60,364 bases of DNA from assembly GCA_029238785.1 (NCBI GenBank), contig JAQWFN010000060.1, forward strand, positions 1 through 60,364, given 5' to 3'. Positions 1 to 60,364 of the stretch are shown here, one piece after another; position 1 is the first letter of the stretch, and each line of letters begins with the position of its first letter. Source of the DNA: Flavobacteriales bacterium (GTDB lineage: Bacteria > Bacteroidota > Bacteroidia > Flavobacteriales_D > Sanyastnellaceae). The position numbers and the translations under genes are program-made. Under the pieces are notes generated by a model. The model was given only the letters and a program-made list of their open reading frames with translations. It ran no database searches and was not told the origin of the DNA.

Positions 1-380
1 GGGATGTCGGCAGTGAGCCGCTCATTCAACAAAGAAGAACCAGCATTCCCTGGTAAAACACGCACGTTAAAACTCATGGTGGCATCATTCGAAATCACGG
101 GATGGTTGACCAAGGAGTTGTAAGAAGATGAAATCGTTCTGAAATCAGGTTCAAAGGTGCCGTCATGACAGCCAGAGTTAGCACAAGTTGGAGCAAAAAT
201 CTTCCCGTGAAGCCAAGCAAAATTACCAACGGGAATGTCGTTCACACTCGGGTTGTCAACCGCTACAGTTCGAACAATTTCGTCGTATGGATTCTCTGGC
301 TCGTCTTTCTTGCAAGAAGAAAAAAGTCCGATTGAAATACCAACAACCATCAGGATTACAAGGCTTATTGATGATCTCAT
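1..380 (-). CDS. Lipoprotein with CX4CH cytochrome-c-like motif (partial, C-terminus cut)
   Basis: A leftward reading frame opens at ATG 380-378 and runs off the left edge of the window; about 126 residues are visible. It starts with a hydrophobic leader ending in a lipobox (GLFSSC, Cys around residue 22), so it is probably an outer-membrane or periplasm-facing lipoprotein. Around residue 60 it has TCANSGCHDG, a CX4CH motif of the kind seen in the small cytochrome-c-like domains of Planctomycetes and Bacteroidota, so covalent haem binding is possible but not shown. The ATG lies directly after the TAG stop of the DUF1501-like gene (381-383), so the two are almost certainly co-transcribed and translationally coupled. 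The remaining domains lie outside the window. Confidence 0.75.
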   Translation of the reverse strand, partial: MRSSISLVILMVVGISIGLFSSCKKDEPENPYDEIVRTVAVDNPSVNDIPVGNFAWLHGKIFAPTCANSGCHDGTFEPDFRTISSSYNSLVNHPVISNDATMSFNVRVLPGNAGSSLLNERLTADI

Positions 381-1715
381 CTAGATGTAATTAAATAAAG
401 ATTGCGTACCAGGAGCAATAAGACCAGCATTTTGAACCTCAGGCATTACTCCAAGAATATCGGCGATGGTCATCATAGAATCGGTCACTTGGCCAATAGG
501 ATTCCCCTCGTTTCCAATAATCAAATTCGATGGTGTAGTAGGACCAGCCATCAAGCTAAATACACGCATGGAGTTCATGTCTGAGTGGTCGTAAGCTCTC
601 CAATCGTTCACATCAAGGATGTTGTTTGGGTTGAGGTTTCGACCACATTCTGGAGTGGCGATGATGGTGGTATTTCCTGCCATCTCGGGGATTTCATTTT
701 GAATAAAGTTCCACAAATGCCCAACGCCATGGTCGGCACGGTGCAAACTTTGAAGGTATCCTGTGAAATCTGAATGACAACCGTCTACATTATTCAAGTT
801 CACCACAGTAAGCGCCGGTTTGAACCATTTTAAAAGCTCACAAGTATAGCCTAAGGTGGCCGTGTCGTTATTGTCTGTTAAAGGGGGATGAGCAATGGTA
901 CCGTTTTGGGTTTTCGTGAACATCTCTTTCATGAAGGCCTTGATGTTCTGCTTCTCGTCTTCTGTATTGCCTAGTGATAAAAGTCCGTTTCCATAGTTCT
1001 CAAAAGAATTGTCAAGAAATTCTTTAAGGGCATACATCGGGGAAAGTTCATTTTCTGGGTGATAGACTTTCGCATCGCCCAAAAACTCTTGCCCAGTAGG
1101 ACCAAAAGTTACCGATGGAGCAAAGAAGTTAGCCCCATATTTTGCACCGTAATCCTCATGAGCACTGTAGTTAAGAAGAGGAACTGAATTCGCAATTCCA
1201 TTTCCAACAAACCAAGTATCGGTAGCACTCATGCCACCATGCCTACGTAAATACTCAAAAATCGTGGGATTAACCGGTCGATTTTTAAGTCCTTGAGTTG
1301 TCACCGTAGATCCCTGAACCAAGCTGTTCAATCCGCCAAAATGCCCAGCACTTAAGGCTTGAACCTCCGCAAATAGGGTGCCTTGCTCTTGTAAAGTAGT
1401 GGGGAGAATGGAAGGAATAGGAGAGATTCCACCTTGCCCAGTACCATAAACAATCTTTTGCGTTGGGGCATCACCAGAGAACATGTTGTACATGATGTTA
1501 CCCGGGTAAGGTTCGTTGATCTGACTGTCGTCCAGATAGCGTTGTAGTACCGACTCCTGTTGTCTTACTCCACCAGCGAACATCACTAGAACAACGTGCT
1601 GACTCATTTGCCTTCCGCTAGCAGCAAATAATCTTCCGCTCGGCAAGATGTAAGGAATACTTACACTCGCTGCCGCTGTTAAACCAGCCTTTTTAATGAA
1701 TTCTCTTCTTTTCAT
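381..1715 (-). CDS. Tat-exported DUF1501-like protein
   Basis: The 444-residue product begins MKRREFIKK followed by an Ala-rich hydrophobic stretch, a twin-arginine export signal, so it is probably folded in the cytoplasm before export. The C-terminal third has features resembling DUF1501, a family with an alkaline-phosphatase-like fold: VDGCHSDF, HRADHGVGHLWN, a TPECGRN segment (compare SEFGR in DUF1501) and YDHSDMNSMRVF, ending with a stretch around ADILG. No enzymatic activity is established for this family. It sits 11 bp after the 167-residue lipoprotein and abuts the CX4CH lipoprotein, as DUF1501 proteins in Planctomycetes and other bacteria sit beside DUF1549/DUF1553/DUF1800 and cytochrome-like proteins. 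Assignment is by motif and is moderately sure. Confidence 0.65.
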   Translation of the reverse strand: MKRREFIKKAGLTAAASVSIPYILPSGRLFAASGRQMSQHVVLVMFAGGVRQQESVLQRYLDDSQINEPYPGNIMYNMFSGDAPTQKIVYGTGQGGISPIPSILPTTLQEQGTLFAEVQALSAGHFGGLNSLVQGSTVTTQGLKNRPVNPTIFEYLRRHGGMSATDTWFVGNGIANSVPLLNYSAHEDYGAKYGANFFAPSVTFGPTGQEFLGDAKVYHPENELSPMYALKEFLDNSFENYGNGLLSLGNTEDEKQNIKAFMKEMFTKTQNGTIAHPPLTDNNDTATLGYTCELLKWFKPALTVVNLNNVDGCHSDFTGYLQSLHRADHGVGHLWNFIQNEIPEMAGNTTIIATPECGRNLNPNNILDVNDWRAYDHSDMNSMRVFSLMAGPTTPSNLIIGNEGNPIGQVTDSMMTIADILGVMPEVQNAGLIAPGTQSLFNYI

Positions 1716-1726
1716 TGCTCTTGGGT

Positions 1727-2230
1727 TTAATAGTACATGTACTCGTCCGACAATGCGAAAGAGAAGTAAACAATCTCTGGGGTAACGTAGGGGTTGTTTT
1801 CAATGAAGTTTTTCATGTAAGTTTTCTCTGCTTCTGTGGGGAAACGCACATAAAATCGCACGTAAGTGTCTTCTATGAATTGCTCAATGTCGGCATTCAT
1901 TTCTTCAACACTTGGCAATTGAACGGCCGGATCGTTCATGAAATTACTAATGATGACCTCACGAGCTAATTCTTTGTCTCCGATACTTTCGATACAACGG
2001 TTAACGTCGTAAACATCGTTTGCTGATAATGCGGTTTGGAACAAGTTGGCATGAAGAATGGCCACAAACTGTTCGTTGGTTTTTTCTTTTGTTTTGTCTG
2101 CGCTTGAAGGGTACAGTTCTACATCATTCAAGATGAAACTCGCCTCTGGCTCTGGCTTGCAAGAGACCAAAAGAGCGAAGCACAAAAGGAGGGATATCCC
2201 ATATTTAGTCAAAGCCTGCATATTCATCAC
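1727..2230 (-). CDS. Lipoprotein with FYVRFPTEAE motif, DUF1549/1553-like module
   Basis: A 167-residue lipoprotein (hydrophobic leader ending LLVSC, Cys about residue 24). Its C-terminal half contains YVRFYVRFPTEAEK and ends FALSDEYMYY; these closely resemble segments of the preceding 303-residue lipoprotein (FFRFPTSAEL, LLISDEYAGF), so the two appear to be paralogous modules. The L-x-R-x-P-T-x-x-E pattern recalls DUF1549/DUF1553/DUF1800 proteins that accompany DUF1501. The frame overlaps the upstream gene by 26 bp; starts at 2230, 2227 or 2221 are all possible and give nearly the same leader. Function unknown. Confidence 0.7.
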   Translation of the reverse strand: MMNMQALTKYGISLLLCFALLVSCKPEPEASFILNDVELYPSSADKTKEKTNEQFVAILHANLFQTALSANDVYDVNRCIESIGDKELAREVIISNFMNDPAVQLPSVEEMNADIEQFIEDTYVRFYVRFPTEAEKTYMKNFIENNPYVTPEIVYFSFALSDEYMYY

Positions 2231-3116
2231 TAATTAAGAGGGTTCGTTGAACTTCTTTGAAATTATAGTTATTGCTGAAGGGCACCACGAGATCAAAAAC
2301 CTCATTACTTGTTGGAGTCCGGGCAAGTAGAGATTCGTATGCCCAAATGATCATTCCTTCATCAAATTCAGCGCTTCCAACAAGTAGGTCGACATATTCC
2401 GGTTTTGTTTGGGCTAAACTTCCAAAAAGAGAAGCGGGCTGATTAAATTCTATGATTTGGTATGCTGCATCAAGTTCAGCACTTGTTGGGAAACGAAAAA
2501 ACAAATCGTTGAAAGTGGCATTAACAAAGTTAAAACTGTTCATGTTGATTTCATCATAAATGGCGTTGACGAGCATTCGTTTCACCATTTCATCGATGAG
2601 TATTTCGCCATTCATCAATTCCGATCGAGCGTTTTGAACTGCTTCTATGCGATTTGCTTCTGCCATATTTAACTCATAACCAGATAAATTTCCATTGATG
2701 GAATCAGCAATCGCTTGTCCTCGAAATATTCCATATTGAAAACTTAAAACATCTTCAGAAGCCCCTTCTAAAAAGCGTGCTTTCAAATCGTCATAAAGTT
2801 TGATGTGGTAAGCGAAAGTGTAAGAACTATCTCCTGGAAGAGGGTCGCTATTAAAAATCAACTTGTTCACCAAGGCTGTTCTTGCCTCAACACTGAGGTC
2901 TGCTAATTCTAAGGCAGCAACTTCAGCGCTCATTTCTGTGTCAAGGGGTTCTCTTCCGATGAGATCTATAAACGCGCGGTTGACATAATTTTGCACAATG
3001 ACTGTAGGGATCTCATTGTAAGGGGGAATGGTATTGTTTTCATAAACAACTTCCTCCTTCTTGCAAGATAGAAGACTGATTATGAACATTGAAATGACAA
3101 GTAGTCGAGCACGCAT
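2205..3116 (-). CDS. Lipoprotein with three R-x-P-T-x-E type repeats
   Basis: A 303-residue lipoprotein (leader ending ISLLSC followed by KKEE, Cys at about residue 18). Three related segments can be seen: FIDLIGREPLDTE (about residue 50), FNDLFFRFPTSAEL (about 205) and AYESLLARTPTSNEV (about 265), each followed by a helical stretch. The L-G-R-x-P pattern is typical of the planctomycete-type DUF1549/DUF1553 and of DUF1800 proteins, though the protein is much shorter than those families. It is the first gene of the run into the second lipoprotein, the DUF1501-like protein and the CX4CH lipoprotein. A weak -7 box (TATATTTA) lies at 3142-3135. Function unknown; probably a partner of the exported DUF1501-like protein. 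Confidence 0.7.
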   Translation of the reverse strand: MRARLLVISMFIISLLSCKKEEVVYENNTIPPYNEIPTVIVQNYVNRAFIDLIGREPLDTEMSAEVAALELADLSVEARTALVNKLIFNSDPLPGDSSYTFAYHIKLYDDLKARFLEGASEDVLSFQYGIFRGQAIADSINGNLSGYELNMAEANRIEAVQNARSELMNGEILIDEMVKRMLVNAIYDEINMNSFNFVNATFNDLFFRFPTSAELDAAYQIIEFNQPASLFGSLAQTKPEYVDLLVGSAEFDEGMIIWAYESLLARTPTSNEVFDLVVPFSNNYNFKEVQRTLLISDEYAGFD

Positions 3117-3180
3117 GAGTTTCAGCTTATCTGCTAAATATAACGAAAACTCTTGGCTTTTCGTTGCCTGCGTTTTCTAC

Positions 3181-6100
3181 TTAGTGGCTTACCAAAAGTT
3201 TGACTTTTTTTATTTGTCCTGCAGATTGTAAGGTAACGAAGTACATTCCCGATTCTAGGTTACGGGTGTCAAGTGTGAATTGACGTGCTTTTACCTCCAT
3301 GTTTAAGAGTACCTTCCCTTGGGCATCTAATACAAATGCGCGTTCAATCACTTGGTTATTTATCACATGGGTTGAAGCATTACTTGGGTTCGGAAAAAGA
3401 CGTCCATCAAATTCATTTTCTTCGATGTTGTTGATGATAACGTCGATTTCATTCGAAAGCGTACTGCATCCAACATCATTGAGGAGTTCTAAGCTATATA
3501 ATCCGTCCACTAAGGGAGCATAAACTGATCCGTCGGCTTCTGGAATTAGCTCTCCTTCGAGGTACCACTGGAAGTCAAATGATCCGCAGTCTTGACAGAA
3601 AAGTGTCCCTGTAATGTCATCAAATAAGACCACAGGTTCATCAGGGACATTAAGAACGTTTATTTCATCAACAGTAAACGAGGTTTCAAAACCAAACAAA
3701 GTGTAGATGTATTCTATAGCATATGAACCTAGGGAAGGGAAGCTAATGGTAATTTGAGGTGTACACTCCTCAGAGAGAAGTTCACCGTTCAAATACCAAG
3801 CACAAATAGCATCGGGGTGAATTGATGGGGCAGCCGTTGCAATTAAGTCTTCACCGACACAAACGTCATTGGAGTTCAAATCAAAGAAGGCACTTTCAAA
3901 GAAACATGTGCCATCATCTTCTATTGCTGATTCGTTATAATTGACTGCGTTTGAATCAGTGCAACCTTGAGGTAAATTAATTTCAATTGATGCTGGAGAA
4001 CTCTCACACCCAGCGGGATTGATTTGAATCAAACTATACAATCCACTTTGATTCAGCATTATATTTTCTCCATCAACCTCAATCTCTTCACCATTTAATA
4101 ACCATTGTAATGTGTTTGTTTGGTCGCAATTAGCACAGGTCAATTGATAGTTAAGGTCATCATAGTTCAAATCTGCAGTCTCTGGTATTGCGGTAAACTG
4201 GATGTTGTTCACTTCGAAAGTGGTTTCAAAGCCGTACAAAGTGTATGAGTAACTAATATCTACGATACCGGGTTCAGTTAAGTTGTATGTGAAGGAATCG
4301 ACACATTCATTCTCAACCAATTCTCCGTTAATGAACCATTCGCAAGTAGCTTCTGGGTCGATGGTTGTTTGATTGTTTATGATGAGCTCATCAGGAATGC
4401 AAACCGTAGTAGTGTTGACACTAAAGGAGGCTTCTGAGAAGAAACAAGTTCCATCATCTGTGTTTGCTGAAATATCATAATTCACTGCTTCAGGATTTGT
4501 ACATCCGAAGTAGACGCAAGGACCAGAAAGATCAGCGAGGGGATTGTAGTTGTCTGCATTCTCATCCATACATCCTTCTATAAAACAAGTTCCATCATCT
4601 TGATTTGCCTGAGGATCAAAGTTGTCGGCCAATTCATCTGTGCATCCGAGGTAGATGCAATCACCTTCTTGGAGGGCTTCAGCATTGTAATTATCAGCAA
4701 TGGGGTCCATACAACCTATGATGAAACAAGAGCCATCTTCCCAATTCGCAGCAGGGTTGTAATTATCATTATTTGGGTCAGTGCATCCTGCAAACCTACA
4801 TGAGCCATCATCCGTATTTGCTTCTGCATCGTAATTAAAAGCAAGCGGGTCTGTACATCCAGGCAACTCGTTTCCAGTATACAGATTCATTCTCACCATG
4901 GGATACTTGAGCATGTAGCCACCAAAATTGTTCAATTCGTAATTAACGAAAGATGTAAATGGTATCGCATCTCCGCTTCGTGCAACGATCATCCGTTCTC
5001 CAGGGTTTGTGCTGCACTCAACCGTAACGAAATAGTTTGTATCAGGAATGAGTGTGACAGGCTCAATTAAAGGTATGTGAACCATGAAGTTTTCTCCAAC
5101 TCCATTAAGGTCAAAGGAGTTGATAACATAGTCTTCGCTTGTACCATACTGTATGCTATCGTTGTTGAAATAATAAACAGATGCGCGAACACTAGTACCT
5201 ACAAAACTACTATCTCCAAAGGCCACAGATATATCGTGAAGGCGCAAGTTGTTCTGGTCTACCACATAAACGTTTCCAATGCGATAAGCAGAATTCGTGT
5301 AACCTACATTAGGCATAAATTGGTCCTCCATTTGGCCCTCATCAATACCTAGGCTATGTTCAGTAATGGTAAAGTCTTTACTGGCAAAATTATTCCCTAT
5401 GGTTTGGTCTTCTTGGTCTTGCTGAAGTGCAAAATCAATAACATAATCTCCGGTAACTGCAGGAGGTGTCCAAGGTGCCAACTGCCAGTTGTTGCTTTGG
5501 CCGGGTTGGAGGTCTTCTTCCGGAGAATCGTTGGAAAACACATTTGTAATACCACGGTTAACTTCAACAGAGAGTTTTGTGTTGGTTTGAACCAAACCTC
5601 CAATATTTTGTCCTCGAGCTCTAAACTCCATTTGAGGAAGCATGTTTAATGGATAGAAGTGGTATTCTTGGTCGGCGTAATTGTTTAAAAGGTTTTGTTC
5701 GAAGGTGCTGTAGTTCGCGCTATACAGCACTAGGTCGTTATCACTAGGTTCAAAAATGGTAATGTTGTCAATCATCCACCAATAATAGAAGCCATCGAAC
5801 TCAAATCGAAGCCTTACGTCGCTTTCACCTCCGGCAATTCCGGTTAAGGCCAAAGAAACCCACTCCACATTAGGGGAGTTGGTGATGCCGTCAGCGCTAT
5901 TGTCTTGCAGCAATTCAAAGTCACCACCATTCACAGAAATGAGCACTCGAGTTACCGTGCTTTGACCTTGTGAGAAATAATGTCTGTATTGTTGTTGAAA
6001 GGTGAGCGTTGCCTCGGGATTATTTTCAAGGCTGAAGCTATTCGTAGTGAGGCTGGCATAGTGTGGTCCGGGGGCTGGACCTCCACCAATGTTTCCTCCG

Positions 6101-6420
6101 CAAGCGCCGCCATCGTCATCCCAATAATTTGAATCGAAAATTAAAAAACCATCTGCCAAGGTTTCGGAGTTCAGAACCACAGATCCAGCACCGCACGATC
6201 CTCTCGAGGCAATTGCGTTTGAAGGAGTGGTATTCGGACCGCGATATTCCCATTGTGAGATGCCGTCGGCACTTTCGTTCACCCAGTTCTCTGGAATACC
6301 GCTGAAGAAGGTCCATTCGATAATTGGTGTGCCGAAGACTTGAGCATTTGTTGTGCTGGACAGAGAGCTCATGAACACGATGTTCAAGAGCAGGATGATA
6401 AAGTTAGATGTGTGCTTCAT
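3181..6420 (-). CDS. Large T9SS-secreted Cys/Asp-repeat protein
   Basis: A 1079-residue secreted protein. A signal peptide (cleavage about TTNAQ, residue 26) is followed by a beta-rich region that resembles a MAM/jelly-roll-like adhesive domain (about 30-230) and a CARDB-like region. Six tandem repeats of about 23 residues with the pattern GCTDPxAxNYxxxAxxDDGSC lie near residues 517-660, and a seventh copy near 818-842. The segment after repeat six (VCIPDELI, CEWFINGEL, LYGFETTFEVNNI) is duplicated after repeat seven (VCVGEDLI, CAWYLNGEL, LFGFETSFTVDEI). The C-terminus (FPNPSNAS, VLDAQGKVL, SGMYFVTL, KKVKLLVSH) is a type A T9SS sorting domain, so the protein is exported and probably anchored or released at the surface. 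An adhesin role is an inference. It has its own promoter at 6437-6467. Confidence 0.85.
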   Translation of the reverse strand: MKHTSNFIILLLNIVFMSSLSSTTNAQVFGTPIIEWTFFSGIPENWVNESADGISQWEYRGPNTTPSNAIASRGSCGAGSVVLNSETLADGFLIFDSNYWDDDGGACGGNIGGGPAPGPHYASLTTNSFSLENNPEATLTFQQQYRHYFSQGQSTVTRVLISVNGGDFELLQDNSADGITNSPNVEWVSLALTGIAGGESDVRLRFEFDGFYYWWMIDNITIFEPSDNDLVLYSANYSTFEQNLLNNYADQEYHFYPLNMLPQMEFRARGQNIGGLVQTNTKLSVEVNRGITNVFSNDSPEEDLQPGQSNNWQLAPWTPPAVTGDYVIDFALQQDQEDQTIGNNFASKDFTITEHSLGIDEGQMEDQFMPNVGYTNSAYRIGNVYVVDQNNLRLHDISVAFGDSSFVGTSVRASVYYFNNDSIQYGTSEDYVINSFDLNGVGENFMVHIPLIEPVTLIPDTNYFVTVECSTNPGERMIVARSGDAIPFTSFVNYELNNFGGYMLKYPMVRMNLYTGNELPGCTDPLAFNYDAEANTDDGSCRFAGCTDPNNDNYNPAANWEDGSCFIIGCMDPIADNYNAEALQEGDCIYLGCTDELADNFDPQANQDDGTCFIEGCMDENADNYNPLADLSGPCVYFGCTNPEAVNYDISANTDDGTCFFSEASFSVNTTTVCIPDELIINNQTTIDPEATCEWFINGELVENECVDSFTYNLTEPGIVDISYSYTLYGFETTFEVNNIQFTAIPETADLNYDDLNYQLTCANCDQTNTLQWLLNGEEIEVDGENIMLNQSGLYSLIQINPAGCESSPASIEINLPQGCTDSNAVNYNESAIEDDGTCFFESAFFDLNSNDVCVGEDLIATAAPSIHPDAICAWYLNGELLSEECTPQITISFPSLGSYAIEYIYTLFGFETSFTVDEINVLNVPDEPVVLFDDITGTLFCQDCGSFDFQWYLEGELIPEADGSVYAPLVDGLYSLELLNDVGCSTLSNEIDVIINNIEENEFDGRLFPNPSNASTHVINNQVIERAFVLDAQGKVLLNMEVKARQFTLDTRNLESGMYFVTLQSAGQIKKVKLLVSH

Positions 6421-6436
6421 TGAAGGGTATGAGTCT

Positions 6437-6467
6437 CAAAAATAGCAAAAGACTGCTTGAAGCACAA
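6437..6467 (-). promoter_or_regulatory. Promoter for the large T9SS protein
   Basis: Reading leftward there is TTG (6467-6465), a 20-bp spacer, then TATTTTTG (6444-6437), matching the Bacteroidota -33/-7 pattern TTG and TAnnTTTG. It ends 16 nt before the ATG at 6420. Confidence 0.6.
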
Positions 6468-6489
6468 GATTATAGCTCAAGTTAGAGCA

Positions 6490-6520
6490 AAAAAAAACCT
6501 CGACAAGCGAGGTTTTTTTT
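6490..6520 (-). terminator. Rho-independent terminator after the LPP20-like gene
   Basis: An AACCTCG/CGAGGTT stem (6496-6502 and 6508-6514) with a 5-nt loop is flanked by A-rich and T-rich runs, so it can act in either direction. It lies just after the gene ending at 6541, read leftward. Confidence 0.8.
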
Positions 6521-6540
6521 TATTTATGTTATTTCAAACC

Positions 6541-7131
6541 TTAGTTTCCTAATTTTTCCATCTCAGCTTCAAAGGTTTCTTTGAACTTTTCGTAGTTGTA
6601 CTCAGCTTTGATACGCTCATCCTTAGACAAACTCTCGTTGTACGCTTGAGCCACTTCGTCTCCGGATAGTTCTAGGGCGATGTAGTTCACATAGTTGCCG
6701 TTTGCTTTTTGAGTTGTTTGCTCACAAATGGTGATTGCACCACGAAGCTTTTGATCAACTACTGTTCTTGCTAGGTTGTTAAACGTCTCGGTAACTTCTT
6801 CTTTATTGTTGAAAGTAGAAGAGTTAACGTAATTATCGGTAACAATTTGCATTGTTGCAGAGATGGTTCTAGCCAATTCGTCTTCGGCATTCGAACGCGC
6901 TTTTTTCTTAGCTGTTTCTCTGCTCATGGATTCACCTGTGGCAGAAGCTCTGAAGGTTTTGTTGTCTGAAAAGTACTTATCTCCAGTACAATACTCATTG
7001 ATGAGTACTTCACCAACTGGTTCCTTTGGCTTTTCAACTTCTTTGTTTCTTTTACAGCTTGTGAAAGCGATTGATAAAATGAACAACCCAAGTAGGAAGC
7101 CCAAATTTCTTGTTGAAGTGATTTTTTTCAT
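6541..7131 (-). CDS. LPP20-family-like lipoprotein
   Basis: A 196-residue lipoprotein (hydrophobic leader ending FTSC, Cys about residue 26). The core has SATGESMSRETAKKKARSNAEDELARTI, the short charged alpha/beta motif with an A-x-x-x-A-x-x-x-L helix typical of the LPP20 family, and it ends in a charged helical tail. It is the last gene of a four-gene envelope run with a longer LPP20-like protein, a CsgG-like protein and a DUF4476 protein, and is followed by a strong terminator. In other bacteria LPP20 lipoproteins (for example FlgP) assemble into outer-membrane-associated rings; a similar assembly here is an inference. Confidence 0.75.
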   Translation of the reverse strand: MKKITSTRNLGFLLGLFILSIAFTSCKRNKEVEKPKEPVGEVLINEYCTGDKYFSDNKTFRASATGESMSRETAKKKARSNAEDELARTISATMQIVTDNYVNSSTFNNKEEVTETFNNLARTVVDQKLRGAITICEQTTQKANGNYVNYIALELSGDEVAQAYNESLSKDERIKAEYNYEKFKETFEAEMEKLGN

Positions 7132-7172
7132 TGTCGGTTGTTTAAATTGAGTAATCCATAAACTGTGCCAAA

Positions 7173-8534
7173 TTAGAAAATTGCATCAACAATATCCTTG
7201 CAAATGTCTTTTTCTATTTGTTTGGCTCCTTTTTTAAATGCTTCTATACCCGCCGCTCTATAATTGAGCTGCAGTCCTTTAATATCGTTAATTGCGCTTT
7301 GATAAATGATGTCATCTCTAGTGTTTTTCACGAGGATACTCATGTTCAAGTAGGCCACATGAAAACCCTGTGAAGTTCCGCCTTCTCTCGTTTCAGCAGA
7401 GATATAAACAACATAGTCTGCTTGATCAATTCGATTGGTGAACGTATATCCTTCAGCGCTCAATTTTTTACTTACTGCTGAGGCCAGCCATAACTGATCT
7501 TCATTGTCTAAATTAATTTCTGTACTTGTAATAAATATCACCGGCATCCTGAGGGAAATAGGAGCTCTAGTTACCGGGTTTTGTAGTGTATTAACGAGAG
7601 GGTTAATTAGCTTTGGGTCTAAATCGCTAGGCACAAGATCTTCAAGGTCCAAAACTACTTCCAACTCATTTTTAAAGTTCTTTGGGTTGACATCTCTAAT
7701 AGGTAAAGAGGCATAGCCACTTGGGTCTGACCTAAATTGTTTGTACTTCTTAAATCTGCCGTCATCAAATTTGTAATTGTGAAGTGCATTGGGTACTGGT
7801 TTTCCATCTAGGGTGACGCTCACTAAAGCCTCTGTTTTAAAACTATTGTCGGGATTCACTTCAAGACTTGATGGTGTGATTTTCAGATCAATGTTATTCA
7901 CCATTTGTCTAATATGGCTGAAGATTTCGTTGTCTAAAAACACTTTTTGCCCTTCGTAAGTGTATTCATTCACTTCATTCCAATATGCAGTGAGTTCAAA
8001 AAGACCACGAAACATGAGATCAAATGCTGCGCTTAAATTGCCTTCTGCTTCTGCTGTTCTTCCTTTGGTGTAAAAATCAGCAGCACTGTTCATGGCCAAG
8101 CGCTTCTTTTCTTCTTTAATAGCGGCGTGCTGAGCTTTTGATAAGCGATAAAAAATCCAGTATTCATTTTTATCTTCCCAAGCGCCAACAATTTCGAAGC
8201 CTTCTAATTTTTCTTCAGTATATGTTGCAATGTTTGAAGTAAACTCCTCTCGAAAGAAATTGTTTGTTTCCATTGTGTTGAGAAAAGATGAACTTTTCAC
8301 TGTTACACTAATTTCAGAACTTAAATCATCCAATGCGTTCTTCTTCGCAGACTGTGCAAAGTTCACAGGGTCCAACTGTTTCGAAGCAGAGCCTATGCCA
8401 ATATAATAGCTATTGTCAATGGGGCGCTGATCTACCCAGCCTGGCTTCGGTGCTTCTGTTTCTTGAACGCCCTTGGGTGTACACGCCAAAAGCATGGTAA
8501 CAAGGAAGAAATATGTGATCTGTTTCAAATTCAT
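7173..8534 (-). CDS. Long LPP20-like lipoprotein
   Basis: A 453-residue lipoprotein (leader ending LLAC, Cys about residue 18). The N-terminal domain (residues about 30-130: PGWVDQRP, YYIGIGSASK, FAQSAKKNALDDLSSEISV) is a recognisable LPP20-type domain. It is followed by a TPR-like helical stretch (about 145-190), a beta-rich region and a C-terminal domain with ADYVVYISAETREGG. Its ATG overlaps the TAA of the CsgG-like gene by one base (8534), implying coupled translation and probable assembly together. It is longer than stand-alone LPP20 proteins, so the C-terminal part may be a partner-specific addition. Confidence 0.75.
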   Translation of the reverse strand: MNLKQITYFFLVTMLLACTPKGVQETEAPKPGWVDQRPIDNSYYIGIGSASKQLDPVNFAQSAKKNALDDLSSEISVTVKSSSFLNTMETNNFFREEFTSNIATYTEEKLEGFEIVGAWEDKNEYWIFYRLSKAQHAAIKEEKKRLAMNSAADFYTKGRTAEAEGNLSAAFDLMFRGLFELTAYWNEVNEYTYEGQKVFLDNEIFSHIRQMVNNIDLKITPSSLEVNPDNSFKTEALVSVTLDGKPVPNALHNYKFDDGRFKKYKQFRSDPSGYASLPIRDVNPKNFKNELEVVLDLEDLVPSDLDPKLINPLVNTLQNPVTRAPISLRMPVIFITSTEINLDNEDQLWLASAVSKKLSAEGYTFTNRIDQADYVVYISAETREGGTSQGFHVAYLNMSILVKNTRDDIIYQSAINDIKGLQLNYRAAGIEAFKKGAKQIEKDICKDIVDAIF

Positions 8535-9907
8535 TAGGGCACAAGTTCTGTCATCAATTGTTCAATGTCTCTTCTCATTTCGTTACCAAGAACCTGAAAA
8601 GCGTCGTTGGATAATTGGTCTACGCTTTTTAGGTCTCTTCTTGCACTAAACAAGGAAACCAGTTCTTGTTTAGCACTTCTCGACGTGTTTGCTCCGCTAT
8701 TTCCTGCGGGGAATAAATTACGAATGTCTCCATCGTAACTGGCATAATGGATTTCGTCTTTTACTTCGCGTTCAATAATTCGAGATTTAAGGATTTCACC
8801 GGTTTTCAAACTTACCACCTTGTACTGGAAAGAAACTGTAACAAGATTCTGTCCAACGAATTCGTCGTAACTTTTTTGACGATACTTGGTTTGGTAGAAA
8901 ACCTTTCCAGTTTCTTCGTTGATACGTTTTACTTGGTATTGTTCGTAGCCTACTCGGTTATAGCGTTGTGGTCGGCCAATCGACTCTCCATAACTCAATA
9001 TAGCGCCGGAAATTATCGCCTGAGCACCAATAATCTGTCCTACAGATACAGCGGTTTCTTCGTCCATTATTCCCGATAAACCTAGTTTCTGTTCTTCTAA
9101 AATGAGCTCAATATTATCTCGGTCAACTATTTTCAAGAAGGGGTCGTTAGCACCAGTAAGCGCCTCTAAAGTATAGGCGCTCATTTTTACTTCCAGCCCA
9201 CTTACTCTTGTTCCATTGTCAAAAGGGAGTAGCGCCATGGTGAACAGTCCATTGTCAAGTGCGGATTGACGAAGGATGTTTGCTTCCTTGTAATCGGTTT
9301 TACGAGAAATAACCTTGCTGAATTGATTGTAAGCTTTTCTAAACTGTTCGTTCTCGTAGGCTTGAACGGCATTGATATAAATGGGCTCAACATAGGCTAC
9401 ATCAGCTAATTCGTGCGCATCTTCAAAGCTTGGATCCAATCGTTTTATTTCAACAAATCGCTTTTCTGCTTCGTTGAACTCACCCTGATCCATCAATTCT
9501 AATCCTTCTTCATAGATCTCCGCAACATAGTCGCTTTTAACCAAGTCATAATCTTTCTGGTACATTGAAGGCACGTCGAGCTGAACACCAACATTAGCCA
9601 CTTTGGCTTTCAATTTCATCGCTTCTTCCCATGCTGTTATGGCTTCTTTTTTATCTCCAAAGCTTTTCTTTTGAACAAACTCGTTCAGCATTGAGTTCAG
9701 CACCACCTGACCAGCACCTTTCATCCCAATTTTTGCATCCACGTTGTTGCGGTTTTTTTGCAAGGCAACGTAGTACATGTTAGCTGCTTCTTCAACGAGT
9801 CCGGCTTCTTCTAATTTTGAACCTTTTTTATAAAAAGATTTTGAAGTGGCACATGATACAAGTAAAGCAATGCTCAGAAGATATATAAGTAGGCGAGAGA
9901 ACTTCAT
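8534..9907 (-). CDS. CsgG-family outer-membrane lipoprotein with N-terminal TPR-like repeats
   Basis: A 457-residue lipoprotein (leader ending LLVSC, Cys about residue 19). Residues about 25-215 form helical TPR-like repeats (GSKLEEAGLVEEAANMYYVAL; GEFNEAEKRFVEIKRLDPSF; NEQFRKAYNQFSKVI). The second half (from about 222) is CsgG-like: ALLPFDNGTRVSGLE, KIVDRDNIELILEEQ, QIIGAQAIISGAILSYG, VSFQYKVVSLKTGEIL. CsgG proteins form outer-membrane secretion channels or, as in LpoB/FlgO-like relatives, structural adaptors; the TPR extension suggests the adaptor kind. It lies 24 bp after the DUF4476 gene and overlaps the LPP20-like gene by one base. Confidence 0.8.
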   Translation of the reverse strand: MKFSRLLIYLLSIALLVSCATSKSFYKKGSKLEEAGLVEEAANMYYVALQKNRNNVDAKIGMKGAGQVVLNSMLNEFVQKKSFGDKKEAITAWEEAMKLKAKVANVGVQLDVPSMYQKDYDLVKSDYVAEIYEEGLELMDQGEFNEAEKRFVEIKRLDPSFEDAHELADVAYVEPIYINAVQAYENEQFRKAYNQFSKVISRKTDYKEANILRQSALDNGLFTMALLPFDNGTRVSGLEVKMSAYTLEALTGANDPFLKIVDRDNIELILEEQKLGLSGIMDEETAVSVGQIIGAQAIISGAILSYGESIGRPQRYNRVGYEQYQVKRINEETGKVFYQTKYRQKSYDEFVGQNLVTVSFQYKVVSLKTGEILKSRIIEREVKDEIHYASYDGDIRNLFPAGNSGANTSRSAKQELVSLFSARRDLKSVDQLSNDAFQVLGNEMRRDIEQLMTELVP

Positions 9908-9931
9908 ATTAGGCGATGTTTGAAAAGGCGT

Positions 9932-10948
9932 TTACCTCATTTCTATGTATTCATTTAAGTCATCAATGCTGCTTTCGAACTCAAAAGCGTCATAAACAAT
10001 GTAATAGCTATCTGGGTCCATTGCCTTGTCATAGGCATATTGAGCAAATTCAAGTTTGTCTCCTTCAAAAGTAAAAAGAAGCATGATTTCTTTGATCTGC
10101 TCGCAAGTTAGGCACTTGTTTTTAGTGGCCTGCTTTGCGGTAGTCATTTTACTGTCCGAAAAGGTTTTTGACTCAATAGCTCCTTTCATTCTAGTGAATT
10201 CACTCGGAGAAACGGCACAGTTTACAACAATTTCTTCAGGCTCTTGATCAACCCAAGTGGCTGTAGTCATTCTTGGTTGAGCTTGTGTTTGTGTTTGTGT
10301 TGTGCTAGTGGTAGTTGTTACACTCGTTTCTTCACGAATTTCCACGCCCATATCCATGCCCATATCCATGCCCATATCCATGCCCATATCGACATCAAAC
10401 GTTACATCAACACCAGGGACTTTAAGGTCAATTTTAACCTTGTCTTCTGAGCCAGGTGTGTTGATGGTCGTGGTGCTTGTGGTCGTGGTTCTCGTTGTTC
10501 CCGTGCTAGGAGCAGTCATTTCGACGGCAATTTCAGCATCTTGAACCTCTGTTTCTTGAACAGGCACTGAAGTGGGTCTAGGTGGAGCTGGTGGTGCAGG
10601 AGCGCTTACTGCCATGTCCATTTCCGTTTCAGATTGATAACGAAGCACGTATTCTCCTTTACGATTAACTTTAATCATGTATGTCACAAGGAAACCTTTC
10701 ATCACTGCAAAATTCTTGTTAGAAAAGTCAGGAAATGCGGGGTCTTCAAAGTCAACTCTAGCTTGATAAAACTCCGAACTTAATTCGTTTAATTGAACAT
10801 TGCTTTGAGGAGTTTCGTTTTGCTTAACACCATTAAGGTAAAGGGTGAATAACTCTCCGTTTTCGGCGAAAACAACTGTTGCAGCGTTTTGTGCTTGAGC
10901 AGTGAAAAAGCCAAAGAGGCAGATGAGGAGGAAGTAAGATCTTTTCAT
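9932..10948 (-). CDS. Secreted DUF4476-domain protein with a Met-Asp repeat
   Basis: A 338-residue protein with a signal peptide (cleavage about TAQAQ, residue 20). The N-terminal domain (FAENGELFTLYLNGVKQN) is followed by a Pro/Thr-rich low-complexity linker (about 115-230) holding four in-phase MGMD units. The C-terminal domain from about 245 (SEFTRMKGAIESKTFSDSKM, CLTCEQIKEIMLLFTFEGDKLEFAQYAYD) is DUF4476, a Bacteroidota helical domain of unknown function with a pair of cysteines. It is the first gene of the CsgG/LPP20 run and has a promoter at 10968-10997. Confidence 0.8.
   Translation of the reverse strand: MKRSYFLLICLFGFFTAQAQNAATVVFAENGELFTLYLNGVKQNETPQSNVQLNELSSEFYQARVDFEDPAFPDFSNKNFAVMKGFLVTYMIKVNRKGEYVLRYQSETEMDMAVSAPAPPAPPRPTSVPVQETEVQDAEIAVEMTAPSTGTTRTTTTSTTTINTPGSEDKVKIDLKVPGVDVTFDVDMGMDMGMDMGMDMGVEIREETSVTTTTSTTQTQTQAQPRMTTATWVDQEPEEIVVNCAVSPSEFTRMKGAIESKTFSDSKMTTAKQATKNKCLTCEQIKEIMLLFTFEGDKLEFAQYAYDKAMDPDSYYIVYDAFEFESSIDDLNEYIEMR
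10346..10392 (-). repeat. 12-bp in-frame tandem repeat inside the DUF4476 gene
   Basis: About four near-perfect copies of a 12-bp unit (cccatatccatg on the plus strand) encode the MDMG repeats. Its length in codons means copy-number change would lengthen or shorten the linker without breaking the frame. Confidence 0.8.
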
Positions 10949-10967
10949 GATATTAAAAATTAGAGGC

Positions 10968-10997
10968 TAAAGTTAATTGATATTCAAAGCATACCAA
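10968..10997 (-). promoter_or_regulatory. Promoter of the DUF4476-CsgG-LPP20 operon
   Basis: Leftward TTG (10997-10995), 19-bp spacer, then TAACTTTA (10975-10968), one base off the TAnnTTTG consensus, ending 19 nt before the ATG at 10948. Confidence 0.5.
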
Positions 10998-11036
10998 TCG
11001 GCGTGCCAAAAAAAGATGATTTTGTCTTCACTTTAG

Positions 11037-11066
11037 TTGTGCCCCCTAAGTGAAGGTTTATCTTTG
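11037..11066 (+). promoter_or_regulatory. Promoter of the saccharopine dehydrogenase-like gene
   Basis: TTG at 11037-11039, 19-bp spacer, then a perfect TAnnTTTG box (TATCTTTG, 11059-11066). It lies 18 nt before ATG 11085 and argues against the longer frame that opens at 11037. Confidence 0.65.
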
Positions 11067-11084
11067 GGGGCAAAACTTTTCTTT

Positions 11085-12419
11085 ATGAGTCAATCGATTC
11101 TTATCATTGGTGCTGGACGTTCTAGCAGTTCTTTAATCCGTTATATGCTACAACATGCCAAAACTTACAATTGGCAAATCCATGTTGGAGATCAGGATCT
11201 GTCTGTAGCGGAAGCCAAGGTAGGTTCGTCGGAAAATGGAGTTGCATTTGCTTTTAATGCCTTAAATAGAGAAGAGCGATTGCCTGTGCTTGAGAAAATG
11301 GACTTGGTGATTTCAATGTTGCCCGCGCACTTGCACATTGAGATTGCAAAAGATTGTTTGCTTTTGGGTAAGCATGTGATTACTCCATCTTACGTTACCA
11401 AAGAGATGACGGCTTTGAATGAGGAGGCAAAAAAGAAAGGGCTTCTTTTCTTGAATGAGATGGGGGTTGACCCCGGGATTGATCACATGAGTGCCATGAA
11501 AATCATTCATGGAATTAAAGCAAAAGGTGGTGAACTGCTGCGCTTTGAAAGTTTTACTGGTGGTTTGATTGCCCCTGAGAGCGACAACAATCCGTGGAAC
11601 TATAAATTTACGTGGAACCCTAGGAATGTTGTTTTGGCGGGACAAGGAGGTACAGCACAGTTTCAACAGAATCACGAATTGAAATACATTCCAAAACACC
11701 AAGTTTTTCAAAGAGTAAAACCAATAGCAATAGACGGACACGGGGAGTTTGAGGGATATGCCAATCGCGATTCCTTGAGTTATAAGAAGGTTTACGGTTT
11801 AGAGAAAATACCAACCATATACAGAGGGACCCTGCGCAAAAAAGGGTTTTGTACTGCTTGGGATGTGTTTGTTCAATTGGGAATGGTGAATGATGATTTT
11901 ATTGTTGAGGGCAGCAAAGAGCTCAGTTATCGCCAGTTCACCAATGCTTTCCTTACCTATGATCAAACCAAAAGCGTAGAAGAAAAGTTGCAAGCGACCT
12001 TTGGTTTGAGTGAGGAAATTATGCACAAGTTTCGTTGGTTAGGATTGTTTGATGATACGATTATTGGACTTGATGAAGCTACTCCGGCCCAAGTACTTCA
12101 GCAACTTCTAGAAAGCAAATTGCAGTTGGATGAAGACGATAAAGATATGATTGTGATGTGGCATCGTTTCAATTATATCATTGATGGGGTAGAAAAGGAA
12201 ATCCACTCTTCGATGGTTGTAGAAGGAGAAGACCCAAGGTTCACTGCAATGTCTAATACGGTTGGTTTACCCGTTGCAATTGCAGCAAAGCATTTACTCA
12301 CAGGCGAACTTAAACTAAGAGGTGTTCAGCTTCCAATAGATGCAGCGATTTATGAGCCTATTTTAAGGGAACTTGAGGACTACAACATTATCTTTAACGA
12401 AAACGAGTTTGATGCTTAA
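11085..12419 (+). CDS. Saccharopine dehydrogenase (glutamate-forming type)
   Basis: A 444-residue cytoplasmic oxidoreductase. The N-terminus (SILIIGAGRSSSSLIRYML) is a Rossmann NAD(P)-binding motif. The central NEMGVDPGIDHMSAM, SFTGGLIAPESDNNPWNYKFTW and RNVVLAGQGG segments are characteristic of saccharopine reductase/dehydrogenase (LYS9-type), which interconverts saccharopine and aminoadipate semialdehyde plus glutamate. In Bacteroidota these enzymes are usually placed in lysine breakdown; the exact direction cannot be told here. The start at 11085 is chosen because the promoter overlaps the longer frame and the Rossmann motif begins immediately after it. It overlaps the next gene by 8 bp. 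Confidence 0.85.
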   Translation: MSQSILIIGAGRSSSSLIRYMLQHAKTYNWQIHVGDQDLSVAEAKVGSSENGVAFAFNALNREERLPVLEKMDLVISMLPAHLHIEIAKDCLLLGKHVITPSYVTKEMTALNEEAKKKGLLFLNEMGVDPGIDHMSAMKIIHGIKAKGGELLRFESFTGGLIAPESDNNPWNYKFTWNPRNVVLAGQGGTAQFQQNHELKYIPKHQVFQRVKPIAIDGHGEFEGYANRDSLSYKKVYGLEKIPTIYRGTLRKKGFCTAWDVFVQLGMVNDDFIVEGSKELSYRQFTNAFLTYDQTKSVEEKLQATFGLSEEIMHKFRWLGLFDDTIIGLDEATPAQVLQQLLESKLQLDEDDKDMIVMWHRFNYIIDGVEKEIHSSMVVEGEDPRFTAMSNTVGLPVAIAAKHLLTGELKLRGVQLPIDAAIYEPILRELEDYNIIFNENEFDA

Positions 12420-12927
12420 ACCCTTTGTCGCATTCATCTGCTGCTTTTATATTGTTCTATTTTGTAGCGCACAAACTTGCGATGCCCCGCTTGTACCTAT
12501 CGCGGTTGATTGGCAAGAAAAGCAAGATTTTGATGAGGCTGAAGGGAAAGTGAAGGAGAGTCTGAAGTGGCTTTGTTCCCACGGAATGAAAGACTGCACG
12601 GACGATCGTGAGAGCTTAAATTCGTATGTTATGCTTTGGTTGAGCGCTCATCCTACAGTAAAGATAGAGTTGAATACGGAGCACCTCAGTTTTTTGGATT
12701 CAGATCCAGAGCTGCTATTTGTCATGATTCATGGTATGGCGCTTTTCCAACTTCTCGAGCCAAAAGAAAAAGATGCAGATTTGATTCATCAAGCGGGTTT
12801 AAAGGCCGTTGTTGAAGTAACAACGCAGACCAAAAAGTATGCATTCAAGAAGGAGTTAAAGCCTTTGCGAAAAGCAGCAAGAAAGGACGATTTAGTGGCT
12901 TATTCTAAAGGGGAATACAAAAAATAA
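12412..12927 (+). CDS. Small secreted protein of unknown function
   Basis: A 171-residue protein starting at the ATG at 12412, inside the last codons of the saccharopine dehydrogenase-like gene. It has a signal peptide (MLKPFVAFICCFYIVLFCSAQ) and a helical mature part with WLCSHGMKDCTDD, a cysteine pair, and a region around LSFLDSDPELLFVMIHGMALFQL. I do not recognise the family. Coupling to the upstream gene suggests co-expression only. A hairpin follows it at 12930-12960. Confidence 0.7.
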   Translation: MLKPFVAFICCFYIVLFCSAQTCDAPLVPIAVDWQEKQDFDEAEGKVKESLKWLCSHGMKDCTDDRESLNSYVMLWLSAHPTVKIELNTEHLSFLDSDPELLFVMIHGMALFQLLEPKEKDADLIHQAGLKAVVEVTTQTKKYAFKKELKPLRKAARKDDLVAYSKGEYKK

Positions 12928-12929
12928 AT

Positions 12930-12960
12930 ACAACAAACTCTACCTAAAGAGCTTGTTGTA
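12930..12960 (+). terminator. Probable terminator hairpin
   Basis: TACAACAA and TTGTTGTA arms enclose a further CTCT/AGAG stem with one mismatch. No strong T-run follows, so it may be factor-assisted. It lies between the converging genes ending at 12927 and 13002. Confidence 0.5.
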
Positions 12961-13001
12961 TAACCTATTACCCGCACCTTTCTCTCGAAAGATCATTTTT
13001 C

Positions 13002-13529
13002 CTACTCCTGTGCGAGTTCAATTTGAGTTTCTTGGAGTAGGCTTTGAAAGTTTTTCCTGTAATTTCCTGTGTAAGATTCATTCATGATGAAGGACTTCTC
13101 TTCATCACTATAAACTAGAAAGGCTACTGGGAAGTCGAGAATATCGAGGTCTTGTTGGCCAAAAAGTTGTTTTGGAGTGAGGTGGAAGTCGCACTGAAAT
13201 GAAAAGGCACTTCGATCAATGGCAGAATGAGTGTCGAAGGAAACTGTTTTACTGAGCATACCATTCATCAGTACTTGAATGGTGTAGTTGTTCTGGAAGT
13301 CGATATATACCTTGAACTTACCGTCTTTGTCTGTAACATGAGAAGTAACAAGCTCATTGCCGTCATAAACAAGCACGAGTGCTTCGTCACACTTTTTATT
13401 TCCAGATTTGATCACTCCATACACACAGACCTCGCTTTCTCCGTCATCTGCATCAAGAGGGTCTTGAGCTTTTACATCTAATCCTGAAACTAAAAAACAA
13501 AATGTGGCGAGGTGTACTAGAATATTCAT
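13002..13529 (-). CDS. Secreted carboxypeptidase-regulatory-like domain protein
   Basis: A 175-residue protein with a signal peptide (cleavage near DVKAQ, about residue 22). Residues about 33-95 (VCVYGVIKSGNKKCDEALVL, VTDKDGKFKVYIDF, YTIQVLMNGMLSKTV) look like a transthyretin-like/carboxypeptidase-regulatory beta-sandwich domain, as found widely in Bacteroidota surface proteins. The C-terminal part has no recognised motif. It stands alone, convergent with the previous gene and divergent from ispH. Confidence 0.7.
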   Translation of the reverse strand: MNILVHLATFCFLVSGLDVKAQDPLDADDGESEVCVYGVIKSGNKKCDEALVLVYDGNELVTSHVTDKDGKFKVYIDFQNNYTIQVLMNGMLSKTVSFDTHSAIDRSAFSFQCDFHLTPKQLFGQQDLDILDFPVAFLVYSDEEKSFIMNESYTGNYRKNFQSLLQETQIELAQE

Positions 13530-13642
13530 GGTCTTAAGTTTAAAGTGAGTTATGCCTTCTATTACGCCGCTAATGTTAGAGGGTTAGGTAATTTTGTCTG
13601 AAGGGTTTGTAGGAAAATCGGAAGTAGGGAGAAAGAAGGCTA

Positions 13643-13675
13643 TTGAACGAGGTACGAAAACATATCATACCTTTG
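13643..13675 (+). promoter_or_regulatory. Promoter of ispH
   Basis: TTG at 13643-13645, a 22-bp spacer and a perfect -7 box TACCTTTG (13668-13675), 17 nt before the ATG. Confidence 0.6.
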
Positions 13676-13692
13676 AGGCGTTATAAAAGCAC

Positions 13693-14925
13693 ATGAAGAC
13701 CTTCGATATCCCTGAGTTTTATAAGAGTCCATTTATCAGCAAAGTAAAAGCTGCAAGAAAAATGGAAGACCCTCGAAAAAGAGATTTTACCCCGAGTATC
13801 GTCGATTTTGGTGAGCTAGAAATCTCGCTTGCTCGTCATTTTGGTTTTTGTTATGGAGTTGAGAACGCCATTGAGATATCCTACAAGGCGCTTGAAGAGA
13901 ACCCTGATAAGCAGGTTTATTTGCTTTCTCAAATGATTCACAATCAAGAAGTGAATGCAGACCTTGAGGATAGAGGGATAAAGTTTCTTATGGACACCTA
14001 TGGCAAAGAGCTCTTGCCCTTGTCTATTTTAAAACCTGATGATGTGGTGATCATTCCAGCGTTTGGAACTACCGTAGAAACCCAGCAGGAGCTCGAAAAG
14101 CTTGGCGTGAAGGTAGAGAGGTACAATACCACTTGTCCTTTCGTTGAAAAAGTGTGGAAACGCGCTGCAAAGCTAGGTGCTGATAATTATTCTATTATCA
14201 TTCACGGCAAACCAAGCCACGAAGAAACAAGAGCCACCTTTTCTCATAGTAAAGAAAGCGGCGGCGCGATGGTCATTAAAGACATGACAGAGGCTCATTT
14301 ATTGGGTGAGTTTTTAGTAGGGAAGCGCTCTTGGTCTAGTTTTGATGAGGTGTTTAGCGCTAGATATTCTGATGGTTTTGTTCCTGAACGCGACTTGCAG
14401 AAGTTGGGTGTTGTGAATCAAACCACCATGTTGGCTACCGAAACCCAAGCCATTGCAGATTATCTCAAAGGAGTGATGTTATCGATTTACGGAGAAGACA
14501 GCTATCGAGAGCACTTCGCTGATACAAGAGATACCCTTTGCTATGCCACTAACGACAACCAGCAAGCCACCATAGGTATCTTGAAGGAAGGTGCAGACAT
14601 TGCTATTGTGGTTGGAGGATATAATAGCAGTAATACTTCTCACTTGGTTGAATTGTGTGAGGAGGTTTTGCCCACTTATTTCGTTCAAAACGAGCACGAA
14701 CTGGTGAGTAAAGATTTGATTGCACATTTCGACTGGAGAAAAAAGGAGAACAAACAAACAAATGGGTGGTGGCCGGAAAAGCAAAAGCCCCGTTTTATAG
14801 TCACTAGCGGAGCTTCTTGCCCTGATTCGGTAGTCGATCGAGTAATTCAGAAACTACTTGTTTTTGGTGAAGTGAAAACCAGTATCGAAGAGGTGCTTCG
14901 TACAAGATTTGTTAAGCAAAGCTAG
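13693..14925 (+). CDS. ispH: 4-hydroxy-3-methylbut-2-enyl diphosphate reductase (IspH/LytB)
   Basis: A 410-residue iron-sulfur enzyme of the MEP pathway; it converts HMBPP to IPP and DMAPP. The three cluster-binding cysteines are visible in HFGFCYGVENA (Cys53), NTTCPFVEKVW and SGASCPDSVVD. Other family motifs are GKPSHEETRATFSHS, VVNQTTMLATETQ, CYATNDNQQAT and VVGGYNSSNTSHLVELC. It is about 90-100 residues longer than the E. coli enzyme, because of an N-terminal extension and insertions; this long form is known from Bacteroidota and Cyanobacteria. It feeds precursors to the idi and crt genes a few kilobases away. Confidence 0.95.
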   Translation: MKTFDIPEFYKSPFISKVKAARKMEDPRKRDFTPSIVDFGELEISLARHFGFCYGVENAIEISYKALEENPDKQVYLLSQMIHNQEVNADLEDRGIKFLMDTYGKELLPLSILKPDDVVIIPAFGTTVETQQELEKLGVKVERYNTTCPFVEKVWKRAAKLGADNYSIIIHGKPSHEETRATFSHSKESGGAMVIKDMTEAHLLGEFLVGKRSWSSFDEVFSARYSDGFVPERDLQKLGVVNQTTMLATETQAIADYLKGVMLSIYGEDSYREHFADTRDTLCYATNDNQQATIGILKEGADIAIVVGGYNSSNTSHLVELCEEVLPTYFVQNEHELVSKDLIAHFDWRKKENKQTNGWWPEKQKPRFIVTSGASCPDSVVDRVIQKLLVFGEVKTSIEEVLRTRFVKQS

Positions 14926-14976
14926 CTCATACACAAAACCGCTGGCCTTAAAGTGGTATAAACAGCAGCAAAGCCT

Positions 14977-14984
14977 TAAATTTG
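14977..14984 (+). promoter_or_regulatory. -7 element ahead of the small membrane protein/mutL unit
   Basis: TAAATTTG ends exactly 4 nt before the ATG at 14989. If the start point is about 5 nt downstream of the box, transcription would begin at that ATG, or the real start is ATG 15013. No good -33 TTG is seen. Confidence 0.45.
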
Positions 14985-14988
14985 TAGA

Positions 14989-15321
14989 ATGCGTGCACCA
15001 AGAATTCCTTCCATGTTTCGAAATGTCCGAACGGAACCTCGTCGATTCGAGCTCCGAACGCGTCATTATGATCCCAAAGAGCAAGAGCTCGCTGCGCGAT
15101 TAAAAAAGATTGAGGAGGAAATGGGAGTGGCGTCTGAAGAGGCGAGTGAAGCTCCTTTGCGCAGGATTGATTTGAAGGGAAAACGCGCGCGTAAAAACAG
15201 TTATACGAAAGGTTCTAGAAGTTCATTTTACCGACTCCTCATCATTTTAGGGGTTTTGATTTTTCTAGCTTATCGTGGTCTCAAGTATTTAGAGTTGCTT
15301 GAGCCCATAAATCCGTTTTAG
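14989..15321 (+). CDS. Small single-pass membrane protein preceding mutL
   Basis: A 110-residue (or 102-residue, from ATG 15013) basic protein. The first 80 residues are charged and probably cytoplasmic (RNVRTEPRRFELRTRHYDPKEQE, then a predicted helix AARLKKIEEEMG, and basic KGKRARKNSYTKGSRSS). A single membrane segment (LLIILGVLIFLAYRGLKYL) lies near the C-terminus, giving a tail-anchored layout. It ends 3 nt before the ATG of mutL, so co-transcription is nearly certain. Proteins of this shape are common just upstream of mutL in Bacteroidota; no function is known to me. Confidence 0.7.
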   Translation: MRAPRIPSMFRNVRTEPRRFELRTRHYDPKEQELAARLKKIEEEMGVASEEASEAPLRRIDLKGKRARKNSYTKGSRSSFYRLLIILGVLIFLAYRGLKYLELLEPINPF

Positions 15322-15324
15322 ACT

Positions 15325-17235
15325 ATGTCAAACATCATAGCGATGTTACCCGATGCAGTTGCTAATCAAATAGCGGCTGGGGAGGTGATACAACGACCAG
15401 CTTCTGTGATCAAAGAGCTCATGGAGAATGCCATTGATGCTGGAGCAAGCAACATTCAAGTCATTGTTCGTGATGCTGGTCGCTCATTAATTCAAGTGAT
15501 CGACAACGGCAAAGGCATGTCGGAAGTAGACGCCTTGCTTTGTTGGGAGCGCCATGCTACCTCAAAAATATCATCGGCAGATCAGCTGTTTACTTTGCAT
15601 ACCAAAGGTTTTCGAGGCGAGGCCTTGGCCTCAATTGCAGCGATTGCCCAAGTTGAAATGAAAACCAGGCAAGAAGGCGAAGAGTTGGGGACAATGGTGA
15701 AAATAGAAGGTTCTAAAATCAAAGAAGAGGCACCTTGTCAATGCGCTGTGGGAACGTCTTTTTCAATTAAGAACCTTTTCTTTAATGTTCCAGCTCGGCG
15801 AAATTTCTTAAAATCGGATGCCGTTGAGATGAAGCACATTATTGAGGAGTTTCAGCGTTTGGCCATTCCTCATCACAATTTATCTTTTCAACTTTACCAT
15901 AACGGCAATGAGTTGTTTAATCAGAAAGCTCAATCGAGCAGGCAGCGTTTGGTGGGTACTTTTGGTAGCAAGTATGACGAACGTTTGGTGCCCGTTGAGG
16001 AAGAAACCGAAATTGTAAGCATCCAAGGTTTTGTAGGTAAACCTGAGTTTGCAAGACGAACAAGGGGTGAGCAATACCTGTTCGTGAACAATCGCTTTAT
16101 TAAGAGCACTTACTTGAATCATGCTGTAACTAAGGCCTTTGAAGATCTCTTGCCGGAGGGTTCTTTTCCATTCTACACCTTGTTTTTGAGTATTGAACCG
16201 CATTTGATTGATGTTAACATTCACCCTACAAAAACGGAAATTAAGTTTCAAGATGAGCGCTCGATTTATGCCATTCTTCGTTCTTGTGTTCGACGATCTT
16301 TGGGCAGGTTCAATATTGCTCCCAGCCTGGATTTCGATCAAGAGAGCAGTTTAAACCTGGATCAATACAATGAGAACAAGGCCATTGTTCCTCCGAGCAT
16401 TTCGGTAAATCCAAACTACAACCCTTTTGATGGAGAAAGGGAAAGCTATTCGAGAAGCGAAGCATCGCCTGTTTCTAGACCAAGTTTTGAGGGCGGTGGT
16501 TTTTCATCACCCAAAAAAGAAAAGAACGACAATTGGAAGGAGCTTTATGCCATCACCAGAGAGTTAGAAGCGAAAGGCCGCAAAACAGACGAAGAAGATT
16601 TTGACTTCAAGGAAGCAGGAGAGGCACTTGTTGAGCATCAAAAAGAGGCGTTTAAGATTGATCAATACACCGATCAGGCTTTGTTTCAGTTGCACCGACG
16701 CTATGTGGTAACCCAAATACGTTCGGGAATGATTGTTATCGATCAACAACGAGCGCACGAACGCATTCTCTTCGAACATTTCCTTGAAGTACTAGAGCAT
16801 CATAACGGTGCTACTCAACAAAGCTTGTTCCCTGAAACCGTGTCTTTGAGTCCGAGCGACCATGCCATTGTTAGCGAACTCATTCCCTCTTTGAATGCCT
16901 TGGGCTTTGATATTGAAGAATTTGGTCAGCATGATTTAATTGTTCGTGGTGTTCCTGTTGAGGCAGGAGCATTGTCTGCCGAAGAGTTGCTGGAGCGCTT
17001 TTTAGAGAATGTAAAACACGATAGTGATAAAACGGGCATTCCCGGTAAAGAAGCTACCGCAAAAAGTTTAGCTATGGGGAGTAGTATTCGCCCTGGAACT
17101 AAAATGGAAAGCCAAGAAATGCGAAGCTTGGTTGATCAGCTTTTTGCTTGTGAAGTACCTTATTTCTCGCCCAAAGGACAACCCACAATTCTTACCTTTA
17201 CTTTAGAAGATTTGGATCAAAAATTTAAACGCTAA
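15325..17235 (+). CDS. mutL: DNA mismatch repair protein MutL
   Basis: A 636-residue mismatch-repair ATPase linking MutS recognition to strand incision. The N-terminal GHKL ATPase motifs are clear: ELMENAIDAGA, DNGKGM, HATSKI, TKGFRGEALASIAAI. The domain with NVPARRNFLKS, YLFVNNRF and VDVNIHPTKTEIKF follows (here written LIDVNIHPTK), then a variable linker (about 345-440) and a C-terminal dimerisation domain. I do not see the DQHAxxER endonuclease motif in full: the equivalent is VIDQQRAHERILFE, so the nuclease site looks partly kept (DQQRAHER). The stop overlaps the next start as TAATG. Confidence 0.95.
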   Translation: MSNIIAMLPDAVANQIAAGEVIQRPASVIKELMENAIDAGASNIQVIVRDAGRSLIQVIDNGKGMSEVDALLCWERHATSKISSADQLFTLHTKGFRGEALASIAAIAQVEMKTRQEGEELGTMVKIEGSKIKEEAPCQCAVGTSFSIKNLFFNVPARRNFLKSDAVEMKHIIEEFQRLAIPHHNLSFQLYHNGNELFNQKAQSSRQRLVGTFGSKYDERLVPVEEETEIVSIQGFVGKPEFARRTRGEQYLFVNNRFIKSTYLNHAVTKAFEDLLPEGSFPFYTLFLSIEPHLIDVNIHPTKTEIKFQDERSIYAILRSCVRRSLGRFNIAPSLDFDQESSLNLDQYNENKAIVPPSISVNPNYNPFDGERESYSRSEASPVSRPSFEGGGFSSPKKEKNDNWKELYAITRELEAKGRKTDEEDFDFKEAGEALVEHQKEAFKIDQYTDQALFQLHRRYVVTQIRSGMIVIDQQRAHERILFEHFLEVLEHHNGATQQSLFPETVSLSPSDHAIVSELIPSLNALGFDIEEFGQHDLIVRGVPVEAGALSAEELLERFLENVKHDSDKTGIPGKEATAKSLAMGSSIRPGTKMESQEMRSLVDQLFACEVPYFSPKGQPTILTFTLEDLDQKFKR

Positions 17236-17915
17236 TGCCACCATTAACACCAGTAGTTAAAAATATTCTCATCATCAATGTGATTCTTTTCGTGTTCGGG
17301 ATGTTGGCGACGAGTATGAATCCAGAGTTGGCGACGAAGTTTCAGGTTTACATGAGTGGACACTATCCGCTATCTGAGTTTTTCTTCCCAACGCAAGTGG
17401 TCACGCACATGTTCATGCACGGAAGTATATCGCACATTTTCTTTAACATGTTTGGGATCATCATCTTTGGTGCAACATTGGAGAAATTATGGGGGCCAAA
17501 ACGCTTTTTGATCTATTACTTTTTCACTGGAGTGGGAGCATTTTTTCTGCACATGTTCATCTTTGGTTTTGAAGTTTACCAGAGTTTTGGGAGTTTCTTC
17601 CCTGAAATGAGTGCTTTACCAGAGCGAGCGCAGCAGTACATCAATTATTCAGGTGTTGTAGGTGCTTCTGGAGCCTTGTTTGGTTTACTCCTCGCATTTG
17701 GAATGCTTTTCCCCAATACCAAGTTGTATTTGATCTTTTTTCCTGTTGGCATTAAAGCCAAGTATTTTGTGATTGGATATGGACTCTTGGAGCTTTATTC
17801 AGGCTTGTCAAATAATCAAGGAGATAATGTAGCTCACTTCGCCCATCTCGGTGGAATGCTGTTTGGTTTTATTTTATTGAAGCGCTGGCAGAAGAGTAAA
17901 AACACGTTTTATTAA
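17235..17915 (+). CDS. Rhomboid-family intramembrane serine protease
   Basis: A 226-residue polytopic membrane protein. The catalytic pair is visible: Ser145 in VGASGALFG and His204 in AHFAHLGGMLFGF; the conserved THMFMHGSISHIFFNMF segment (His-rich loop and Asn of helix 2) is also present. Rhomboids cleave single-pass membrane proteins within the membrane. It starts inside the mutL stop (TAATG) and its own stop overlaps the next rhomboid in the same way, so all three are one translational unit. Substrate unknown. Confidence 0.9.
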   Translation: MPPLTPVVKNILIINVILFVFGMLATSMNPELATKFQVYMSGHYPLSEFFFPTQVVTHMFMHGSISHIFFNMFGIIIFGATLEKLWGPKRFLIYYFFTGVGAFFLHMFIFGFEVYQSFGSFFPEMSALPERAQQYINYSGVVGASGALFGLLLAFGMLFPNTKLYLIFFPVGIKAKYFVIGYGLLELYSGLSNNQGDNVAHFAHLGGMLFGFILLKRWQKSKNTFY

Positions 17916-18793
17916 TGAGTGCATTTAGCGATCTTAAGGCTCGGTATGATTCGGGCAAAATGTTTCAAAAACTGCTGTACATCAATGTTGCAGTTTTTCT
18001 TGTGGTCTTCACCATTAAGTTGTTTTTCCTAGATAAAGGAAGTTTCCTTTATGATACCGGTTTGACTTTAAAGACCACGGCTAATTTTCAGCACTTGATT
18101 CGCCGACCGTGGAGCATTGTAACGCACATGTTCATGCACACGGGGCTCTTTCATATTCTTTTTAACATGGTGTTCTTGTATTTCTTGGGCGGTATGTTTG
18201 AGTCGAGATTTGGGGCTCGGAAATTATTAAGCACCTACTTACTTGGTGGTTTAACCGGATTCTTAGTGTACTTCAGCGTTGCCCATCTCCTGCCGGAGTG
18301 GAGAATGTTTGGTACGGCAGAAGGAGCAAGTGCCGCGGTGATGGCGATTTTTGTTGCTTATGCTACTTACTTCCCGGACGAACAAATCCGATTGATGTTA
18401 ATTGGTCCGGTTAAACTGAAATACCTCGCGCTGTTTTATGTGCTCTTTGATTATATCAGTTTGGGGGGGAGTAATTCTGGCGGACACTTAGGTCATTTGG
18501 GTGGAGCTTTGTATGGCTTTTTGCTGATGAGTCAAATGAGAAAGGGCAAAGACATTGGGGCATGGTTTGAAAAGTTGCTCGACCGCATTGTTGACTTGTT
18601 TAAGAAACGCTCGCACTTGAGGGTAGTGAAGGCACCTTCGAAGAAGTACAAAACCGACGAGGAGTTTAACAAGGAGAAACTCAACCGAGAAAAGAAATTA
18701 GATCGAATCTTAGATAAGATTTCTAAAGGTGGTTATGATGCTTTAACCAAAGACGAAAAGCAGTTCTTAGCGAAGTTTGGAAAAGACAATTAA
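17915..18793 (+). CDS. Second rhomboid-family protease with basic C-terminal tail
   Basis: A 292-residue membrane protein similar in layout to the preceding rhomboid. The THMFMHTGLFHILFNMVFLYFLGG segment, Ser139 in GTAEGASAAVMA and His194 in GGHLGHLGGALYGF are present. The usual GxSG is GASA here; the catalytic Ser is kept, and this variant is seen in active rhomboids. A highly charged cytoplasmic tail (about residues 225-292) ends with a region around GGYDALTKDEKQFLAKFGK, a helix typical of Bacteroidota rhomboids (DUF6576-like). Its last 4 bp overlap the convergent crtYcd gene. Confidence 0.9.
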   Translation: MSAFSDLKARYDSGKMFQKLLYINVAVFLVVFTIKLFFLDKGSFLYDTGLTLKTTANFQHLIRRPWSIVTHMFMHTGLFHILFNMVFLYFLGGMFESRFGARKLLSTYLLGGLTGFLVYFSVAHLLPEWRMFGTAEGASAAVMAIFVAYATYFPDEQIRLMLIGPVKLKYLALFYVLFDYISLGGSNSGGHLGHLGGALYGFLLMSQMRKGKDIGAWFEKLLDRIVDLFKKRSHLRVVKAPSKKYKTDEEFNKEKLNREKKLDRILDKISKGGYDALTKDEKQFLAKFGKDN

Positions 18794-19560
18794 GCTTTCG
18801 TTTTATGCTCAGAAACCAGCCAGGTGATTTTTCCGTCTTTGCCTTGGAAATGCTCGTAGAGGGTCACATTCATCAGAATCAAGGCCATTCCGTAAAATAC
18901 ATCATCAATAGGAACGGAGAACAGCCTTATTCCTAAGTTGTGTTCATTATCGTACCACACAATTTGATCGTGAACCATGCTTGGATCTGTTAAAACAAGC
19001 GGGTATTGCCAAAAATCGATGCCCGTGAGCACTCCATTGGCAATGATGAAAGGAATCAACAAAATGAGGTAGGCAACATAGAAGTTCCCTAGGTAAGCTT
19101 TCTTAAAAAGGACTTGATGCTTCACCAACAAGACAATGAGCAAGAAAAAAGCGCTTGCTGTGTAGAAGTGGGTGATGTTCACAGCCAGAATCACAAGAGA
19201 AAAGGCAGTGAGGAACCAAGTTACTTTAGCAGTGTGTTTTCCTGTATTCCATTTCGGCAGTCTTACTTTGATCACTTGATAAGAGAAGACGCAGGCATAA
19301 GGAATGGTAAAGAAGAACATCCATTCTTCGATGGGCAAGTTAAAAAGGTTCACCCCGACAAGGTAATCTGGATTAAAGCCCCAAACTCCAATTTTAGTAA
19401 AACCAATGTCCCAAACAATAAATAAGGCCATGGTAATTAAACAAGCCGGTAGAAAGGCCCTCCACGTTTTGTAAAATGCCACTTTCTTGTCGAAGCTCAG
19501 TATTAAGGGTCCGAACAGACAAAAGACATTCACCCACAAATAGAGTTGGTGAAGGCTCAT
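18790..19560 (-). CDS. crtYcd: Lycopene cyclase, fused CrtYcd type
   Basis: A 256-residue integral membrane protein closing the psi ends of lycopene to beta rings. It is a tandem fusion of two three-helix CrtYc/CrtYd-like halves, each with the signature acid motif: LPIEEWMFFF in the first half (about residue 70) and VPIDDVFYGM in the second (about 220). Start 19560 is chosen over the longer frame because it overlaps the crtZ stop as ATGA and gives the usual N-terminus in the membrane. It is the last gene of the eight-gene carotenoid operon and converges with the rhomboid gene. Confidence 0.9.
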   Translation of the reverse strand: MSLHQLYLWVNVFCLFGPLILSFDKKVAFYKTWRAFLPACLITMALFIVWDIGFTKIGVWGFNPDYLVGVNLFNLPIEEWMFFFTIPYACVFSYQVIKVRLPKWNTGKHTAKVTWFLTAFSLVILAVNITHFYTASAFFLLIVLLVKHQVLFKKAYLGNFYVAYLILLIPFIIANGVLTGIDFWQYPLVLTDPSMVHDQIVWYDNEHNLGIRLFSVPIDDVFYGMALILMNVTLYEHFQGKDGKITWLVSEHKTKA

Positions 19561-20033
19561 GAGCTTTGTCGTTTCAGGGATGCTGCTTTTTTTGCTTCGC
19601 GATAATATTTTGGTGGAATATAGAGCATTCCGAAGCACTCACCGTGTTCTTTGCCTTGGTGCTTGTGATGCACTTTATGGGCTTTTCTGATGGCCATAAA
19701 ATAAGGGTGCTCGCTTCTTGTAAACCACTTAAAACGCTGGTGGATGAAGACGTCATGCACAAGGAAATAACACAATCCGTAAAGCGCTATTCCAAAGCCA
19801 ATCCACACTCTGAAATCGCCACCGGCGTGCAATCCTGTGTAAATACAGAGGAAAGAAGGAACGGCAAAAATGAGGAAGAACACATCGTTTCGTTCAAAAA
19901 AGCCAGGTTCATGAACATGGTGGTCTGCATGGAAGTACCACATCAATCCGTGCATCACGTATTTATGAGCAAACCAAGCCATGAATTCCATGAAAAAGAA
20001 AGTGGCAATAAGTATGAAAACGTTTAAAATCAT
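19557..20033 (-). CDS. crtZ: Beta-carotene hydroxylase CrtZ
   Basis: A 158-residue membrane di-iron hydroxylase of the fatty-acid-hydroxylase superfamily that adds 3-OH groups to beta rings. The histidine clusters are visible: HKYVMH, HADHH, HDVFIH and HKVHHKH. Start 20033 is chosen because it overlaps the cruF-like stop as ATGA, and the upstream in-frame extension is inside that gene. It is flanked in the operon by the hydratase and the cyclase. Confidence 0.9.
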   Translation of the reverse strand: MILNVFILIATFFFMEFMAWFAHKYVMHGLMWYFHADHHVHEPGFFERNDVFFLIFAVPSFLCIYTGLHAGGDFRVWIGFGIALYGLCYFLVHDVFIHQRFKWFTRSEHPYFMAIRKAHKVHHKHQGKEHGECFGMLYIPPKYYREAKKAASLKRQSS

Positions 20034-20665
20034 GTCAAAAAGATATTCAAGATACCAAAGAAAATGAATTGTATAAATAAGAACACACCAGCAGTAGTAT
20101 TCGTTCGCTCGCCGAGTATTTTTCTTAGTGCAAAGCCCAAAATAAAAGCAAGTACAAACCAAGCAAGGTAGTTTTGAATGGGCACATGTACATCTAACCA
20201 GGTCCAGAAATCAAGTTCAATGGCGATGGGTTCAATCAACACATCAAGAAGTGTCATGACGAAAGCGGTGAATAAAGCGCCTTGCAAAGGTTTGAGTTTC
20301 ATCTTGATGCTCCAATGGTGGGTAGCAGCTAGTAAGATCAACCAATTTACACCGATGATTACGGGGATTTCAGCAATTGCCAAGCCCAGTGTTTCACCAT
20401 AGAAATAGTCACCAAAAGGCCAACCGGTATGAACTCCAATAAATTCGGCACACCAAGCTCCTAAAACAATGATGCTAGATGGAAGAAAGGCTTGTTTAGG
20501 ATAGTGTCTGAAAATGAAGAACAAACTTAAGAGCAGGTTGATTGGCGTGAGCATTTTGAAGGAATCACTCCACGGACTTAACATTCCGGCGATGCCAACA
20601 AAGTGTAGAATGGCAAGCACGACGATCGATGTTCGCTGAGATGAAAACGAAGGCAGTTTAGGCAT
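20030..20665 (-). CDS. cruF: Carotenoid 1,2-hydratase, CruF-like
   Basis: A 211-residue polytopic membrane protein of the carotenoid biosynthesis protein family (CruF/DUF422). The AEFIGVHTGWPFGDYFYGETLG and LLDVLIEPIAIELDFWTW segments are family-type motifs. CruF-type enzymes hydrate the psi end of acyclic or monocyclic carotenoids to give the tertiary 1'-OH. The start at ATG 20665 (MPKLPSF) is preferred over the longer frame from 20734, since it overlaps the upstream gene by only 8 bp. Confidence 0.8.
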   Translation of the reverse strand: MPKLPSFSSQRTSIVVLAILHFVGIAGMLSPWSDSFKMLTPINLLLSLFFIFRHYPKQAFLPSSIIVLGAWCAEFIGVHTGWPFGDYFYGETLGLAIAEIPVIIGVNWLILLAATHHWSIKMKLKPLQGALFTAFVMTLLDVLIEPIAIELDFWTWLDVHVPIQNYLAWFVLAFILGFALRKILGERTNTTAGVFLFIQFIFFGILNIFLT

Positions 20666-22160
20666 GATCAAGCATTTCATCAATGATTTTTGCAGACAGC
20701 AAACATAGCGGTATTCCGCCACCTGGATGCACACTACCTCCCGTGAAATAAAGGTTTTTTAAGTTTTTTGAGAAATTGGGGTGTCTCAAGAATGCACTCA
20801 TAGGATCGTTGCTGCTTGTGCCATAAAGTGCGCCGAGGTAGCTCGATGTTTTGCTTTGAATCAGGCTGGGCGTAAGGATTTCTTCGCAAACGATTTTTGA
20901 GGCGAGATCGGTTTTTAGAACGCCTTCAATTTTCTTGATGATGTTTGCTTTCGCCAAATTGATTTCTTCAGCACTTAAACCGCCTTCCCTTGAAGGGGCA
21001 TTGATCATCACGAACCAATTCTCAGCTCCACTTGGGGCGTCATCTTGCTTGCACTTTGAAGTGATGTTGATGTACACAGTTGGGTCGTCGATCAGTGTTT
21101 TATGTTTGAAGAGCGCATCAAACTCCTCCTTGTAGCTATTGGAGAACATGATGTTGTGCAAGTGAAGCTGTTCAAATGAAACATCGATACCCCAATAGAA
21201 AATGAGGGCACTGCTTGAACGTTCTTGGGCGAGTTGTTTCACCGGCAACTTGAGATCTTTCAGTAAGTGATGGTAGGTAGGGTGAATGTCTGCGTTGCTC
21301 ACAACAAGAATAGAGGGGTAAAATTGACCTTGGATATCAATTCCTGTAGCGCTGCCGTTTTCATGCACGATACGATCTACTTTGGAGTTCAGGTGAAAGT
21401 TCACACCGAGTTCTTCAGCCAAACGGATGAGTGCATTCCTTATGTCCACCATTCCATTTTTAGGGAAGAAAGTGCCAATGCCGTGTTCCAAGTGGGGAAT
21501 CATGTTGAGTACCGCTGGAGCATCGTAGGGATTGGATCCGTTGTAAGTGGCATAGCGGTTAAAAAGTTGCGTGAGTTTATCGTTGTTCAGTTTTTTATTG
21601 GCCTTGTGCATGCTGGTGCTCAATCCGAGAAAAGGTATTCTAAAAAGCGCACGGAGCGTTGCCCAATTTGCAAAGGAGCGCCATTTATGAAGCGATTTGT
21701 GCATGAAGAGCTCTGCAAGCGTATCGTATTGAAAGGCGCTGTGTTGAAGTTTCTTTTCAAGGGCCAGTTCATCTGCCCCAAGTTGTTCTTTTACTTCGGC
21801 TTTGAAGGCTTTTCGATCAGACCATGCGACGAGGGCAGTACCATCATCCCAAAAATAGTGGCAGCTTCGGTCTAATTGCTCGTAATGAAAGTAATCTTTT
21901 GGGTTTTTCTGGGCGATGCGGAAAAGTTCATCAACTAAATCTGGGAGGGTGAAGAGGGAAGGACCAGCATCAAAGCGGAAGCCGTCCAGCATGAAATCTC
22001 GAAGTTTACCTCCAAGTTCGTTGGAAGACTCGAATACGCTTACTTGATATCCTTTAGCTTGAAGCCTGATAGCGGTAGCAATACCTCCAATTCCAGCTCC
22101 GACGATGCTCGCTGTTTTTACCACTGTTCGCGAATCAATTGCGCTACGCGTGGGTAGCAT
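20658..22160 (-). CDS. Second CrtI-family carotenoid desaturase, probably CrtD-type
   Basis: A 500-residue FAD-dependent desaturase: N-terminal dinucleotide-binding motif (SIVGAGIGGIATAIRLQAKGYQVSVFE), FDAGPSLFTLPDL, and a C-terminal LYFTGGSVHPGGGIPLCLLSAK signature. Two CrtI-family genes occur in this operon; the copy next to crtB is the likely phytoene desaturase, so this one next to the hydratase is inferred to be the 3,4-desaturase (CrtD). The ATG at 22160 overlaps idi by 43 bp; a GTG at 22124, 7 bp inside idi and just before the Rossmann strand, is an equally good start. Confidence 0.85.
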   Translation of the reverse strand: MLPTRSAIDSRTVVKTASIVGAGIGGIATAIRLQAKGYQVSVFESSNELGGKLRDFMLDGFRFDAGPSLFTLPDLVDELFRIAQKNPKDYFHYEQLDRSCHYFWDDGTALVAWSDRKAFKAEVKEQLGADELALEKKLQHSAFQYDTLAELFMHKSLHKWRSFANWATLRALFRIPFLGLSTSMHKANKKLNNDKLTQLFNRYATYNGSNPYDAPAVLNMIPHLEHGIGTFFPKNGMVDIRNALIRLAEELGVNFHLNSKVDRIVHENGSATGIDIQGQFYPSILVVSNADIHPTYHHLLKDLKLPVKQLAQERSSSALIFYWGIDVSFEQLHLHNIMFSNSYKEEFDALFKHKTLIDDPTVYINITSKCKQDDAPSGAENWFVMINAPSREGGLSAEEINLAKANIIKKIEGVLKTDLASKIVCEEILTPSLIQSKTSSYLGALYGTSSNDPMSAFLRHPNFSKNLKNLYFTGGSVHPGGGIPLCLLSAKIIDEMLDHA

Positions 22161-22636
22161 ATTTTAAACCACTCCGTGAATATCTGCGGTTGAGCTAAAA
22201 GTTCCTCGTCGATTGCTTCAAGACTCGCGTATCTGAAACTTGCCACTTCTTCAGGGTTAGGGATTGGTTCATCGTCACTAATCCCTACAAAAACGTGATC
22301 GAGTTCGTGCTCCGTAAGACCATGGTCGAGTTCGGCTTTATAGATGAATTGAAACACTTTGTCCATAAGGCAACTCAATCCCATTTCTTCTTGAAGGCGT
22401 CGATTTGTTGCGTCTTGAAGTGATTCATTAACTCTTGGGTGACTGCAACATGCGTTGGTCCAAAGCCCACCGCTATGGTACTTTTCTATTGCTCTTTGGT
22501 GCAAAAGCATTTCACCTTTCGAGTTGAAGATAAAAATGGAAAAAGCGCGATGGAGTAGTCCTTTTTCATGGGCTTCCATCTTCTCCATTCTACCGATGGC
22601 CACATCTTGTTCGTTTACGAGAATTACTTCTTCCAT
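22118..22636 (-). CDS. idi: Isopentenyl-diphosphate delta-isomerase, type 1
   Basis: A 172-residue cytoplasmic Nudix-fold enzyme converting IPP to DMAPP. Active-site regions are visible: LWTNACCSHPRVNE (catalytic Cys in the NxCCSHPR motif), Nudix-like RRLQEEMG and the metal-binding ELDHGLTEHELDHVF with its acidic cluster. It sits inside the crt operon and balances the C5 units supplied by IspH. It overlaps the downstream desaturase. Confidence 0.93.
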   Translation of the reverse strand: MEEVILVNEQDVAIGRMEKMEAHEKGLLHRAFSIFIFNSKGEMLLHQRAIEKYHSGGLWTNACCSHPRVNESLQDATNRRLQEEMGLSCLMDKVFQFIYKAELDHGLTEHELDHVFVGISDDEPIPNPEEVASFRYASLEAIDEELLAQPQIFTEWFKICYPRVAQLIREQW

Positions 22637-23107
22637 TCAGTAAAGGGTTATGCCGCGATGTTCAAAAAAGCTCATGATTTTCATTTTGTAGTTGGAATCT
22701 GAACTTAACCAGTTGTTTTTGAGCGCATTTTTAACGGCACTTAAGTCTTGGTTAACACAACAATTGAATCCCAGAAAATCGGGCGCTTCCAATTGAATGC
22801 TCAGGCGAATTAATCGAATTTCAATGTTTTTTGGATCGAGTTCGATGGCTATTGTGATCAGTTCGCTACCTGTATTGAATTGCTCCATTTTTTTAACTGG
22901 GTTGAAGCCAAAATCGGCAAGCATGGCTAAGGATGCGCCGTGGTAAGCCATCATCAAAGGGTCTTTTTTCTCTTTGGTGATTTCAAAGAGTTCCAAACAT
23001 TTCTCTTTCTCTAATTCAATGAGGTACAGTTCTCGAAACGCACTATATTGTCCGAAAACAGCAGCGCTTAGCCCAAAGGAGAATAAGAACACGAGCAGGT
23101 GCTTCAT
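22637..23107 (-). CDS. Small secreted protein embedded in the carotenoid operon
   Basis: A 156-residue protein with a signal peptide (MKHLLVFLFSFGLSAAVFGQ). The mature part is helical and TPR-like: MMAYHGASLAMLADFGFNPVKK, ELDPKNIEIRLIRLSIQLEAP, followed by LGFNCCVNQDL with a double cysteine. It lies 1 bp after crtB and directly abuts idi, so it is co-expressed with carotenoid enzymes. I do not know a function; an envelope role connected with carotenoid-rich membranes is a guess. It is not any standard carotenoid enzyme. Confidence 0.75.
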   Translation of the reverse strand: MKHLLVFLFSFGLSAAVFGQYSAFRELYLIELEKEKCLELFEITKEKKDPLMMAYHGASLAMLADFGFNPVKKMEQFNTGSELITIAIELDPKNIEIRLIRLSIQLEAPDFLGFNCCVNQDLSAVKNALKNNWLSSDSNYKMKIMSFFEHRGITLY

Positions 23108-23108
23108 C

Positions 23109-23945
23109 TTACAAAATGTTTAAGCTGTGCTTCACATACGAGCCTACAAAAAGGGCCAATTTCTTTTGGTTTGGAATACGAATGCGTTCTTGAAGTACTT
23201 GACTACTTGGAGTTTTTTGAATCTTTTTAAAGAGTCTGAAATAGTAAACATAGGCTACATAAACACCAAAACGAGCTTCTTTCGGGAGTTTAAGAATTCC
23301 CTTGTAAGCTTCGTTAAAGTCTTCTTCAATTTCCGCTTCAATAATTTTTTTCGTTTCCTCGTCGAAATGCTCCACGTCTAAACCTGGGAAATAAGCCCTT
23401 CCTAGTTCTTTGAAATCGGCATTGAGGTCTCTCAAGAAATTGATTTTTTGAAAAGCTGCGCCCAATCTTCTGGCTTGCGGATAGAGGAGGTCGTACTCTT
23501 GTTTATCACCATTTACAAATACTTGCAAGCACATCAGTCCAACAACTTCGGCTGATCCCAAAATGTACTCTTCGTAGCCTTCGCGATCGTATTCGTTTTG
23601 ATCTAAGTCCATTTCCATCGAACGAAGGAAGGTGTTGATATGGTCGATGTCGATATTGTACTTATGGTAAACGGCTTGAAAGCTATTGAGAATAGGGTTC
23701 AAACTGATCTTGTGTTCAATGGCATGGTAAGTATCTGCTCTGAAGCGATCAAAAAGTTCACGTTTTTCAAATCCGTGGAAAGTATCTACAATTTCATCAG
23801 CAAAACGAACAAAACCATAAAGCGCATAAATGGGGTCTTGCAGTTTCTTGTCGAGAAACTTAATTCCCAAGGAGAAAGAGGTGCTATAAGACTTAGTCGT
23901 GAGCACGCTACACTGCATAGAAACTTGATCAAAAAGGGCTTTCAT
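23109..23945 (-). CDS. crtB: Phytoene synthase
   Basis: A 278-residue squalene/phytoene synthase family enzyme condensing two GGPP into phytoene. The two aspartate-rich motifs are present: RFADEIVD (about residue 50) and RDLNADFKELGRAYFP (about 172), with the N-terminal SYSTSFSLGIKFL typical of CrtB. It follows crtI by 10 bp in the operon. No GGPP synthase is seen in the window. Confidence 0.94.
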   Translation of the reverse strand: MKALFDQVSMQCSVLTTKSYSTSFSLGIKFLDKKLQDPIYALYGFVRFADEIVDTFHGFEKRELFDRFRADTYHAIEHKISLNPILNSFQAVYHKYNIDIDHINTFLRSMEMDLDQNEYDREGYEEYILGSAEVVGLMCLQVFVNGDKQEYDLLYPQARRLGAAFQKINFLRDLNADFKELGRAYFPGLDVEHFDEETKKIIEAEIEEDFNEAYKGILKLPKEARFGVYVAYVYYFRLFKKIQKTPSSQVLQERIRIPNQKKLALFVGSYVKHSLNIL

Positions 23946-23955
23946 TAGGGATGAA

Positions 23956-25443
23956 TTAAATTACAGCTACGCGTTGTTTAATGTATTTATGTGCTTCCTC
24001 GGCAGCCACTACTCCAGATATTAAACTTGGAGGAACGCCCGGACCAGGGGTTGTAAGTTGTCCAGCGAAATAGAGTCCATCTACTTTTTTGCTTTTCAAT
24101 TTCGGTTTTAGAAAGGCTGTCTGATCTAGGGTATTTGCTAAACCGTAGGCATTTCCTTTGTAGGAGTTGTATTCTTGTTTGAACTCAAAATGGGCAAAGC
24201 TTCTTTTGTAAACAATGTCGTCATGAATACGTTCTCCAGTGTGCTTTTCAATTCTATCGAGCACTAATTTAAGATAATGCTCCCTAGTTTCGTCTTCTTC
24301 TGCCATATCGGGTGCAACTGGAATGAGGATGAAAATGTTTTCCATGCCTTCAGGGGCTACATTTTTGTCGGTTTTCGAAGGGGCACAAACATAAAATAAA
24401 GGGTCGTCTGGCCAACGTTTATTATCGTAAATATCTTCTGCGTGAACACCAAAATCGGTATCAAAAAACAAATTGTGGTGGAGCAAGCCGCTTAATTTGC
24501 GGTTTACACCGAGGTAATAGAGCACAGAAGAGGGCGACATGGTTCTTTTATCCCAATAGGCCTCATCGTACATGCGGTCTTTTTCATCGAGCAATTTTTG
24601 TTCGACGTGATGGTAGTCTGCTGCACCAATGACGATATCGCCGTGAATATCATCACCATTAACACGTAAACCTATGATTTCTTTGTTCTGAACAAGGACT
24701 TTCTCCACTGGAGCTCCAGCGTGAAAGATAACTCCCTTTTCTTTCGCCAAGTCAACCATTCCCTTCACAATTTCATTCATTCCTCCCATGGGATACCACG
24801 TACCAAGCACCGTGTCTGCATAGTTCATTAAACTATACATGGCCGGTGTTTTTTCTGGTTTAGCACCGAGAAAAAGCACGGGGAATTCGAGCAGTTGTCT
24901 GATTTTGTGATTCTTGAAATACTTCGCCACATAAGCTTTGAAGGACTTTAAGATGTGCAGCTTGATGGCGTCTTTTGCAATGGATAACTCGGCAAATTCT
25001 AAAATTGAATGGGAAGGTTTTTGAACGAATTTGTTCATCCCAATTTCATATTTGATTTGACCTTCGTCAAGAAATTTTTGAAACATCTTGGCAGATCCAG
25101 GCTCTAGCGCCTCGAAAGACTTTTTAAGTTCTTCAAGAGAAGCGTGAATGTCCATCGGACCATCTTCAAAGTAAACTCGGTAAGAAGGGTCGAGTCTGTG
25201 GAGTTCGTAATAGTCTGAAACCTTTTTTCCGTAACGGGCAAAGTAGTTTTCAAAAACATCGGGCATCCAATACCAGCTCGGACCCATGTCAAAAACGAAA
25301 CCATCTACTTCGAATTTTCTTGCGCGACCTCCTAATTCTGCATTTTTTTCAAATACATGAACTTCATGACCGAGGTGTGCCAATTCGGTAGCTGCTGCTA
25401 AACCAGCAAATCCAGATCCAATAACAAGTGCTTTGTTAGCCAT
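23956..25443 (-). CDS. crtI: Phytoene desaturase CrtI
   Basis: A 495-residue FAD enzyme converting phytoene to lycopene. N-terminal dinucleotide-binding motif (ALVIGSGFAGLAAATELAHLGHEVHVFEKN), FVFDMGPSWYWMPDVFE, and the C-terminal CrtI signature LYFAGQLTTPGPGVPPSLISG are visible. It is the first gene of the carotenoid operon, next to crtB. I saw no clear TAnnTTTG box in the 97 bp upstream, so the promoter is unknown. Confidence 0.93.
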   Translation of the reverse strand: MANKALVIGSGFAGLAAATELAHLGHEVHVFEKNAELGGRARKFEVDGFVFDMGPSWYWMPDVFENYFARYGKKVSDYYELHRLDPSYRVYFEDGPMDIHASLEELKKSFEALEPGSAKMFQKFLDEGQIKYEIGMNKFVQKPSHSILEFAELSIAKDAIKLHILKSFKAYVAKYFKNHKIRQLLEFPVLFLGAKPEKTPAMYSLMNYADTVLGTWYPMGGMNEIVKGMVDLAKEKGVIFHAGAPVEKVLVQNKEIIGLRVNGDDIHGDIVIGAADYHHVEQKLLDEKDRMYDEAYWDKRTMSPSSVLYYLGVNRKLSGLLHHNLFFDTDFGVHAEDIYDNKRWPDDPLFYVCAPSKTDKNVAPEGMENIFILIPVAPDMAEEDETREHYLKLVLDRIEKHTGERIHDDIVYKRSFAHFEFKQEYNSYKGNAYGLANTLDQTAFLKPKLKSKKVDGLYFAGQLTTPGPGVPPSLISGVVAAEEAHKYIKQRVAVI

Positions 25444-25540
25444 ATTCTAGTGCATCAATGTTCTGAAAATTGAACATTCTAAATAAAAACCTTCGTATTC
25501 CCTTCTTTGTTCAAAAGGTAATCGAAAGTTTGATGATACA

Positions 25541-26446
25541 CTATCGAACGCGGATCTTTCTTCCTGCGTAAATTGTTGAATTGCGGTTCATACCATTAAG
25601 TGAGCATATTGCGCTCAAGCTAGTGCCATATTTTCTTGCAATACCAGAAAGGGTATCACCAGATTTAATGGTGTGGTATTTTTTAGAACGTGCAGTTTTG
25701 AGGTAAGCGAAGTTTTCAGGAGTAAGCTGCAAAGTGTCGCAGGCCAACTTGCCTTCTTCCCAATTAATGATGTCGTTTGGATTAATAGGTTCGCCTTTAA
25801 AACGGCACTCAAAATGGAGGTGAGAACCAGTAGAACGTCCAGTGTTACCGCCTAAACCAATAACATCTCCAGCTTCAACATGATCACCTTCTTTTACTTT
25901 ACGCGCACTTAGGTGGGCATACAAGGTTTCTAAGCCATTGTTGTGACGCACCACCACGACATTTCCATAGCTTTTGCTGTACTGTGAAATTCTAATTACG
26001 CCTTCAAAAGCAGATTTTACGGGGTCACCTTTGTATAGCTTAATGTCAATACCATAGTGGTAACGAGCAGAACGATCGCCAAAGTTAGAAGTGATGTTAC
26101 CTCTAAACGGATGGCTGAAATCGCATTCGCTGCGTTTCATTACAATGTCCAAGGTGTCGCTGAAGTCTTTATAGTCAAAGTCGTAGGCATGAATGTTAAT
26201 GTTGTCCCAAGTTTCATAGATATCATGAGCAGGGAAGGTCATTAAACTGTCGATATAACTGTCACGCATGGTCTCGGCTGCATTTTCATCTTCAGCAACA
26301 GCTTCGTTGTTGTTGAGAACGACAGCAGTTCTTCTTTCAATGATACTTTCTTCGAAACCACCTCCAGATGATGGCTCTAGCATGTCCTGACCATTAACGA
26401 TCACAACAGAAAGAAGGAAAAAATGAGTTATAAAACTTTTTAACAT
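25541..26446 (-). CDS. M23 metallopeptidase with C-terminal LysM domain
   Basis: A 301-residue exported protein (signal peptide ending VVIVNGQ, about residue 19). The M23/LytM peptidase domain shows HYGIDIKLYKGD (zinc His and Asp), a YGNVVVVRHNNGLETLYAHLS stretch and the HLHFE motif. A LysM domain (YHTIKSGDTLSGIARKYGTSLSAICSLNGM) ends the protein. Such enzymes cut or bind peptidoglycan stem peptides in the periplasm. It is monocistronic; a possible -7 box (TATTTTTG) lies at 26470-26463. Confidence 0.9.
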   Translation of the reverse strand: MLKSFITHFFLLSVVIVNGQDMLEPSSGGGFEESIIERRTAVVLNNNEAVAEDENAAETMRDSYIDSLMTFPAHDIYETWDNINIHAYDFDYKDFSDTLDIVMKRSECDFSHPFRGNITSNFGDRSARYHYGIDIKLYKGDPVKSAFEGVIRISQYSKSYGNVVVVRHNNGLETLYAHLSARKVKEGDHVEAGDVIGLGGNTGRSTGSHLHFECRFKGEPINPNDIINWEEGKLACDTLQLTPENFAYLKTARSKKYHTIKSGDTLSGIARKYGTSLSAICSLNGMNRNSTIYAGRKIRVR

Positions 26447-26462
26447 GGCTATGAATGAATGT

Positions 26463-26470
26463 CAAAAATA
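26463..26470 (-). promoter_or_regulatory. Possible -7 element for the M23 peptidase
   Basis: Leftward TATTTTTG ends 16 nt before the ATG at 26446. No matching -33 TTG at normal distance. Confidence 0.35.
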
Positions 26471-26582
26471 GAGTTACTTGCTATCCTTATACTGAGTTAA
26501 ATGCAAAAAGTTCTAAACAGAACAAAATGGAAAAATATTGTTTGTTATGTATGATTGTCGGCCAATAGGCAGATCTAGTTTT

Positions 26583-26590
26583 TAACTTTG
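26583..26590 (+). promoter_or_regulatory. -7 element immediately ahead of the glutathione peroxidase gene
   Basis: TAACTTTG ends 4 nt before ATG 26595, implying a leaderless transcript or a start further downstream (for example the Met at residue 41). A TTG lies 25 bp upstream of the box. Confidence 0.5.
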
Positions 26591-26594
26591 AAAA

Positions 26595-27194
26595 ATGAAA
26601 CAAGGAAAAGTATGGTTTTGGGTAGCTGGTTTTTTAGCTGCTTTTGCATTGATGGGGATGACTTCAACAGATATGCTTTCGCCAAAAAATAATGACAATA
26701 ATCTCGAAAACAACATGAAAACATTTCACGATTTTACAGTGAGCACCCTTGATGGTGCATCATTCGATCTTTCTTCTTTGAAGGGGAAAAAAGTACTGGT
26801 TGTAAACACGGCTTCCGAGTGTGGTTTAACGCCACAGTACGAACAATTACAAGAACTTTACGAAGCACATGGAGGAGATAATTTCGAAATTATAGGTTTT
26901 CCTTCAAACGATTTTGGAGCTCAAGAACCGGGGAGTGCGGAGCAAATAGCCAACTTTTGTCAGAAAAATTATGGTGTTACTTTCCCAATGATGGCCAAGG
27001 TTCATGTGAAAGATGAAGGACAATGTGAGCTTTACCAGTGGTTAACTCAAAAGAGCTTGAATGGTGTTGGTGATTTCGAGGTGAAATGGAACTTTCACAA
27101 GTTTTTGATTGATGAGAACGGTGCTTTAGTGAAGGATGTTCAACCTCAGACTTTGCCTATCGACGAGGAGATTTTAAACTGGATTTCTAAGTAG
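26595..27194 (+). CDS. Glutathione peroxidase family protein
   Basis: A 199-residue thiol peroxidase. Residues 1-40 are a hydrophobic leader or anchor; the catalytic domain from about 41 contains the peroxidatic cysteine in NTASECGLTPQY (Cys76), the GFPSNDFGAQEPG motif with Gln, and the KWNFHKFLID motif with the conserved Trp/Asn. In Bacteroidota such enzymes are usually thioredoxin-dependent. Its stop is 1 nt before the bshB1 start, so it is co-expressed with bacillithiol synthesis. If the leader is real the enzyme is exported or membrane-bound; if the start is Met41 it is cytoplasmic. Confidence 0.9.
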   Translation: MKQGKVWFWVAGFLAAFALMGMTSTDMLSPKNNDNNLENNMKTFHDFTVSTLDGASFDLSSLKGKKVLVVNTASECGLTPQYEQLQELYEAHGGDNFEIIGFPSNDFGAQEPGSAEQIANFCQKNYGVTFPMMAKVHVKDEGQCELYQWLTQKSLNGVGDFEVKWNFHKFLIDENGALVKDVQPQTLPIDEEILNWISK

Positions 27195-27195
27195 T

Positions 27196-27918
27196 ATGGT
27201 GATCAAGCTAGACGTATTGGGTTTTGGTGCTCACCCCGATGATGTTGAAATATCTTGCGGTGGCAGCATCGCAAAGTTGGTGCAACAAGGGAAAAAAGTT
27301 GGGCTAATTGATCTTACAATGGGGGAACTTGGGACGCGTGGTTCTGGTCCTTTAAGGTTGATCGAAGCTACTGCTGCGGCAGAAATTTTAGGGGTGCAGC
27401 ATCGAGAAAACCTTCAGTTGAGTGATGGCTTTTTTGAAGAGAACCAAGAAAGCCTGATTAAGGTGATTGAAATGATTCGAAAATACCAACCGGATGTGGT
27501 TCTAGCCAACAGCGTGAAAGATCGTCACCCAGACCATGCGCGAGGGTCACAACTGGTTAGCAGGGCTTGCTTCTTGTCCGGCCTCAGGAAAATAGAAACG
27601 AGTATTGACGGGCTAGCTCAAGAGGCTTGGCGGCCCAAAGCGGTGTATCACTACATCCAAGATTATTACACCCATCCTGATTTTGTGATCGACGTGAGCA
27701 ACTTTTTCGAAACCAAGATGGCCAGTATTAAAGCTTATCGATCGCAATTTTACGACCCCAATTCACCTGAACCGGATACGCCGATCTCAGGGAGTGAGTT
27801 TTTTGATGTGTTAAAGTCGAGAGCTATGGACTTTGGTAGGCCAGCGGGTGCTTTTTTGGGCGAAGGATTTACCGTTGAGCGTCCGCCTTTAGTGGATGAT
27901 TTTTTCGACCTAGCTTGA
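27196..27918 (+). CDS. bshB1: Bacillithiol biosynthesis deacetylase BshB1
   Basis: A 240-residue LmbE-family zinc deacetylase that removes the acetyl group from GlcNAc-malate to give GlcN-malate. Zinc and active-site motifs are visible: GAHPDDVEISCGG (about residues 11-23), LTMGELGTRG, and DRHPDHARGS. It is encoded 1 bp after the glutathione peroxidase family gene, linking bacillithiol supply and peroxide removal. It converges on the flippase gene with a 1-nt gap; a perfect 18-bp palindrome at 27924-27941 may serve as its terminator. Confidence 0.92.
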   Translation: MVIKLDVLGFGAHPDDVEISCGGSIAKLVQQGKKVGLIDLTMGELGTRGSGPLRLIEATAAAEILGVQHRENLQLSDGFFEENQESLIKVIEMIRKYQPDVVLANSVKDRHPDHARGSQLVSRACFLSGLRKIETSIDGLAQEAWRPKAVYHYIQDYYTHPDFVIDVSNFFETKMASIKAYRSQFYDPNSPEPDTPISGSEFFDVLKSRAMDFGRPAGAFLGEGFTVERPPLVDDFFDLA

Positions 27919-27919
27919 T

Positions 27920-29170
27920 TTATTTTGCTTCGCGAAGCAAATGAAAAGAGGACTTTTTAGGGATGAAGTCGCTCCATTGACTTGTTTTTTCTTCAGCCAG
28001 AAAAGAGAAGAGCAAAGAAAGCAACTGGCAAGAATACGCGAGAGAAGCCGTCATTGCCGCTCCAATTAGCCCAAAGTAGGGAATGAGGATAAATGCCGAA
28101 ACGATGGTAACCGCGAGTGCAATTCCGCTGCTTAAGGTGTTTTTTGATGGCATTCCTATTCCGCTAAAGTGATGCGATAGTATTCCGCTGCACGCATTGG
28201 CAATGATTCCTGGGGCGAGGTAGAAGAGCATAATGCGGATGCCCACCATCTCATCGCCCAAAACAAAAGTGTAGAAGCTGTCTGGGATTAGGAGCATGAT
28301 GAACACCAAAAACAAAGTGCCTATTAAACTCACATGGAAAAATGCCAGGCTGAGTGCTCTGATTTCATTTCGATCACTCATGTTTGAAATGCGAGAATAT
28401 TGAATGGTTGCCAAACTTTTACTGATGTTCCAAATGGCTTCGCTTCCATACAATCCGATGGAATAAATCCCAACTAATGAACGGTTGGAGCTTAATTTTT
28501 CAAGGAAAACGAGGTTACTTCTGTAAGTCAACATTTGAAGTAAATTGCCACTCTGTCCGTATTTGCCGAGGTCCCACAATTCTCTGATCTCACTTTTGTT
28601 GATGGTCCATTTACCAGCAAAAACCCGCTTCCAACTTAGCAGAAAGGCCAAAAGGAAGGTACCTCCGAAACTGACAAAGAGGGCGTGGATGAAATGATCG
28701 ATACTTGGCGTGTCGACAAAGTAAAAACCAAGAAGAGCTCCAGCCAGTAGGAGCGCTTGAATGCTTAAAATGGTGTTGTAAGATTTGATGTGTTCGCTTC
28801 CCATGATCACCATTAAATGAAAACCAAAAAGCGATTGTAGGAGTCCTAAAAAGGCCACTTCCAAGGCATATTCAGAAGGAACAATTGCTGTGAATTTGAA
28901 AACGAAGTAAGCCATGAAGGCCACTAAAAACGACCAACTATAAGCCGGTAGTGCTAGTTTGTTGGCCGGTATTCGCGCACTGAGGTACACTACTGCTCCT
29001 CCACCAATAAAGTTGTTTAGGGCAACAACAAGCAATACCCCAAATTGAATTAAAGCAGCCGTTCCTTGTCCGCTCGCCCCCAAATACCTCGAGTTACAAA
29101 TCACCACGATAATGGTGAAGAGCATGATCAATAGGCGAGAGCCGATGGTTCCAAGGATTTTTCTGATCAT
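27920..29170 (-). CDS. MOP-superfamily polysaccharide flippase
   Basis: A 416-residue protein with about twelve membrane segments and N-terminal RYLGASGQGTAALIQFGVLLVV, typical of oligosaccharide flippases (Wzx-like, MATE-like fold). It likely moves undecaprenyl-linked or other glycans across the inner membrane. Its start overlaps the glycosyltransferase stop by 4 bp, so both act in one surface-glycan pathway. The 3' end carries an 18-bp palindrome. Exact substrate unknown. Confidence 0.85.
   Translation of the reverse strand: MIRKILGTIGSRLLIMLFTIIVVICNSRYLGASGQGTAALIQFGVLLVVALNNFIGGGAVVYLSARIPANKLALPAYSWSFLVAFMAYFVFKFTAIVPSEYALEVAFLGLLQSLFGFHLMVIMGSEHIKSYNTILSIQALLLAGALLGFYFVDTPSIDHFIHALFVSFGGTFLLAFLLSWKRVFAGKWTINKSEIRELWDLGKYGQSGNLLQMLTYRSNLVFLEKLSSNRSLVGIYSIGLYGSEAIWNISKSLATIQYSRISNMSDRNEIRALSLAFFHVSLIGTLFLVFIMLLIPDSFYTFVLGDEMVGIRIMLFYLAPGIIANACSGILSHHFSGIGMPSKNTLSSGIALAVTIVSAFILIPYFGLIGAAMTASLAYSCQLLSLLFSFLAEEKTSQWSDFIPKKSSFHLLREAK
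27924..27941. repeat. Perfect 18-bp palindrome with CTTCGCGAAG core
   Basis: TTTGCTTCGCGAAGCAAA reads the same on both strands. It lies in the last codons of the flippase gene, just after the bshB1 stop, and shares its core with sites at 44598, 51943 and 52041. Confidence 0.8.
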
Positions 29171-30330
29171 GCTTCGTCTTTTCCTAGGGCCTTAAGGTAA
29201 AGGCTCGTGAAATTTTGCGCAATGGCCAATTCAGAGAAGTGACTGTTTGCATAGGCGCTTATTGCTTCGTGATTCCAAGAGCGTTTTAAAGCGTCACTAA
29301 TGGCCTTTGTTAGCCCTGCTTCATCTTCACTTGCTACGAGAATTCCACGGTCTTCGTTCAAGTGTTCTTTGATGCCACCCACATCTGTGCTCACCACGGG
29401 AACACCACAGGCGAAGGCTTCGAGAATAACACAAGGCAAGTTCTCATATCGGCTAAACATTAAAAAAAGATCAGCTTCTTGCATGGCTTTCGCAATGTTG
29501 CTTAAAGATTGTTCTCCTTGAATGCTGAATTGATTTTCGTTGATGTTGAGCTGTTTTGCCAGTGCTTCGTATGGTTTGATATTCCCGTCTCCAATAATTC
29601 TGAAATGGTATTTTGGGTTTTCTTGGAGAATGGGTTTAACTGCTCGCATCATTCCGCTGATGTTTTTATGATCATCAACAAGAGAAGAAACGTGAAGTAT
29701 GGTATTTTGTTTTGATGTTTCCTCTGGGCGTTTTTTAGGGGTGAAGAGAACAGTATCAACCACATTCGGAACAACTGAATAATTCCCTTCAATGCCCCAT
29801 TTTTCCATCGACGCTTTGAGTTGTTCACTCACAGGAGCGATAAAAGCTGCTTCTTTACCGCTTTTTAGCATGCTTCTTCGTTGGTCCCAGCGCACCTTGG
29901 TTTTGTGCTCGGGGTGATAGCCAGTCCAGTGCTCAGTAGCAATAAACGGGATCTTGAACTGCTTTTTCAACCAACGCGCTTGGTTGCCTGCGGGGTAAAG
30001 TACATTGAGGTGAACGATGTCTGGCGGAGCGCCATTTACTTTCATGTATTCATTGAATAAGCGAAGGAAGGTGTTTTTTCTTTTGTGGATGGTGTTGAGG
30101 CCAGGAGGGAAGTAGCCAATGTATTCTTTTACACCTTTGATTTCCTTGATTTCATCAGAAGGTAAACCCCGTTTCTTGTAGGGGGTAGCATAAATCACAC
30201 TTAGGTCGTGCAGTTTAGCAACAGCTTGAGCGTGGCGCTGAACAAAGTTCCCTAAAGTGCGGTGTTCTTGACTTGGATACCAGCTGCTAAGAAATAAAAC
30301 ACGTAGGCGATGGTTGGTACTTTCCTTCAT
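29167..30330 (-). CDS. Glycosyltransferase family 4-like
   Basis: A 387-residue GT-B glycosyltransferase. N-terminal acceptor domain begins VLFLSSWYPSQEHRTLGNFVQRHA; the C-terminal domain has ILHVSSLVDDHKNISGMMRAV, FRIIGDG, and the family 4 signature DLFLMFSRYENLPCVILEAFACGVPVVSTDVGG. It probably adds a sugar to a cell-surface glycan; sugar and acceptor unknown. It is coupled to the downstream flippase. A -7 element (TATCTTTG) ends 5 nt before its ATG. Confidence 0.9.
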   Translation of the reverse strand: MKESTNHRLRVLFLSSWYPSQEHRTLGNFVQRHAQAVAKLHDLSVIYATPYKKRGLPSDEIKEIKGVKEYIGYFPPGLNTIHKRKNTFLRLFNEYMKVNGAPPDIVHLNVLYPAGNQARWLKKQFKIPFIATEHWTGYHPEHKTKVRWDQRRSMLKSGKEAAFIAPVSEQLKASMEKWGIEGNYSVVPNVVDTVLFTPKKRPEETSKQNTILHVSSLVDDHKNISGMMRAVKPILQENPKYHFRIIGDGNIKPYEALAKQLNINENQFSIQGEQSLSNIAKAMQEADLFLMFSRYENLPCVILEAFACGVPVVSTDVGGIKEHLNEDRGILVASEDEAGLTKAISDALKRSWNHEAISAYANSHFSELAIAQNFTSLYLKALGKDEA

Positions 30331-30335
30331 TTCGT

Positions 30336-30343
30336 CAAAGATA
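30336..30343 (-). promoter_or_regulatory. -7 element ahead of the glycosyltransferase
   Basis: Leftward TATCTTTG (30343-30336) ends 5 nt before the ATG at 30330. Confidence 0.45.
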
Positions 30344-30420
30344 GAAAAGCATCATTAGAAATTGTTGATTTACCATTGCACAGAATAAAGATTATTCGTT
30401 AATTTGCCGTCCCAAATATG

Positions 30421-30494
30421 GCGGTTGTAGCTCAGTTGGTTAGAGCGCAGGTTTGTGGTTCCTGAGGTCGTGGGTTCGATCCCCACCAATCGCC
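30421..30494 (+). tRNA. tRNA-His (GTG)
   Basis: A cloverleaf can be folded: acceptor GCGGTTG/CAATCGC (one G-T pair), D-stem GCTC/GAGC, anticodon stem CAGGT/TCCTG with loop TTGTGGT (anticodon GTG), T-stem GTGGG/CCCAC with TTCGATC loop. A G precedes position 1 (30420), fitting the extra G-1 of tRNA-His; no CCA is encoded. The closing pair of the anticodon loop is T-T rather than Watson-Crick. Confidence 0.95.
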
Positions 30495-30500
30495 CGAAGT

Positions 30501-30531
30501 AAAAAGGTCTTTCGTTTGAAAGGCCTTTTTT
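30501..30531. terminator. Bidirectional terminator between tRNA-His and corA
   Basis: AAAAAGGTCTTTC and GAAAGGCCTTTTT arms (one G-T pair) with a GTTT loop; T-runs on both strands, so it can end the tRNA and, leftward, the corA transcript. Confidence 0.8.
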
Positions 30532-30546
30532 CGTTTCACCCCTTTA

Positions 30547-31624
30547 TTAAAGCCATTTCTTCACCCTAAAATACCTCAACATACCTAGTATTATAAGTAA
30601 AATTACACCAAGAACCACAAAGTAGCCATACTTGAAGGTGAGTTCAGGCATGTAATGAAAGTTCATTCCATACAATCCCACAATGAAGGAGAGCGGTATA
30701 AATATCGAAGAGATGATGGTGAGCACTTTCATGATGTTATTCATCTGATTGCTCACTAAAGAGGTGTGCAGGTCGATAAGGCTCATCACGGTTTCTCGAT
30801 AGACCTCGAGGACTTCAATGACTTCAGTGTTGTGCTCAAGCACGTCTCGAAAGTAAGGAACGTTCTTTTTCTGGATGAAGGGGTGTTGTGTTTTTTCTAA
30901 GCTCGAAACGGCATCTTTTAGTGGGATGATGGAGCGTCTGAGGCGCATGATTTGTTTCTTCACTTCAATGAGCTGAGAAACGTGAGTGTCGTGCGGATCG
31001 GAAATGATTTCAGCCTCCATTCGATCGAGTTTTCTCCCGAGGTGATCACCAATGATGAAGTAGTTGTCAACCACGGTGTCTAACAAACGATAAACGAGGA
31101 AGTCGTTGCCCTTTCTGCGAATAATCCCAACGTTTTTTCTCAATGCGCTCTCTGATGCCATCAAAAATATCGCCTTGTTGTTCCTGAAAGAGCAGAACAA
31201 AGTTCTTCCCCATAATGGCACTCACTTGTTCGTAGTTGATTTTCTTTTTCGCCTTACCCAAACCAAGCATCTTCATGGTGAAGAAGATGTAGTCGTCAAA
31301 AACTTCCACTTTAGGTCGCTGGTTCACTTCGAGAATATCTTCTAAAATTAGCCGGTGAATGCCCAGTTGTTCTCCAATCTCTTCTACTTTTTGAACCTCA
31401 TGAATTCCATTGATGGAAATGAAATTAACAGCATCAGGGATAAGGTGTTGTTCAATGTTATCGTGGCTATCTAGAAATTTGCGCTCGTAGATTTGTTCGT
31501 TGTAGGAAATCAGTTCAATAGAAACCTCACCTTTCCCTTTTTTACCTGTATAAATAAGACTGCCTGGAGGGAGTCCTACTTTTTTTAAATCGTGCTGATC
31601 TTCGTTGATGGCTTCTCTATTCAT
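30547..31624 (-). pseudogene. corA: CorA-family Mg2+/Co2+ transporter broken by a frameshift
   Basis: Two overlapping frames make one CorA: 31624-31067 gives the cytoplasmic N-terminal half (LPPGSLIYTG, IHRLILEDILEVNQRPKVEVFDDYIFF, VLLFQEQQGDIFDGIRERIEK) and 31221-30547 gives the rest (RKGNDFLVYRLLDTVVDNYF, PLSFIVGLYGMNFHYMPEL with the GMN signature, two membrane segments, basic C-terminus). The frames join at a run of six A residues (complement of 31133-31138). Removing one A restores a 358-residue protein of normal length (...RIEKNVGIIRRKG...). It may be a pseudogene, a reversible slippage site, or an assembly error. Calling CorA is sure; calling it dead is not. Confidence 0.75.
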
Positions 31625-31681
31625 GTTGCTGCAAGGTAAGCTTGGTGATGCGAGGTCTTGATGTGAATATACCGAAAGTAG

Positions 31682-32380
31682 TTAATTCTCCTCAACTCCA
31701 TTGACGTAGCGTTCAATGATCTTTAGTGAGTCGATGTGTTCTGAACCAGGGAAATTTGGAATGTCTTTGGCACTTATTTTTTCTTTGTATTGATGAAGCA
31801 TTTCTTTGCTCAGTGGCATGTAAGACCAGTGCCACTTTTCTTCTTCATAACCTGTTCTGCCCAAATTCTTATTGGTGTAGACCTGTTTGAATCCATGGTC
31901 TGGAGCACATTCGATAAGCCAGTAGTAGATTATTTTTCCTTCACCATGAGTAAAATAACTGTTCTCCAAGCTGTTTAGATCGATATCGGTACCCCAATGG
32001 TGCCTCGATGTACCGGGCATAGCGCTGTACTTCATAATGTCTTCCACTTTGTCCATCCCTTGCCAGCCCATATATTTGCTTTTCGACCACTTTCGATCCC
32101 AAATGCCTTTTTGATAAGTGTAGTTCCTTGTTGCAGAGATAATGGTGAGGTGAATTCCTTCTTTTTTTGCTTCGCGATGCATGTTCTCAAAAGCTTCCAA
32201 AGTTTCTTTTCTCAGGTAGATGTTCGACTTGCTCGTTAAATGTTGTGGAATGAGCGCAAAATCAGGATGTGTTTTTGGGTCGAAAGTTCCCATTAATTCA
32301 TCTTCACTGTAATTTACAGCTGCTTCTTGTGGGGTGAAAGCGAGAGAAAGTAGACAAATAAGGAGCAGGAGCTGTTTCAT
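31682..32380 (-). CDS. M15-family D-alanyl-D-alanine carboxypeptidase (VanY-like)
   Basis: A 232-residue exported peptidase (signal peptide ending LSLAFTPQ). The zinc and active-site motifs SRHHWGTDIDL (His, Asp) and EEKWHWSYMP (Glu/His) are the M15B VanY/LdcB pattern; ISATRNYTYQKGIWDRKW is the conserved substrate region. It trims peptidoglycan stem peptides in the periplasm. It starts right behind the trxB terminator and has no obvious partner gene. Confidence 0.88.
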   Translation of the reverse strand: MKQLLLLICLLSLAFTPQEAAVNYSEDELMGTFDPKTHPDFALIPQHLTSKSNIYLRKETLEAFENMHREAKKEGIHLTIISATRNYTYQKGIWDRKWSKSKYMGWQGMDKVEDIMKYSAMPGTSRHHWGTDIDLNSLENSYFTHGEGKIIYYWLIECAPDHGFKQVYTNKNLGRTGYEEEKWHWSYMPLSKEMLHQYKEKISAKDIPNFPGSEHIDSLKIIERYVNGVEEN

Positions 32381-32413
32381 AAAAAAAGCCGTCTTAACTG
32401 ATGCTAAGACGGC
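32381..32413 (-). terminator. Terminator of trxB
   Basis: GCCGTCTTA/TAAGACGGC stem (32388-32396, 32405-32413), 8-nt loop, followed leftward by seven T residues. It lies between trxB and the VanY-like gene. Confidence 0.85.
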
Positions 32414-32445
32414 CTAAGGTACTATTTATACTCGATTTTTTTGGC

Positions 32446-33399
32446 TTAGTGAATGCCTTTAGCTGCGAGGTAACGCTCGGCATCCAATGCGGCCATACAG
32501 CCTGTGCCAGCAGCCGTAACGGCTTGGCGGTATACATGATCTGCTGCATCTCCAGAAACGAAAACTCCTTCAACGTTGGTTTTAGAAGTTCCAGGCACAG
32601 GAACAATATACCCCGTTTTATCCATGTCTAACCAAGGTTTGAAAACGTCGGTATTTGGCTTGTGCCCAATAGCAACAAAGAAACCAGTGATGTCGATGAT
32701 CTTTTCTTCCTTTGTTTGATTGTTGATGAGTCGAGCTCCAGTAACTCCTGTATCGCCCAATACTTCCAAAGTTTCGTGATGATAGAGTACTTCCAAGTTG
32801 GGAGTATTATGCACACGATGTTGCATGGCCTTTGAAGCACGCATTTCGTCTCTTCTTACGATGAGGTATACTTTCGTACAAAGCTTAGCCAGGTAAGTAG
32901 CTTCTTCAGCAGCAGTATCACCACCACCAACAACAGCAACTTCTTGTCCTCTGTAGAAGAATCCATCACAAACAGCACAAGCAGAAACACCGCCACCGGC
33001 ATCGCGAAGTCTGATTTCACTTTCCAAGCCCAACCATTTCGCAGAAGCACCTGTAGAAATGATCACGCTATCCGCTGTGATTGTTTTTTTTCCTTCGTCA
33101 ATTTCAACTTTGTGAATTGGACCACTAAAATCAACTTTAGTAACCCAACCGGTACGAATTTGTGTTTCGAAACGCTCGGCTTGTTTTTGAAGGTCGATCA
33201 TCATTTGCGGACCACTAATCCCTTCTGGATATCCTGGGAAGTTGTCTACTTCAGTTGTTTCTGTTAATTGTCCACCAGGTTGAAGACCTTGGTAGAGAAC
33301 AGGCTTCATGTCTGCTCTTGCCGCGTAAATTGCCGCAGTATATCCTGCAGGGCCTGATCCAATGATCAAACATTTTACGTGCTCTGTATTCTCACTCAT
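32446..33399 (-). CDS. trxB: Thioredoxin reductase
   Basis: A 317-residue FAD/NADPH disulfide reductase. FAD motif IIGSGPAGYTAAIYAARA at the N-terminus, redox-active CAVCDG (Cys141, Cys144), NADP motif VVGGGDTAAEEATYLA, and C-terminal GVFVSGDAAD. It keeps thioredoxin reduced and, with the peroxidase and bacillithiol genes nearby, supports thiol balance. Single gene with its own terminator. Confidence 0.96.
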   Translation of the reverse strand: MSENTEHVKCLIIGSGPAGYTAAIYAARADMKPVLYQGLQPGGQLTETTEVDNFPGYPEGISGPQMMIDLQKQAERFETQIRTGWVTKVDFSGPIHKVEIDEGKKTITADSVIISTGASAKWLGLESEIRLRDAGGGVSACAVCDGFFYRGQEVAVVGGGDTAAEEATYLAKLCTKVYLIVRRDEMRASKAMQHRVHNTPNLEVLYHHETLEVLGDTGVTGARLINNQTKEEKIIDITGFFVAIGHKPNTDVFKPWLDMDKTGYIVPVPGTSKTNVEGVFVSGDAADHVYRQAVTAAGTGCMAALDAERYLAAKGIH

Positions 33400-33473
33400 A
33401 GTTTTTTCTTTTGCGGTGCTAAATTTAGCGATTCTCTGCCGTGAAGTTGTCTCTTTTTATTCACTAAGGCGAC

Positions 33474-34262
33474 TCATTTTTGTTCTTTTTGATCGTATTC
33501 TAAGAATGCTGCCCAGAGCGGATCTTCTGGTGGAGGAGCAATGACGCAGATCACTTCTTTCTTCACAGGATGAACGAATTCAATCTTTCTCGCATGAAGA
33601 TGGATAGAAGCATTATCGTTGGTGCGTTTTGCGCCGTATTTGATATCGCCTTTAATGGGACATCCTAAGCTAGCTAGTGTTGCTCTAATTTGATGGTGTC
33701 TGCCTGTTTTAGGTTGGATTTCAAGAAAGTAGTAGTGGTCGGATTTCCCAACAACACGGTAGTAAAGCTCGCTCTCTTTTCTTCCTTCTGCAGGTGAATC
33801 ATGAGCATAGCTTTTGTTAATTTTTTCGTTCTTGATGAGGTAATTCACCACCCTTCCCTCTGTTTTTGGGGGAGCATCTTTCACAACTGCCCAATAGGTT
33901 TTCTGAACCTCTCGATTCTTAAACATGCTGATCATCCTGCTCAAGCCTTTGGTTGTTCTTGCGTAAAGCAAAACACCACTTACGGGCCTGTCGATTCGGT
34001 GGATGGTTCCAGTAAATGTTTTTCCTGGCTTGTTGTATTTCACCTTGATGTACTGACGAACAACTTCGCAAAGGGTGGTGTCGCCAGAAATGTCACTTTG
34101 CACAATATCTGAGCTTCTTTTGTTGACCGCAATAATGTGATTGTCTTCGTACAACACTTGTATGTTGTTGGGCGTACTCATCACAATAGGGGCTTTTGGT
34201 GCCTGTGCCCAACTTGCTTTCCCTTTACCACTGGGGTGTTTTGGTCGTTGTTTTTCGCTCAT
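33474..34262 (-). CDS. RluA-family RNA pseudouridine synthase
   Basis: A 262-residue enzyme. The catalytic aspartate motif is clear in HRIDRPVSGVLLYARTTKGLSRM, with YEDNHIIAVNK at the start of the domain and QPKTGRHHQIRATLASLGCPIKGD later. It modifies uridine in rRNA or tRNA; the exact target is not deducible. The first 27 residues are basic and low-complexity, and a start at the internal Met (MSTPNNIQ) is possible. It follows panB by 7 bp. Confidence 0.9.
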   Translation of the reverse strand: MSEKQRPKHPSGKGKASWAQAPKAPIVMSTPNNIQVLYEDNHIIAVNKRSSDIVQSDISGDTTLCEVVRQYIKVKYNKPGKTFTGTIHRIDRPVSGVLLYARTTKGLSRMISMFKNREVQKTYWAVVKDAPPKTEGRVVNYLIKNEKINKSYAHDSPAEGRKESELYYRVVGKSDHYYFLEIQPKTGRHHQIRATLASLGCPIKGDIKYGAKRTNDNASIHLHARKIEFVHPVKKEVICVIAPPPEDPLWAAFLEYDQKEQK

Positions 34263-34269
34263 CCGAAGC

Positions 34270-35085
34270 TTAGTATTGCTCGTTTTCGTTTGGGAAATCC
34301 GTGCTCTTTACGTCTTTGATGTATTGAGAAACGGCCTGTTTCATTTGGTCGCCCATATCTAAGTACCTTCTCAAGAAACGAGGAGAAAATTCTTGGGTGA
34401 TGCCAAACATGTCGTGACTCACCAAAACTTGTCCGTCTACACCAGATCCCGCTCCAATACCAATCACTGGAATGCTTACCGCCTGAGCCACTTGCTCTGC
34501 TAAATGCGCTGGGATTTTTTCGAGCACAATGGAGAAACAGCCGGCTTCTTCTAAAATTTTGGCGTCTTCTAAGAGTAATTTGGCTTCCTCCTCTTCACGC
34601 GCTCGAACCACATAAGTTCCAAACTTGTAAATCGATTGAGGGGTTAAGCCCAAGTGTCCCATCACGGGAATTCCTGCGGTTAAGATTCGGTCGATGCTTT
34701 CTTTGATTTCTCTACCACCTTCCATTTTCACAGCATGTGCGCCACTTTCTTTCATGATGCGAATGGCTGAAGACAAGGCTTCTTTGGAGTTTCCTTGGTA
34801 GGTTCCGAACGGAAGATCAACCACAACAAGACAACGGTTAACACCTCGTACAACGCTGCTTGCATGATAAATCATTTGATCTAAAGTAATGGGTAGGGTT
34901 GTTTCATGACCGGCCATTACATTAGACGCGCTATCACCAACCAAAATAACATCTATCCCAGCCATGTCAATCACCGTGGCCATACTGAAATCGTAGGCCG
35001 TTAACATGGCAATCTTTTCTCCAGACATCTTCATTTCTTGAAGTGTACTGGTGGTTACTCGTTTTACTTTTTTCTGAATCGACAT
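34270..35085 (-). CDS. panB: 3-methyl-2-oxobutanoate hydroxymethyltransferase
   Basis: A 271-residue enzyme of pantothenate synthesis making ketopantoate from 2-oxoisovalerate and methylene-THF. Family motifs: [77 protein letters not shown]. Its promoter -7 element ends 4 nt before the ATG. Confidence 0.96.
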
Positions 35086-35089
35086 AGCA

Positions 35090-35097
35090 CAAATGTA
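35090..35097 (-). promoter_or_regulatory. -7 element ahead of panB
   Basis: Leftward TACATTTG (35097-35090) ends exactly 4 nt before the panB ATG at 35085; predicts a leaderless transcript. Confidence 0.5.
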
Positions 35098-35128
35098 GTT
35101 TTTTGCAACTTAAATGAAGTATAGCTCT

Positions 35129-35689
35129 TTAGATTGAGGTGATGTTTCGAAAGGTTAAATTAATGCGTTCTCCTGAATGGCGCTTTGATTTTGGCAAGGC
35201 GTGTTCGTATGCTTCTTGCAAATGATGCATCACCAAGAGATCGCCATTTCCCAAGAGAACTTCATAGTTCTCCTTTGTTTTTCTGTTTCTGACTTTAAAA
35301 GGACGCTCCTTGCCAAAACTCACTGAGGCTATAAGCTCTTGTTTGATGTTGTGTTCGTTATCGCGATGCCAGCCCATGCTATCTTGTCCGTTTCGATAGT
35401 AATTTAAAAGCACAGCATTGAATTCGAAGGAGAGCTCCTGTTCTAATATTTGTTTCATTTCTAATAAGACATCGGGAAAGGGGCGTTTGGGCCATTTGAT
35501 TGATGAGTAGGCGTATTCCGGACCGAACCATGCGGTTAATCTAGGTTCTTGGTGTGTTTTTCCAAAGACGGTAATGTGGTTTTGAGTCCAAGGGATGGCA
35601 TCGCGAAGCAAAGAAAACCAAAGCTCATTATTGAAGTAGGCTTGGTAGTAGTCCAAAGCGGAAGCATCATCTTGAAGTATTCGCTGCAT
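35129..35689 (-). CDS. AlkB-like 2-oxoglutarate/Fe(II) oxygenase
   Basis: A 186-residue dioxygenase. The iron ligands are in MGWHRDNEHN (H-x-D) and the distal His in EHALPKSKRHSGERINLTFR, whose two arginines bind 2-oxoglutarate; NAVLLNYYRNG precedes the H-x-D motif as in AlkB/ALKBH2. It probably demethylates alkylated DNA or RNA. It follows the exchanger gene by about 15 bp. Confidence 0.9.
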   Translation of the reverse strand: MQRILQDDASALDYYQAYFNNELWFSLLRDAIPWTQNHITVFGKTHQEPRLTAWFGPEYAYSSIKWPKRPFPDVLLEMKQILEQELSFEFNAVLLNYYRNGQDSMGWHRDNEHNIKQELIASVSFGKERPFKVRNRKTKENYEVLLGNGDLLVMHHLQEAYEHALPKSKRHSGERINLTFRNITSI

Positions 35690-35703
35690 GAGCCAAGGGT
35701 CAA

Positions 35704-36648
35704 TTATGCAAGAACAGAGTAGATATAAGCTAAGTAGGCCAAAAGGAAGATGAAGCCCTTATATCTGTTAATCCCATCTTTTCCGATCAGCATCATGGGA
35801 AGCACTAACATGGAGATTCCTAACATCCACCAAATGTCTTTATTGAGTACAACAGCATCAACTTCGAGAGGCGTAATTACCGCAGTTGTGCCAAGAACAG
35901 CGAAGATATTGAAGATGTTAGAGCCAATGAGGTTACCAATACTGATATCGGTTTGTTTTCTAAAAGCAGCAATGATTGAAGCCGCCAGCTCAGGAACACT
36001 GGTGCCAAATGCTACAACAGTAACACCCACGATGTGATTAGAAACACCAAAGTTTTTAGCGATTTGAGATGCACCATCAACAAACCAACCCGAACCAAAA
36101 TAAAGGCCAACACAACCAATGATGATTAAACCTGCGAGAAGTGAAAAGGGTTTTGATTGGAAGGCGTTAAGTTCTTCCACGTCGCTAAGCACGGCTGCTT
36201 TTTTCTCCTTCCGCGCTTTTCGAATGAGGATAAAAATGAAGGCAGTAAGTAAGAGCAGCATGATAATTCCTTCCCACATGGCAATGTTTAAGTTGAGGAT
36301 AGCGAGGAGGAAAGCGATGCTAGCGATCATCATCACAGGCCAGTCAAAACGGAGCATGGTATTGGGAACGGGTATTGGGTAAATCATAGCGGTAATTGCT
36401 AAGACCAAGCCCAGGTTGGCAATGTTTGAGCCCAAGACATTTCCAATGGCTAAACCAGGATTGCCAGACAAAGCTGCATTCACAGAAGCAAATAGTTCTG
36501 GAGCGGATGTTCCAATAGAAACAACAGTAAGACCAACGATGATGGGAGGGATGTCTGACTTTAATGCAATTCCAGCTGCACCTCTCACAAGCAATTCGCC
36601 ACTTACTACTAGAAAAACAAGCCCGATAATGAGCAATAGATATTCCAT
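35704..36648 (-). CDS. Ca2+/Na+ antiporter (CaCA family)
   Basis: A 314-residue membrane transporter with two inverted alpha-repeats: GTSAPELFASVNAALSG ... IGNVLGSNIANLGLVL and GTSVPELAASIIAAF ... IGNLIGSNIFNIFAVLG. The GTSxPE and GSNIxN motifs bind the ions. It probably exports calcium in exchange for sodium. It lies 3 bp after tatA. Confidence 0.92.
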   Translation of the reverse strand: MEYLLLIIGLVFLVVSGELLVRGAAGIALKSDIPPIIVGLTVVSIGTSAPELFASVNAALSGNPGLAIGNVLGSNIANLGLVLAITAMIYPIPVPNTMLRFDWPVMMIASIAFLLAILNLNIAMWEGIIMLLLLTAFIFILIRKARKEKKAAVLSDVEELNAFQSKPFSLLAGLIIIGCVGLYFGSGWFVDGASQIAKNFGVSNHIVGVTVVAFGTSVPELAASIIAAFRKQTDISIGNLIGSNIFNIFAVLGTTAVITPLEVDAVVLNKDIWWMLGISMLVLPMMLIGKDGINRYKGFIFLLAYLAYIYSVLA

Positions 36649-36651
36649 GAA

Positions 36652-36867
36652 TTACTTGTCTTTCAAATCGCGGGCTTGACTTTCGATTTTGCCCACTTCT
36701 TTTTTGATTTCATTGTCGCCGTCCATCATTTCTTTTTGGATGTCGCCAGTAGCTTCTCTGAAAAAACGGAGGGCTTTACCCATGTTTCGGGCAAGACTAG
36801 GGATTCCTTTAGCTCCGAAGAGTAAAAGATAGATTAAAAAGATGAAAATGATTTCGGTTCCTCCCAT
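36652..36867 (-). CDS. tatA: Twin-arginine translocase TatA/E
   Basis: A 71-residue protein with an N-terminal membrane helix (EIIFIFLIYLLLFGAKGIPSLARNMGKALRFF) that has the FGAKGIP hinge, then an amphipathic helix and a charged tail, the TatA/B layout. It forms the pore of the Tat system. The DUF1501-like protein of this window carries a Tat signal. No tatC in the window. A -7 element ends 4 nt before the ATG. Confidence 0.9.
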   Translation of the reverse strand: MGGTEIIFIFLIYLLLFGAKGIPSLARNMGKALRFFREATGDIQKEMMDGDNEIKKEVGKIESQARDLKDK

Positions 36868-36871
36868 GTTG

Positions 36872-36879
36872 CAAAGGTA
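36872..36879 (-). promoter_or_regulatory. -7 element ahead of tatA
   Basis: Leftward TACCTTTG (36879-36872) ends exactly 4 nt before the tatA ATG at 36867. Confidence 0.5.
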
Positions 36880-36911
36880 TGGAAAAGCAATACAATGCGT
36901 GAATATCGTCG

Positions 36912-36949
36912 AAAAAAAAGGCCGTTCCTCAATGCGAGAAACGGCCTTT
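36912..36949 (-). terminator. Terminator of secDF
   Basis: AAAGGCCGTT/AACGGCCTTT arms with an inner CTC/GAG extension and, read leftward, a run of eight T residues. It follows secDF, which ends at 36972. Confidence 0.85.
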
Positions 36950-36971
36950 GTATTTTAAGCAGGACGTGGTC

Positions 36972-39959
36972 CTATTTTTTCATTCCGAGGTTCTTTGAAA
37001 AATCAAGAACTGAAGGAGTTGCAATGAAGATTGATGAGTATGTACCCACAACTACACCAATAAGCAAGGCAAATACGAAGCCTTTGATGTTATCACCACC
37101 GAAAAGGAAGATGATTAACAACACGATGAAAGTCGAAACCGAGGTATTGATGGTACGGCTCAAAGTGCTGTTCAAAGCGTCGTTAATGATGACCTCACCA
37201 GATTTCTTACCAGCATACAATCCTAAGTACTCACGAATACGGTCGAACACCACCACGGTATCGTTGATGGAGTAACCAATTACGGTAAGAATAGCTGCAA
37301 TAAAGGCTTGATCAATCTCCATGGTGAATGGCAAGATACCACCGAAAATAGAGAAGAGCGACAATACGATAAGAACGTCATGCACCATCGCAATCAATGC
37401 ACCAAGACCAAATTGCCATTTACGGAAACGGAATACCAAGTACAAGAAGATGACCAATAAGGCAAAGATGGTAGCGTAAGTAGCACCTCTTCTGAAATCA
37501 TCAGAGATGTTTCCATCCACTTTGTTATAACGAGTGATTTCGTAATCAACACCAAGTGGAGCGAGTCCGCTAGCCAAAGCTGCATTGATTTCCTCATCCA
37601 CATCAGCGCTGTTGCTGTTCATCATGAAGTTGGTCGTGATTCTGTAATCGCGATCGGTTTCTTTTGATTGAACGGTTGGGTTACCTTTAGTTCCTTCTTC
37701 GGTGAATGCCTCAGACAAGTTGCTTCTCACTTCGTCGATGTTTACCGACTCAACAAAAGCAATATCGAATGAAGTACCTCCTGAGAAGTCAACACCTTGT
37801 TTCAAACCTTTAGTTGCCAAAGATGCAACACCAGCTATGATGATAACCAAAGACAATCCGTAGAACAATTTACGCTTCGCAACAAATTGGAAGTTGTTGT
37901 TCGTGAACCAGTCTTTTGTCAAGTTTGAATAGAAACTGATGGCTTTCTTACCTTCAAGACGAGAGAAGAAAATCAATCGAGTTAATACGATCGCCGAGAA
38001 CAAAGAAGTGAAAATACCAATGATCAAGGTATTGGCGAAACCAAGAATTGGTCCTGAACCAAACACTTTCAACACAACGGCAGTCAACAAAGTGGTAATG
38101 TTAGCATCAATAATTGCAGAGTAAGCGCGGCTGTAACCGTCTTTAACTGCAAGGTTGAGTCCTTTACCATTCCTCATTTCCTCTTTGATACGCTCATAGA
38201 TAAGTACGTTTGCATCAACCGCCATACCAATCGTTAATACGATACCGGCGATACCAGGAAGTGTCAAGGCAGCTCCCAGAGCGGCAAGTGCACCAATCAA
38301 GAAGAAGAGGTTGGCAATCAAAGCGATGTTAGACACCAAACCAGCTCCTTTGTAATAGAATATCATGTAGATCAGCACTACTAAGAGAGCGATGATGAAC
38401 GACATCAATCCTTTCTGGATGTTGTCTTCACCTAGAGAAGCACCAACAGATACTTCATCAACAATTTTCGCAGGAGCGGGAAGTGAACCGGCTTTCAACA
38501 AACCAGCCAAATCTTCAGCTTCTTTCAACTGATCGTTCAAAGTTCCAGCGCCACCAAATGTAATTTGAGAGCTACCGTCTTCAATGGGCTGACGAACGCT
38601 TGGAGCAGAGATCACTCTGTTGTCCAAAACAATGGCAATAGGACGTTGTCCGTTGCTCGATGCTTTTTGGGTCATTTCAGCCCACATCTGAGTTCCTTCA
38701 GCATCCATGCTCATGTTCACAGCTGGTTTACCAATTTGATCGTAACCGTGTGATGCATCGATGATTGATTTACCGTCGAGTTTAGGCTGACCTTTTCCGC
38801 TTTCGTCAAGAAGGCAGTAAAGAATTACAGCGTTACCGTTTGGATTCGCATCCCAAGCTAATTTAGCGTTAGGAGGAAGGGTAGCTTTTGCTTCCGGGCT
38901 GTTGAACATGGCAGACAACTCGTCTACGTCTGTTACTGCAGCTGCACCGAGGATAATTCCATTGGCAATTCTGGTGTCGAGACGAGAGAAAATCGGAGAG
39001 ATCTCACGGATTTCATCTTGCGTCAAGAAATCAGTCAAAGGAGCAATGGTTGTATCCTGTGGATTAGCTCTAGACAAGTTGTCTAAAGAATCAACAAGTG
39101 CCATACGCTCTGGGAATTTCTGACGAGCAATTTCGTTGTTCAAGTTAGCAAGACCACCAAATACAGTTTGAGCATCTAGGGTTTCCCAGAACTCCAAGTT
39201 TGCAGTTGATTTCAATTGCTGACGAACACGTTCGCGGTCATCTACACCCGGAAGTTCAACAAGAATACGTCCGCTAAATGCCATTTTCTGAACATTCGGT
39301 TGCGCTACACCAAATTGGTCGATACGCTTACGGATGATGTTTTCTGTATTGTTGATTGCTGTTTGTGCTTCAGCACGAAGAATCTCAATAATTTGCTCAT
39401 CCGTGCTATTGGCCGGGAAAAGCTCTGAGTTCTCAGGGTTGAAGAAAATACGACGTAATTCAACAGTAGAATTTTGATTTTGCCAAGCGTCATCAAATAA
39501 AGTAATGAAGTCGGAGTTTGAAGAGCTCTGCGCTTCAATGGCTTCATTAATTGCGTTGTTGAAATCTGCTTGATCAGAATAATCGCTCAAAGACTTCACC
39601 AAATCTGGAATAGATACCTCAAGGGTAACACTCATTCCACCTTTAAGGTCAAGACCAAGGTTTAATTCTTGTTGCTTCACCTCATTGTAGGTATGTCCGA
39701 AAACCGGATAAACCTCAACGTTTGCGCTGTCTCTAAGGAACTTACGCGTGTAAACGGTGGTTAGTGAATCTCGTTTGGAATCGCTAAAATCTCCTACTTT
39801 AATAAGGGAATCTGCTTTAATAAGGGAATCTGCGTAATCCGCTCCAACTTCTTCTGCGCGTTTCTCGTAATTGCTTGATACCCAATTGAAAGAAAGGGTG
39901 TAAAGCGTAGCGAGGGCCAGAAGGATAGTAAAGAGTAATACAGCACTTTTGTTCTGCAT
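36972..39959 (-). CDS. secDF: Fused protein translocase subunit SecDF
   Basis: A 995-residue fused SecD-SecF. SecD part: N-terminal helix, LNLGLDLKGGMSVTLEV, the periplasmic P1 domain, RKRIDQFGVAQPNVQ, and GMAVDANVLIYERIKEE with the proton-path Asp. SecF part begins near residue 690: KGLKQGVDFSGGTSFDIAF, then TVIGYSINDTVVVFDRIREYL. It uses the proton motive force to pull exported proteins through SecYEG. The fused form is usual in Bacteroidota. It has a good promoter at 39988-40019 and its own terminator. Confidence 0.97.
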   Translation of the reverse strand: MQNKSAVLLFTILLALATLYTLSFNWVSSNYEKRAEEVGADYADSLIKADSLIKVGDFSDSKRDSLTTVYTRKFLRDSANVEVYPVFGHTYNEVKQQELNLGLDLKGGMSVTLEVSIPDLVKSLSDYSDQADFNNAINEAIEAQSSSNSDFITLFDDAWQNQNSTVELRRIFFNPENSELFPANSTDEQIIEILRAEAQTAINNTENIIRKRIDQFGVAQPNVQKMAFSGRILVELPGVDDRERVRQQLKSTANLEFWETLDAQTVFGGLANLNNEIARQKFPERMALVDSLDNLSRANPQDTTIAPLTDFLTQDEIREISPIFSRLDTRIANGIILGAAAVTDVDELSAMFNSPEAKATLPPNAKLAWDANPNGNAVILYCLLDESGKGQPKLDGKSIIDASHGYDQIGKPAVNMSMDAEGTQMWAEMTQKASSNGQRPIAIVLDNRVISAPSVRQPIEDGSSQITFGGAGTLNDQLKEAEDLAGLLKAGSLPAPAKIVDEVSVGASLGEDNIQKGLMSFIIALLVVLIYMIFYYKGAGLVSNIALIANLFFLIGALAALGAALTLPGIAGIVLTIGMAVDANVLIYERIKEEMRNGKGLNLAVKDGYSRAYSAIIDANITTLLTAVVLKVFGSGPILGFANTLIIGIFTSLFSAIVLTRLIFFSRLEGKKAISFYSNLTKDWFTNNNFQFVAKRKLFYGLSLVIIIAGVASLATKGLKQGVDFSGGTSFDIAFVESVNIDEVRSNLSEAFTEEGTKGNPTVQSKETDRDYRITTNFMMNSNSADVDEEINAALASGLAPLGVDYEITRYNKVDGNISDDFRRGATYATIFALLVIFLYLVFRFRKWQFGLGALIAMVHDVLIVLSLFSIFGGILPFTMEIDQAFIAAILTVIGYSINDTVVVFDRIREYLGLYAGKKSGEVIINDALNSTLSRTINTSVSTFIVLLIIFLFGGDNIKGFVFALLIGVVVGTYSSIFIATPSVLDFSKNLGMKK

Positions 39960-39987
39960 GACTAAGGTTTATAAAAATTTAAGAGCG

Positions 39988-40019
39988 CAAATATAGGTAT
40001 TTGCACTTGGATTTTCCAA
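39988..40019 (-). promoter_or_regulatory. Promoter of secDF
   Basis: Leftward TTG (40019-40017), 21-bp spacer, TATATTTG (39995-39988), 28 nt before the ATG. Confidence 0.65.
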
Positions 40020-40099
40020 CGCCCATCTACGAGTGCAAATACTCTAGGGTTACGAAGGCTTAAAAAGGCATCGATGATAAATTGAATGATGGTGTTTTG

Positions 40100-40107
40100 T
40101 ACCTTTA
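40100..40107 (+). promoter_or_regulatory. -7-like element ahead of the DUF4159 gene
   Basis: TACCTTTA, one base off consensus, ends 4 nt before ATG 40112. Confidence 0.4.
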
Positions 40108-40111
40108 CAGG

Positions 40112-40786
40112 ATGAAGAATCGTTTGTTTTTTGCTTTCGCGGCTATCTCTTTGTTGTTCAGTTTGATGAGTTTCTCTGAAACGGGAACTTATCAGCTTGC
40201 TGTGCTTCAATATAAGGGTGGAGGAGATTGGTATTCGAACCCCAGTAGTATTCCTAATTTAGTGAAGTATTGCAACGAAAGATTAGGGATGAATATCAAC
40301 GAAGAGGTGCCTTTTGTTGATGTTGGCAGCCGAGAATTATTCAATTATCCGCTTGTTCATATGACCGGACACGGAAATGTGGTGTTGTCTGCTTCTGATA
40401 TTGACAATTTGAGAGCTTACCTCCAAAGTGGCGGATTTTTGCACATCAGTGATAATTATGGAATGGATGAATTTGTGCGTCCGCAAATGAGACGTGTTTT
40501 TCCTGATTTAGATTTCATCGAATTGCCTTTCGAACATGCCATTTATCACCAGCAGTTTGATTTCAACTCGGGTTTACCGAAAATTCACGAACACGATAAC
40601 AAAGCACCTCAAGGTTTAGGGCTTATTTATGAAGGGCGATTAGTGTGCTTTTATGATTATGAATGTGACTTGGGAGATGCTTGGGAAGATTGGGAAGTAC
40701 ACAAAGACCCCGAAGCTCTTCGCCAAAAAGCGTTTGAGTTCGGGGCCAATATGATTCAATTTGTGATGATGGGCGAAGCTAAATAA
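40112..40786 (+). CDS. Secreted DUF4159-domain protein
   Basis: A 224-residue protein with a signal peptide (cleavage near SFSET). The domain shows LAVLQYKGGGDWYSNPSSIPNLVKYCNE, MTGHGNVVLSASDIDNLRAYLQSGGFLHISDNYGMD, RRVFPDLDFIELPFEHAIYH, typical of DUF4159, which resembles a glutamine-amidotransferase-like fold. The start at 40112 gives the better leader than 40082. Function unknown; divergently transcribed from secDF. Confidence 0.85.
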   Translation: MKNRLFFAFAAISLLFSLMSFSETGTYQLAVLQYKGGGDWYSNPSSIPNLVKYCNERLGMNINEEVPFVDVGSRELFNYPLVHMTGHGNVVLSASDIDNLRAYLQSGGFLHISDNYGMDEFVRPQMRRVFPDLDFIELPFEHAIYHQQFDFNSGLPKIHEHDNKAPQGLGLIYEGRLVCFYDYECDLGDAWEDWEVHKDPEALRQKAFEFGANMIQFVMMGEAK

Positions 40787-40802
40787 GCTTAAAAATCCCT
40801 AC

Positions 40803-41027
40803 TTACTCCGTAATTGGGTTTCCGTTTTTATCGGTGAATTTCCCCATAAGGATCATGATGAAATCAATTAAAGTCCAAAGACCGAAACCGCCCAAAGTGA
40901 GGAACATCAAAATTCCAGTACCAACTTTACCTGTCATAAAACGGTGTACACCAAGGCCTCCAATAAAGAAGCAAATCAATGCCAATACCATTTTGCTAGG
41001 TCCTGAATTAGCTGTTGCATTTTCCAT
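40803..41027 (-). CDS. TM2-domain membrane protein
   Basis: A 74-residue protein with two membrane helices (MVLALICFFIGGLGVHRFMTGK and GTGILMFLTLGGFGLWTLIDFIMIL), the TM2 domain with its GxHRF and DFI signatures. TM2 proteins are of unknown function. One of five small membrane-protein genes between 40803 and 42432, and close in sequence to the one at 41509. Confidence 0.88.
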   Translation of the reverse strand: MENATANSGPSKMVLALICFFIGGLGVHRFMTGKVGTGILMFLTLGGFGLWTLIDFIMILMGKFTDKNGNPITE

Positions 41028-41138
41028 AATGTAAAATTTAAAAAGATTAAGGTTTAAATAAAAGAAGTTCTATTAACTTTTTTTTGGTGAAATAATTAAA
41101 TAATTCTTTCTAAAACAAATCTTCCAAATCGAACTTAT

Positions 41139-41441
41139 TTACAAGTGTTTGTTACCATGTTTAAAACTTATAATGTCCTTAATCACAAAATAGCTTATGG
41201 CGGGCACAACAATAAAGATCAAAGGATTCATCTGCCAAGCTGCTTTTAGTTCGAACTGAAGGAGAAGGATTACCGCTCTGGTCAGGCCGCAGCCCGGACA
41301 ATTATAACCACTAATACTGGTATAGATGCAAGGAATCATGATGTCGGTTCCATTTGCAAACCAAAGCACAAGAGCGAAGAGGCTATAAATCACCACCAAA
41401 AAATAGGGCCATCGAGATTTGAAGTAGGTCCAAAACATCAT
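41139..41441 (-). CDS. DUF2752 membrane protein
   Basis: A 100-residue membrane protein with the DUF2752 signature YNCPGCGLTRAVILLLQFELKAAWQMNPL. The open frame begins at 41597, but the first 52 residues lie over the terminator and the 3' end of the TM2 gene, so the start at 41441 is chosen. Function unknown; DUF2752 genes commonly neighbour TM2 genes in Bacteroidota. Confidence 0.8.
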   Translation of the reverse strand: MMFWTYFKSRWPYFLVVIYSLFALVLWFANGTDIMIPCIYTSISGYNCPGCGLTRAVILLLQFELKAAWQMNPLIFIVVPAISYFVIKDIISFKHGNKHL

Positions 41442-41461
41442 AGAATGAGAAAAGTAAGTAT

Positions 41462-41489
41462 AAAAAAAAGACCCCTGACGAGGTCTTTT
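41462..41489 (-). terminator. Terminator after the second TM2 gene
   Basis: AAAAGACC/GGTCTTTT stem with an 8-nt loop, followed leftward by a T-run; lies between the TM2 gene ending at 41509 and the DUF2752 gene. Confidence 0.8.
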
Positions 41490-41508
41490 TAATAAAGTCG
41501 TGTTGAAT

Positions 41509-41736
41509 TTAGGCTTCAAGCTCTCTTCCGTCAGCCATGTGCATATTTCCGGTAAGAATTTGAATAAAATCAACGATGGTCCAAATACCACATCCACCTA
41601 AAGTAATAAGCATCACCCACCAATTTGAGTAGCCCATCATGTAACGGTGCACGCCATATCCTCCTAGAAAGAAGCAAATAAGCGCCATGGTTGTTTTCTT
41701 TTGAACGGGTTTTTGTTCTGTTGTTTTTTCTGACAT
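41509..41736 (-). CDS. TM2-domain membrane protein
   Basis: A 75-residue protein: short charged N-terminus, then two helices (MALICFFLGGYGVHRYMMGYSNWWVMLITLGGCGIWTIVDFIQIL) with the TM2 signatures, and a short charged C-terminus. It resembles the TM2 protein at 40803. Function unknown. Confidence 0.88.
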   Translation of the reverse strand: MSEKTTEQKPVQKKTTMALICFFLGGYGVHRYMMGYSNWWVMLITLGGCGIWTIVDFIQILTGNMHMADGRELEA

Positions 41737-41799
41737 GTTGTTAAGGTTTAGATTGTTCCTACTCTATTAAATGGATTTTCGGATATCTCCGTGCACTAA

Positions 41800-42141
41800 T
41801 TATCTCATTTGTCTAAAAATCTCCTCAAAAACCTGAGGATCTTCCGTTCCAATGACGAGGAGGATCACCACAAAGTAGATGATCATCAAGATGTTAAAAA
41901 CCAGTCCGATAATGCACAAAATACGTCCAGCTTTTAAAGCTCCAGCGTTCATGTACATCACATCCGGATTGTTTTTCACTAACTGATTGTCCTGCTTCGA
42001 AATCACCAAGCCGATAATCGCCAAAATGAGACCAATAATCCCATAACACATGCAGGTTAAAATTGATAAAATGCCCAACACGAGCGCGCCTACGGCATTT
42101 TTAAGTTGACCCGCTTCGGGCTTTTGATCTAATGCTTCCAT
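41800..42141 (-). CDS. DUF4190-like two-helix membrane protein
   Basis: A 113-residue protein with two hydrophobic regions: NAVGALVLGILSILTCMCYGIIGLILAIIGLVIS and AGRILCIIGLVFNILMIIYFVVILLVI, linked by a conserved-looking NPDVMYMNAGALKAG. This is the layout of DUF4190/CCC-motif proteins of Bacteroidota; the cysteine motif is CMC here. Its start directly follows the stop of the DUF2752 gene, so they are one unit. Confidence 0.75.
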   Translation of the reverse strand: MEALDQKPEAGQLKNAVGALVLGILSILTCMCYGIIGLILAIIGLVISKQDNQLVKNNPDVMYMNAGALKAGRILCIIGLVFNILMIIYFVVILLVIGTEDPQVFEEIFRQMR

Positions 42142-42432
42142 TTAAAGGTGTCTGATAATAAAATTAATGATGAGTGTAGCCACATAAATAGCACCGGTAA
42201 GCATGGTGATGTTGGCTGTTCTGTCGTTTTTGATCACAAATAGATTGGTAGCTGCACTGCCGGCGAAGATAAGTAAAGGTAAAATCGGGGGATAAAAGGC
42301 AATGGCTTCTAAAGGCGACTGAGTGAAAAACAGCTCTAAGGCACGCTGAGTTCCGCATCCCGGACATTCAATCCCAAGCAGTTTTTTGCTAGGACAGGGA
42401 ATCATCCATGAAGAGAGAAACATGAAATTCAT
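42142..42432 (-). CDS. DUF2752 membrane protein
   Basis: A 96-residue membrane protein with CPSKKLLGIECPGCGTQRALELFFTQSPLEAIAFYP, the DUF2752 signature, followed by two hydrophobic stretches. It abuts the DUF4190-like gene. Function unknown. Confidence 0.85.
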   Translation of the reverse strand: MNFMFLSSWMIPCPSKKLLGIECPGCGTQRALELFFTQSPLEAIAFYPPILPLLIFAGSAATNLFVIKNDRTANITMLTGAIYVATLIINFIIRHL

Positions 42433-42550
42433 GCAGGGCTTAATTTGAGTTGTTTTAGGCTTTGAACTCAGCCAATTCAGAGTAAAAAGTGAAGCAAAAT
42501 ACCGAATTCAATTAAAAATGCCATAAGACATTAGCCATAGATGCTGACAA

Positions 42551-44209
42551 TCATTGTTGATAAGCCAAAGAATGGCGAAGGAAATAGCTTCGCTCAGAGC
42601 TTTTTAAGCCCACAGATAGCGACGTTCCTCTTCGCAAGGCCTTGATTGTCAGTATTTCTTTATTGTTGATGACTTCCGTAATAGCATTCCAATTTTTGTC
42701 TAGTAAATGCTCGTTTAAAGAGACCAACACATCACCCACCCAAAGGCCAGCTTGATCTCCAGGTGAGTTCGGATATACATCCCAAACAACAATTTGCTCA
42801 CCTTGCTTCATTAAGCGAAGCCCCAAACGCGTTTCAAAAAAACCAATCTCATTTTGTTCCCAAAGGATGCCCGCCGAGCGAAAGGCTCGCGATAAATACG
42901 GACCATAATCTTCTGTTCCCGAAACAAGGTCGTTCCTTACTCCACTATAATCAAGTTCAAGCACCTCACTCATGGCAGACCAGTAGTCTTCTTCGCTATA
43001 CCCAATGCCCTTTTTGCCGTACTTCTCCCACATGAGCTTCATCACATCATCAAGAGATAGTCTGCCCTCGCTAGCTTCCTTGATCATTTCATCACAAATA
43101 AATGCAATCAAGCAGCCTTCGGTATAAATGGAAACCTTCCTTCCTGGAACCCCGCGCTCGTAACCGTCCAGCCAAGTTTCGTAACTGCTGTCGGCCACCG
43201 ATTTATTCATCCAGCCCCAATTCCAAAAATGCCTGTGCAACTGTTCTTCCATGGTAGCAAGGTAGGTTTCATCAGAAAACACACCGCTTCTATGAAGCAT
43301 CTCATCGCCATAGTAAGTGGTTACCCCTTCGGCCACATATCCTAAACGACTGTAATTTTCTTTGCTGAAGTCGTAGGGCATCATCTCTTTCGGACGAATG
43401 CTTTTGACGTTCCAGGTGTGGTAGAGTTCATGACTGGAAATGCCCAAAAAATCTTTATACAGACTTCCTTCATGCACTTCTGCTCCTGGTCCGAGAGCTA
43501 TAACAGTGCTGTTTTCATGTTCAACACCGTGCCTTACGGGAAAAGGAGGGAGCTGAAACAGGAAGTAATATTCGTCAACAGGAAAACCACCAAAGGCTTC
43601 AAGCTGAACTTGGGTGAATGCTGCGAATTCTTGAAGCACTTTTTCTTTGTTGAGATGATGTTTTCCCAACAAACAAATATGAAAAGGGATGCCCTCGCAA
43701 GTGTAAGTCCAATGCTCAATTTCTTCTGCAGCCATGAACGGACAATCCATCAGCTCCTGAACATTTTTGGCTTGCATTTGATGCTTCGCCGTCTGCTTCA
43801 TCCCGCCCAAAAGCTGATAATTCTCAGGCAAAACAAGTTGAATTTCACAAGCCTCATCTTGAAATTGGCTGTTGTACAAAAAGCAATTCACCGGATTCAC
43901 ATAGAGCTGTTCTGAGGTGAGGTAAGTGCTTCCTGCATTCAGCTCAGCAGCGCAATATACATAGTGAACCCTAATCTCTTTGGCGCCTTCGCATTGCACC
44001 AACCAAGTGTGGTTTCCCTTCGCTTCGAAACTGAAGTCAGGGATTTCAAAGCGCAACAAGTTCTTGGCAAAATCCCCCAATTCATACCTTCCCGGACGCC
44101 AACGTGGAAGTTGCAATTCCATTTGAGCTTGTCCATGAGTAGGGAAGGTAGCGCTAATCATGAGTTCATGCCGATGCGCTGCTTCGTATGAAAGGGTGTA
44201 TTTAACCAT
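42551..44209 (-). CDS. M61-family glycyl aminopeptidase with PDZ domain
   Basis: A 552-residue metallopeptidase without an obvious signal peptide. Zinc site SSHELYHTWNVKSIRP is the M61 motif (H-E-x-x-H-x-W-N). N-terminal beta domain (PRWRPGRYELGDFAKNL), catalytic domain about 230-420 with VAEGVTTYYGDEML, and a C-terminal PDZ domain (about 455-530: GLRLMKQGEQIVVWDVYPNSPGDQAGLWVGDVLVSLN). M61 enzymes prefer N-terminal Gly or Ala. Start at 44209 is chosen because the longer frame overlaps pafA. It follows pafA by 8 bp. Confidence 0.88.
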   Translation of the reverse strand: MVKYTLSYEAAHRHELMISATFPTHGQAQMELQLPRWRPGRYELGDFAKNLLRFEIPDFSFEAKGNHTWLVQCEGAKEIRVHYVYCAAELNAGSTYLTSEQLYVNPVNCFLYNSQFQDEACEIQLVLPENYQLLGGMKQTAKHQMQAKNVQELMDCPFMAAEEIEHWTYTCEGIPFHICLLGKHHLNKEKVLQEFAAFTQVQLEAFGGFPVDEYYFLFQLPPFPVRHGVEHENSTVIALGPGAEVHEGSLYKDFLGISSHELYHTWNVKSIRPKEMMPYDFSKENYSRLGYVAEGVTTYYGDEMLHRSGVFSDETYLATMEEQLHRHFWNWGWMNKSVADSSYETWLDGYERGVPGRKVSIYTEGCLIAFICDEMIKEASEGRLSLDDVMKLMWEKYGKKGIGYSEEDYWSAMSEVLELDYSGVRNDLVSGTEDYGPYLSRAFRSAGILWEQNEIGFFETRLGLRLMKQGEQIVVWDVYPNSPGDQAGLWVGDVLVSLNEHLLDKNWNAITEVINNKEILTIKALRRGTSLSVGLKSSERSYFLRHSLAYQQ

Positions 44210-44217
44210 AGTATCGT

Positions 44218-45912
44218 TTAATCTAGAACCTGGAACAATGGAGTTCCTGTGCAAGCATTGGGGTATTCGATTCCAAGAATTTGGCAAACAGTGGGCGCAA
44301 TGTCGCGAATTTCACTGCGCTCATAACTCTGTCCGTGCTTAATGCCACTTCCATAAATTAGAAAGGGAACGTGCGTGTCGTAATTGTATCCTGATCCATG
44401 AGTGGTTCCGGTTGGTCCATACAACATCCAGTTGGGCTCAAGCACGAGAATCACCTCACCGCTAAATTTCTGACTAAATCCAAGTTGAAGGGTGCTGGCC
44501 ATGCCGTTCAAGAATTCATGCTTGCTCATGGCGTCATGGGTGTAAGTACTTTGTACTCCTTCAAAACTTAGGGCTATATCAGCTGCTTTTTCGCTGGCTT
44601 CGCGAAGGGAAATGCCTTTTTTTGCCAAAAGCGCTTTGTTCAAATAAATCTGCTCGTTGCAGTAGTACTCCACATACTTTCCGGTGCCGTAATCTTCGTT
44701 GAAAATACTATCAATTCGCGCTTCCATTGGGGCGGGATTCCAGTATCCTCCAGGTATTTTGTGCTTTAAAGCATAGTTCGGAACTGGAGAAGCACCGTGG
44801 TCGGCAGTTAAGAAAACCAAGTATTCACCTTCTCCTATGGTGTCATCCAAATAGCTAAGAAGACTAGCGAGTTCAAGGTCTAAGCGCAAATAAGTGTCTT
44901 GGGCTTCCCTACTCTGTGGTCCGAATTGATGACCAACATAATCAGTCGAAGAAAAACTTACGGTGATGAAATCAGTAAAAGCTCCTTTACCCAATTGCTC
45001 TTTTTCGATACACAGTTTCGCAAATTCGGCAACGAGTTCATTTCCATAAGGTGTTGCTTTTAAGATGTCAATGCCCCCGTTTTCTGGAGCTAAAGCACTT
45101 AAATCGTAAGGGAAGGTGGGTTTGATGGTTCCTCTGAACGGACTCTCATAAGGGTTGTTGTCTGGAGCGCTTTCGTCGTAAGTACTTTCATCGCGAAGAA
45201 GGTTCCAGTTGGTGGCCAATCGCTTTTCAGCGCCATCTCCATCGTTGTAATTCTGCACCCAAGCAGGAAGCGTGCTCATGTAGTAATCGCTGCTCACCCA
45301 ATTTCCACCCACAAACCAATAAGCGGCATTGGCAGAATGTCCGGCAGGCAAAATTGCGCCACGGTCTTTCAAACTCACACCAATAACTTTCGAACGCATG
45401 TTCGAAGAAAGTCGCAACTGGTCGGTCATGGTGCTTGAAATCATGTTTCTTGGCGACATTTGCCCCGCTGGTCCCATTGTACCAACTCCAGAAACAGTGC
45501 TGTCTTCTGTGCAGTAAATTTCACGGTTCAAGGAGCGGATGTACCAATTGTTGGCAATTATTCCATGGTAAGCGGGCGTGGTACCTGTGTAAATGCTGGC
45601 GTGGCCCGGACCAGTATAAGTTGGTGTGTAGGAGAAATGGTGGTTCTTGAAAAAGTAACCTTCATTAATGAGGCGTTTGAAACCATCGCTTCCGTAGTCG
45701 TCCCAATACCTTGTAATATAATCGTAGCGCATTTGGTCAACCGTAATGCCTACAACTAGTTTTGGTTTTTCTTTTTTCTGGCTGATGCTCGTCGCTGCGG
45801 GCACTTCAGATCTTGTAGTGCTCATGTTAGCGTTTGTCAATTCGGTGCTTTGCGGAGGTGTTTGGCACATACAAAACACGGGAAGCGACAATAAGAACAG
45901 AAATTTCTTCAT
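44218..45912 (-). CDS. pafA: PafA-like alkaline phosphatase
   Basis: A 564-residue exported lipoprotein-type enzyme (leader ending PVFCMC). The alkaline-phosphatase superfamily zinc and nucleophile motifs are visible: VVGITVDQMRYDYITRYW (first metal Asp), TPTYTGPGHASIYTGTTPAYHGIIANNWY (Thr100 nucleophile and the Asn of the PafA active site), SSTDYVGHQFGP and FLTADHGASPVP. PafA is the calcium-activated, broad-specificity phosphate monoesterase of flavobacteria, acting in the periplasm. A -7 element TAACTTTG lies 16 nt upstream. Confidence 0.9.
   Translation of the reverse strand: MKKFLFLLSLPVFCMCQTPPQSTELTNANMSTTRSEVPAATSISQKKEKPKLVVGITVDQMRYDYITRYWDDYGSDGFKRLINEGYFFKNHHFSYTPTYTGPGHASIYTGTTPAYHGIIANNWYIRSLNREIYCTEDSTVSGVGTMGPAGQMSPRNMISSTMTDQLRLSSNMRSKVIGVSLKDRGAILPAGHSANAAYWFVGGNWVSSDYYMSTLPAWVQNYNDGDGAEKRLATNWNLLRDESTYDESAPDNNPYESPFRGTIKPTFPYDLSALAPENGGIDILKATPYGNELVAEFAKLCIEKEQLGKGAFTDFITVSFSSTDYVGHQFGPQSREAQDTYLRLDLELASLLSYLDDTIGEGEYLVFLTADHGASPVPNYALKHKIPGGYWNPAPMEARIDSIFNEDYGTGKYVEYYCNEQIYLNKALLAKKGISLREASEKAADIALSFEGVQSTYTHDAMSKHEFLNGMASTLQLGFSQKFSGEVILVLEPNWMLYGPTGTTHGSGYNYDTHVPFLIYGSGIKHGQSYERSEIRDIAPTVCQILGIEYPNACTGTPLFQVLD
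44598..44607. repeat. CTTCGCGAAG palindrome within pafA
   Basis: The 10-bp palindrome occurs inside the pafA coding sequence (codons for REASE region). Same core as at 27928, 51943 and 52041. Confidence 0.7.
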
Positions 45913-45928
45913 GAATGCAGATTTGCCT

Positions 45929-45936
45929 CAAAGTTA
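45929..45936 (-). promoter_or_regulatory. -7 element ahead of pafA
   Basis: Leftward TAACTTTG ends 16 nt before the ATG at 45912. No -33 TTG at the usual distance. Confidence 0.45.
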
Positions 45937-45988
45937 CATTCTCTAAACCGATTGCGAAAGGTGAGCAGCTTCAATTATCCTTATGATA

Positions 45989-46354
45989 TTATGATGCCCT
46001 TAGCTTCACCATAAAAAGAATCAAAGCCACGCAAAGAATGACATTAAAGGCAATATTGGCGAAGAACCAGGCCCACATGCCAGCTTCAGCCAACTTAAAA
46101 CTTTCCATGCTGAAAGTGGAAAAGGTGCTAAAACCACCGCAAAAACCGATCGCGATGAAGGCGTAGGTCCAATGATGAGCTCCAGTTTTAGGCACCAAAT
46201 AAAACACGGTGTAAGCAAGAATAAGGCTGGCAAGGGCATTACTTGCCAAAGTGCCCAAGGGAAGACTAATGGAGCTTTTGTTCAATAAAGAACTGATTGC
46301 GAAACGCAGTACACTGCCTAATCCGCCACCAATAAAGATCATCAAATAGTTCAT
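45989..46354 (-). CDS. crcB: Fluoride exporter CrcB/Fluc
   Basis: A 121-residue four-helix protein: GGGLGSVLRFAISSLL, LPLGTLASNALASLILAY, FCGGFSTFSTFSMESFKL (the Fluc F-box region with the Phe and Ser/Thr track) and a final helix. It forms dual-topology dimers that export fluoride. It overlaps the PAP2 gene by 4 bp. I saw no fluoride riboswitch upstream. Confidence 0.92.
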   Translation of the reverse strand: MNYLMIFIGGGLGSVLRFAISSLLNKSSISLPLGTLASNALASLILAYTVFYLVPKTGAHHWTYAFIAIGFCGGFSTFSTFSMESFKLAEAGMWAWFFANIAFNVILCVALILFMVKLRAS

Positions 46355-46941
46355 GCGGGTTCAATTTTTCGTTGGAAGAAAAGAAACAGCCGGAAAGAAA
46401 TGAAACCCATCAGCACTCCAGCCATGGTTCCGCCAATGATATCTAAAGGGTAGTGCACTCCAAGATATATCCTGCTGTAAGCAATTAAACCCGCCCAAGC
46501 GAAAAGCCAACGGTGATTTTTGTTTCGCCCAAAAAGAAGAAAGAAATATGTGGCAATACCAAAAAAGTTAGCCGCATGCCCAGAGATAAAACCATACTTG
46601 CCTCCGCGATATTCATTGCCATCGAAGTTTTCTACGGTGTGGGTTTGCGGACCAATAACATGATGATGAGTAGGGCGGTATCTTTTTACGGTATACTTGA
46701 AGCCGCGAGTAGAAATACTATCCGCACCGCCAATGGTTACTCCCAAGCAAAGGAGTCCGAGAAGAATGGACTTCAACTTGGGATAGCGCTTGGATAAGGT
46801 GTAGAAAAAGAAGACGTAGACAGGAAGCCAGAAAATGGGCCACGATATAAGGAACATCGGGAAATCCAGCCAGTCTGCGTGGAATTGGTTCAAAAAAAGA
46901 AACAGCTCCTGATCGAGCTGCTCTATGGTGTCAAGAATCAT
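46351..46941 (-). CDS. PAP2-superfamily membrane phosphatase
   Basis: A 196-residue membrane protein with the three PAP2 motifs: KRYRPTHHH (KxxxxxxRP), SGHAANFFG (PSGH-like), and SRIYLGVHYPLDIIGG (SRxxxxxHxxxD). It dephosphorylates lipid phosphates, such as undecaprenyl diphosphate or phosphatidate. It lies directly after the acyl-CoA ligase gene (1 nt gap) and before crcB. Confidence 0.9.
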   Translation of the reverse strand: MILDTIEQLDQELFLFLNQFHADWLDFPMFLISWPIFWLPVYVFFFYTLSKRYPKLKSILLGLLCLGVTIGGADSISTRGFKYTVKRYRPTHHHVIGPQTHTVENFDGNEYRGGKYGFISGHAANFFGIATYFFLLFGRNKNHRWLFAWAGLIAYSRIYLGVHYPLDIIGGTMAGVLMGFISFRLFLFFQRKIEPA

Positions 46942-46942
46942 C

Positions 46943-48715
46943 TTATTCGTAAATGCTTGCGATAATGTCGGCGTATTTAGCCATGATTGGCTTTCGCTTT
47001 AATTTGAGAGTAGGTGTTAACTCACCGCTTTCAACAGTGAACAATTCAGGGAGGTACTTCACCTTTTTGATTTGCTCCCATTGGCCAAATTGTTCGTTAA
47101 TGGATTCAATGTCTTTTTGAATGCGTTGAATTACTTTTTCATTCTTGATCATTTCGGCTGGAGTAGTGTACTCAATGCTGTGACGTTTACACCAGGTTTT
47201 AACAGAATCAAAAGAAGGGACGATGAGTGCTGAAGGGTGCTTCTGAGATTCACCAACAACTATGATTTGTTCAATGAATAAAGAGGCTTTCATGGCGTTT
47301 TCAATGAGCTGAGGAGCTACGTATTTACCTCCTGAGGTTTTAAAAATTTCCTTCTTACGATCAGTAATTCTCAAGAATCCGTTTTCAATAACACCAATAT
47401 CTCCTGTGTGGAACCAAGCGTCTTTTAGTACCTCATTGGTTTTTTCTTCGTCTTTGTAGTAGCCCATCATCACGTTCGGACCTTTACATAAAATCTCGCC
47501 GTCTTCCGCGATTTTCACTTCAACATCTTTCAGCAATTTCCCAACGCTTCCAATTTTTAGCATCCCTGGCTTATTCATGGTGTTTACAGAAACAACAGGA
47601 GAGGTTTCTGTTAGACCATAGCCTTCAAAAACAGGGATCTCCGCTGCATTGAAAAAGCGAGCCAAACGCGGTTGAAGTGAGGCACTACCAGAGGCCACGG
47701 CCATGATTTCAGTTAAGCCAAGCGCTTCTCTCACTTTGCTGAAAACGAGTTTTCTGGCCATTTTTAGCTTCCAATTGTACCATCCGCCTTTGCCTTCAGG
47801 TTCCCATTCAAGCGCAGTATCAACAGTCCAATTAAAGATCATCGCCTTCACACCACCAGCACTTTTTCCCTTGGCCACAATTCCATCATGGAACTTTTCC
47901 AGTAAACGCGGAACGGCAGAGAAAACGTGAGGCTTAACAAAAAAGATATCTTCCTTAATGGTCTCTAGACTTTCGGCAAAATAGATGTTTGCACTGTTGT
48001 ACATGTATAAGTAATGCAACATGCGCTCGTAAATATGACATACCGGCAAAAAGCTCAAACAACGATACTCTTTATCTGTAATTACGGGCAGTCGTTCACA
48101 AGAACCCAGCGCGTTAGAAGCAATGTTTCTGTGTGTGAGCATTACTCCTTTTGGGAGCCCGGTAGTTCCTGAAGTGTAAATCAAGGTCGCCAAATCAGTA
48201 TCAAGCACACCAGCTTTTAAAGCATCAAGGTCTGCATCATTGCTTTTGTCTTCGCCCAAATCCAATACCTCTGTCCAGTTTTTTGCTCCCTGAACATCTT
48301 CAAAAGTGTAAGTTTCAATCAGTCCAGGTACTTTGTCTTTAATCGAGCTTACTTTCTGAAAAATCTCATCGTTGGACACAAAGCAGTACTTGGCTTCACT
48401 GTGATTTAAGATGTACTCGTAATCATCAGGAGTCATGGTAGGATAAATCGGCACATCAATCGCCCCAATTTGAAGAATGCCGTGGTCCATAACATTCCAT
48501 TCCATTCGGTTGTTGTGCGAAATGAGCGCCACCTTTTCCCCGGGCTTTACACCAAGTCGCATCAAGCCTCGACTAATTTTATTCAAGTCGTCAATAAAAC
48601 CTTGGGTGCTGTATGATTTCCATTCACCATTGATTTTAGTGTTCAACATTTTTTCTAACGGACGATTCGCTAGTTGGTAGTAAGGAAAGTCAAAAAGTCG
48701 AGTAGGTTGATTCAT
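46943..48715 (-). CDS. Long-chain fatty acid--CoA ligase
   Basis: A 590-residue adenylate-forming enzyme. Core motifs: LIYTSGTTGLPKGVMLTHRN (P-loop-like AMP site), IPVFEGYGLTETSPVVSVNT, AWFHTGDIGVIENGFLRITDRKKEIFKTSGGKYVAPQLIE. It activates long-chain fatty acids with ATP and CoA for beta-oxidation or lipid synthesis. It is the first of three genes running to crcB. Substrate chain length is inferred from the family. Confidence 0.92.
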   Translation of the reverse strand: MNQPTRLFDFPYYQLANRPLEKMLNTKINGEWKSYSTQGFIDDLNKISRGLMRLGVKPGEKVALISHNNRMEWNVMDHGILQIGAIDVPIYPTMTPDDYEYILNHSEAKYCFVSNDEIFQKVSSIKDKVPGLIETYTFEDVQGAKNWTEVLDLGEDKSNDADLDALKAGVLDTDLATLIYTSGTTGLPKGVMLTHRNIASNALGSCERLPVITDKEYRCLSFLPVCHIYERMLHYLYMYNSANIYFAESLETIKEDIFFVKPHVFSAVPRLLEKFHDGIVAKGKSAGGVKAMIFNWTVDTALEWEPEGKGGWYNWKLKMARKLVFSKVREALGLTEIMAVASGSASLQPRLARFFNAAEIPVFEGYGLTETSPVVSVNTMNKPGMLKIGSVGKLLKDVEVKIAEDGEILCKGPNVMMGYYKDEEKTNEVLKDAWFHTGDIGVIENGFLRITDRKKEIFKTSGGKYVAPQLIENAMKASLFIEQIIVVGESQKHPSALIVPSFDSVKTWCKRHSIEYTTPAEMIKNEKVIQRIQKDIESINEQFGQWEQIKKVKYLPELFTVESGELTPTLKLKRKPIMAKYADIIASIYE

Positions 48716-48796
48716 ATATCCCGTTTTAATGTGATTATGGACTTGAAAGATAGGTAAAAAGGCTATTCCTTCGTGACGATATTAACACGCAAATCC

Positions 48797-49633
48797 TCAG
48801 AGAGTTCCACCACAATGCTTGCAAAATTTGGCATCGAAGGCATGGTCTTCTTTTCCGCAAACTGGGCAACTTTGGGTGTTCATGGTGTTTGTTGAATCTG
48901 CTTTCACCATTTCTGAGCTCACAATTCCTGTAGGAACGGCGATAATGGCATAACCTAAAATCATCACCAAACTCGCCAAAGCTTGCCCTACGGCTGTGTG
49001 TGGGTAAATATCACCATAACCCACAGTGGTTAGTGTAATGATGGCCCAATAAATTGCTCTAGGGATGCTTGTAAAACCGTTTTCCGGACCTTCAATCAGA
49101 TACATCACCGTTCCCAAAACAACCACTGCGCTCGATACCGCTAGCAAGAAAACCGAAATCTTGTGCCGACTAGCATTCAGTGCTTTACGGAGCATTTGCC
49201 CTTCTTTCACAAAACCAATGAGTTTTAGCACCCTGAAGATCCGCATTAAACGAAGAATACGAATCACCAGTAAACCACTGCTTCCAATGCTGAGAATGGC
49301 GAGATAGGTTGGAATAATGCTCAATAAGTCAATCAAACCGAAAAAACTGAGGGCATACTTCCAGGGTTTCTGCACCACCAACAAACGCATGATGTATTCA
49401 AAGGTGAAAAGAATAGTGAACAACACCTCCAAACTGAAAAGTAGTTTTCCGTGCTCATCGTTGATGCTGCCCACACTCTCCAGCATCACTACGCCCACAC
49501 TAAGAACAATCAACCACAAAAGAATAACGTCGAATCGCTTTCCTGCTTTGGTGTCGGCCTCAAAGATGATCTCGTGCCAACGATCGCGCCAATTTTCGCC
49601 TTGCTTAGTAGATTGCTGTGGGTTATTGCTCAT
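48797..49633 (-). CDS. Voltage-gated potassium channel with C-terminal zinc ribbon
   Basis: A 278-residue channel with six membrane segments: S4-like RILRLMRIFRVLKLIGFVKEGQMLRKAL, and the pore filter TVGYGDIYP. After S6 the C-terminus has CPVCGKEDHAFDAKFCKHCGG, a four-cysteine zinc-ribbon-like element. It conducts K+ across the inner membrane. The cytosolic zinc ribbon could help tetramerisation or sensing. It is single and divergent from the M43 protease. Confidence 0.92.
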   Translation of the reverse strand: MSNNPQQSTKQGENWRDRWHEIIFEADTKAGKRFDVILLWLIVLSVGVVMLESVGSINDEHGKLLFSLEVLFTILFTFEYIMRLLVVQKPWKYALSFFGLIDLLSIIPTYLAILSIGSSGLLVIRILRLMRIFRVLKLIGFVKEGQMLRKALNASRHKISVFLLAVSSAVVVLGTVMYLIEGPENGFTSIPRAIYWAIITLTTVGYGDIYPHTAVGQALASLVMILGYAIIAVPTGIVSSEMVKADSTNTMNTQSCPVCGKEDHAFDAKFCKHCGGTL

Positions 49634-49717
49634 GCCTGCAAGTTCCTAAAATATTTCATGTGCTCAAAAGATCAAGGCTTCGGGCTTTTTTTTCTAATTT
49701 ACTGCGAAATAAATCAC

Positions 49718-51010
49718 ATGAAAACACTGCTTTCTTCAATCTTGGTGATGTTCTTCACCCTATCAGCCTTGGCACAACATGAAACTTGCGCTCACGATGT
49801 TGTTCTGCAAAAAATGGCTTCCAAAACGCCCCAGTTCATGGGAGCAATGCAAGCCCAATTGGCCCAAAGTGTTAAAGGTGCGAGAGGAGCTCAGAAAAAA
49901 AGCAACACGGTTTATCAAATTCCAGTGGTCTTCCATGTGGTGTACAACACGCCCGAGCAGAACTTGCCCGATGAGGTCTTCACCAATCAAATCGAGATTT
50001 TAACTCAAGACTTTAGGCGTTTGAATCCCAATGCTAATGAAACAAGAGAAATATTCGCAGACATAGCAGCAGATGCGGAAATCGAATTTGTGCTGGCTGC
50101 TGAGGATCCTCAAGGGAACCCAACTAATGGGATAAACCGAGTAGAAACTGAAGAGAGTGGCTTTTTTTTAGATTTCTTTTCTACCGAAATCACGCTCGAT
50201 GAGGTGAAGTTTTCAGAAAGCGGTGGAGCAGATTCTTGGGGAGAGGAGTACCTGAATATTTGGGTTTGTAACATTGAAGACACCGGTTTTGGTCAGCTCC
50301 TGGGCTTCGCTTATCCTCCAAATGGTGCGGCAAACTGGGAGGGCTTTTTTGATTTTATTGCCGAAGATATTGAAGGTGTGGTGGTTCATTATACGGCACT
50401 TGGAAGTAACAACCCTCAGGCAGATGCCGATGGAGTGGCTTTTAACAACGGCGGAAGAACCCTGACGCACGAAGTTGGTCACTTTTTAGGACTTAGACAC
50501 ATTTGGGGCGATGCCTTTTTTAATGGATGTGCCACCGATGACGGAATTGCCGATACACCAGATGCAGCCAGCGGAGCAAACTACAATTGCGACTTCTCAC
50601 TGGATGAATGTACTGATGATGAACTGCCCAACATGATTGAAAATTATATGGACTACAATCAAGACGATTGCATCAATATGTTTACTGCTGAACAAGTGGC
50701 GGTGATGAGGTTTAATTTGGAGAATTTCCGACCACAACTCATCGATGGTCAGTTGGTGAATGTCAACGAAACGATGGTCTTTCAAAATGAATTGAATTTA
50801 TTCCCCAACCCCGCCACTTCACTTCTTCATGTTTCATCTAACACGGACTTAAAGCAACAAGCCTATGTGATTCGCGATTTGAGTGGAAGAGCAATTGCTC
50901 GAGGGACCTTTGATTCGAATCAAGCAGAAGTACCTTTGAACCTGAGCGCTGGTTACTATGTTCTTGAACTTACAGAAGGCAAACTCAGAAAAGCCTTCAT
51001 TGTTGAATAA
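49718..51010 (+). CDS. T9SS-secreted M43-like metalloprotease
   Basis: A 430-residue secreted zinc protease. The leader is MKTLLSSILVMFFTLSALAQ; the catalytic domain has TLTHEVGHFLGLRHIWGD (HExxHxxGxxH zinc site, about residue 250) and ENYMDYNQDDCINMFTAEQ with the met-turn-like region, as in pappalysin-type M43 proteases. A T9SS type A sorting domain closes the protein (FPNPATSLLHVSS, VIRDLSGRAI, SAGYYVLELTEGK). The longer frame opening at 49451 lies over the channel gene, so 49718 is used. Substrates unknown. Confidence 0.9.
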   Translation: MKTLLSSILVMFFTLSALAQHETCAHDVVLQKMASKTPQFMGAMQAQLAQSVKGARGAQKKSNTVYQIPVVFHVVYNTPEQNLPDEVFTNQIEILTQDFRRLNPNANETREIFADIAADAEIEFVLAAEDPQGNPTNGINRVETEESGFFLDFFSTEITLDEVKFSESGGADSWGEEYLNIWVCNIEDTGFGQLLGFAYPPNGAANWEGFFDFIAEDIEGVVVHYTALGSNNPQADADGVAFNNGGRTLTHEVGHFLGLRHIWGDAFFNGCATDDGIADTPDAASGANYNCDFSLDECTDDELPNMIENYMDYNQDDCINMFTAEQVAVMRFNLENFRPQLIDGQLVNVNETMVFQNELNLFPNPATSLLHVSSNTDLKQQAYVIRDLSGRAIARGTFDSNQAEVPLNLSAGYYVLELTEGKLRKAFIVE

Positions 51011-51015
51011 AGAAT

Positions 51016-51046
51016 TTGTACCCCCGATTTTGAGGAGGTACATTTG
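51016..51046 (+). promoter_or_regulatory. Promoter of the hbd-like gene
   Basis: TTG at 51016-51018, 20-bp spacer, TACATTTG at 51039-51046, 18 nt before the ATG at 51065. A close match to consensus. Confidence 0.65.
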
Positions 51047-51064
51047 CCTTGAAAATTTTGAAGC

Positions 51065-51955
51065 ATGAAGAACATTACAGTTATTGGAGCAGGAACGATG
51101 GGGAACGGAATCGCCCATGTTTTTGCCCAAAGTGGATACCAAGTAAGTTTGGTAGATATTTCACAAGACTCATTAGACCGAGCTGTTGGAACCATCAGCA
51201 AGAATCTTGATAGAATGCTTGCAAAAGAGCGCATCACGGAAGCAGAGAAAACGGCAACTTTAGGCAATATCAAAACATTTACGGTATTAAAAGAAGCCAT
51301 CGCTGATGCAGATTTATGCGTCGAAGCAGCAACTGAAAATGTAGACCTCAAACTGCGCATCTTCAGAGACATGGACGAACATGCTCCTGAGAAATGTATT
51401 CTTTCTACCAACACCTCTTCGATTTCAATTACACAAATCGCCGCAGAAACGAAAAGACCAGAGAAGGTCATCGGAATGCACTTTATGAACCCCGTTCCGA
51501 TCATGAAATTGGTTTAAGTCATTCGCGGTTATGCTACTTCTGACGAGGTGTGCTCAAGCATCATGGCCATGTCCAAAGACCTGGGGAAAATTCCAGTGGA
51601 AGTGAACGATTATCCAGGATTCGTGGCAAATAGAATCTTAATGCCAATGATCAATGAAGCCATCATTACTTTGCATGAAGGCGTTGCAGGCGTGGAAGAA
51701 ATTGATACGGTGATGAAGCTTGGTATGGCTCATCCAATGGGACCTTTGCAATTGGCCGACTTTATTGGCTTGGACGTGTGTTTGAGCATTTTAAAGGTCT
51801 TGCACGATGGTTTTGGAAACCCAAAATATGCACCCTGTCCTTTGCTCGTGAACATGGTTATGGCAGGTAAAAAAGGAGTTAAATCAGGCGAAGGTTTCTA
51901 TACCTATACAAAAGGAAGTAAAGACCTTGTTGTTGCTCCGAACTTCGCGAAGTAA
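51065..51955 (+). pseudogene. hbd: 3-hydroxybutyryl-CoA dehydrogenase interrupted by a stop codon
   Basis: Two halves lie in the same frame. The first (51065-51517) has ITVIGAGTMGNGIAHVFAQSGYQVSLVDI (NAD motif) and NTSSISITQIA, HFMNPVPIMKLV, then TAA at 51515-51517. The second continues at once with [11 protein letters not shown], then [21 protein letters not shown] and [20 protein letters not shown]. In relatives the residue at the stop is Glu (MKLVE), so a GAA or GAG codon appears to have changed to TAA. Without the stop it is 296 residues, normal for the family. It could be dead, read through, or an assembly error. Confidence 0.8.
51942..51953. repeat. ACTTCGCGAAGT palindrome at the hbd 3' end
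   Basis: A 12-bp perfect palindrome over the last codons of the hbd-like gene, with the CTTCGCGAAG core. Confidence 0.7.
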
Positions 51956-51972
51956 AAGATTCAAAGTATTTA

Positions 51973-52006
51973 AAAAGGGTTGTCAGTAATGCCAGCCCTT
52001 TTTTTT
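51973..52006 (+). terminator. Terminator after hbd
   Basis: AAAGGGTTG/CCAGCCCTTT arms (one G-T pair) with a following run of eight T residues. Confidence 0.8.
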
Positions 52007-52037
52007 GTCCGAAATTGTTCATCGTCCAATCCATCAT

Positions 52038-52053
52038 TTTCTTCGCGAAGAAA
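52038..52053. repeat. Perfect 16-bp palindrome just upstream of dinB
   Basis: TTTCTTCGCGAAGAAA ends 5 nt before the dinB ATG at 52059. It could be an operator or an mRNA hairpin covering the start. It shares the CTTCGCGAAG core with three other sites. Confidence 0.75.
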
Positions 52054-52058
52054 TCATC

Positions 52059-53174
52059 ATGAACGAAGCCAAGAAAGACACTCCTAATACTTCCACCAGA
52101 AAAATCATTCATGTTGATATGGATGCCTTTTTCGCGAGTGTGGAACAACGGGATTTCCCCGAACTCAGAGGAAAACCAGTGGCTGTTGGTGGCGGTGGTC
52201 AACGGGGAGTAGTGGCTGCGGCAAGTTATGAGGCGAGAGCGTATGGGGTGAGATCAGCCATGCCCGGCGCAATTGCGGCGAGAAAGTGCCCCGGACTGAT
52301 TTTCGTGAAATCGCGTTTTGATGCCTACAAAGAAGTGTCGAAACAAATCAGATCGATTTTTTTGGATTATACCGATTTGGTAGAACCCCTGTCTCTAGAC
52401 GAAGCCTACCTCGACGTCACCCACAATAAAAAAGGAGTTCACTCCGCAACGCTAATCGCAGAGGAAATTAGAGCGCGAATTTTTGCGGAAACACAACTTA
52501 CAGCATCTGCAGGGGTGAGTGTAAATAAATTTTTGGCGAAGGTGGCTTCTGATGTGAACAAGCCAAACGGAATAACACTCATTGCTCCAAAAGATGTAGA
52601 GGCCTTTATTGATCAACTCCCAATTGAACGCTTTTATGGCATTGGAAAGGTCACCAGCGAAAAACTTAAGCGAAGAAATATCTATTTCGGAAAAGACCTC
52701 AAAGTCCTTGAACTAAACGTGCTCAATCAACTCTTTGGAAAATCGGGAAGCTATTTCTACAACATCTGTCGAGGAATTGATGATCGCGAAGTGAAACCCA
52801 ATCGGATCCCCAAATCGATCTCTTGCGAAGAAACCTACGCTCAAAACCTGTCCAATTCTCAAGCTTTTCACGAAGCCATCAAGCGATTAGCTGAGCGTTT
52901 AACTGAGCGCATTTCGAATCAGAAAACCAAGCAAAACCAAGCTGTAGAAGGGAAAAGTATCACCCTGAAAATTAAATATGCCGACTTCTCTCAAGAGACC
53001 AGAAGTAAGACCTTCAGCAGTTTTATCAAGCCCAAAGATTTTGCAAGTATCGGTATTGATCTTTACGAACAAGCGATTAAAGATGATGAAGTGCGCTTGC
53101 TAGGTCTAGGTATTTCGAAGTTGAATTACGAAGACGATTCCTCGGAAGCCGCTCAGCTCACTTTTGAATTTTAG
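52059..53174 (+). CDS. dinB: DNA polymerase IV (Y-family)
   Basis: A 371-residue translesion polymerase. Palm catalytic motifs: IIHVDMDAFFASVEQRD (first Asp) and EPLSLDEAYLDVT (Asp-Glu); steric motif VVAAASYEARAYGVRSAMP; helix-hairpin-helix FYGIGKVTSEKLK. The start is at 52059, since earlier in-frame codons overlap the terminator. It is preceded by a 16-bp palindrome. Its 3' end overlaps the convergent pepF by 4 bp. Confidence 0.94.
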   Translation: MNEAKKDTPNTSTRKIIHVDMDAFFASVEQRDFPELRGKPVAVGGGGQRGVVAAASYEARAYGVRSAMPGAIAARKCPGLIFVKSRFDAYKEVSKQIRSIFLDYTDLVEPLSLDEAYLDVTHNKKGVHSATLIAEEIRARIFAETQLTASAGVSVNKFLAKVASDVNKPNGITLIAPKDVEAFIDQLPIERFYGIGKVTSEKLKRRNIYFGKDLKVLELNVLNQLFGKSGSYFYNICRGIDDREVKPNRIPKSISCEETYAQNLSNSQAFHEAIKRLAERLTERISNQKTKQNQAVEGKSITLKIKYADFSQETRSKTFSSFIKPKDFASIGIDLYEQAIKDDEVRLLGLGISKLNYEDDSSEAAQLTFEF

Positions 53175-54883
53175 TCTAAAGCTTTCAGTTCAGCCCGAAT
53201 AAAATCAGCCAATTCTCTGACGTAGCTTTGAGAGAAATCAAAAGCGATTCCCGCTGTTTTGTAGATTTCACCAATCGACTTCGTGTAGCCCAAAGACAAG
53301 GCGTCTTTGTATTGCTGGATGGCCTTTTCAGGGTTTTGGCGATAATTTCTATAAACGGCAATTGCACCAAGTTGCGCCATTCCATATTCGATATAGTAGA
53401 AGGGTACCTCGTAAATGTGCAGTTGCTTTTGCCATGATGTGGCTTGAGCTTCAGGATAATCACTCCAATCAACCATTCCTGAGCTGTACTTTTCACCCAA
53501 AGAAATCCACTTCTCAGTTCGCGCCTCAACAGGGTGTTCAGGATTCAGATAAAGCCAATGCTGAAATTCATCAACCGTGGCAATCCAAGGTAGAACAGAA
53601 AGCAAATCTTGAAGATGGTCTTTTTTCGCTCGCTTTAAATCTTCCGGATTTGAATAAAACACATCCCAATGATCCATGCTCAGGAGTTCCATCGCCATGG
53701 AAGCAAGTTCAGCCACCTCTGAAGGACAACTTTTAAAGGAAGTAATTGGTAAATCTCGTGTGAGGAATGAATGCACTGCGTGGCCGCCCTCATGCATCAT
53801 GGTGACCATGTCGCGCTGTGTTCCTACCGCATTCATAAAAATGAAGGGCACACCAATTTCGTAAAGCGGATAGTTATAACCTCCTGGAGCTTTACCTGGC
53901 TTAGAGGCCAAATCCAAATGCCCCATGGTGTTCATGGTCGATAAGCAATCACCAAAATAAGGGTCTACTCGCTTGAATACCTCCACACTTTTCTCCAAGA
54001 GTTCACCGGGTGTTTTGAAGGGAGCAAGCGCTTCATTCCCTTCGGGATCTACAGCAAGGTCGTATGGTTTCAATACCTCAAGCTGCATTTTTGTTTTTCG
54101 CTCTGAATGGAAGCCTTTTACAAGCGGAACGATTTCTTGGGCAATACTTTCGTGGAAATTGTAACAATCTTCAGCGGTGTAATCAACCCTACCAAGCATG
54201 TCAAAAGCATAGTCGCGAAAATTCGCATAATCTGCATTCCGAGCAACTAGATCTCTGCCCTTCACGAGCTCATTGAGCAAGTCGTCTAAGGCTTTTCTAA
54301 CCTCAATTCTTACAGCGTTTATGGCCTCGAAAACAGCTTGTCTTAAGGCTCTGTTGGTGTCTTGAAGTTTAGCTCCGGCTTGTGGCATCGTGAGTTTTTC
54401 GCCTTCAAACTCAATAGAGAGTCCACCAGTTATAGCCCCGTATTCTTGGGCTTGTTTTCTCAAGGCAGACTGGAGTGGAACATTTTCTTGGCGAAATTGC
54501 TTCACCTCCAAGCCCAGCTTGTGAATGTAAATTCGAAAGGCCTCACCGCTCAAAGCTGCCGCTAGTGGGTGTTGCACTAATTTTCGGTTGATACTGTCGC
54601 TAAGTGGAGCAATTTGCGGTTGGATCTCGCTTATGAAGTGCTGATAATCTGCGGATAAAGCTTCATCACGCGTATCAATGGTCATTTTAATGTATTTCCA
54701 AGCAAGATGTTCTTCAAGAACAGCCTCCAGCTCCGAAATGTCCTTCAGCCATTGCTTCAGGTCACTTTCTGTAGGAATGTTTCTAGTTTTTAAATCGCTG
54801 AAATACGTATTCAGATCGCTCCAATTATCTAAATCAACGTTCTCAGCTAGAAACAACCTTGGTGCGGCGCTTGGAATTTCCAT
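53171..54883 (-). CDS. pepF: M3-family oligoendopeptidase
   Basis: A 570-residue cytoplasmic metallopeptidase. Zinc site MMHEGGHAVHSF (HExxH), upstream PGGYNYPLYEIGVPFIFMN, and downstream FQHWLYLNPEH are typical of the M3B oligoendopeptidase F group. It degrades short peptides. Start 54883 is used because it is 1 nt after the DUF5606 stop; the upstream Met at 54913 would overlap by 29 bp. Confidence 0.9.
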   Translation of the reverse strand: MEIPSAAPRLFLAENVDLDNWSDLNTYFSDLKTRNIPTESDLKQWLKDISELEAVLEEHLAWKYIKMTIDTRDEALSADYQHFISEIQPQIAPLSDSINRKLVQHPLAAALSGEAFRIYIHKLGLEVKQFRQENVPLQSALRKQAQEYGAITGGLSIEFEGEKLTMPQAGAKLQDTNRALRQAVFEAINAVRIEVRKALDDLLNELVKGRDLVARNADYANFRDYAFDMLGRVDYTAEDCYNFHESIAQEIVPLVKGFHSERKTKMQLEVLKPYDLAVDPEGNEALAPFKTPGELLEKSVEVFKRVDPYFGDCLSTMNTMGHLDLASKPGKAPGGYNYPLYEIGVPFIFMNAVGTQRDMVTMMHEGGHAVHSFLTRDLPITSFKSCPSEVAELASMAMELLSMDHWDVFYSNPEDLKRAKKDHLQDLLSVLPWIATVDEFQHWLYLNPEHPVEARTEKWISLGEKYSSGMVDWSDYPEAQATSWQKQLHIYEVPFYYIEYGMAQLGAIAVYRNYRQNPEKAIQQYKDALSLGYTKSIGEIYKTAGIAFDFSQSYVRELADFIRAELKALD

Positions 54884-54884
54884 T

Positions 54885-55328
54885 TTATCCCTCTTTACTT
54901 TCTTCGTTTTCACTTGAAACTTCGCTCGTAGCTTCTTCGGCTTCTGCAGTAAAGAGTCCGTGAGCTAAAAGCTGATTGTACCAAGAGAAAAGTTTTTTCA
55001 AATCACTATGGTAAACACGGTCTTGATCAAAATTAGGTAGGATTTCTTCCAAGAAAGAACGCAGTTCAGCATGCGCAGCTTTCGGACTAGGTCCTTCCTG
55101 ACCGTTTGTTTTATCGTAAATAGCTTGCATCACCTCCGCCAAAGGAATATCATCTTCGTAAGTGAAAATGCTGATATCATCCAAAGCGCTAATTTTGCTG
55201 TTCGCAGAAACTGCAGTGCGTTTGCCGTCGATCATGCTTTGCACAATGATGTTGGTTTTGCTTGTAGTAACAATTCTAAACAAGCCCGGTTTTCCGGTGA
55301 TACTGAGTATTTCTTTTAAGTTGATCAT
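54885..55328 (-). CDS. DUF5606-domain protein
   Basis: A 147-residue cytoplasmic protein: INLKEILSITGKPGLFRIVTTSKTNIIVQSMIDGKRTAV and LDDISIFTYEDDIPLAEVMQAIYDK match the Bacteroidota DUF5606 family, followed by a second conserved helical region (ELRSFLEEILPNFDQDRVYHSDLKKLFSWYNQLLAHGLF) and an acidic tail. Function unknown; coupled to pepF. A possible -7 box (TATTTTTG) lies at 55354-55347, 18 nt upstream. Confidence 0.85.
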   Translation of the reverse strand: MINLKEILSITGKPGLFRIVTTSKTNIIVQSMIDGKRTAVSANSKISALDDISIFTYEDDIPLAEVMQAIYDKTNGQEGPSPKAAHAELRSFLEEILPNFDQDRVYHSDLKKLFSWYNQLLAHGLFTAEAEEATSEVSSENEESKEG

Positions 55329-55346
55329 GTTCTGTTATTTGCGCGG

Positions 55347-55354
55347 CAAAAATA
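55347..55354 (-). promoter_or_regulatory. -7 element for DUF5606-pepF
   Basis: Leftward TATTTTTG ends 18 nt before the ATG at 55328; no clear -33 TTG. Confidence 0.4.
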
Positions 55355-55367
55355 GGAAACTTCCGAG

Positions 55368-55814
55368 CTATAATTCTGAAAAGTGAGGGATGGCATCAAG
55401 ATACTTCACTTTATTGTCCTTATTAACTGAAAGACAATAGTGTTGCAAGCCGTTAGTGATGAGAATAAAAGGCACGCCAAGCGTCATGTTGTAACGCGCA
55501 GCTTGATCAAGAACGTCTTGATTTAATGCAATTTCCGGAGCCTTACATTCAACCAATAATTTAGCTTCGCCTTTTGCGTTGTACATCAAAATATCTGTAC
55601 GTCGTTTCATCCCCTTGAACTGCAAAGATTTTTCTAGGGCGAAGAGGCTAAGAGGATAAGAAAAGTGAAGGTTTAAGAACATAACTACATGCTGCCTCAC
55701 CCATTCTTCTGGAGTACAGATATACCAGCGCTTACGGACTTCATCAAATATTTGTGTTTGTTGATTGACCGTCTTAAGTTTGAAGGGATAGGGCGGAAGT
55801 GTTAGCTCTGTCAT
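55368..55814 (-). CDS. Stand-alone HsdR-N nuclease-like protein
   Basis: A 148-residue protein resembling the N-terminal nuclease domain of type I restriction HsdR. PD-(D/E)xK-like residues are visible: MKRRTDILMY (Asp) and AKLLVECKAPE (E-x-K), preceded by TPEEWVRQHVVMFL. No helicase or methyltransferase genes are near. Such orphan genes are common next to holA in Bacteroidota. Whether it cuts DNA is unknown. It diverges from amn. Confidence 0.8.
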   Translation of the reverse strand: MTELTLPPYPFKLKTVNQQTQIFDEVRKRWYICTPEEWVRQHVVMFLNLHFSYPLSLFALEKSLQFKGMKRRTDILMYNAKGEAKLLVECKAPEIALNQDVLDQAARYNMTLGVPFILITNGLQHYCLSVNKDNKVKYLDAIPHFSEL

Positions 55815-55853
55815 AAATTAGGTGCTGCGGAAGTACGCAATATTAAGGAAGAT

Positions 55854-56627
55854 ATGGAACGGAAAGAAGACATTGTAGCAAATTGGCTACCAAGGTACAC
55901 AGGGAAAAGTTTAGAAAGTTTTGGTGAATACATCCTGCTCACCAATTTCGATAACTATGTAGAGAAGTTCGCAGAATGGAATGATGTGCCTATTGAAGGA
56001 TTAGATAAAGCATATAACAGTGCTACTGCAAGAAATATTAGCATGATTAACTTCGGAATGGGAAGTGCAAATGCAGCCACGGTGATGGATCTGCTGAGTG
56101 CGATTAAACCTAAGGCAGTGCTTTTCTTGGGTAAGTGCGGAGGATTGAAGGAAAAGAACAAGTTGGGCGATATGATTTTACCGCTTGCAGGGATTAGAGG
56201 AGAAGGAGCATCAAACGATTACTTCCCACCGGAGGTTCCGGCCCTTCCGAGCTTTGCACTTCAAAGAGCGGTTTCATCCACCGTGAGAGATTATAATATC
56301 GATTATTGGTCAGGAACGGTTTATACCACTAACAGAAGGGTTTGGGAACACGACGAGGCTTTCAAAGACTACTTGAGAAAGGTGCGCGCCATGGCCATTG
56401 ATATGGAAACAGCTACCTTATTCAGCGTAGGTTTTGCCAATAAAATACCGGTAGGTGCCTTGCTTTTGGTGAGTGACAACCCAATGACGCCCGATGGAGT
56501 AAAAACCAGCTCAAGTGACAACGAAATCACCCGTAATTTTGTTGATTTGCAAATCAAAGTAGGAATTGATGCACTTCAGGAGATTATGGATGAAGGAAGA
56601 TCGATTCGTCACCTAAAATGGCTATAG
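55854..56627 (+). CDS. amn: AMP nucleosidase
   Basis: A 257-residue nucleoside phosphorylase-fold enzyme, the short Bacteroidota-type AMP nucleosidase, hydrolysing AMP to adenine and ribose 5-phosphate. Motifs: ISMINFGMGSANAATVMDLL, LFLGKCGGLKEKNKLGDMILP, MAIDMETATLFSVGF and LLLVSDNPMTPDGVKT (catalytic Asp). It lies directly before holA (1 nt gap). Confidence 0.9.
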   Translation: MERKEDIVANWLPRYTGKSLESFGEYILLTNFDNYVEKFAEWNDVPIEGLDKAYNSATARNISMINFGMGSANAATVMDLLSAIKPKAVLFLGKCGGLKEKNKLGDMILPLAGIRGEGASNDYFPPEVPALPSFALQRAVSSTVRDYNIDYWSGTVYTTNRRVWEHDEAFKDYLRKVRAMAIDMETATLFSVGFANKIPVGALLLVSDNPMTPDGVKTSSSDNEITRNFVDLQIKVGIDALQEIMDEGRSIRHLKWL

Positions 56628-56628
56628 T

Positions 56629-57669
56629 ATGCTCAATCTGAAGGAACTTGTAGGAGATCCTAAATCGCCGGTATTTAAACCCTGTTATATCCTTTGGGGT
56701 GAAGAACCTTATTTTATTGATGAGGCCGTGGCATATTTCGAGCAAATACTGTCGCCCGAAGAAGCAGAATTCAATAAAACGGTAGTCTACGGTAAAGATG
56801 GAAGTTTGGAAGACATCCTCTCTGCTGCTCGACGCTTTCCAATGATGGCTGAACGACAAGTTGTTATTGTCAAGGAAGCCCAAGAACTTGAAGATTGGAA
56901 AAGAAAAGAAGGCAATGACCGGCTCGAGAATTACCTGAAAAATCCGGTAGAAACAACAGTGCTTGTTTTTGTTTTCAAGCACAAGAAGCCGGATGGCCGA
57001 CTCTCTGCATTTAAAAAGGCAAAGTCTTTAGGTGGTTTGATTGAGTACAAAGGCTTGAGGGAACAGCAAATTCCGTCATGGGTGCAAGATTATGTGGCTG
57101 CGCCCAATTCTAAAACAGGTGAGCAAACCCATAGCATCAGTATGGCCGCAGCGCGTTTAATGGCCGAATACCTTGGAGCCGATCTTAAGAAGGTGACGAA
57201 CGAAATCGACAAGATGAAAATCGTTCTTCCAAAAGGACATGAAATCGTCCCTGCCGATATTGAAAAGAATGTTGGGATTAGCAAAGATTACAATGTTTTT
57301 GAGTTGGTGAAGGCCTTCGCTCAGAAAGACATTTTAAAAACCAACCGAATTTTAAATTACTACGCCTCCAACACCAAGTTGCATCCAATTCAGATGGTCT
57401 TGCCCATGCTTTACAGTCATTTCTCTAAGAGCATCGTCTATGCCGGCTTACCTCAAGGAGTGAATAAGTTTGATGCGGCGAAGGCCTGTGGAGCAAGTCC
57501 GTATGCTATCGATGATTTAAGCCTTACTTGTCGGAATTACAAAGTGGGCAAACTCATCCGAATTATTGGTTATTTGAGAGAAAGCGATCGAAAGAGCAAA
57601 GGCTTGATGGGAAATAATATCGATGAAGCCGCGATCTATAAAGAATTGGGCTTTAAAATTCTTCACTAA
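56629..57669 (+). CDS. holA: DNA polymerase III subunit delta
   Basis: A 346-residue clamp-loader subunit. The N-terminal part has [21 protein letters not shown] and [36 protein letters not shown] and [18 protein letters not shown] follow, ending with a C-terminal collar domain. It opens the sliding clamp with gamma and delta-prime. Co-transcribed with amn; hemE follows 16 nt later. Confidence 0.92.
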
Positions 57670-57673
57670 GCAT

Positions 57674-57681
57674 TACTTTTG
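57674..57681 (+). promoter_or_regulatory. -7 element ahead of hemE
   Basis: TACTTTTG ends exactly 4 nt before the hemE ATG at 57686, in the gap after holA. A TTG lies 25 bp upstream. Confidence 0.5.
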
Positions 57682-57685
57682 CGCC

Positions 57686-58717
57686 ATGGAATTGCAAAAT
57701 GATCTCATCTTACGCGCTGCTCGAGGCGAGCGTACAGAACGCACTCCCGTTTGGTTGATGCGCCAAGCCGGAAGGATTCTCCCTGAATACCGTGCCGTTA
57801 GAGCTTCGCTCAGTGGTTTTAAAGAATTGGTTGAGACTCCTGAGAGGGCTTGTGAAGTGACCATCCAGCCGGTTGATTTACTTGGGGTAGACGCTGCCAT
57901 CATCTTTTCAGATATTTTGGTGATTCCAGAAGCCATGGGCTTGCCTTACCGCATGGTAGAAAAGAAAGGGCCTTGGTTCGACGAAACCATTCGTTCCAAA
58001 GAAGCTTTGTCTAAAATCCATGTAGCTGATCCTTATGCTGATTTGAAATATGTGCTCGATGCTATTTCACTCACGAAAAAGGAGTTGAATGGAAGGGTTC
58101 CGCTAATAGGTTTTGCTGGAGCGCCGTGGACCATTTTGTGCTACATGGTAGAAGGCCAAGGTTCAAAAACATTCAGTATTGCACGCCGCATGCTTTTTGA
58201 AAATCCGAGCTTGGCACATGAATTGCTTCAGATGATCACAAGCGGTACTATTGACTACCTCAAAGCACAAATCGAAGCTGGAGCAGATATGTTACAGGTT
58301 TTCGATAGTTGGGCTGGAGTTTTAAGTGCAGACCTTTATCACAAATTTGCTTTGCCTTATATGAAGCAAATCTGTGACGCAATACCAGAAGTGCCCGTAA
58401 CGGTTTTTGCAAAAGGAGCTCATTTTATCTTGGAGGATTTTGCCAAGTTGAATTGCCGCACAATCGGTTTAGATTGGACAATGGATCCAGTTCAATCGCG
58501 GGCTTTGATTGGAACAAATAAAACACTTCAAGGAAATCTTGATCCTGCAATTTTATATGCAAGTGAGAAAGAAATCCAAGAAGCCACAACAAAGATGCTT
58601 GCGGATTTTGGCGAACATCCGCATATTGCTAACTTGGGCCACGGAGTTTATCCAGATACCGATCCGGATAAAGTAAAATGCTTCATACAAGCTGTAAAGG
58701 CCCACAAAAGATTGTAA
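57686..58717 (+). CDS. hemE: Uroporphyrinogen decarboxylase
   Basis: A 343-residue haem-pathway enzyme making coproporphyrinogen III. Family motifs: [20 protein letters not shown] (substrate-binding), [15 protein letters not shown] (catalytic Asp), [16 protein letters not shown], and [15 protein letters not shown]. Start 57686 gives the standard N-terminus; the earlier in-frame codons lie in holA. The OmpA-family gene begins 1 nt later. Confidence 0.96.
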
Positions 58718-59884
58718 ATGATGTATAAAAAACTACTTATTGCTGCAATTGCAGTGCTTTCATTCAATACTAACTTCGCTCAAGACGAAGAAGTGAACTT
58801 GGTCCCCAATGGAGATTTTGAGGCTACAGACACCAAACGTTTGAAGTCTTTCGGCCAAATGGCAGAGTTCACGGAGAACTGGTTCAACGGAACTCAGGCA
58901 CCATGCGATGTGTTTGCTGGTGGCATCAAGTCTGAAAAAGTAAGTATCCCAAGCAATGAATTCGGGAAACAAGCAGCTCAATCTGGAAATATTTATACTG
59001 GAATCAGGGCTTATACTAAAGATAGTAAGCTCTCAAGAACATACTTAGAGGTTCAATTCACAGAGAAATTGGAAAAAGACCAGATGTATTGTGTAGAGTT
59101 CAGCATTAGTATGGCAGACCTTTCTAAATATGCTGTCAATAATATTGGAGCAGTTGTTTCAGAGCGTAAAGTTGTTCAACCGAATACGGGAGCAATGGTA
59201 CGCGATATCGATGTAAAAGAAAGAACTAACAAGGTATTCAAAGCAATGGATGCTTGGGAAACAGTTTGTGGAACAGTTGTAGGTACAGGAGAAGAAGAGT
59301 ACCTGATTATTGGTTGTTTCGCAGGTGATTCAGACCTCACCATTGAGAAAAACAAACGTCCGAGAGATGTTGTTGGGTCTCAAAAATTTGAGGCTTACTA
59401 TTATATTGATGATGTAAAGGTTTATCCTGTTGATGCAAAATCACAATGTTCTTGCTCAGTAGGAACGTCAACAGAACCAGATTTGATCTATGGCTCAAGT
59501 ATCGTTACAAGTCCAGACATGTCTGCCTCGGATGTTGTTGGTATTAGCGCTGTTTATTACCCATTTCTTAAGCGTTCTGTAAGCGCTGCCGGAGTGAATA
59601 CCTTGGAGTCTTTGGTAAGCATTCTTCAAGACAATCCAACATGGAAATTGGAAATCATTGGACATGTTGATAATGATGAAGCAGATGAAGCTAAAATCAA
59701 CAGTAGATATGCCGATTTCGGAAAACAACGAGCAGAACAAGTGAAACGTTTTTTAGTTTCTAAAGGAATTGCAGAAGGCCGTCTAATTGTATTGACGAAA
59801 GAAAACACTGATCCGGCTAACACAAGAGAAACCGATTTGTCTAGAGCGCAGAACCGCAGGGTTACCTTCGCAATACGCAACTAG
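58718..59884 (+). CDS. OmpA-family outer-membrane protein
   Basis: A 388-residue exported protein (leader ending FNTNFAQ). The N-terminal beta-sandwich region (NLVPNGDFEATD, VFAGGIKSEK, YYYIDDVKVYPV) resembles carbohydrate-binding-like modules in OmpA-family proteins of Bacteroidota. The C-terminal domain from about 290 is OmpA-like: WKLEIIGHVDNDEADEAKINSRYADFGKQRAEQVKRFLVSKGI and SRAQNRRVTF, which bind peptidoglycan. It starts directly after hemE and ends with a strong terminator. Confidence 0.88.
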   Translation: MMYKKLLIAAIAVLSFNTNFAQDEEVNLVPNGDFEATDTKRLKSFGQMAEFTENWFNGTQAPCDVFAGGIKSEKVSIPSNEFGKQAAQSGNIYTGIRAYTKDSKLSRTYLEVQFTEKLEKDQMYCVEFSISMADLSKYAVNNIGAVVSERKVVQPNTGAMVRDIDVKERTNKVFKAMDAWETVCGTVVGTGEEEYLIIGCFAGDSDLTIEKNKRPRDVVGSQKFEAYYYIDDVKVYPVDAKSQCSCSVGTSTEPDLIYGSSIVTSPDMSASDVVGISAVYYPFLKRSVSAAGVNTLESLVSILQDNPTWKLEIIGHVDNDEADEAKINSRYADFGKQRAEQVKRFLVSKGIAEGRLIVLTKENTDPANTRETDLSRAQNRRVTFAIRN

Positions 59885-59907
59885 TAGTTTGGAATATGAT
59901 TTTTTAC

Positions 59908-59943
59908 AATCCCTGTTGGACGAGTTCAACAGGGATTTTTTTT
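59908..59943 (+). terminator. Terminator after the OmpA-family gene
   Basis: AATCCCTGTTG/CAACAGGGATT stem (59908-59918, 59927-59937), 8-nt loop, then T-run. A strong intrinsic terminator. Confidence 0.9.
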
Positions 59944-60008
59944 GTGCGTTTTTTGATTGAAGTTTTTTGTTGTTGCGAGTTTGAGCCGATCAGGGTTCCT
60001 TCTTCTGT

Positions 60009-60200
60009 AAAACGGCTTATCCATTTAGGTCGCCAAGTACTATAAAGCAAAGGAATATCATCCTCATTCTCCGCTCTCCTTCTCGCTCTGAAAACACTTA
60101 TCCATTTAAGTCGCCAAGTACTATAAAACAAGGGAATACCATTCTCTTTCTCCGTGCACATTCTCCCTCTGAAAACACTTATCCATTTAGGTCGCCAAGA
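60009..60200. repeat. 81-bp tandem repeat, two and a third copies
   Basis: Three units begin with an AAAAC...CTTATCCATTTA block at 60009, 60091 and 60172; the shared CTTATCC core recurs at 60016, 60097 and 60178, exactly 81 bp apart. The most conserved part is CTTATCCATTTA(A/G)GTCGCC. The third copy is truncated after about 29 bp. On the minus strand the units share one open frame with the peptide motif YSTWRxKWIS (27-residue period), but no convincing gene start or leader. The rest of 59885-60296 holds only a terminator and AT-rich spacer. Confidence 0.8.
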
Positions 60201-60296
60201 TTTACACCCCAGCCAAGCCTACTAAAAAAAAGTGCACTCAAGTTCTTTGGCGTATTATTTGCCCTATTTTGACGTTATTGCACTACTGCAGCATTT

Positions 60297-60364
60297 ATGA
60301 GAAGGAAATTTTTGAAATTCATTGCCCTAGTTATTTTCGGTTTTAGCTTTATCCAAGACGCTCA
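60297..60364 (+). CDS. Start of a secreted protein (partial)
   Basis: An open frame from ATG 60297 runs off the right edge; the 22 visible residues (MRRKFLKFIALVIFGFSF) are a basic N-terminus and hydrophobic core, a signal peptide or membrane anchor. No function can be assigned. Confidence 0.6.
   Translation, partial: MRRKFLKFIALVIFGFSFIQDA

Follow-up and report, generated by a model that had tools for sequence, protein, structure and literature searches.

The window (the whole stretch of DNA analysed, 60,364 nucleotides from a Flavobacteriales bacterium) begins with four genes, F2, F3, F0 and F1, all on the minus strand, where the preliminary description had located them. Their tight packing, also noted there, is confirmed: F2 and F3 overlap by 26 bp, F3 and F0 are separated by 11 bp, and there is no gap between F0 and F1. 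The features are as follows.

3117..3180, no strand: 64 bp separating F2 from the next gene upstream on the same strand, a candidate operon leader region
2205..3116, minus: F2, helical lipoprotein of 303 aa with a predicted phycobilisome-linker fold and two R-x-P-T-x-x-E segments; weak DUF4214, PBS_linker and DUF1549 matches
1727..2230, minus: F3, lipoprotein of 167 aa whose single R-x-P-T-x-x-E segment reads YVRFPTEAE; 33 of 47 members are DUF4214-like
381..1715, minus: F0, 444 aa, Tat-type signal, predicted alkaline-phosphatase-superfamily fold; catalytic Asp and nucleophile lost
1572..1574, minus: Gly48 of F0, where related proteins have a metal-binding Asp
774..785, minus: D311-G-C-H314 of F0, metal-ligand-like residues kept
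639..650, minus: E356-C-G-R359 of F0, replacing D-H-G-R of related proteins
579..590, minus: D376-H377-S-D379 of F0, whose Asp, His and Asp never vary, close to where the superfamily has its third metal ligand
3..380, minus: F1, lipoprotein with a PSCyt1-like domain, cut by the contig end; remainder at G000:C131:3-734
165..185, minus: CANSGCH (CX4CH), haem-attachment-like motif of F1

Base 1 of the window is the end of its contig (C73), which cuts the operon there; F1 measures 126 aa within the window and about 320 aa in most relatives. Another contig of the same genome, C131, overlaps this end (144/145 bases) and carries the end of F1, followed by an Ig-like lipoprotein (F4), a T9SS type-B surface protein (F5) and a PorP/SprF protein (F6). 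Since the window starts at a contig end and the remaining genes lie on C131, the four window genes are the first part of a longer, seven-gene operon, with near-zero gaps throughout. What had been described as a compact four-gene operon is a truncated one, and the term "reduced" does not apply to a system extended by F4, F5 and F6.

The T9SS half of the operon (F5 and F6) lies outside the window. F5, of about 1,160 aa, comprises a CUB domain, repeats, a PKD-like domain and a type-B C-terminal signal. In this genome it scores 58.7 bits with CHU_C (cut-off 27) and 31.1 with CUB (cut-off 21.4), and the F5 of one related locus (L030) reaches 38.3 bits with TIGR04131 (cut-off 35). F6 scores 117.9 bits with PorP_SprF (PF11751, cut-off 22.3). 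A regular expression recovered the type-B domain in 44 of 55 F5 proteins, Pfam being the better test, and five of the 11 misses, examined by eye, still looked type-B. A loose pattern for a surface-export signal, run without a control, gave 13-31 matches per family of 58-70 in F1-F4, and we conclude nothing from these counts.

Proteins encoded in the window

By eye, the signals of F1, F2 and F3 are of the lipoprotein type. Two lipoproteins sharing an L-x-R-x-P-T-x-E segment had been reported; the lipoprotein-type signals are there, but that spelling is absent and the real motif is R-x-P-T-x-x-E, occurring in F2 as FFRFPTSAE and LARTPTSNE. The F2 model (pLDDT 93) resembles the phycobilisome linker 3ohw with a Z score of 10.5 (117 aligned residues, rmsd 2.3), and ranks 1-33 are all phycobilisome linker chains, so F2 is predicted to adopt the phycobilisome-linker fold (PF00427). 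Foldseek alone gave no F2 match with E <= 0.001, and the window's F2 scores 17.3 bits with PF00427, below the cut-off of 28.7.

Among family members, DUF4214 is matched by 36 of 55 F2 and by the 33 F3 proteins mentioned above, and PBS_linker by 18 of 55 F2. The partner families named in the preliminary description survive as a weak, repeated likeness of F2, at E 0.1, to DUF1549/PSCyt2 (13/55, best E 4.5e-5), DUF1553/PSD1 (3/55) and DUF1800 (2/55), but DUF4214 and PBS_linker are commoner and the F2 of the window itself has no match to any of the three. These data are compatible with F2 and F3 being parts of a split partner.

The CX4CH lipoprotein announced earlier is indeed F1. CX4CH is present in 82 of 84 F1 frames, in 80 of them followed by Met-Pro, and CXXCH, the haem motif of PSCyt1 (PF07635), in none of the 84. 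Profile comparison matches the CX4CH domain to the PSCyt1 region that PSCyt1-DUF1549-DUF1553 proteins of Bacteroidota carry (hhalign score 52.8 over 95 columns, probability 85%, signal peptides removed; other profiles at most 25.7), and PSCyt1 was found in all four scanned proteins of that set. Pfam PSCyt1 matches none of 42 F1 members at E 0.1; searched against the own genome, it matches another gene (C122) and not F1, and a solved-structure search by sequence returned nothing for F1.

F0 begins with MKRREFIKK, a Tat-type N-terminus. The pattern RRxF[IL] recurs in 75 of 81 F0 proteins, the other six comprising three KRSKF, two RRxFV and one mis-called start. Tat-type signal peptides are typical of the DUF1501 family. 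The F0 model matches the phosphatase PafA (5too) with a Z score of 26.3 (294 aligned residues, rmsd 3.7) and has 424 Foldseek matches with E <= 0.001, its confidence being uneven (mean pLDDT 80, below 50 at residues 210-245). At E 1, Phosphodiest is matched by 15 and Sulfatase by five of 50 F0 members; the solved-structure search by sequence gave weak, unrelated matches for F0 and none for its profile. The model assigns F0 to the alkaline-phosphatase (ALP) superfamily by predicted fold.

Full membership of F0 in DUF1501 is rejected on profile evidence. The Pfam profile (PF07394, cut-off 27 bits) matches none of 50 F0 members at E 1 and nothing anywhere in the own genome, and hhalign gives 39.7 with DUF1501 versus 187 over 300 columns (99.7%) with phosphodiesterase-like relatives, in a comparison of just two ALP-superfamily branches, the latter picked with the F0 profile itself. 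Signals were removed for the DUF1501 comparison, because shared lipoprotein and Tat signals inflate F1-F4 and F0-DUF1501 scores. The nearest relatives found are phosphodiesterase-like Bacteroidota proteins of 305-402 aa. Of the Tat-signal, DUF1501-like protein described earlier, the signal stands and the family, by profile, does not.

These likenesses bear on a first alternative, in which the operon amounts to a DUF1501/PSCyt-type system like those of Planctomycetes and other Bacteroidota, its cytochrome, DUF1549-like and ALP parts each having a gene of their own; it would act on a polysaccharide or other surface polymer, with F5-F6 as no more than its surface-binding arm. The profile likeness of F1 to PSCyt1 and of F2 to DUF1800 and the DUF1549 matches of F2 speak for it, and Bacteroidota do possess neighbouring DUF1800 and DUF1501 genes as well as PSCyt1-DUF1549-DUF1553 and DUF1501 genes. 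PSCyt genes are found close to sulfatases and some carry carbohydrate-binding modules (PMC5615132), and DUF1501-DUF1800 genes occur together with those for chitin synthase (PMC5122149). F0, however, is closer to the other ALP branch (the one found with its own profile), F2 and F3 match DUF4214 more often, and no carbohydrate-active enzyme family appears in the Pfam/NCBIfam matches of the seven genes. We regard this alternative as unlikely.

The active-site region of F0 is changed throughout the family. Where related proteins carry a metal-binding Asp (26 of 26 aligned rows, 23 of them distinct), all 84 F0 sequences have Gly, and no conserved Ser/Thr nucleophile is found among them. D311, H314, R359 and H377 are invariant in the 84; E356 is kept in 83, and position 357 is Cys (67) or His (17). 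D376-H377-S-D379 is likely equivalent to the third metal-ligand position, the alignment being shifted by two. Judged from these sequences, F0 is apparently an inactivated phosphatase-fold protein. Yet no other protein of the operon is as well conserved: mean pairwise identity over sampled pairs is 63% for F0, 40-50% for F1-F4, 35% for F5 and 31% for F6. This conservation, together with the invariant residues, could also mean that F0 has kept an enzymatic activity of altered chemistry, using one metal with Glu/Cys ligands, and acts on F5 or on a surface polymer, for instance through transfer or removal of a phosphate-type group. The replaced Asp and the missing nucleophile make this decidedly unlikely. 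We rather see F0 as a binding or scaffold subunit, probably, because catalytic residues are lost and part of the metal site is kept.

As for haem, the genome has genes for CcmF, CcmE, Cytochrom_C_asm (CcmC-like) and CcmB side by side, that is, a Ccm cytochrome c maturation cluster. Given this cluster and the PSCyt1 alignment, haem binding by F1, suggested before, is plausible, even though Pfam PSCyt1 is silent; a single F1 (L026) with CX6CH in place of CX4CH weakens the case for obligatory attachment. The conserved Cys-x4-Cys-His with Met-Pro in a lipoprotein, and the presence of several envelope lipoproteins, would also suit surface uptake or scavenging of a ligand such as haem or iron, with F5 capturing the ligand and F1 binding haem instead of carrying it. 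No uptake family, TonB-dependent receptors included, occurs in the Pfam matches of the seven genes, however, and the likeness of the CX4CH domain is to a family of electron-transfer cytochromes; this role is very unlikely.

Conservation and co-inheritance

Related loci were scanned, the best 80 of 287 being kept and counts made over loci with room. Among these 80, the order F2-F3-F0-F1-F4-F5 recurs nearly everywhere: F2-F3 immediately precede F0 in 72 of 73, F1 follows F0 in 75 of 76, F4 does so in 72 of 73 and F5 does in 57 of 59. Evidently, such an arrangement is not due to chance, and for the best 80 of 287 loci this survey bears out that the four window genes are conserved together. In 19 of 54 loci of the same set, nothing downstream is matched by the F6 profile; 17 of these 19 have F5 on the same strand and no F6 after it. 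One locus (L129) has F0 alone. Since the labels of the 80 loci (Chitinophaga, Chryseobacterium, Sphingobacteriales etc.) are MAG labels and possibly wrong, we claim no wide distribution from them. In a phylum survey with the F0 profile, full-length matches were confined to the window's family (2 of 296 genomes), the remaining 24 genomes with matches having partial ones.

Among 60 relatives, F0 and F1 are present in the same 27 genomes, a count that leaves out two partial F0 matches (G044 and G055). F2 also occurs in 27, 26 of them shared, and the two mismatches (G027, G029) lie at contig ends. F5 is found in 26, of which 25 are common with F0, leaving out a C-terminal-only match in G039; two genomes (G017, G037) have F0, F1 and F2 and no F5. 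In two others (G058, G028) the F5-F6 pair is on a different contig from F0-F4, yet it is kept and still adjacent. Gene content, order and co-inheritance are thus well supported. That the genes are neighbours through shared ancestry alone, with no joint function, has a close to negligible probability: the 60 relatives share ancestry, and with 37 F5-like matches in the own genome type-B surface proteins are many, but gaps are near zero throughout, F5 persists in the two genomes where it is separated from F0-F4, and the operon genes are jointly absent from about half of the relatives.

A proposed surface assembly

Starting from what was computed (gene content, order, co-inheritance, the predicted folds of F0 and F2, the lost residues and the secretion-signal families of F5 and F6), we tentatively propose, at somewhat less than an even chance, that this seven-gene Flavobacteriales envelope operon encodes a T9SS-exported surface protein, F5, held by F6, and an outer-membrane accessory complex of F0-F4. 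We infer a mechanism with a physical complex, haem attachment, static anchoring and a redox or binding role. Counting against the proposal are the loci in which no F6 follows, the two genomes with F0, F1 and F2 and no F5, the lone F0 of L129, the CX6CH variant, the missing Pfam PSCyt1 match of F1 and the uneven confidence of the F0 model. F5 would be exported by T9SS and held statically on the cell surface by the PorP/SprF-like barrel F6, its cognate partner from the neighbouring gene. F0, exported folded via Tat, would assemble at the outer membrane with the helical linker-type lipoproteins F2 and F3, the Ig-like lipoprotein F4 and F1, a lipoprotein that probably carries one c-type haem (CX4CH, Met-Pro). 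Docked on F6/F5, this complex would form a static surface assembly, and the F1 haem may transfer electrons or sense a ligand at the outer membrane.

Type-B T9SS proteins are known chiefly as adhesins, and DUF1501/PSCyt gene sets are widespread and unexplained. The co-inherited set of seven genes combines features of both, and each of its parts is removable and testable. A bolder reading, which we consider doubtful, is that it represents a new surface machine, in which a T9SS protein and its PorP-type holder are joined to an outer-membrane redox module of their own, built from a monohaem CX4CH lipoprotein, linker-fold lipoproteins and a Tat-exported pseudo-phosphatase. If true, a surface protein would be wired to a haem centre, and the same logic might explain the DUF1501/PSCyt gene sets. 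Literature searches, with subscription journals mostly outside their reach, found no paper on the operon.

Comparison with known systems

With the alkaline phosphatase/phosphodiesterase superfamily (PafA and the Bacteroidota relatives above), F0 shares the predicted fold, long profile likeness and the D, G-R and H motifs. It differs in the missing metal Asp and nucleophile, in Glu-Cys/His in place of Asp-His, and in its extra segments, Tat signal and operon context.

The point of resemblance to the DUF1800 and DUF1501 pairs of Bacteroidota (L197-L205) is an alignment of F2 residues 220-301 to a DUF1800 segment (hhalign 39.9, probability 46%; unrelated profiles at most 27.7, F3 32.6, PSCyt1-DUF1549-DUF1553 29.1). 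In contrast, Pfam DUF1800 is reached by two of 55 F2 members at E 0.1, and none of six DUF1800 proteins scanned has a cytochrome domain.

The PSCyt1-DUF1549-DUF1553 and DUF1501 pairs (Planctomycetes; Bacteroidota loci L207-L216) likewise encode together a PSCyt1-like domain, a helical DUF1549-like portion and an ALP-superfamily protein with a Tat signal. The operon, however, has separate short lipoproteins where those pairs have one long protein, a CX4CH rather than a CXXCH motif, an F0 outside the DUF1501 profile, and a link to a T9SS surface protein.

As in the T9SS type-B systems sprB-sprF and Fjoh_3952-Fjoh_3951 of Flavobacterium johnsoniae and PG1035-PorP, a protein with a type-B C-terminal signal is directly followed by a PorP/SprF-family gene (PMC12618676, PMC9143113). 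Tested type-B substrates depend on a PorP/SprF-like shuttle, whose gene frequently lies immediately downstream (PMC12618676), and type-B CTD proteins bind PorP-like proteins (PMC9143113). Unlike SprF, which its C-x-C tail ties to the gliding track according to PMC12635249, F6 has no such tail (0 of 36, last 30 residues), and the Pfam matches of the seven genes include no PorE/OmpA-like domain. Here, four lipoproteins, one of them cytochrome-like, and a Tat-signal protein of predicted ALP fold come first.

Organization of the operon and its type IX surface protein

The operon is a type IX secretion (T9SS) type-B surface-protein module joined by an unusual accessory set, partly DUF1501/PSCyt-like. 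Since window base 1 is the first base of contig C73, F1 is cut there; the rest of the operon was located by searching the same genome (G000) for its counterpart of F5, a gene that lies downstream. This was found at C131:1209-4652, with 77% identity to F5 of a genus relative (G001), and the window end matches the first 145 bases of contig C131 at 144.

Operon genes in transcription order
2205-3116, minus: F2, lipoprotein, 303 aa
1727-2230, minus: F3, lipoprotein, 167 aa
381-1715, minus: F0, Tat-type signal, 444 aa
3-380, minus: F1, CX4CH lipoprotein, cut
C131:3-734: F1 continuation
C131:731-1180: F4, Ig-like lipoprotein (judged by eye)
C131:1164-4655: F5, 1163 aa with TTG start, or 1157 aa from 1182
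C131:4652-5647: F6, 331 aa

In the window, spacing is -26 bp (F2/F3), 11 bp (F3/F0) and 0 bp (F0/F1). The lipoprotein motif of the preliminary description is present, twice in F2 and once in F3, as R-x-P-T-x-x-E; the spelling L-x-R-x-P-T-x-E was wrong. F4 of this genome has zero Pfam matches. The genes directly upstream (3181-10948, minus) encode a T9SS type-A protein with Por_Secre_tail, two lipoproteins (a short one, then one of the LPP20 family), a CsgG-like protein and a DUF4476 protein; the order of the first four is kept beside the operon in several close relatives (families F7, F8, F9 and F11, in 9, 8, 8 and 6 of the compared stretches).

In F5 of G000, two domains score above cut-off: CHU_C, a type IX signal domain (58.7 bits against 27), and CUB (31.1 against 21.4); F6 matches PorP_SprF (117.9, cut-off 22.3). 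At a homologous locus, L030, both proteins exceed the cut-offs of further models, F5 that of the type-B model TIGR04131 (38.3 against 35) and F6 that of TIGR03519 (131.4 against 90.55). As described for Flavobacterium johnsoniae in PMC12618676, tested type-B substrates require a PorP/SprF-like shuttle, often encoded directly downstream, and PMC9143113 describes binding of PorP-like proteins by type-B proteins. A C-x-C tail is described as linking SprF to the moving gliding track (PMC12635249); it is found in none of 36 F6 proteins, which would make F5 more likely static. Thirty-seven F5-like matches in G000, mostly to the C-terminal part, were seen, and type-B surface proteins appear to be numerous in this genome.

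Gene order and co-inheritance

The contig scan with F0 retained the best 80 of 287 relatives, so the sample is tilted to close relatives. Among loci with room in these best 80 of 287, F2-F3 lie immediately upstream of F0 in 72 of 73, and downstream follow F1 (75/76), F4 (72/73), F5 (57/59) and, with a purpose-built profile, F6 (35/54, leaving 19 without a match). The two F5 scanned from loci without an F6 match (L118, L135) retain CHU_C; a shared shuttle encoded elsewhere can, according to PMC12618676, serve orphan type-B proteins. Median intergenic gaps are -20 to 3 bp. Only one locus with room in this sample, L129, is without F2, F3, F1 and F4: its F0 (8626-9960) is solitary, the four being undetected nearby despite contig room on both sides. 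Same-strand F5 is missing at L070 (G017) and L124 (G028), and in G028 F5-F6 sits on a separate contig. Further F5-like frames lie upstream on the opposite strand near the operon at L076, L089, L097, L109, L115 and L122.

Across 60 relatives, leaving out partial matches in G044 and G055, F0 occurs in 27 (cut by contig ends in G025 and G027), F1 in the identical genome set, and F2 in 27, 26 of them shared with F0; the mismatches are G027, whose contig stops inside F0, and G029, broken inside F3. F5 (E 1e-30) was found in 27, or 26 after dropping G039, where a 6195-aa frame matched in its C-terminal part alone; 25 of the 26 also have F0. F5 is missing from G017 and G037, and G029 has F5 without F0. 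In G058 and G028, F5-F6 are still paired on a contig apart from F0-F4, and that the pair is kept although separated is the strongest hint at a joint function; in G052 they are also on another contig, but F0 there is at a contig end.

Order-wide, full-length or near-full-length F0 is present in 33 of 199 genomes and a contig-end fragment in one more (G291), in four families (f1, f2, f7, f13). The other 40 genomes with matches show partial ones, which almost all fall on the C-terminal half of phosphatase-fold proteins other than F0. Across the phylum sample, full-length F0 was found in 2 of 296 genomes, both from the window's family.

The phosphatase-fold and cytochrome-like proteins

The F0 model (mean pLDDT 80, pTM 0.82) gave 424 Foldseek matches at E <= 0.001, headed by sulfatases, lipoteichoic acid synthase and alkaline phosphatases; the top structural alignment is PafA (5too; Z 26.3, 294 residues, rmsd 3.7). 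Pfam at E 1 assigned Phosphodiest to 15 of 50 members, TAT_signal to 13, Sulfatase to 5 and DUF1501 to none; the window's own F0 had no match. With the signal removed, hhalign against DUF1501 scored 39.7 (probability 44%; other profiles <= 22.4), over a part spanning the D-H, E-x-G-R and D-H motifs, vs 187 (99.7%, 300 columns) against phosphodiesterase-like Bacteroidota proteins of 305-402 aa, a set favoured because it was picked with the F0 profile itself.

We compared 84 F0 sequences with 26 phosphodiesterase-like rows (23 distinct) at positions that we take to be the superfamily's metal ligands and nucleophile. Gly48 replaces the metal Asp in all 84, no Ser/Thr is conserved at the nucleophile position, Glu356 stands in place of Asp in 83, and position 357, His in the relatives, is Cys in 67 and His in 17. 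Asp311, His314, Gly358, Arg359 and His377 are invariant, although near His314 and His377 the alignment is offset by one or two positions, making these equivalences likely, short of proof. Judged from these losses and retentions, F0 is probably a pseudo-enzyme retaining part of a metal site. At L075, L076 and L079 its N-terminus reads MKRSKFIK; the twin arginine is gone, so Tat export is less certain there.

Cys-x4-Cys-His is present in 82 of 84 F1 frames, followed by Met-Pro in 80, and CXXCH in none. The two CX4CH frames lacking Met-Pro (window, L071) run into contig ends; of the two lacking CX4CH, one (L115) is the second piece of a split frame and the other, L026, has CX6CH. The L026 frame (1-676, minus) is strongly diverged, reading CGANNGACH, and retains His and Met-Pro. 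In G000, CcmE, Cytochrom_C_asm, CcmB and CcmF_C genes adjoin each other, all above cut-off. Haem attachment to F1 is plausible, and any role of the haem or of the probable pseudo-phosphatase in the operon is inferred.

Comparison with DUF1501/PSCyt systems

The F2 model (pLDDT 93) ranks linker domains high in Foldseek, none at E <= 0.001, and in a structural aligner ranks 1-33 are phycobilisome linkers (3ohw: Z 10.5, 117 residues, rmsd 2.3), which its sequence profile also retrieves (best E 3.5e-5). At E 0.1, Pfam finds DUF4214 in 36 of 55 F2 members, PBS_linker in 18, DUF1549 in 13, DUF1553 in 3 and DUF1800 in 2, and, among 47 F3 members, DUF4214 in 33 and DUF1553 in 1. F2 aligns with DUF1800 at 39.9 (hhalign; probability 46%, 82 columns; unrelated profiles up to 27.7). 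These counts and this score lend weak support to the proposed link to DUF1549/DUF1553/DUF1800; a helical domain of linker type may be common to these families. F1 scored 52.8 (hhalign) over 95 columns against Bacteroidota PSCyt1-DUF1549-DUF1553 proteins, and Pfam PSCyt1 matched none of 42 members; the sole PSCyt1 match of G000 (C122:20486-20644) lies in a 250-aa frame that is not F1.

DUF1501 matches, many partial, occur in 67 of 148 genomes of the phylum. Of 20 stretches taken, 19 were used (L206 was excluded from the profiles), with neighbours of DUF1800 type in 9 and PSCyt1-DUF1549-DUF1553 type in 10; all 10 neighbours scanned match these families far above cut-off. Sulfatases are described near PSCyt genes in freshwater Verrucomicrobia (PMC5615132), and chitin synthases as co-localised with DUF1501-DUF1800 genes (PMC5122149). 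The preliminary description of a DUF1501-type operon with a split partner stands, after corrections, in its observations and in part in its interpretation: by the tests applied, F0 falls outside DUF1501, and parts of the accessory set resemble the DUF1501/PSCyt system.
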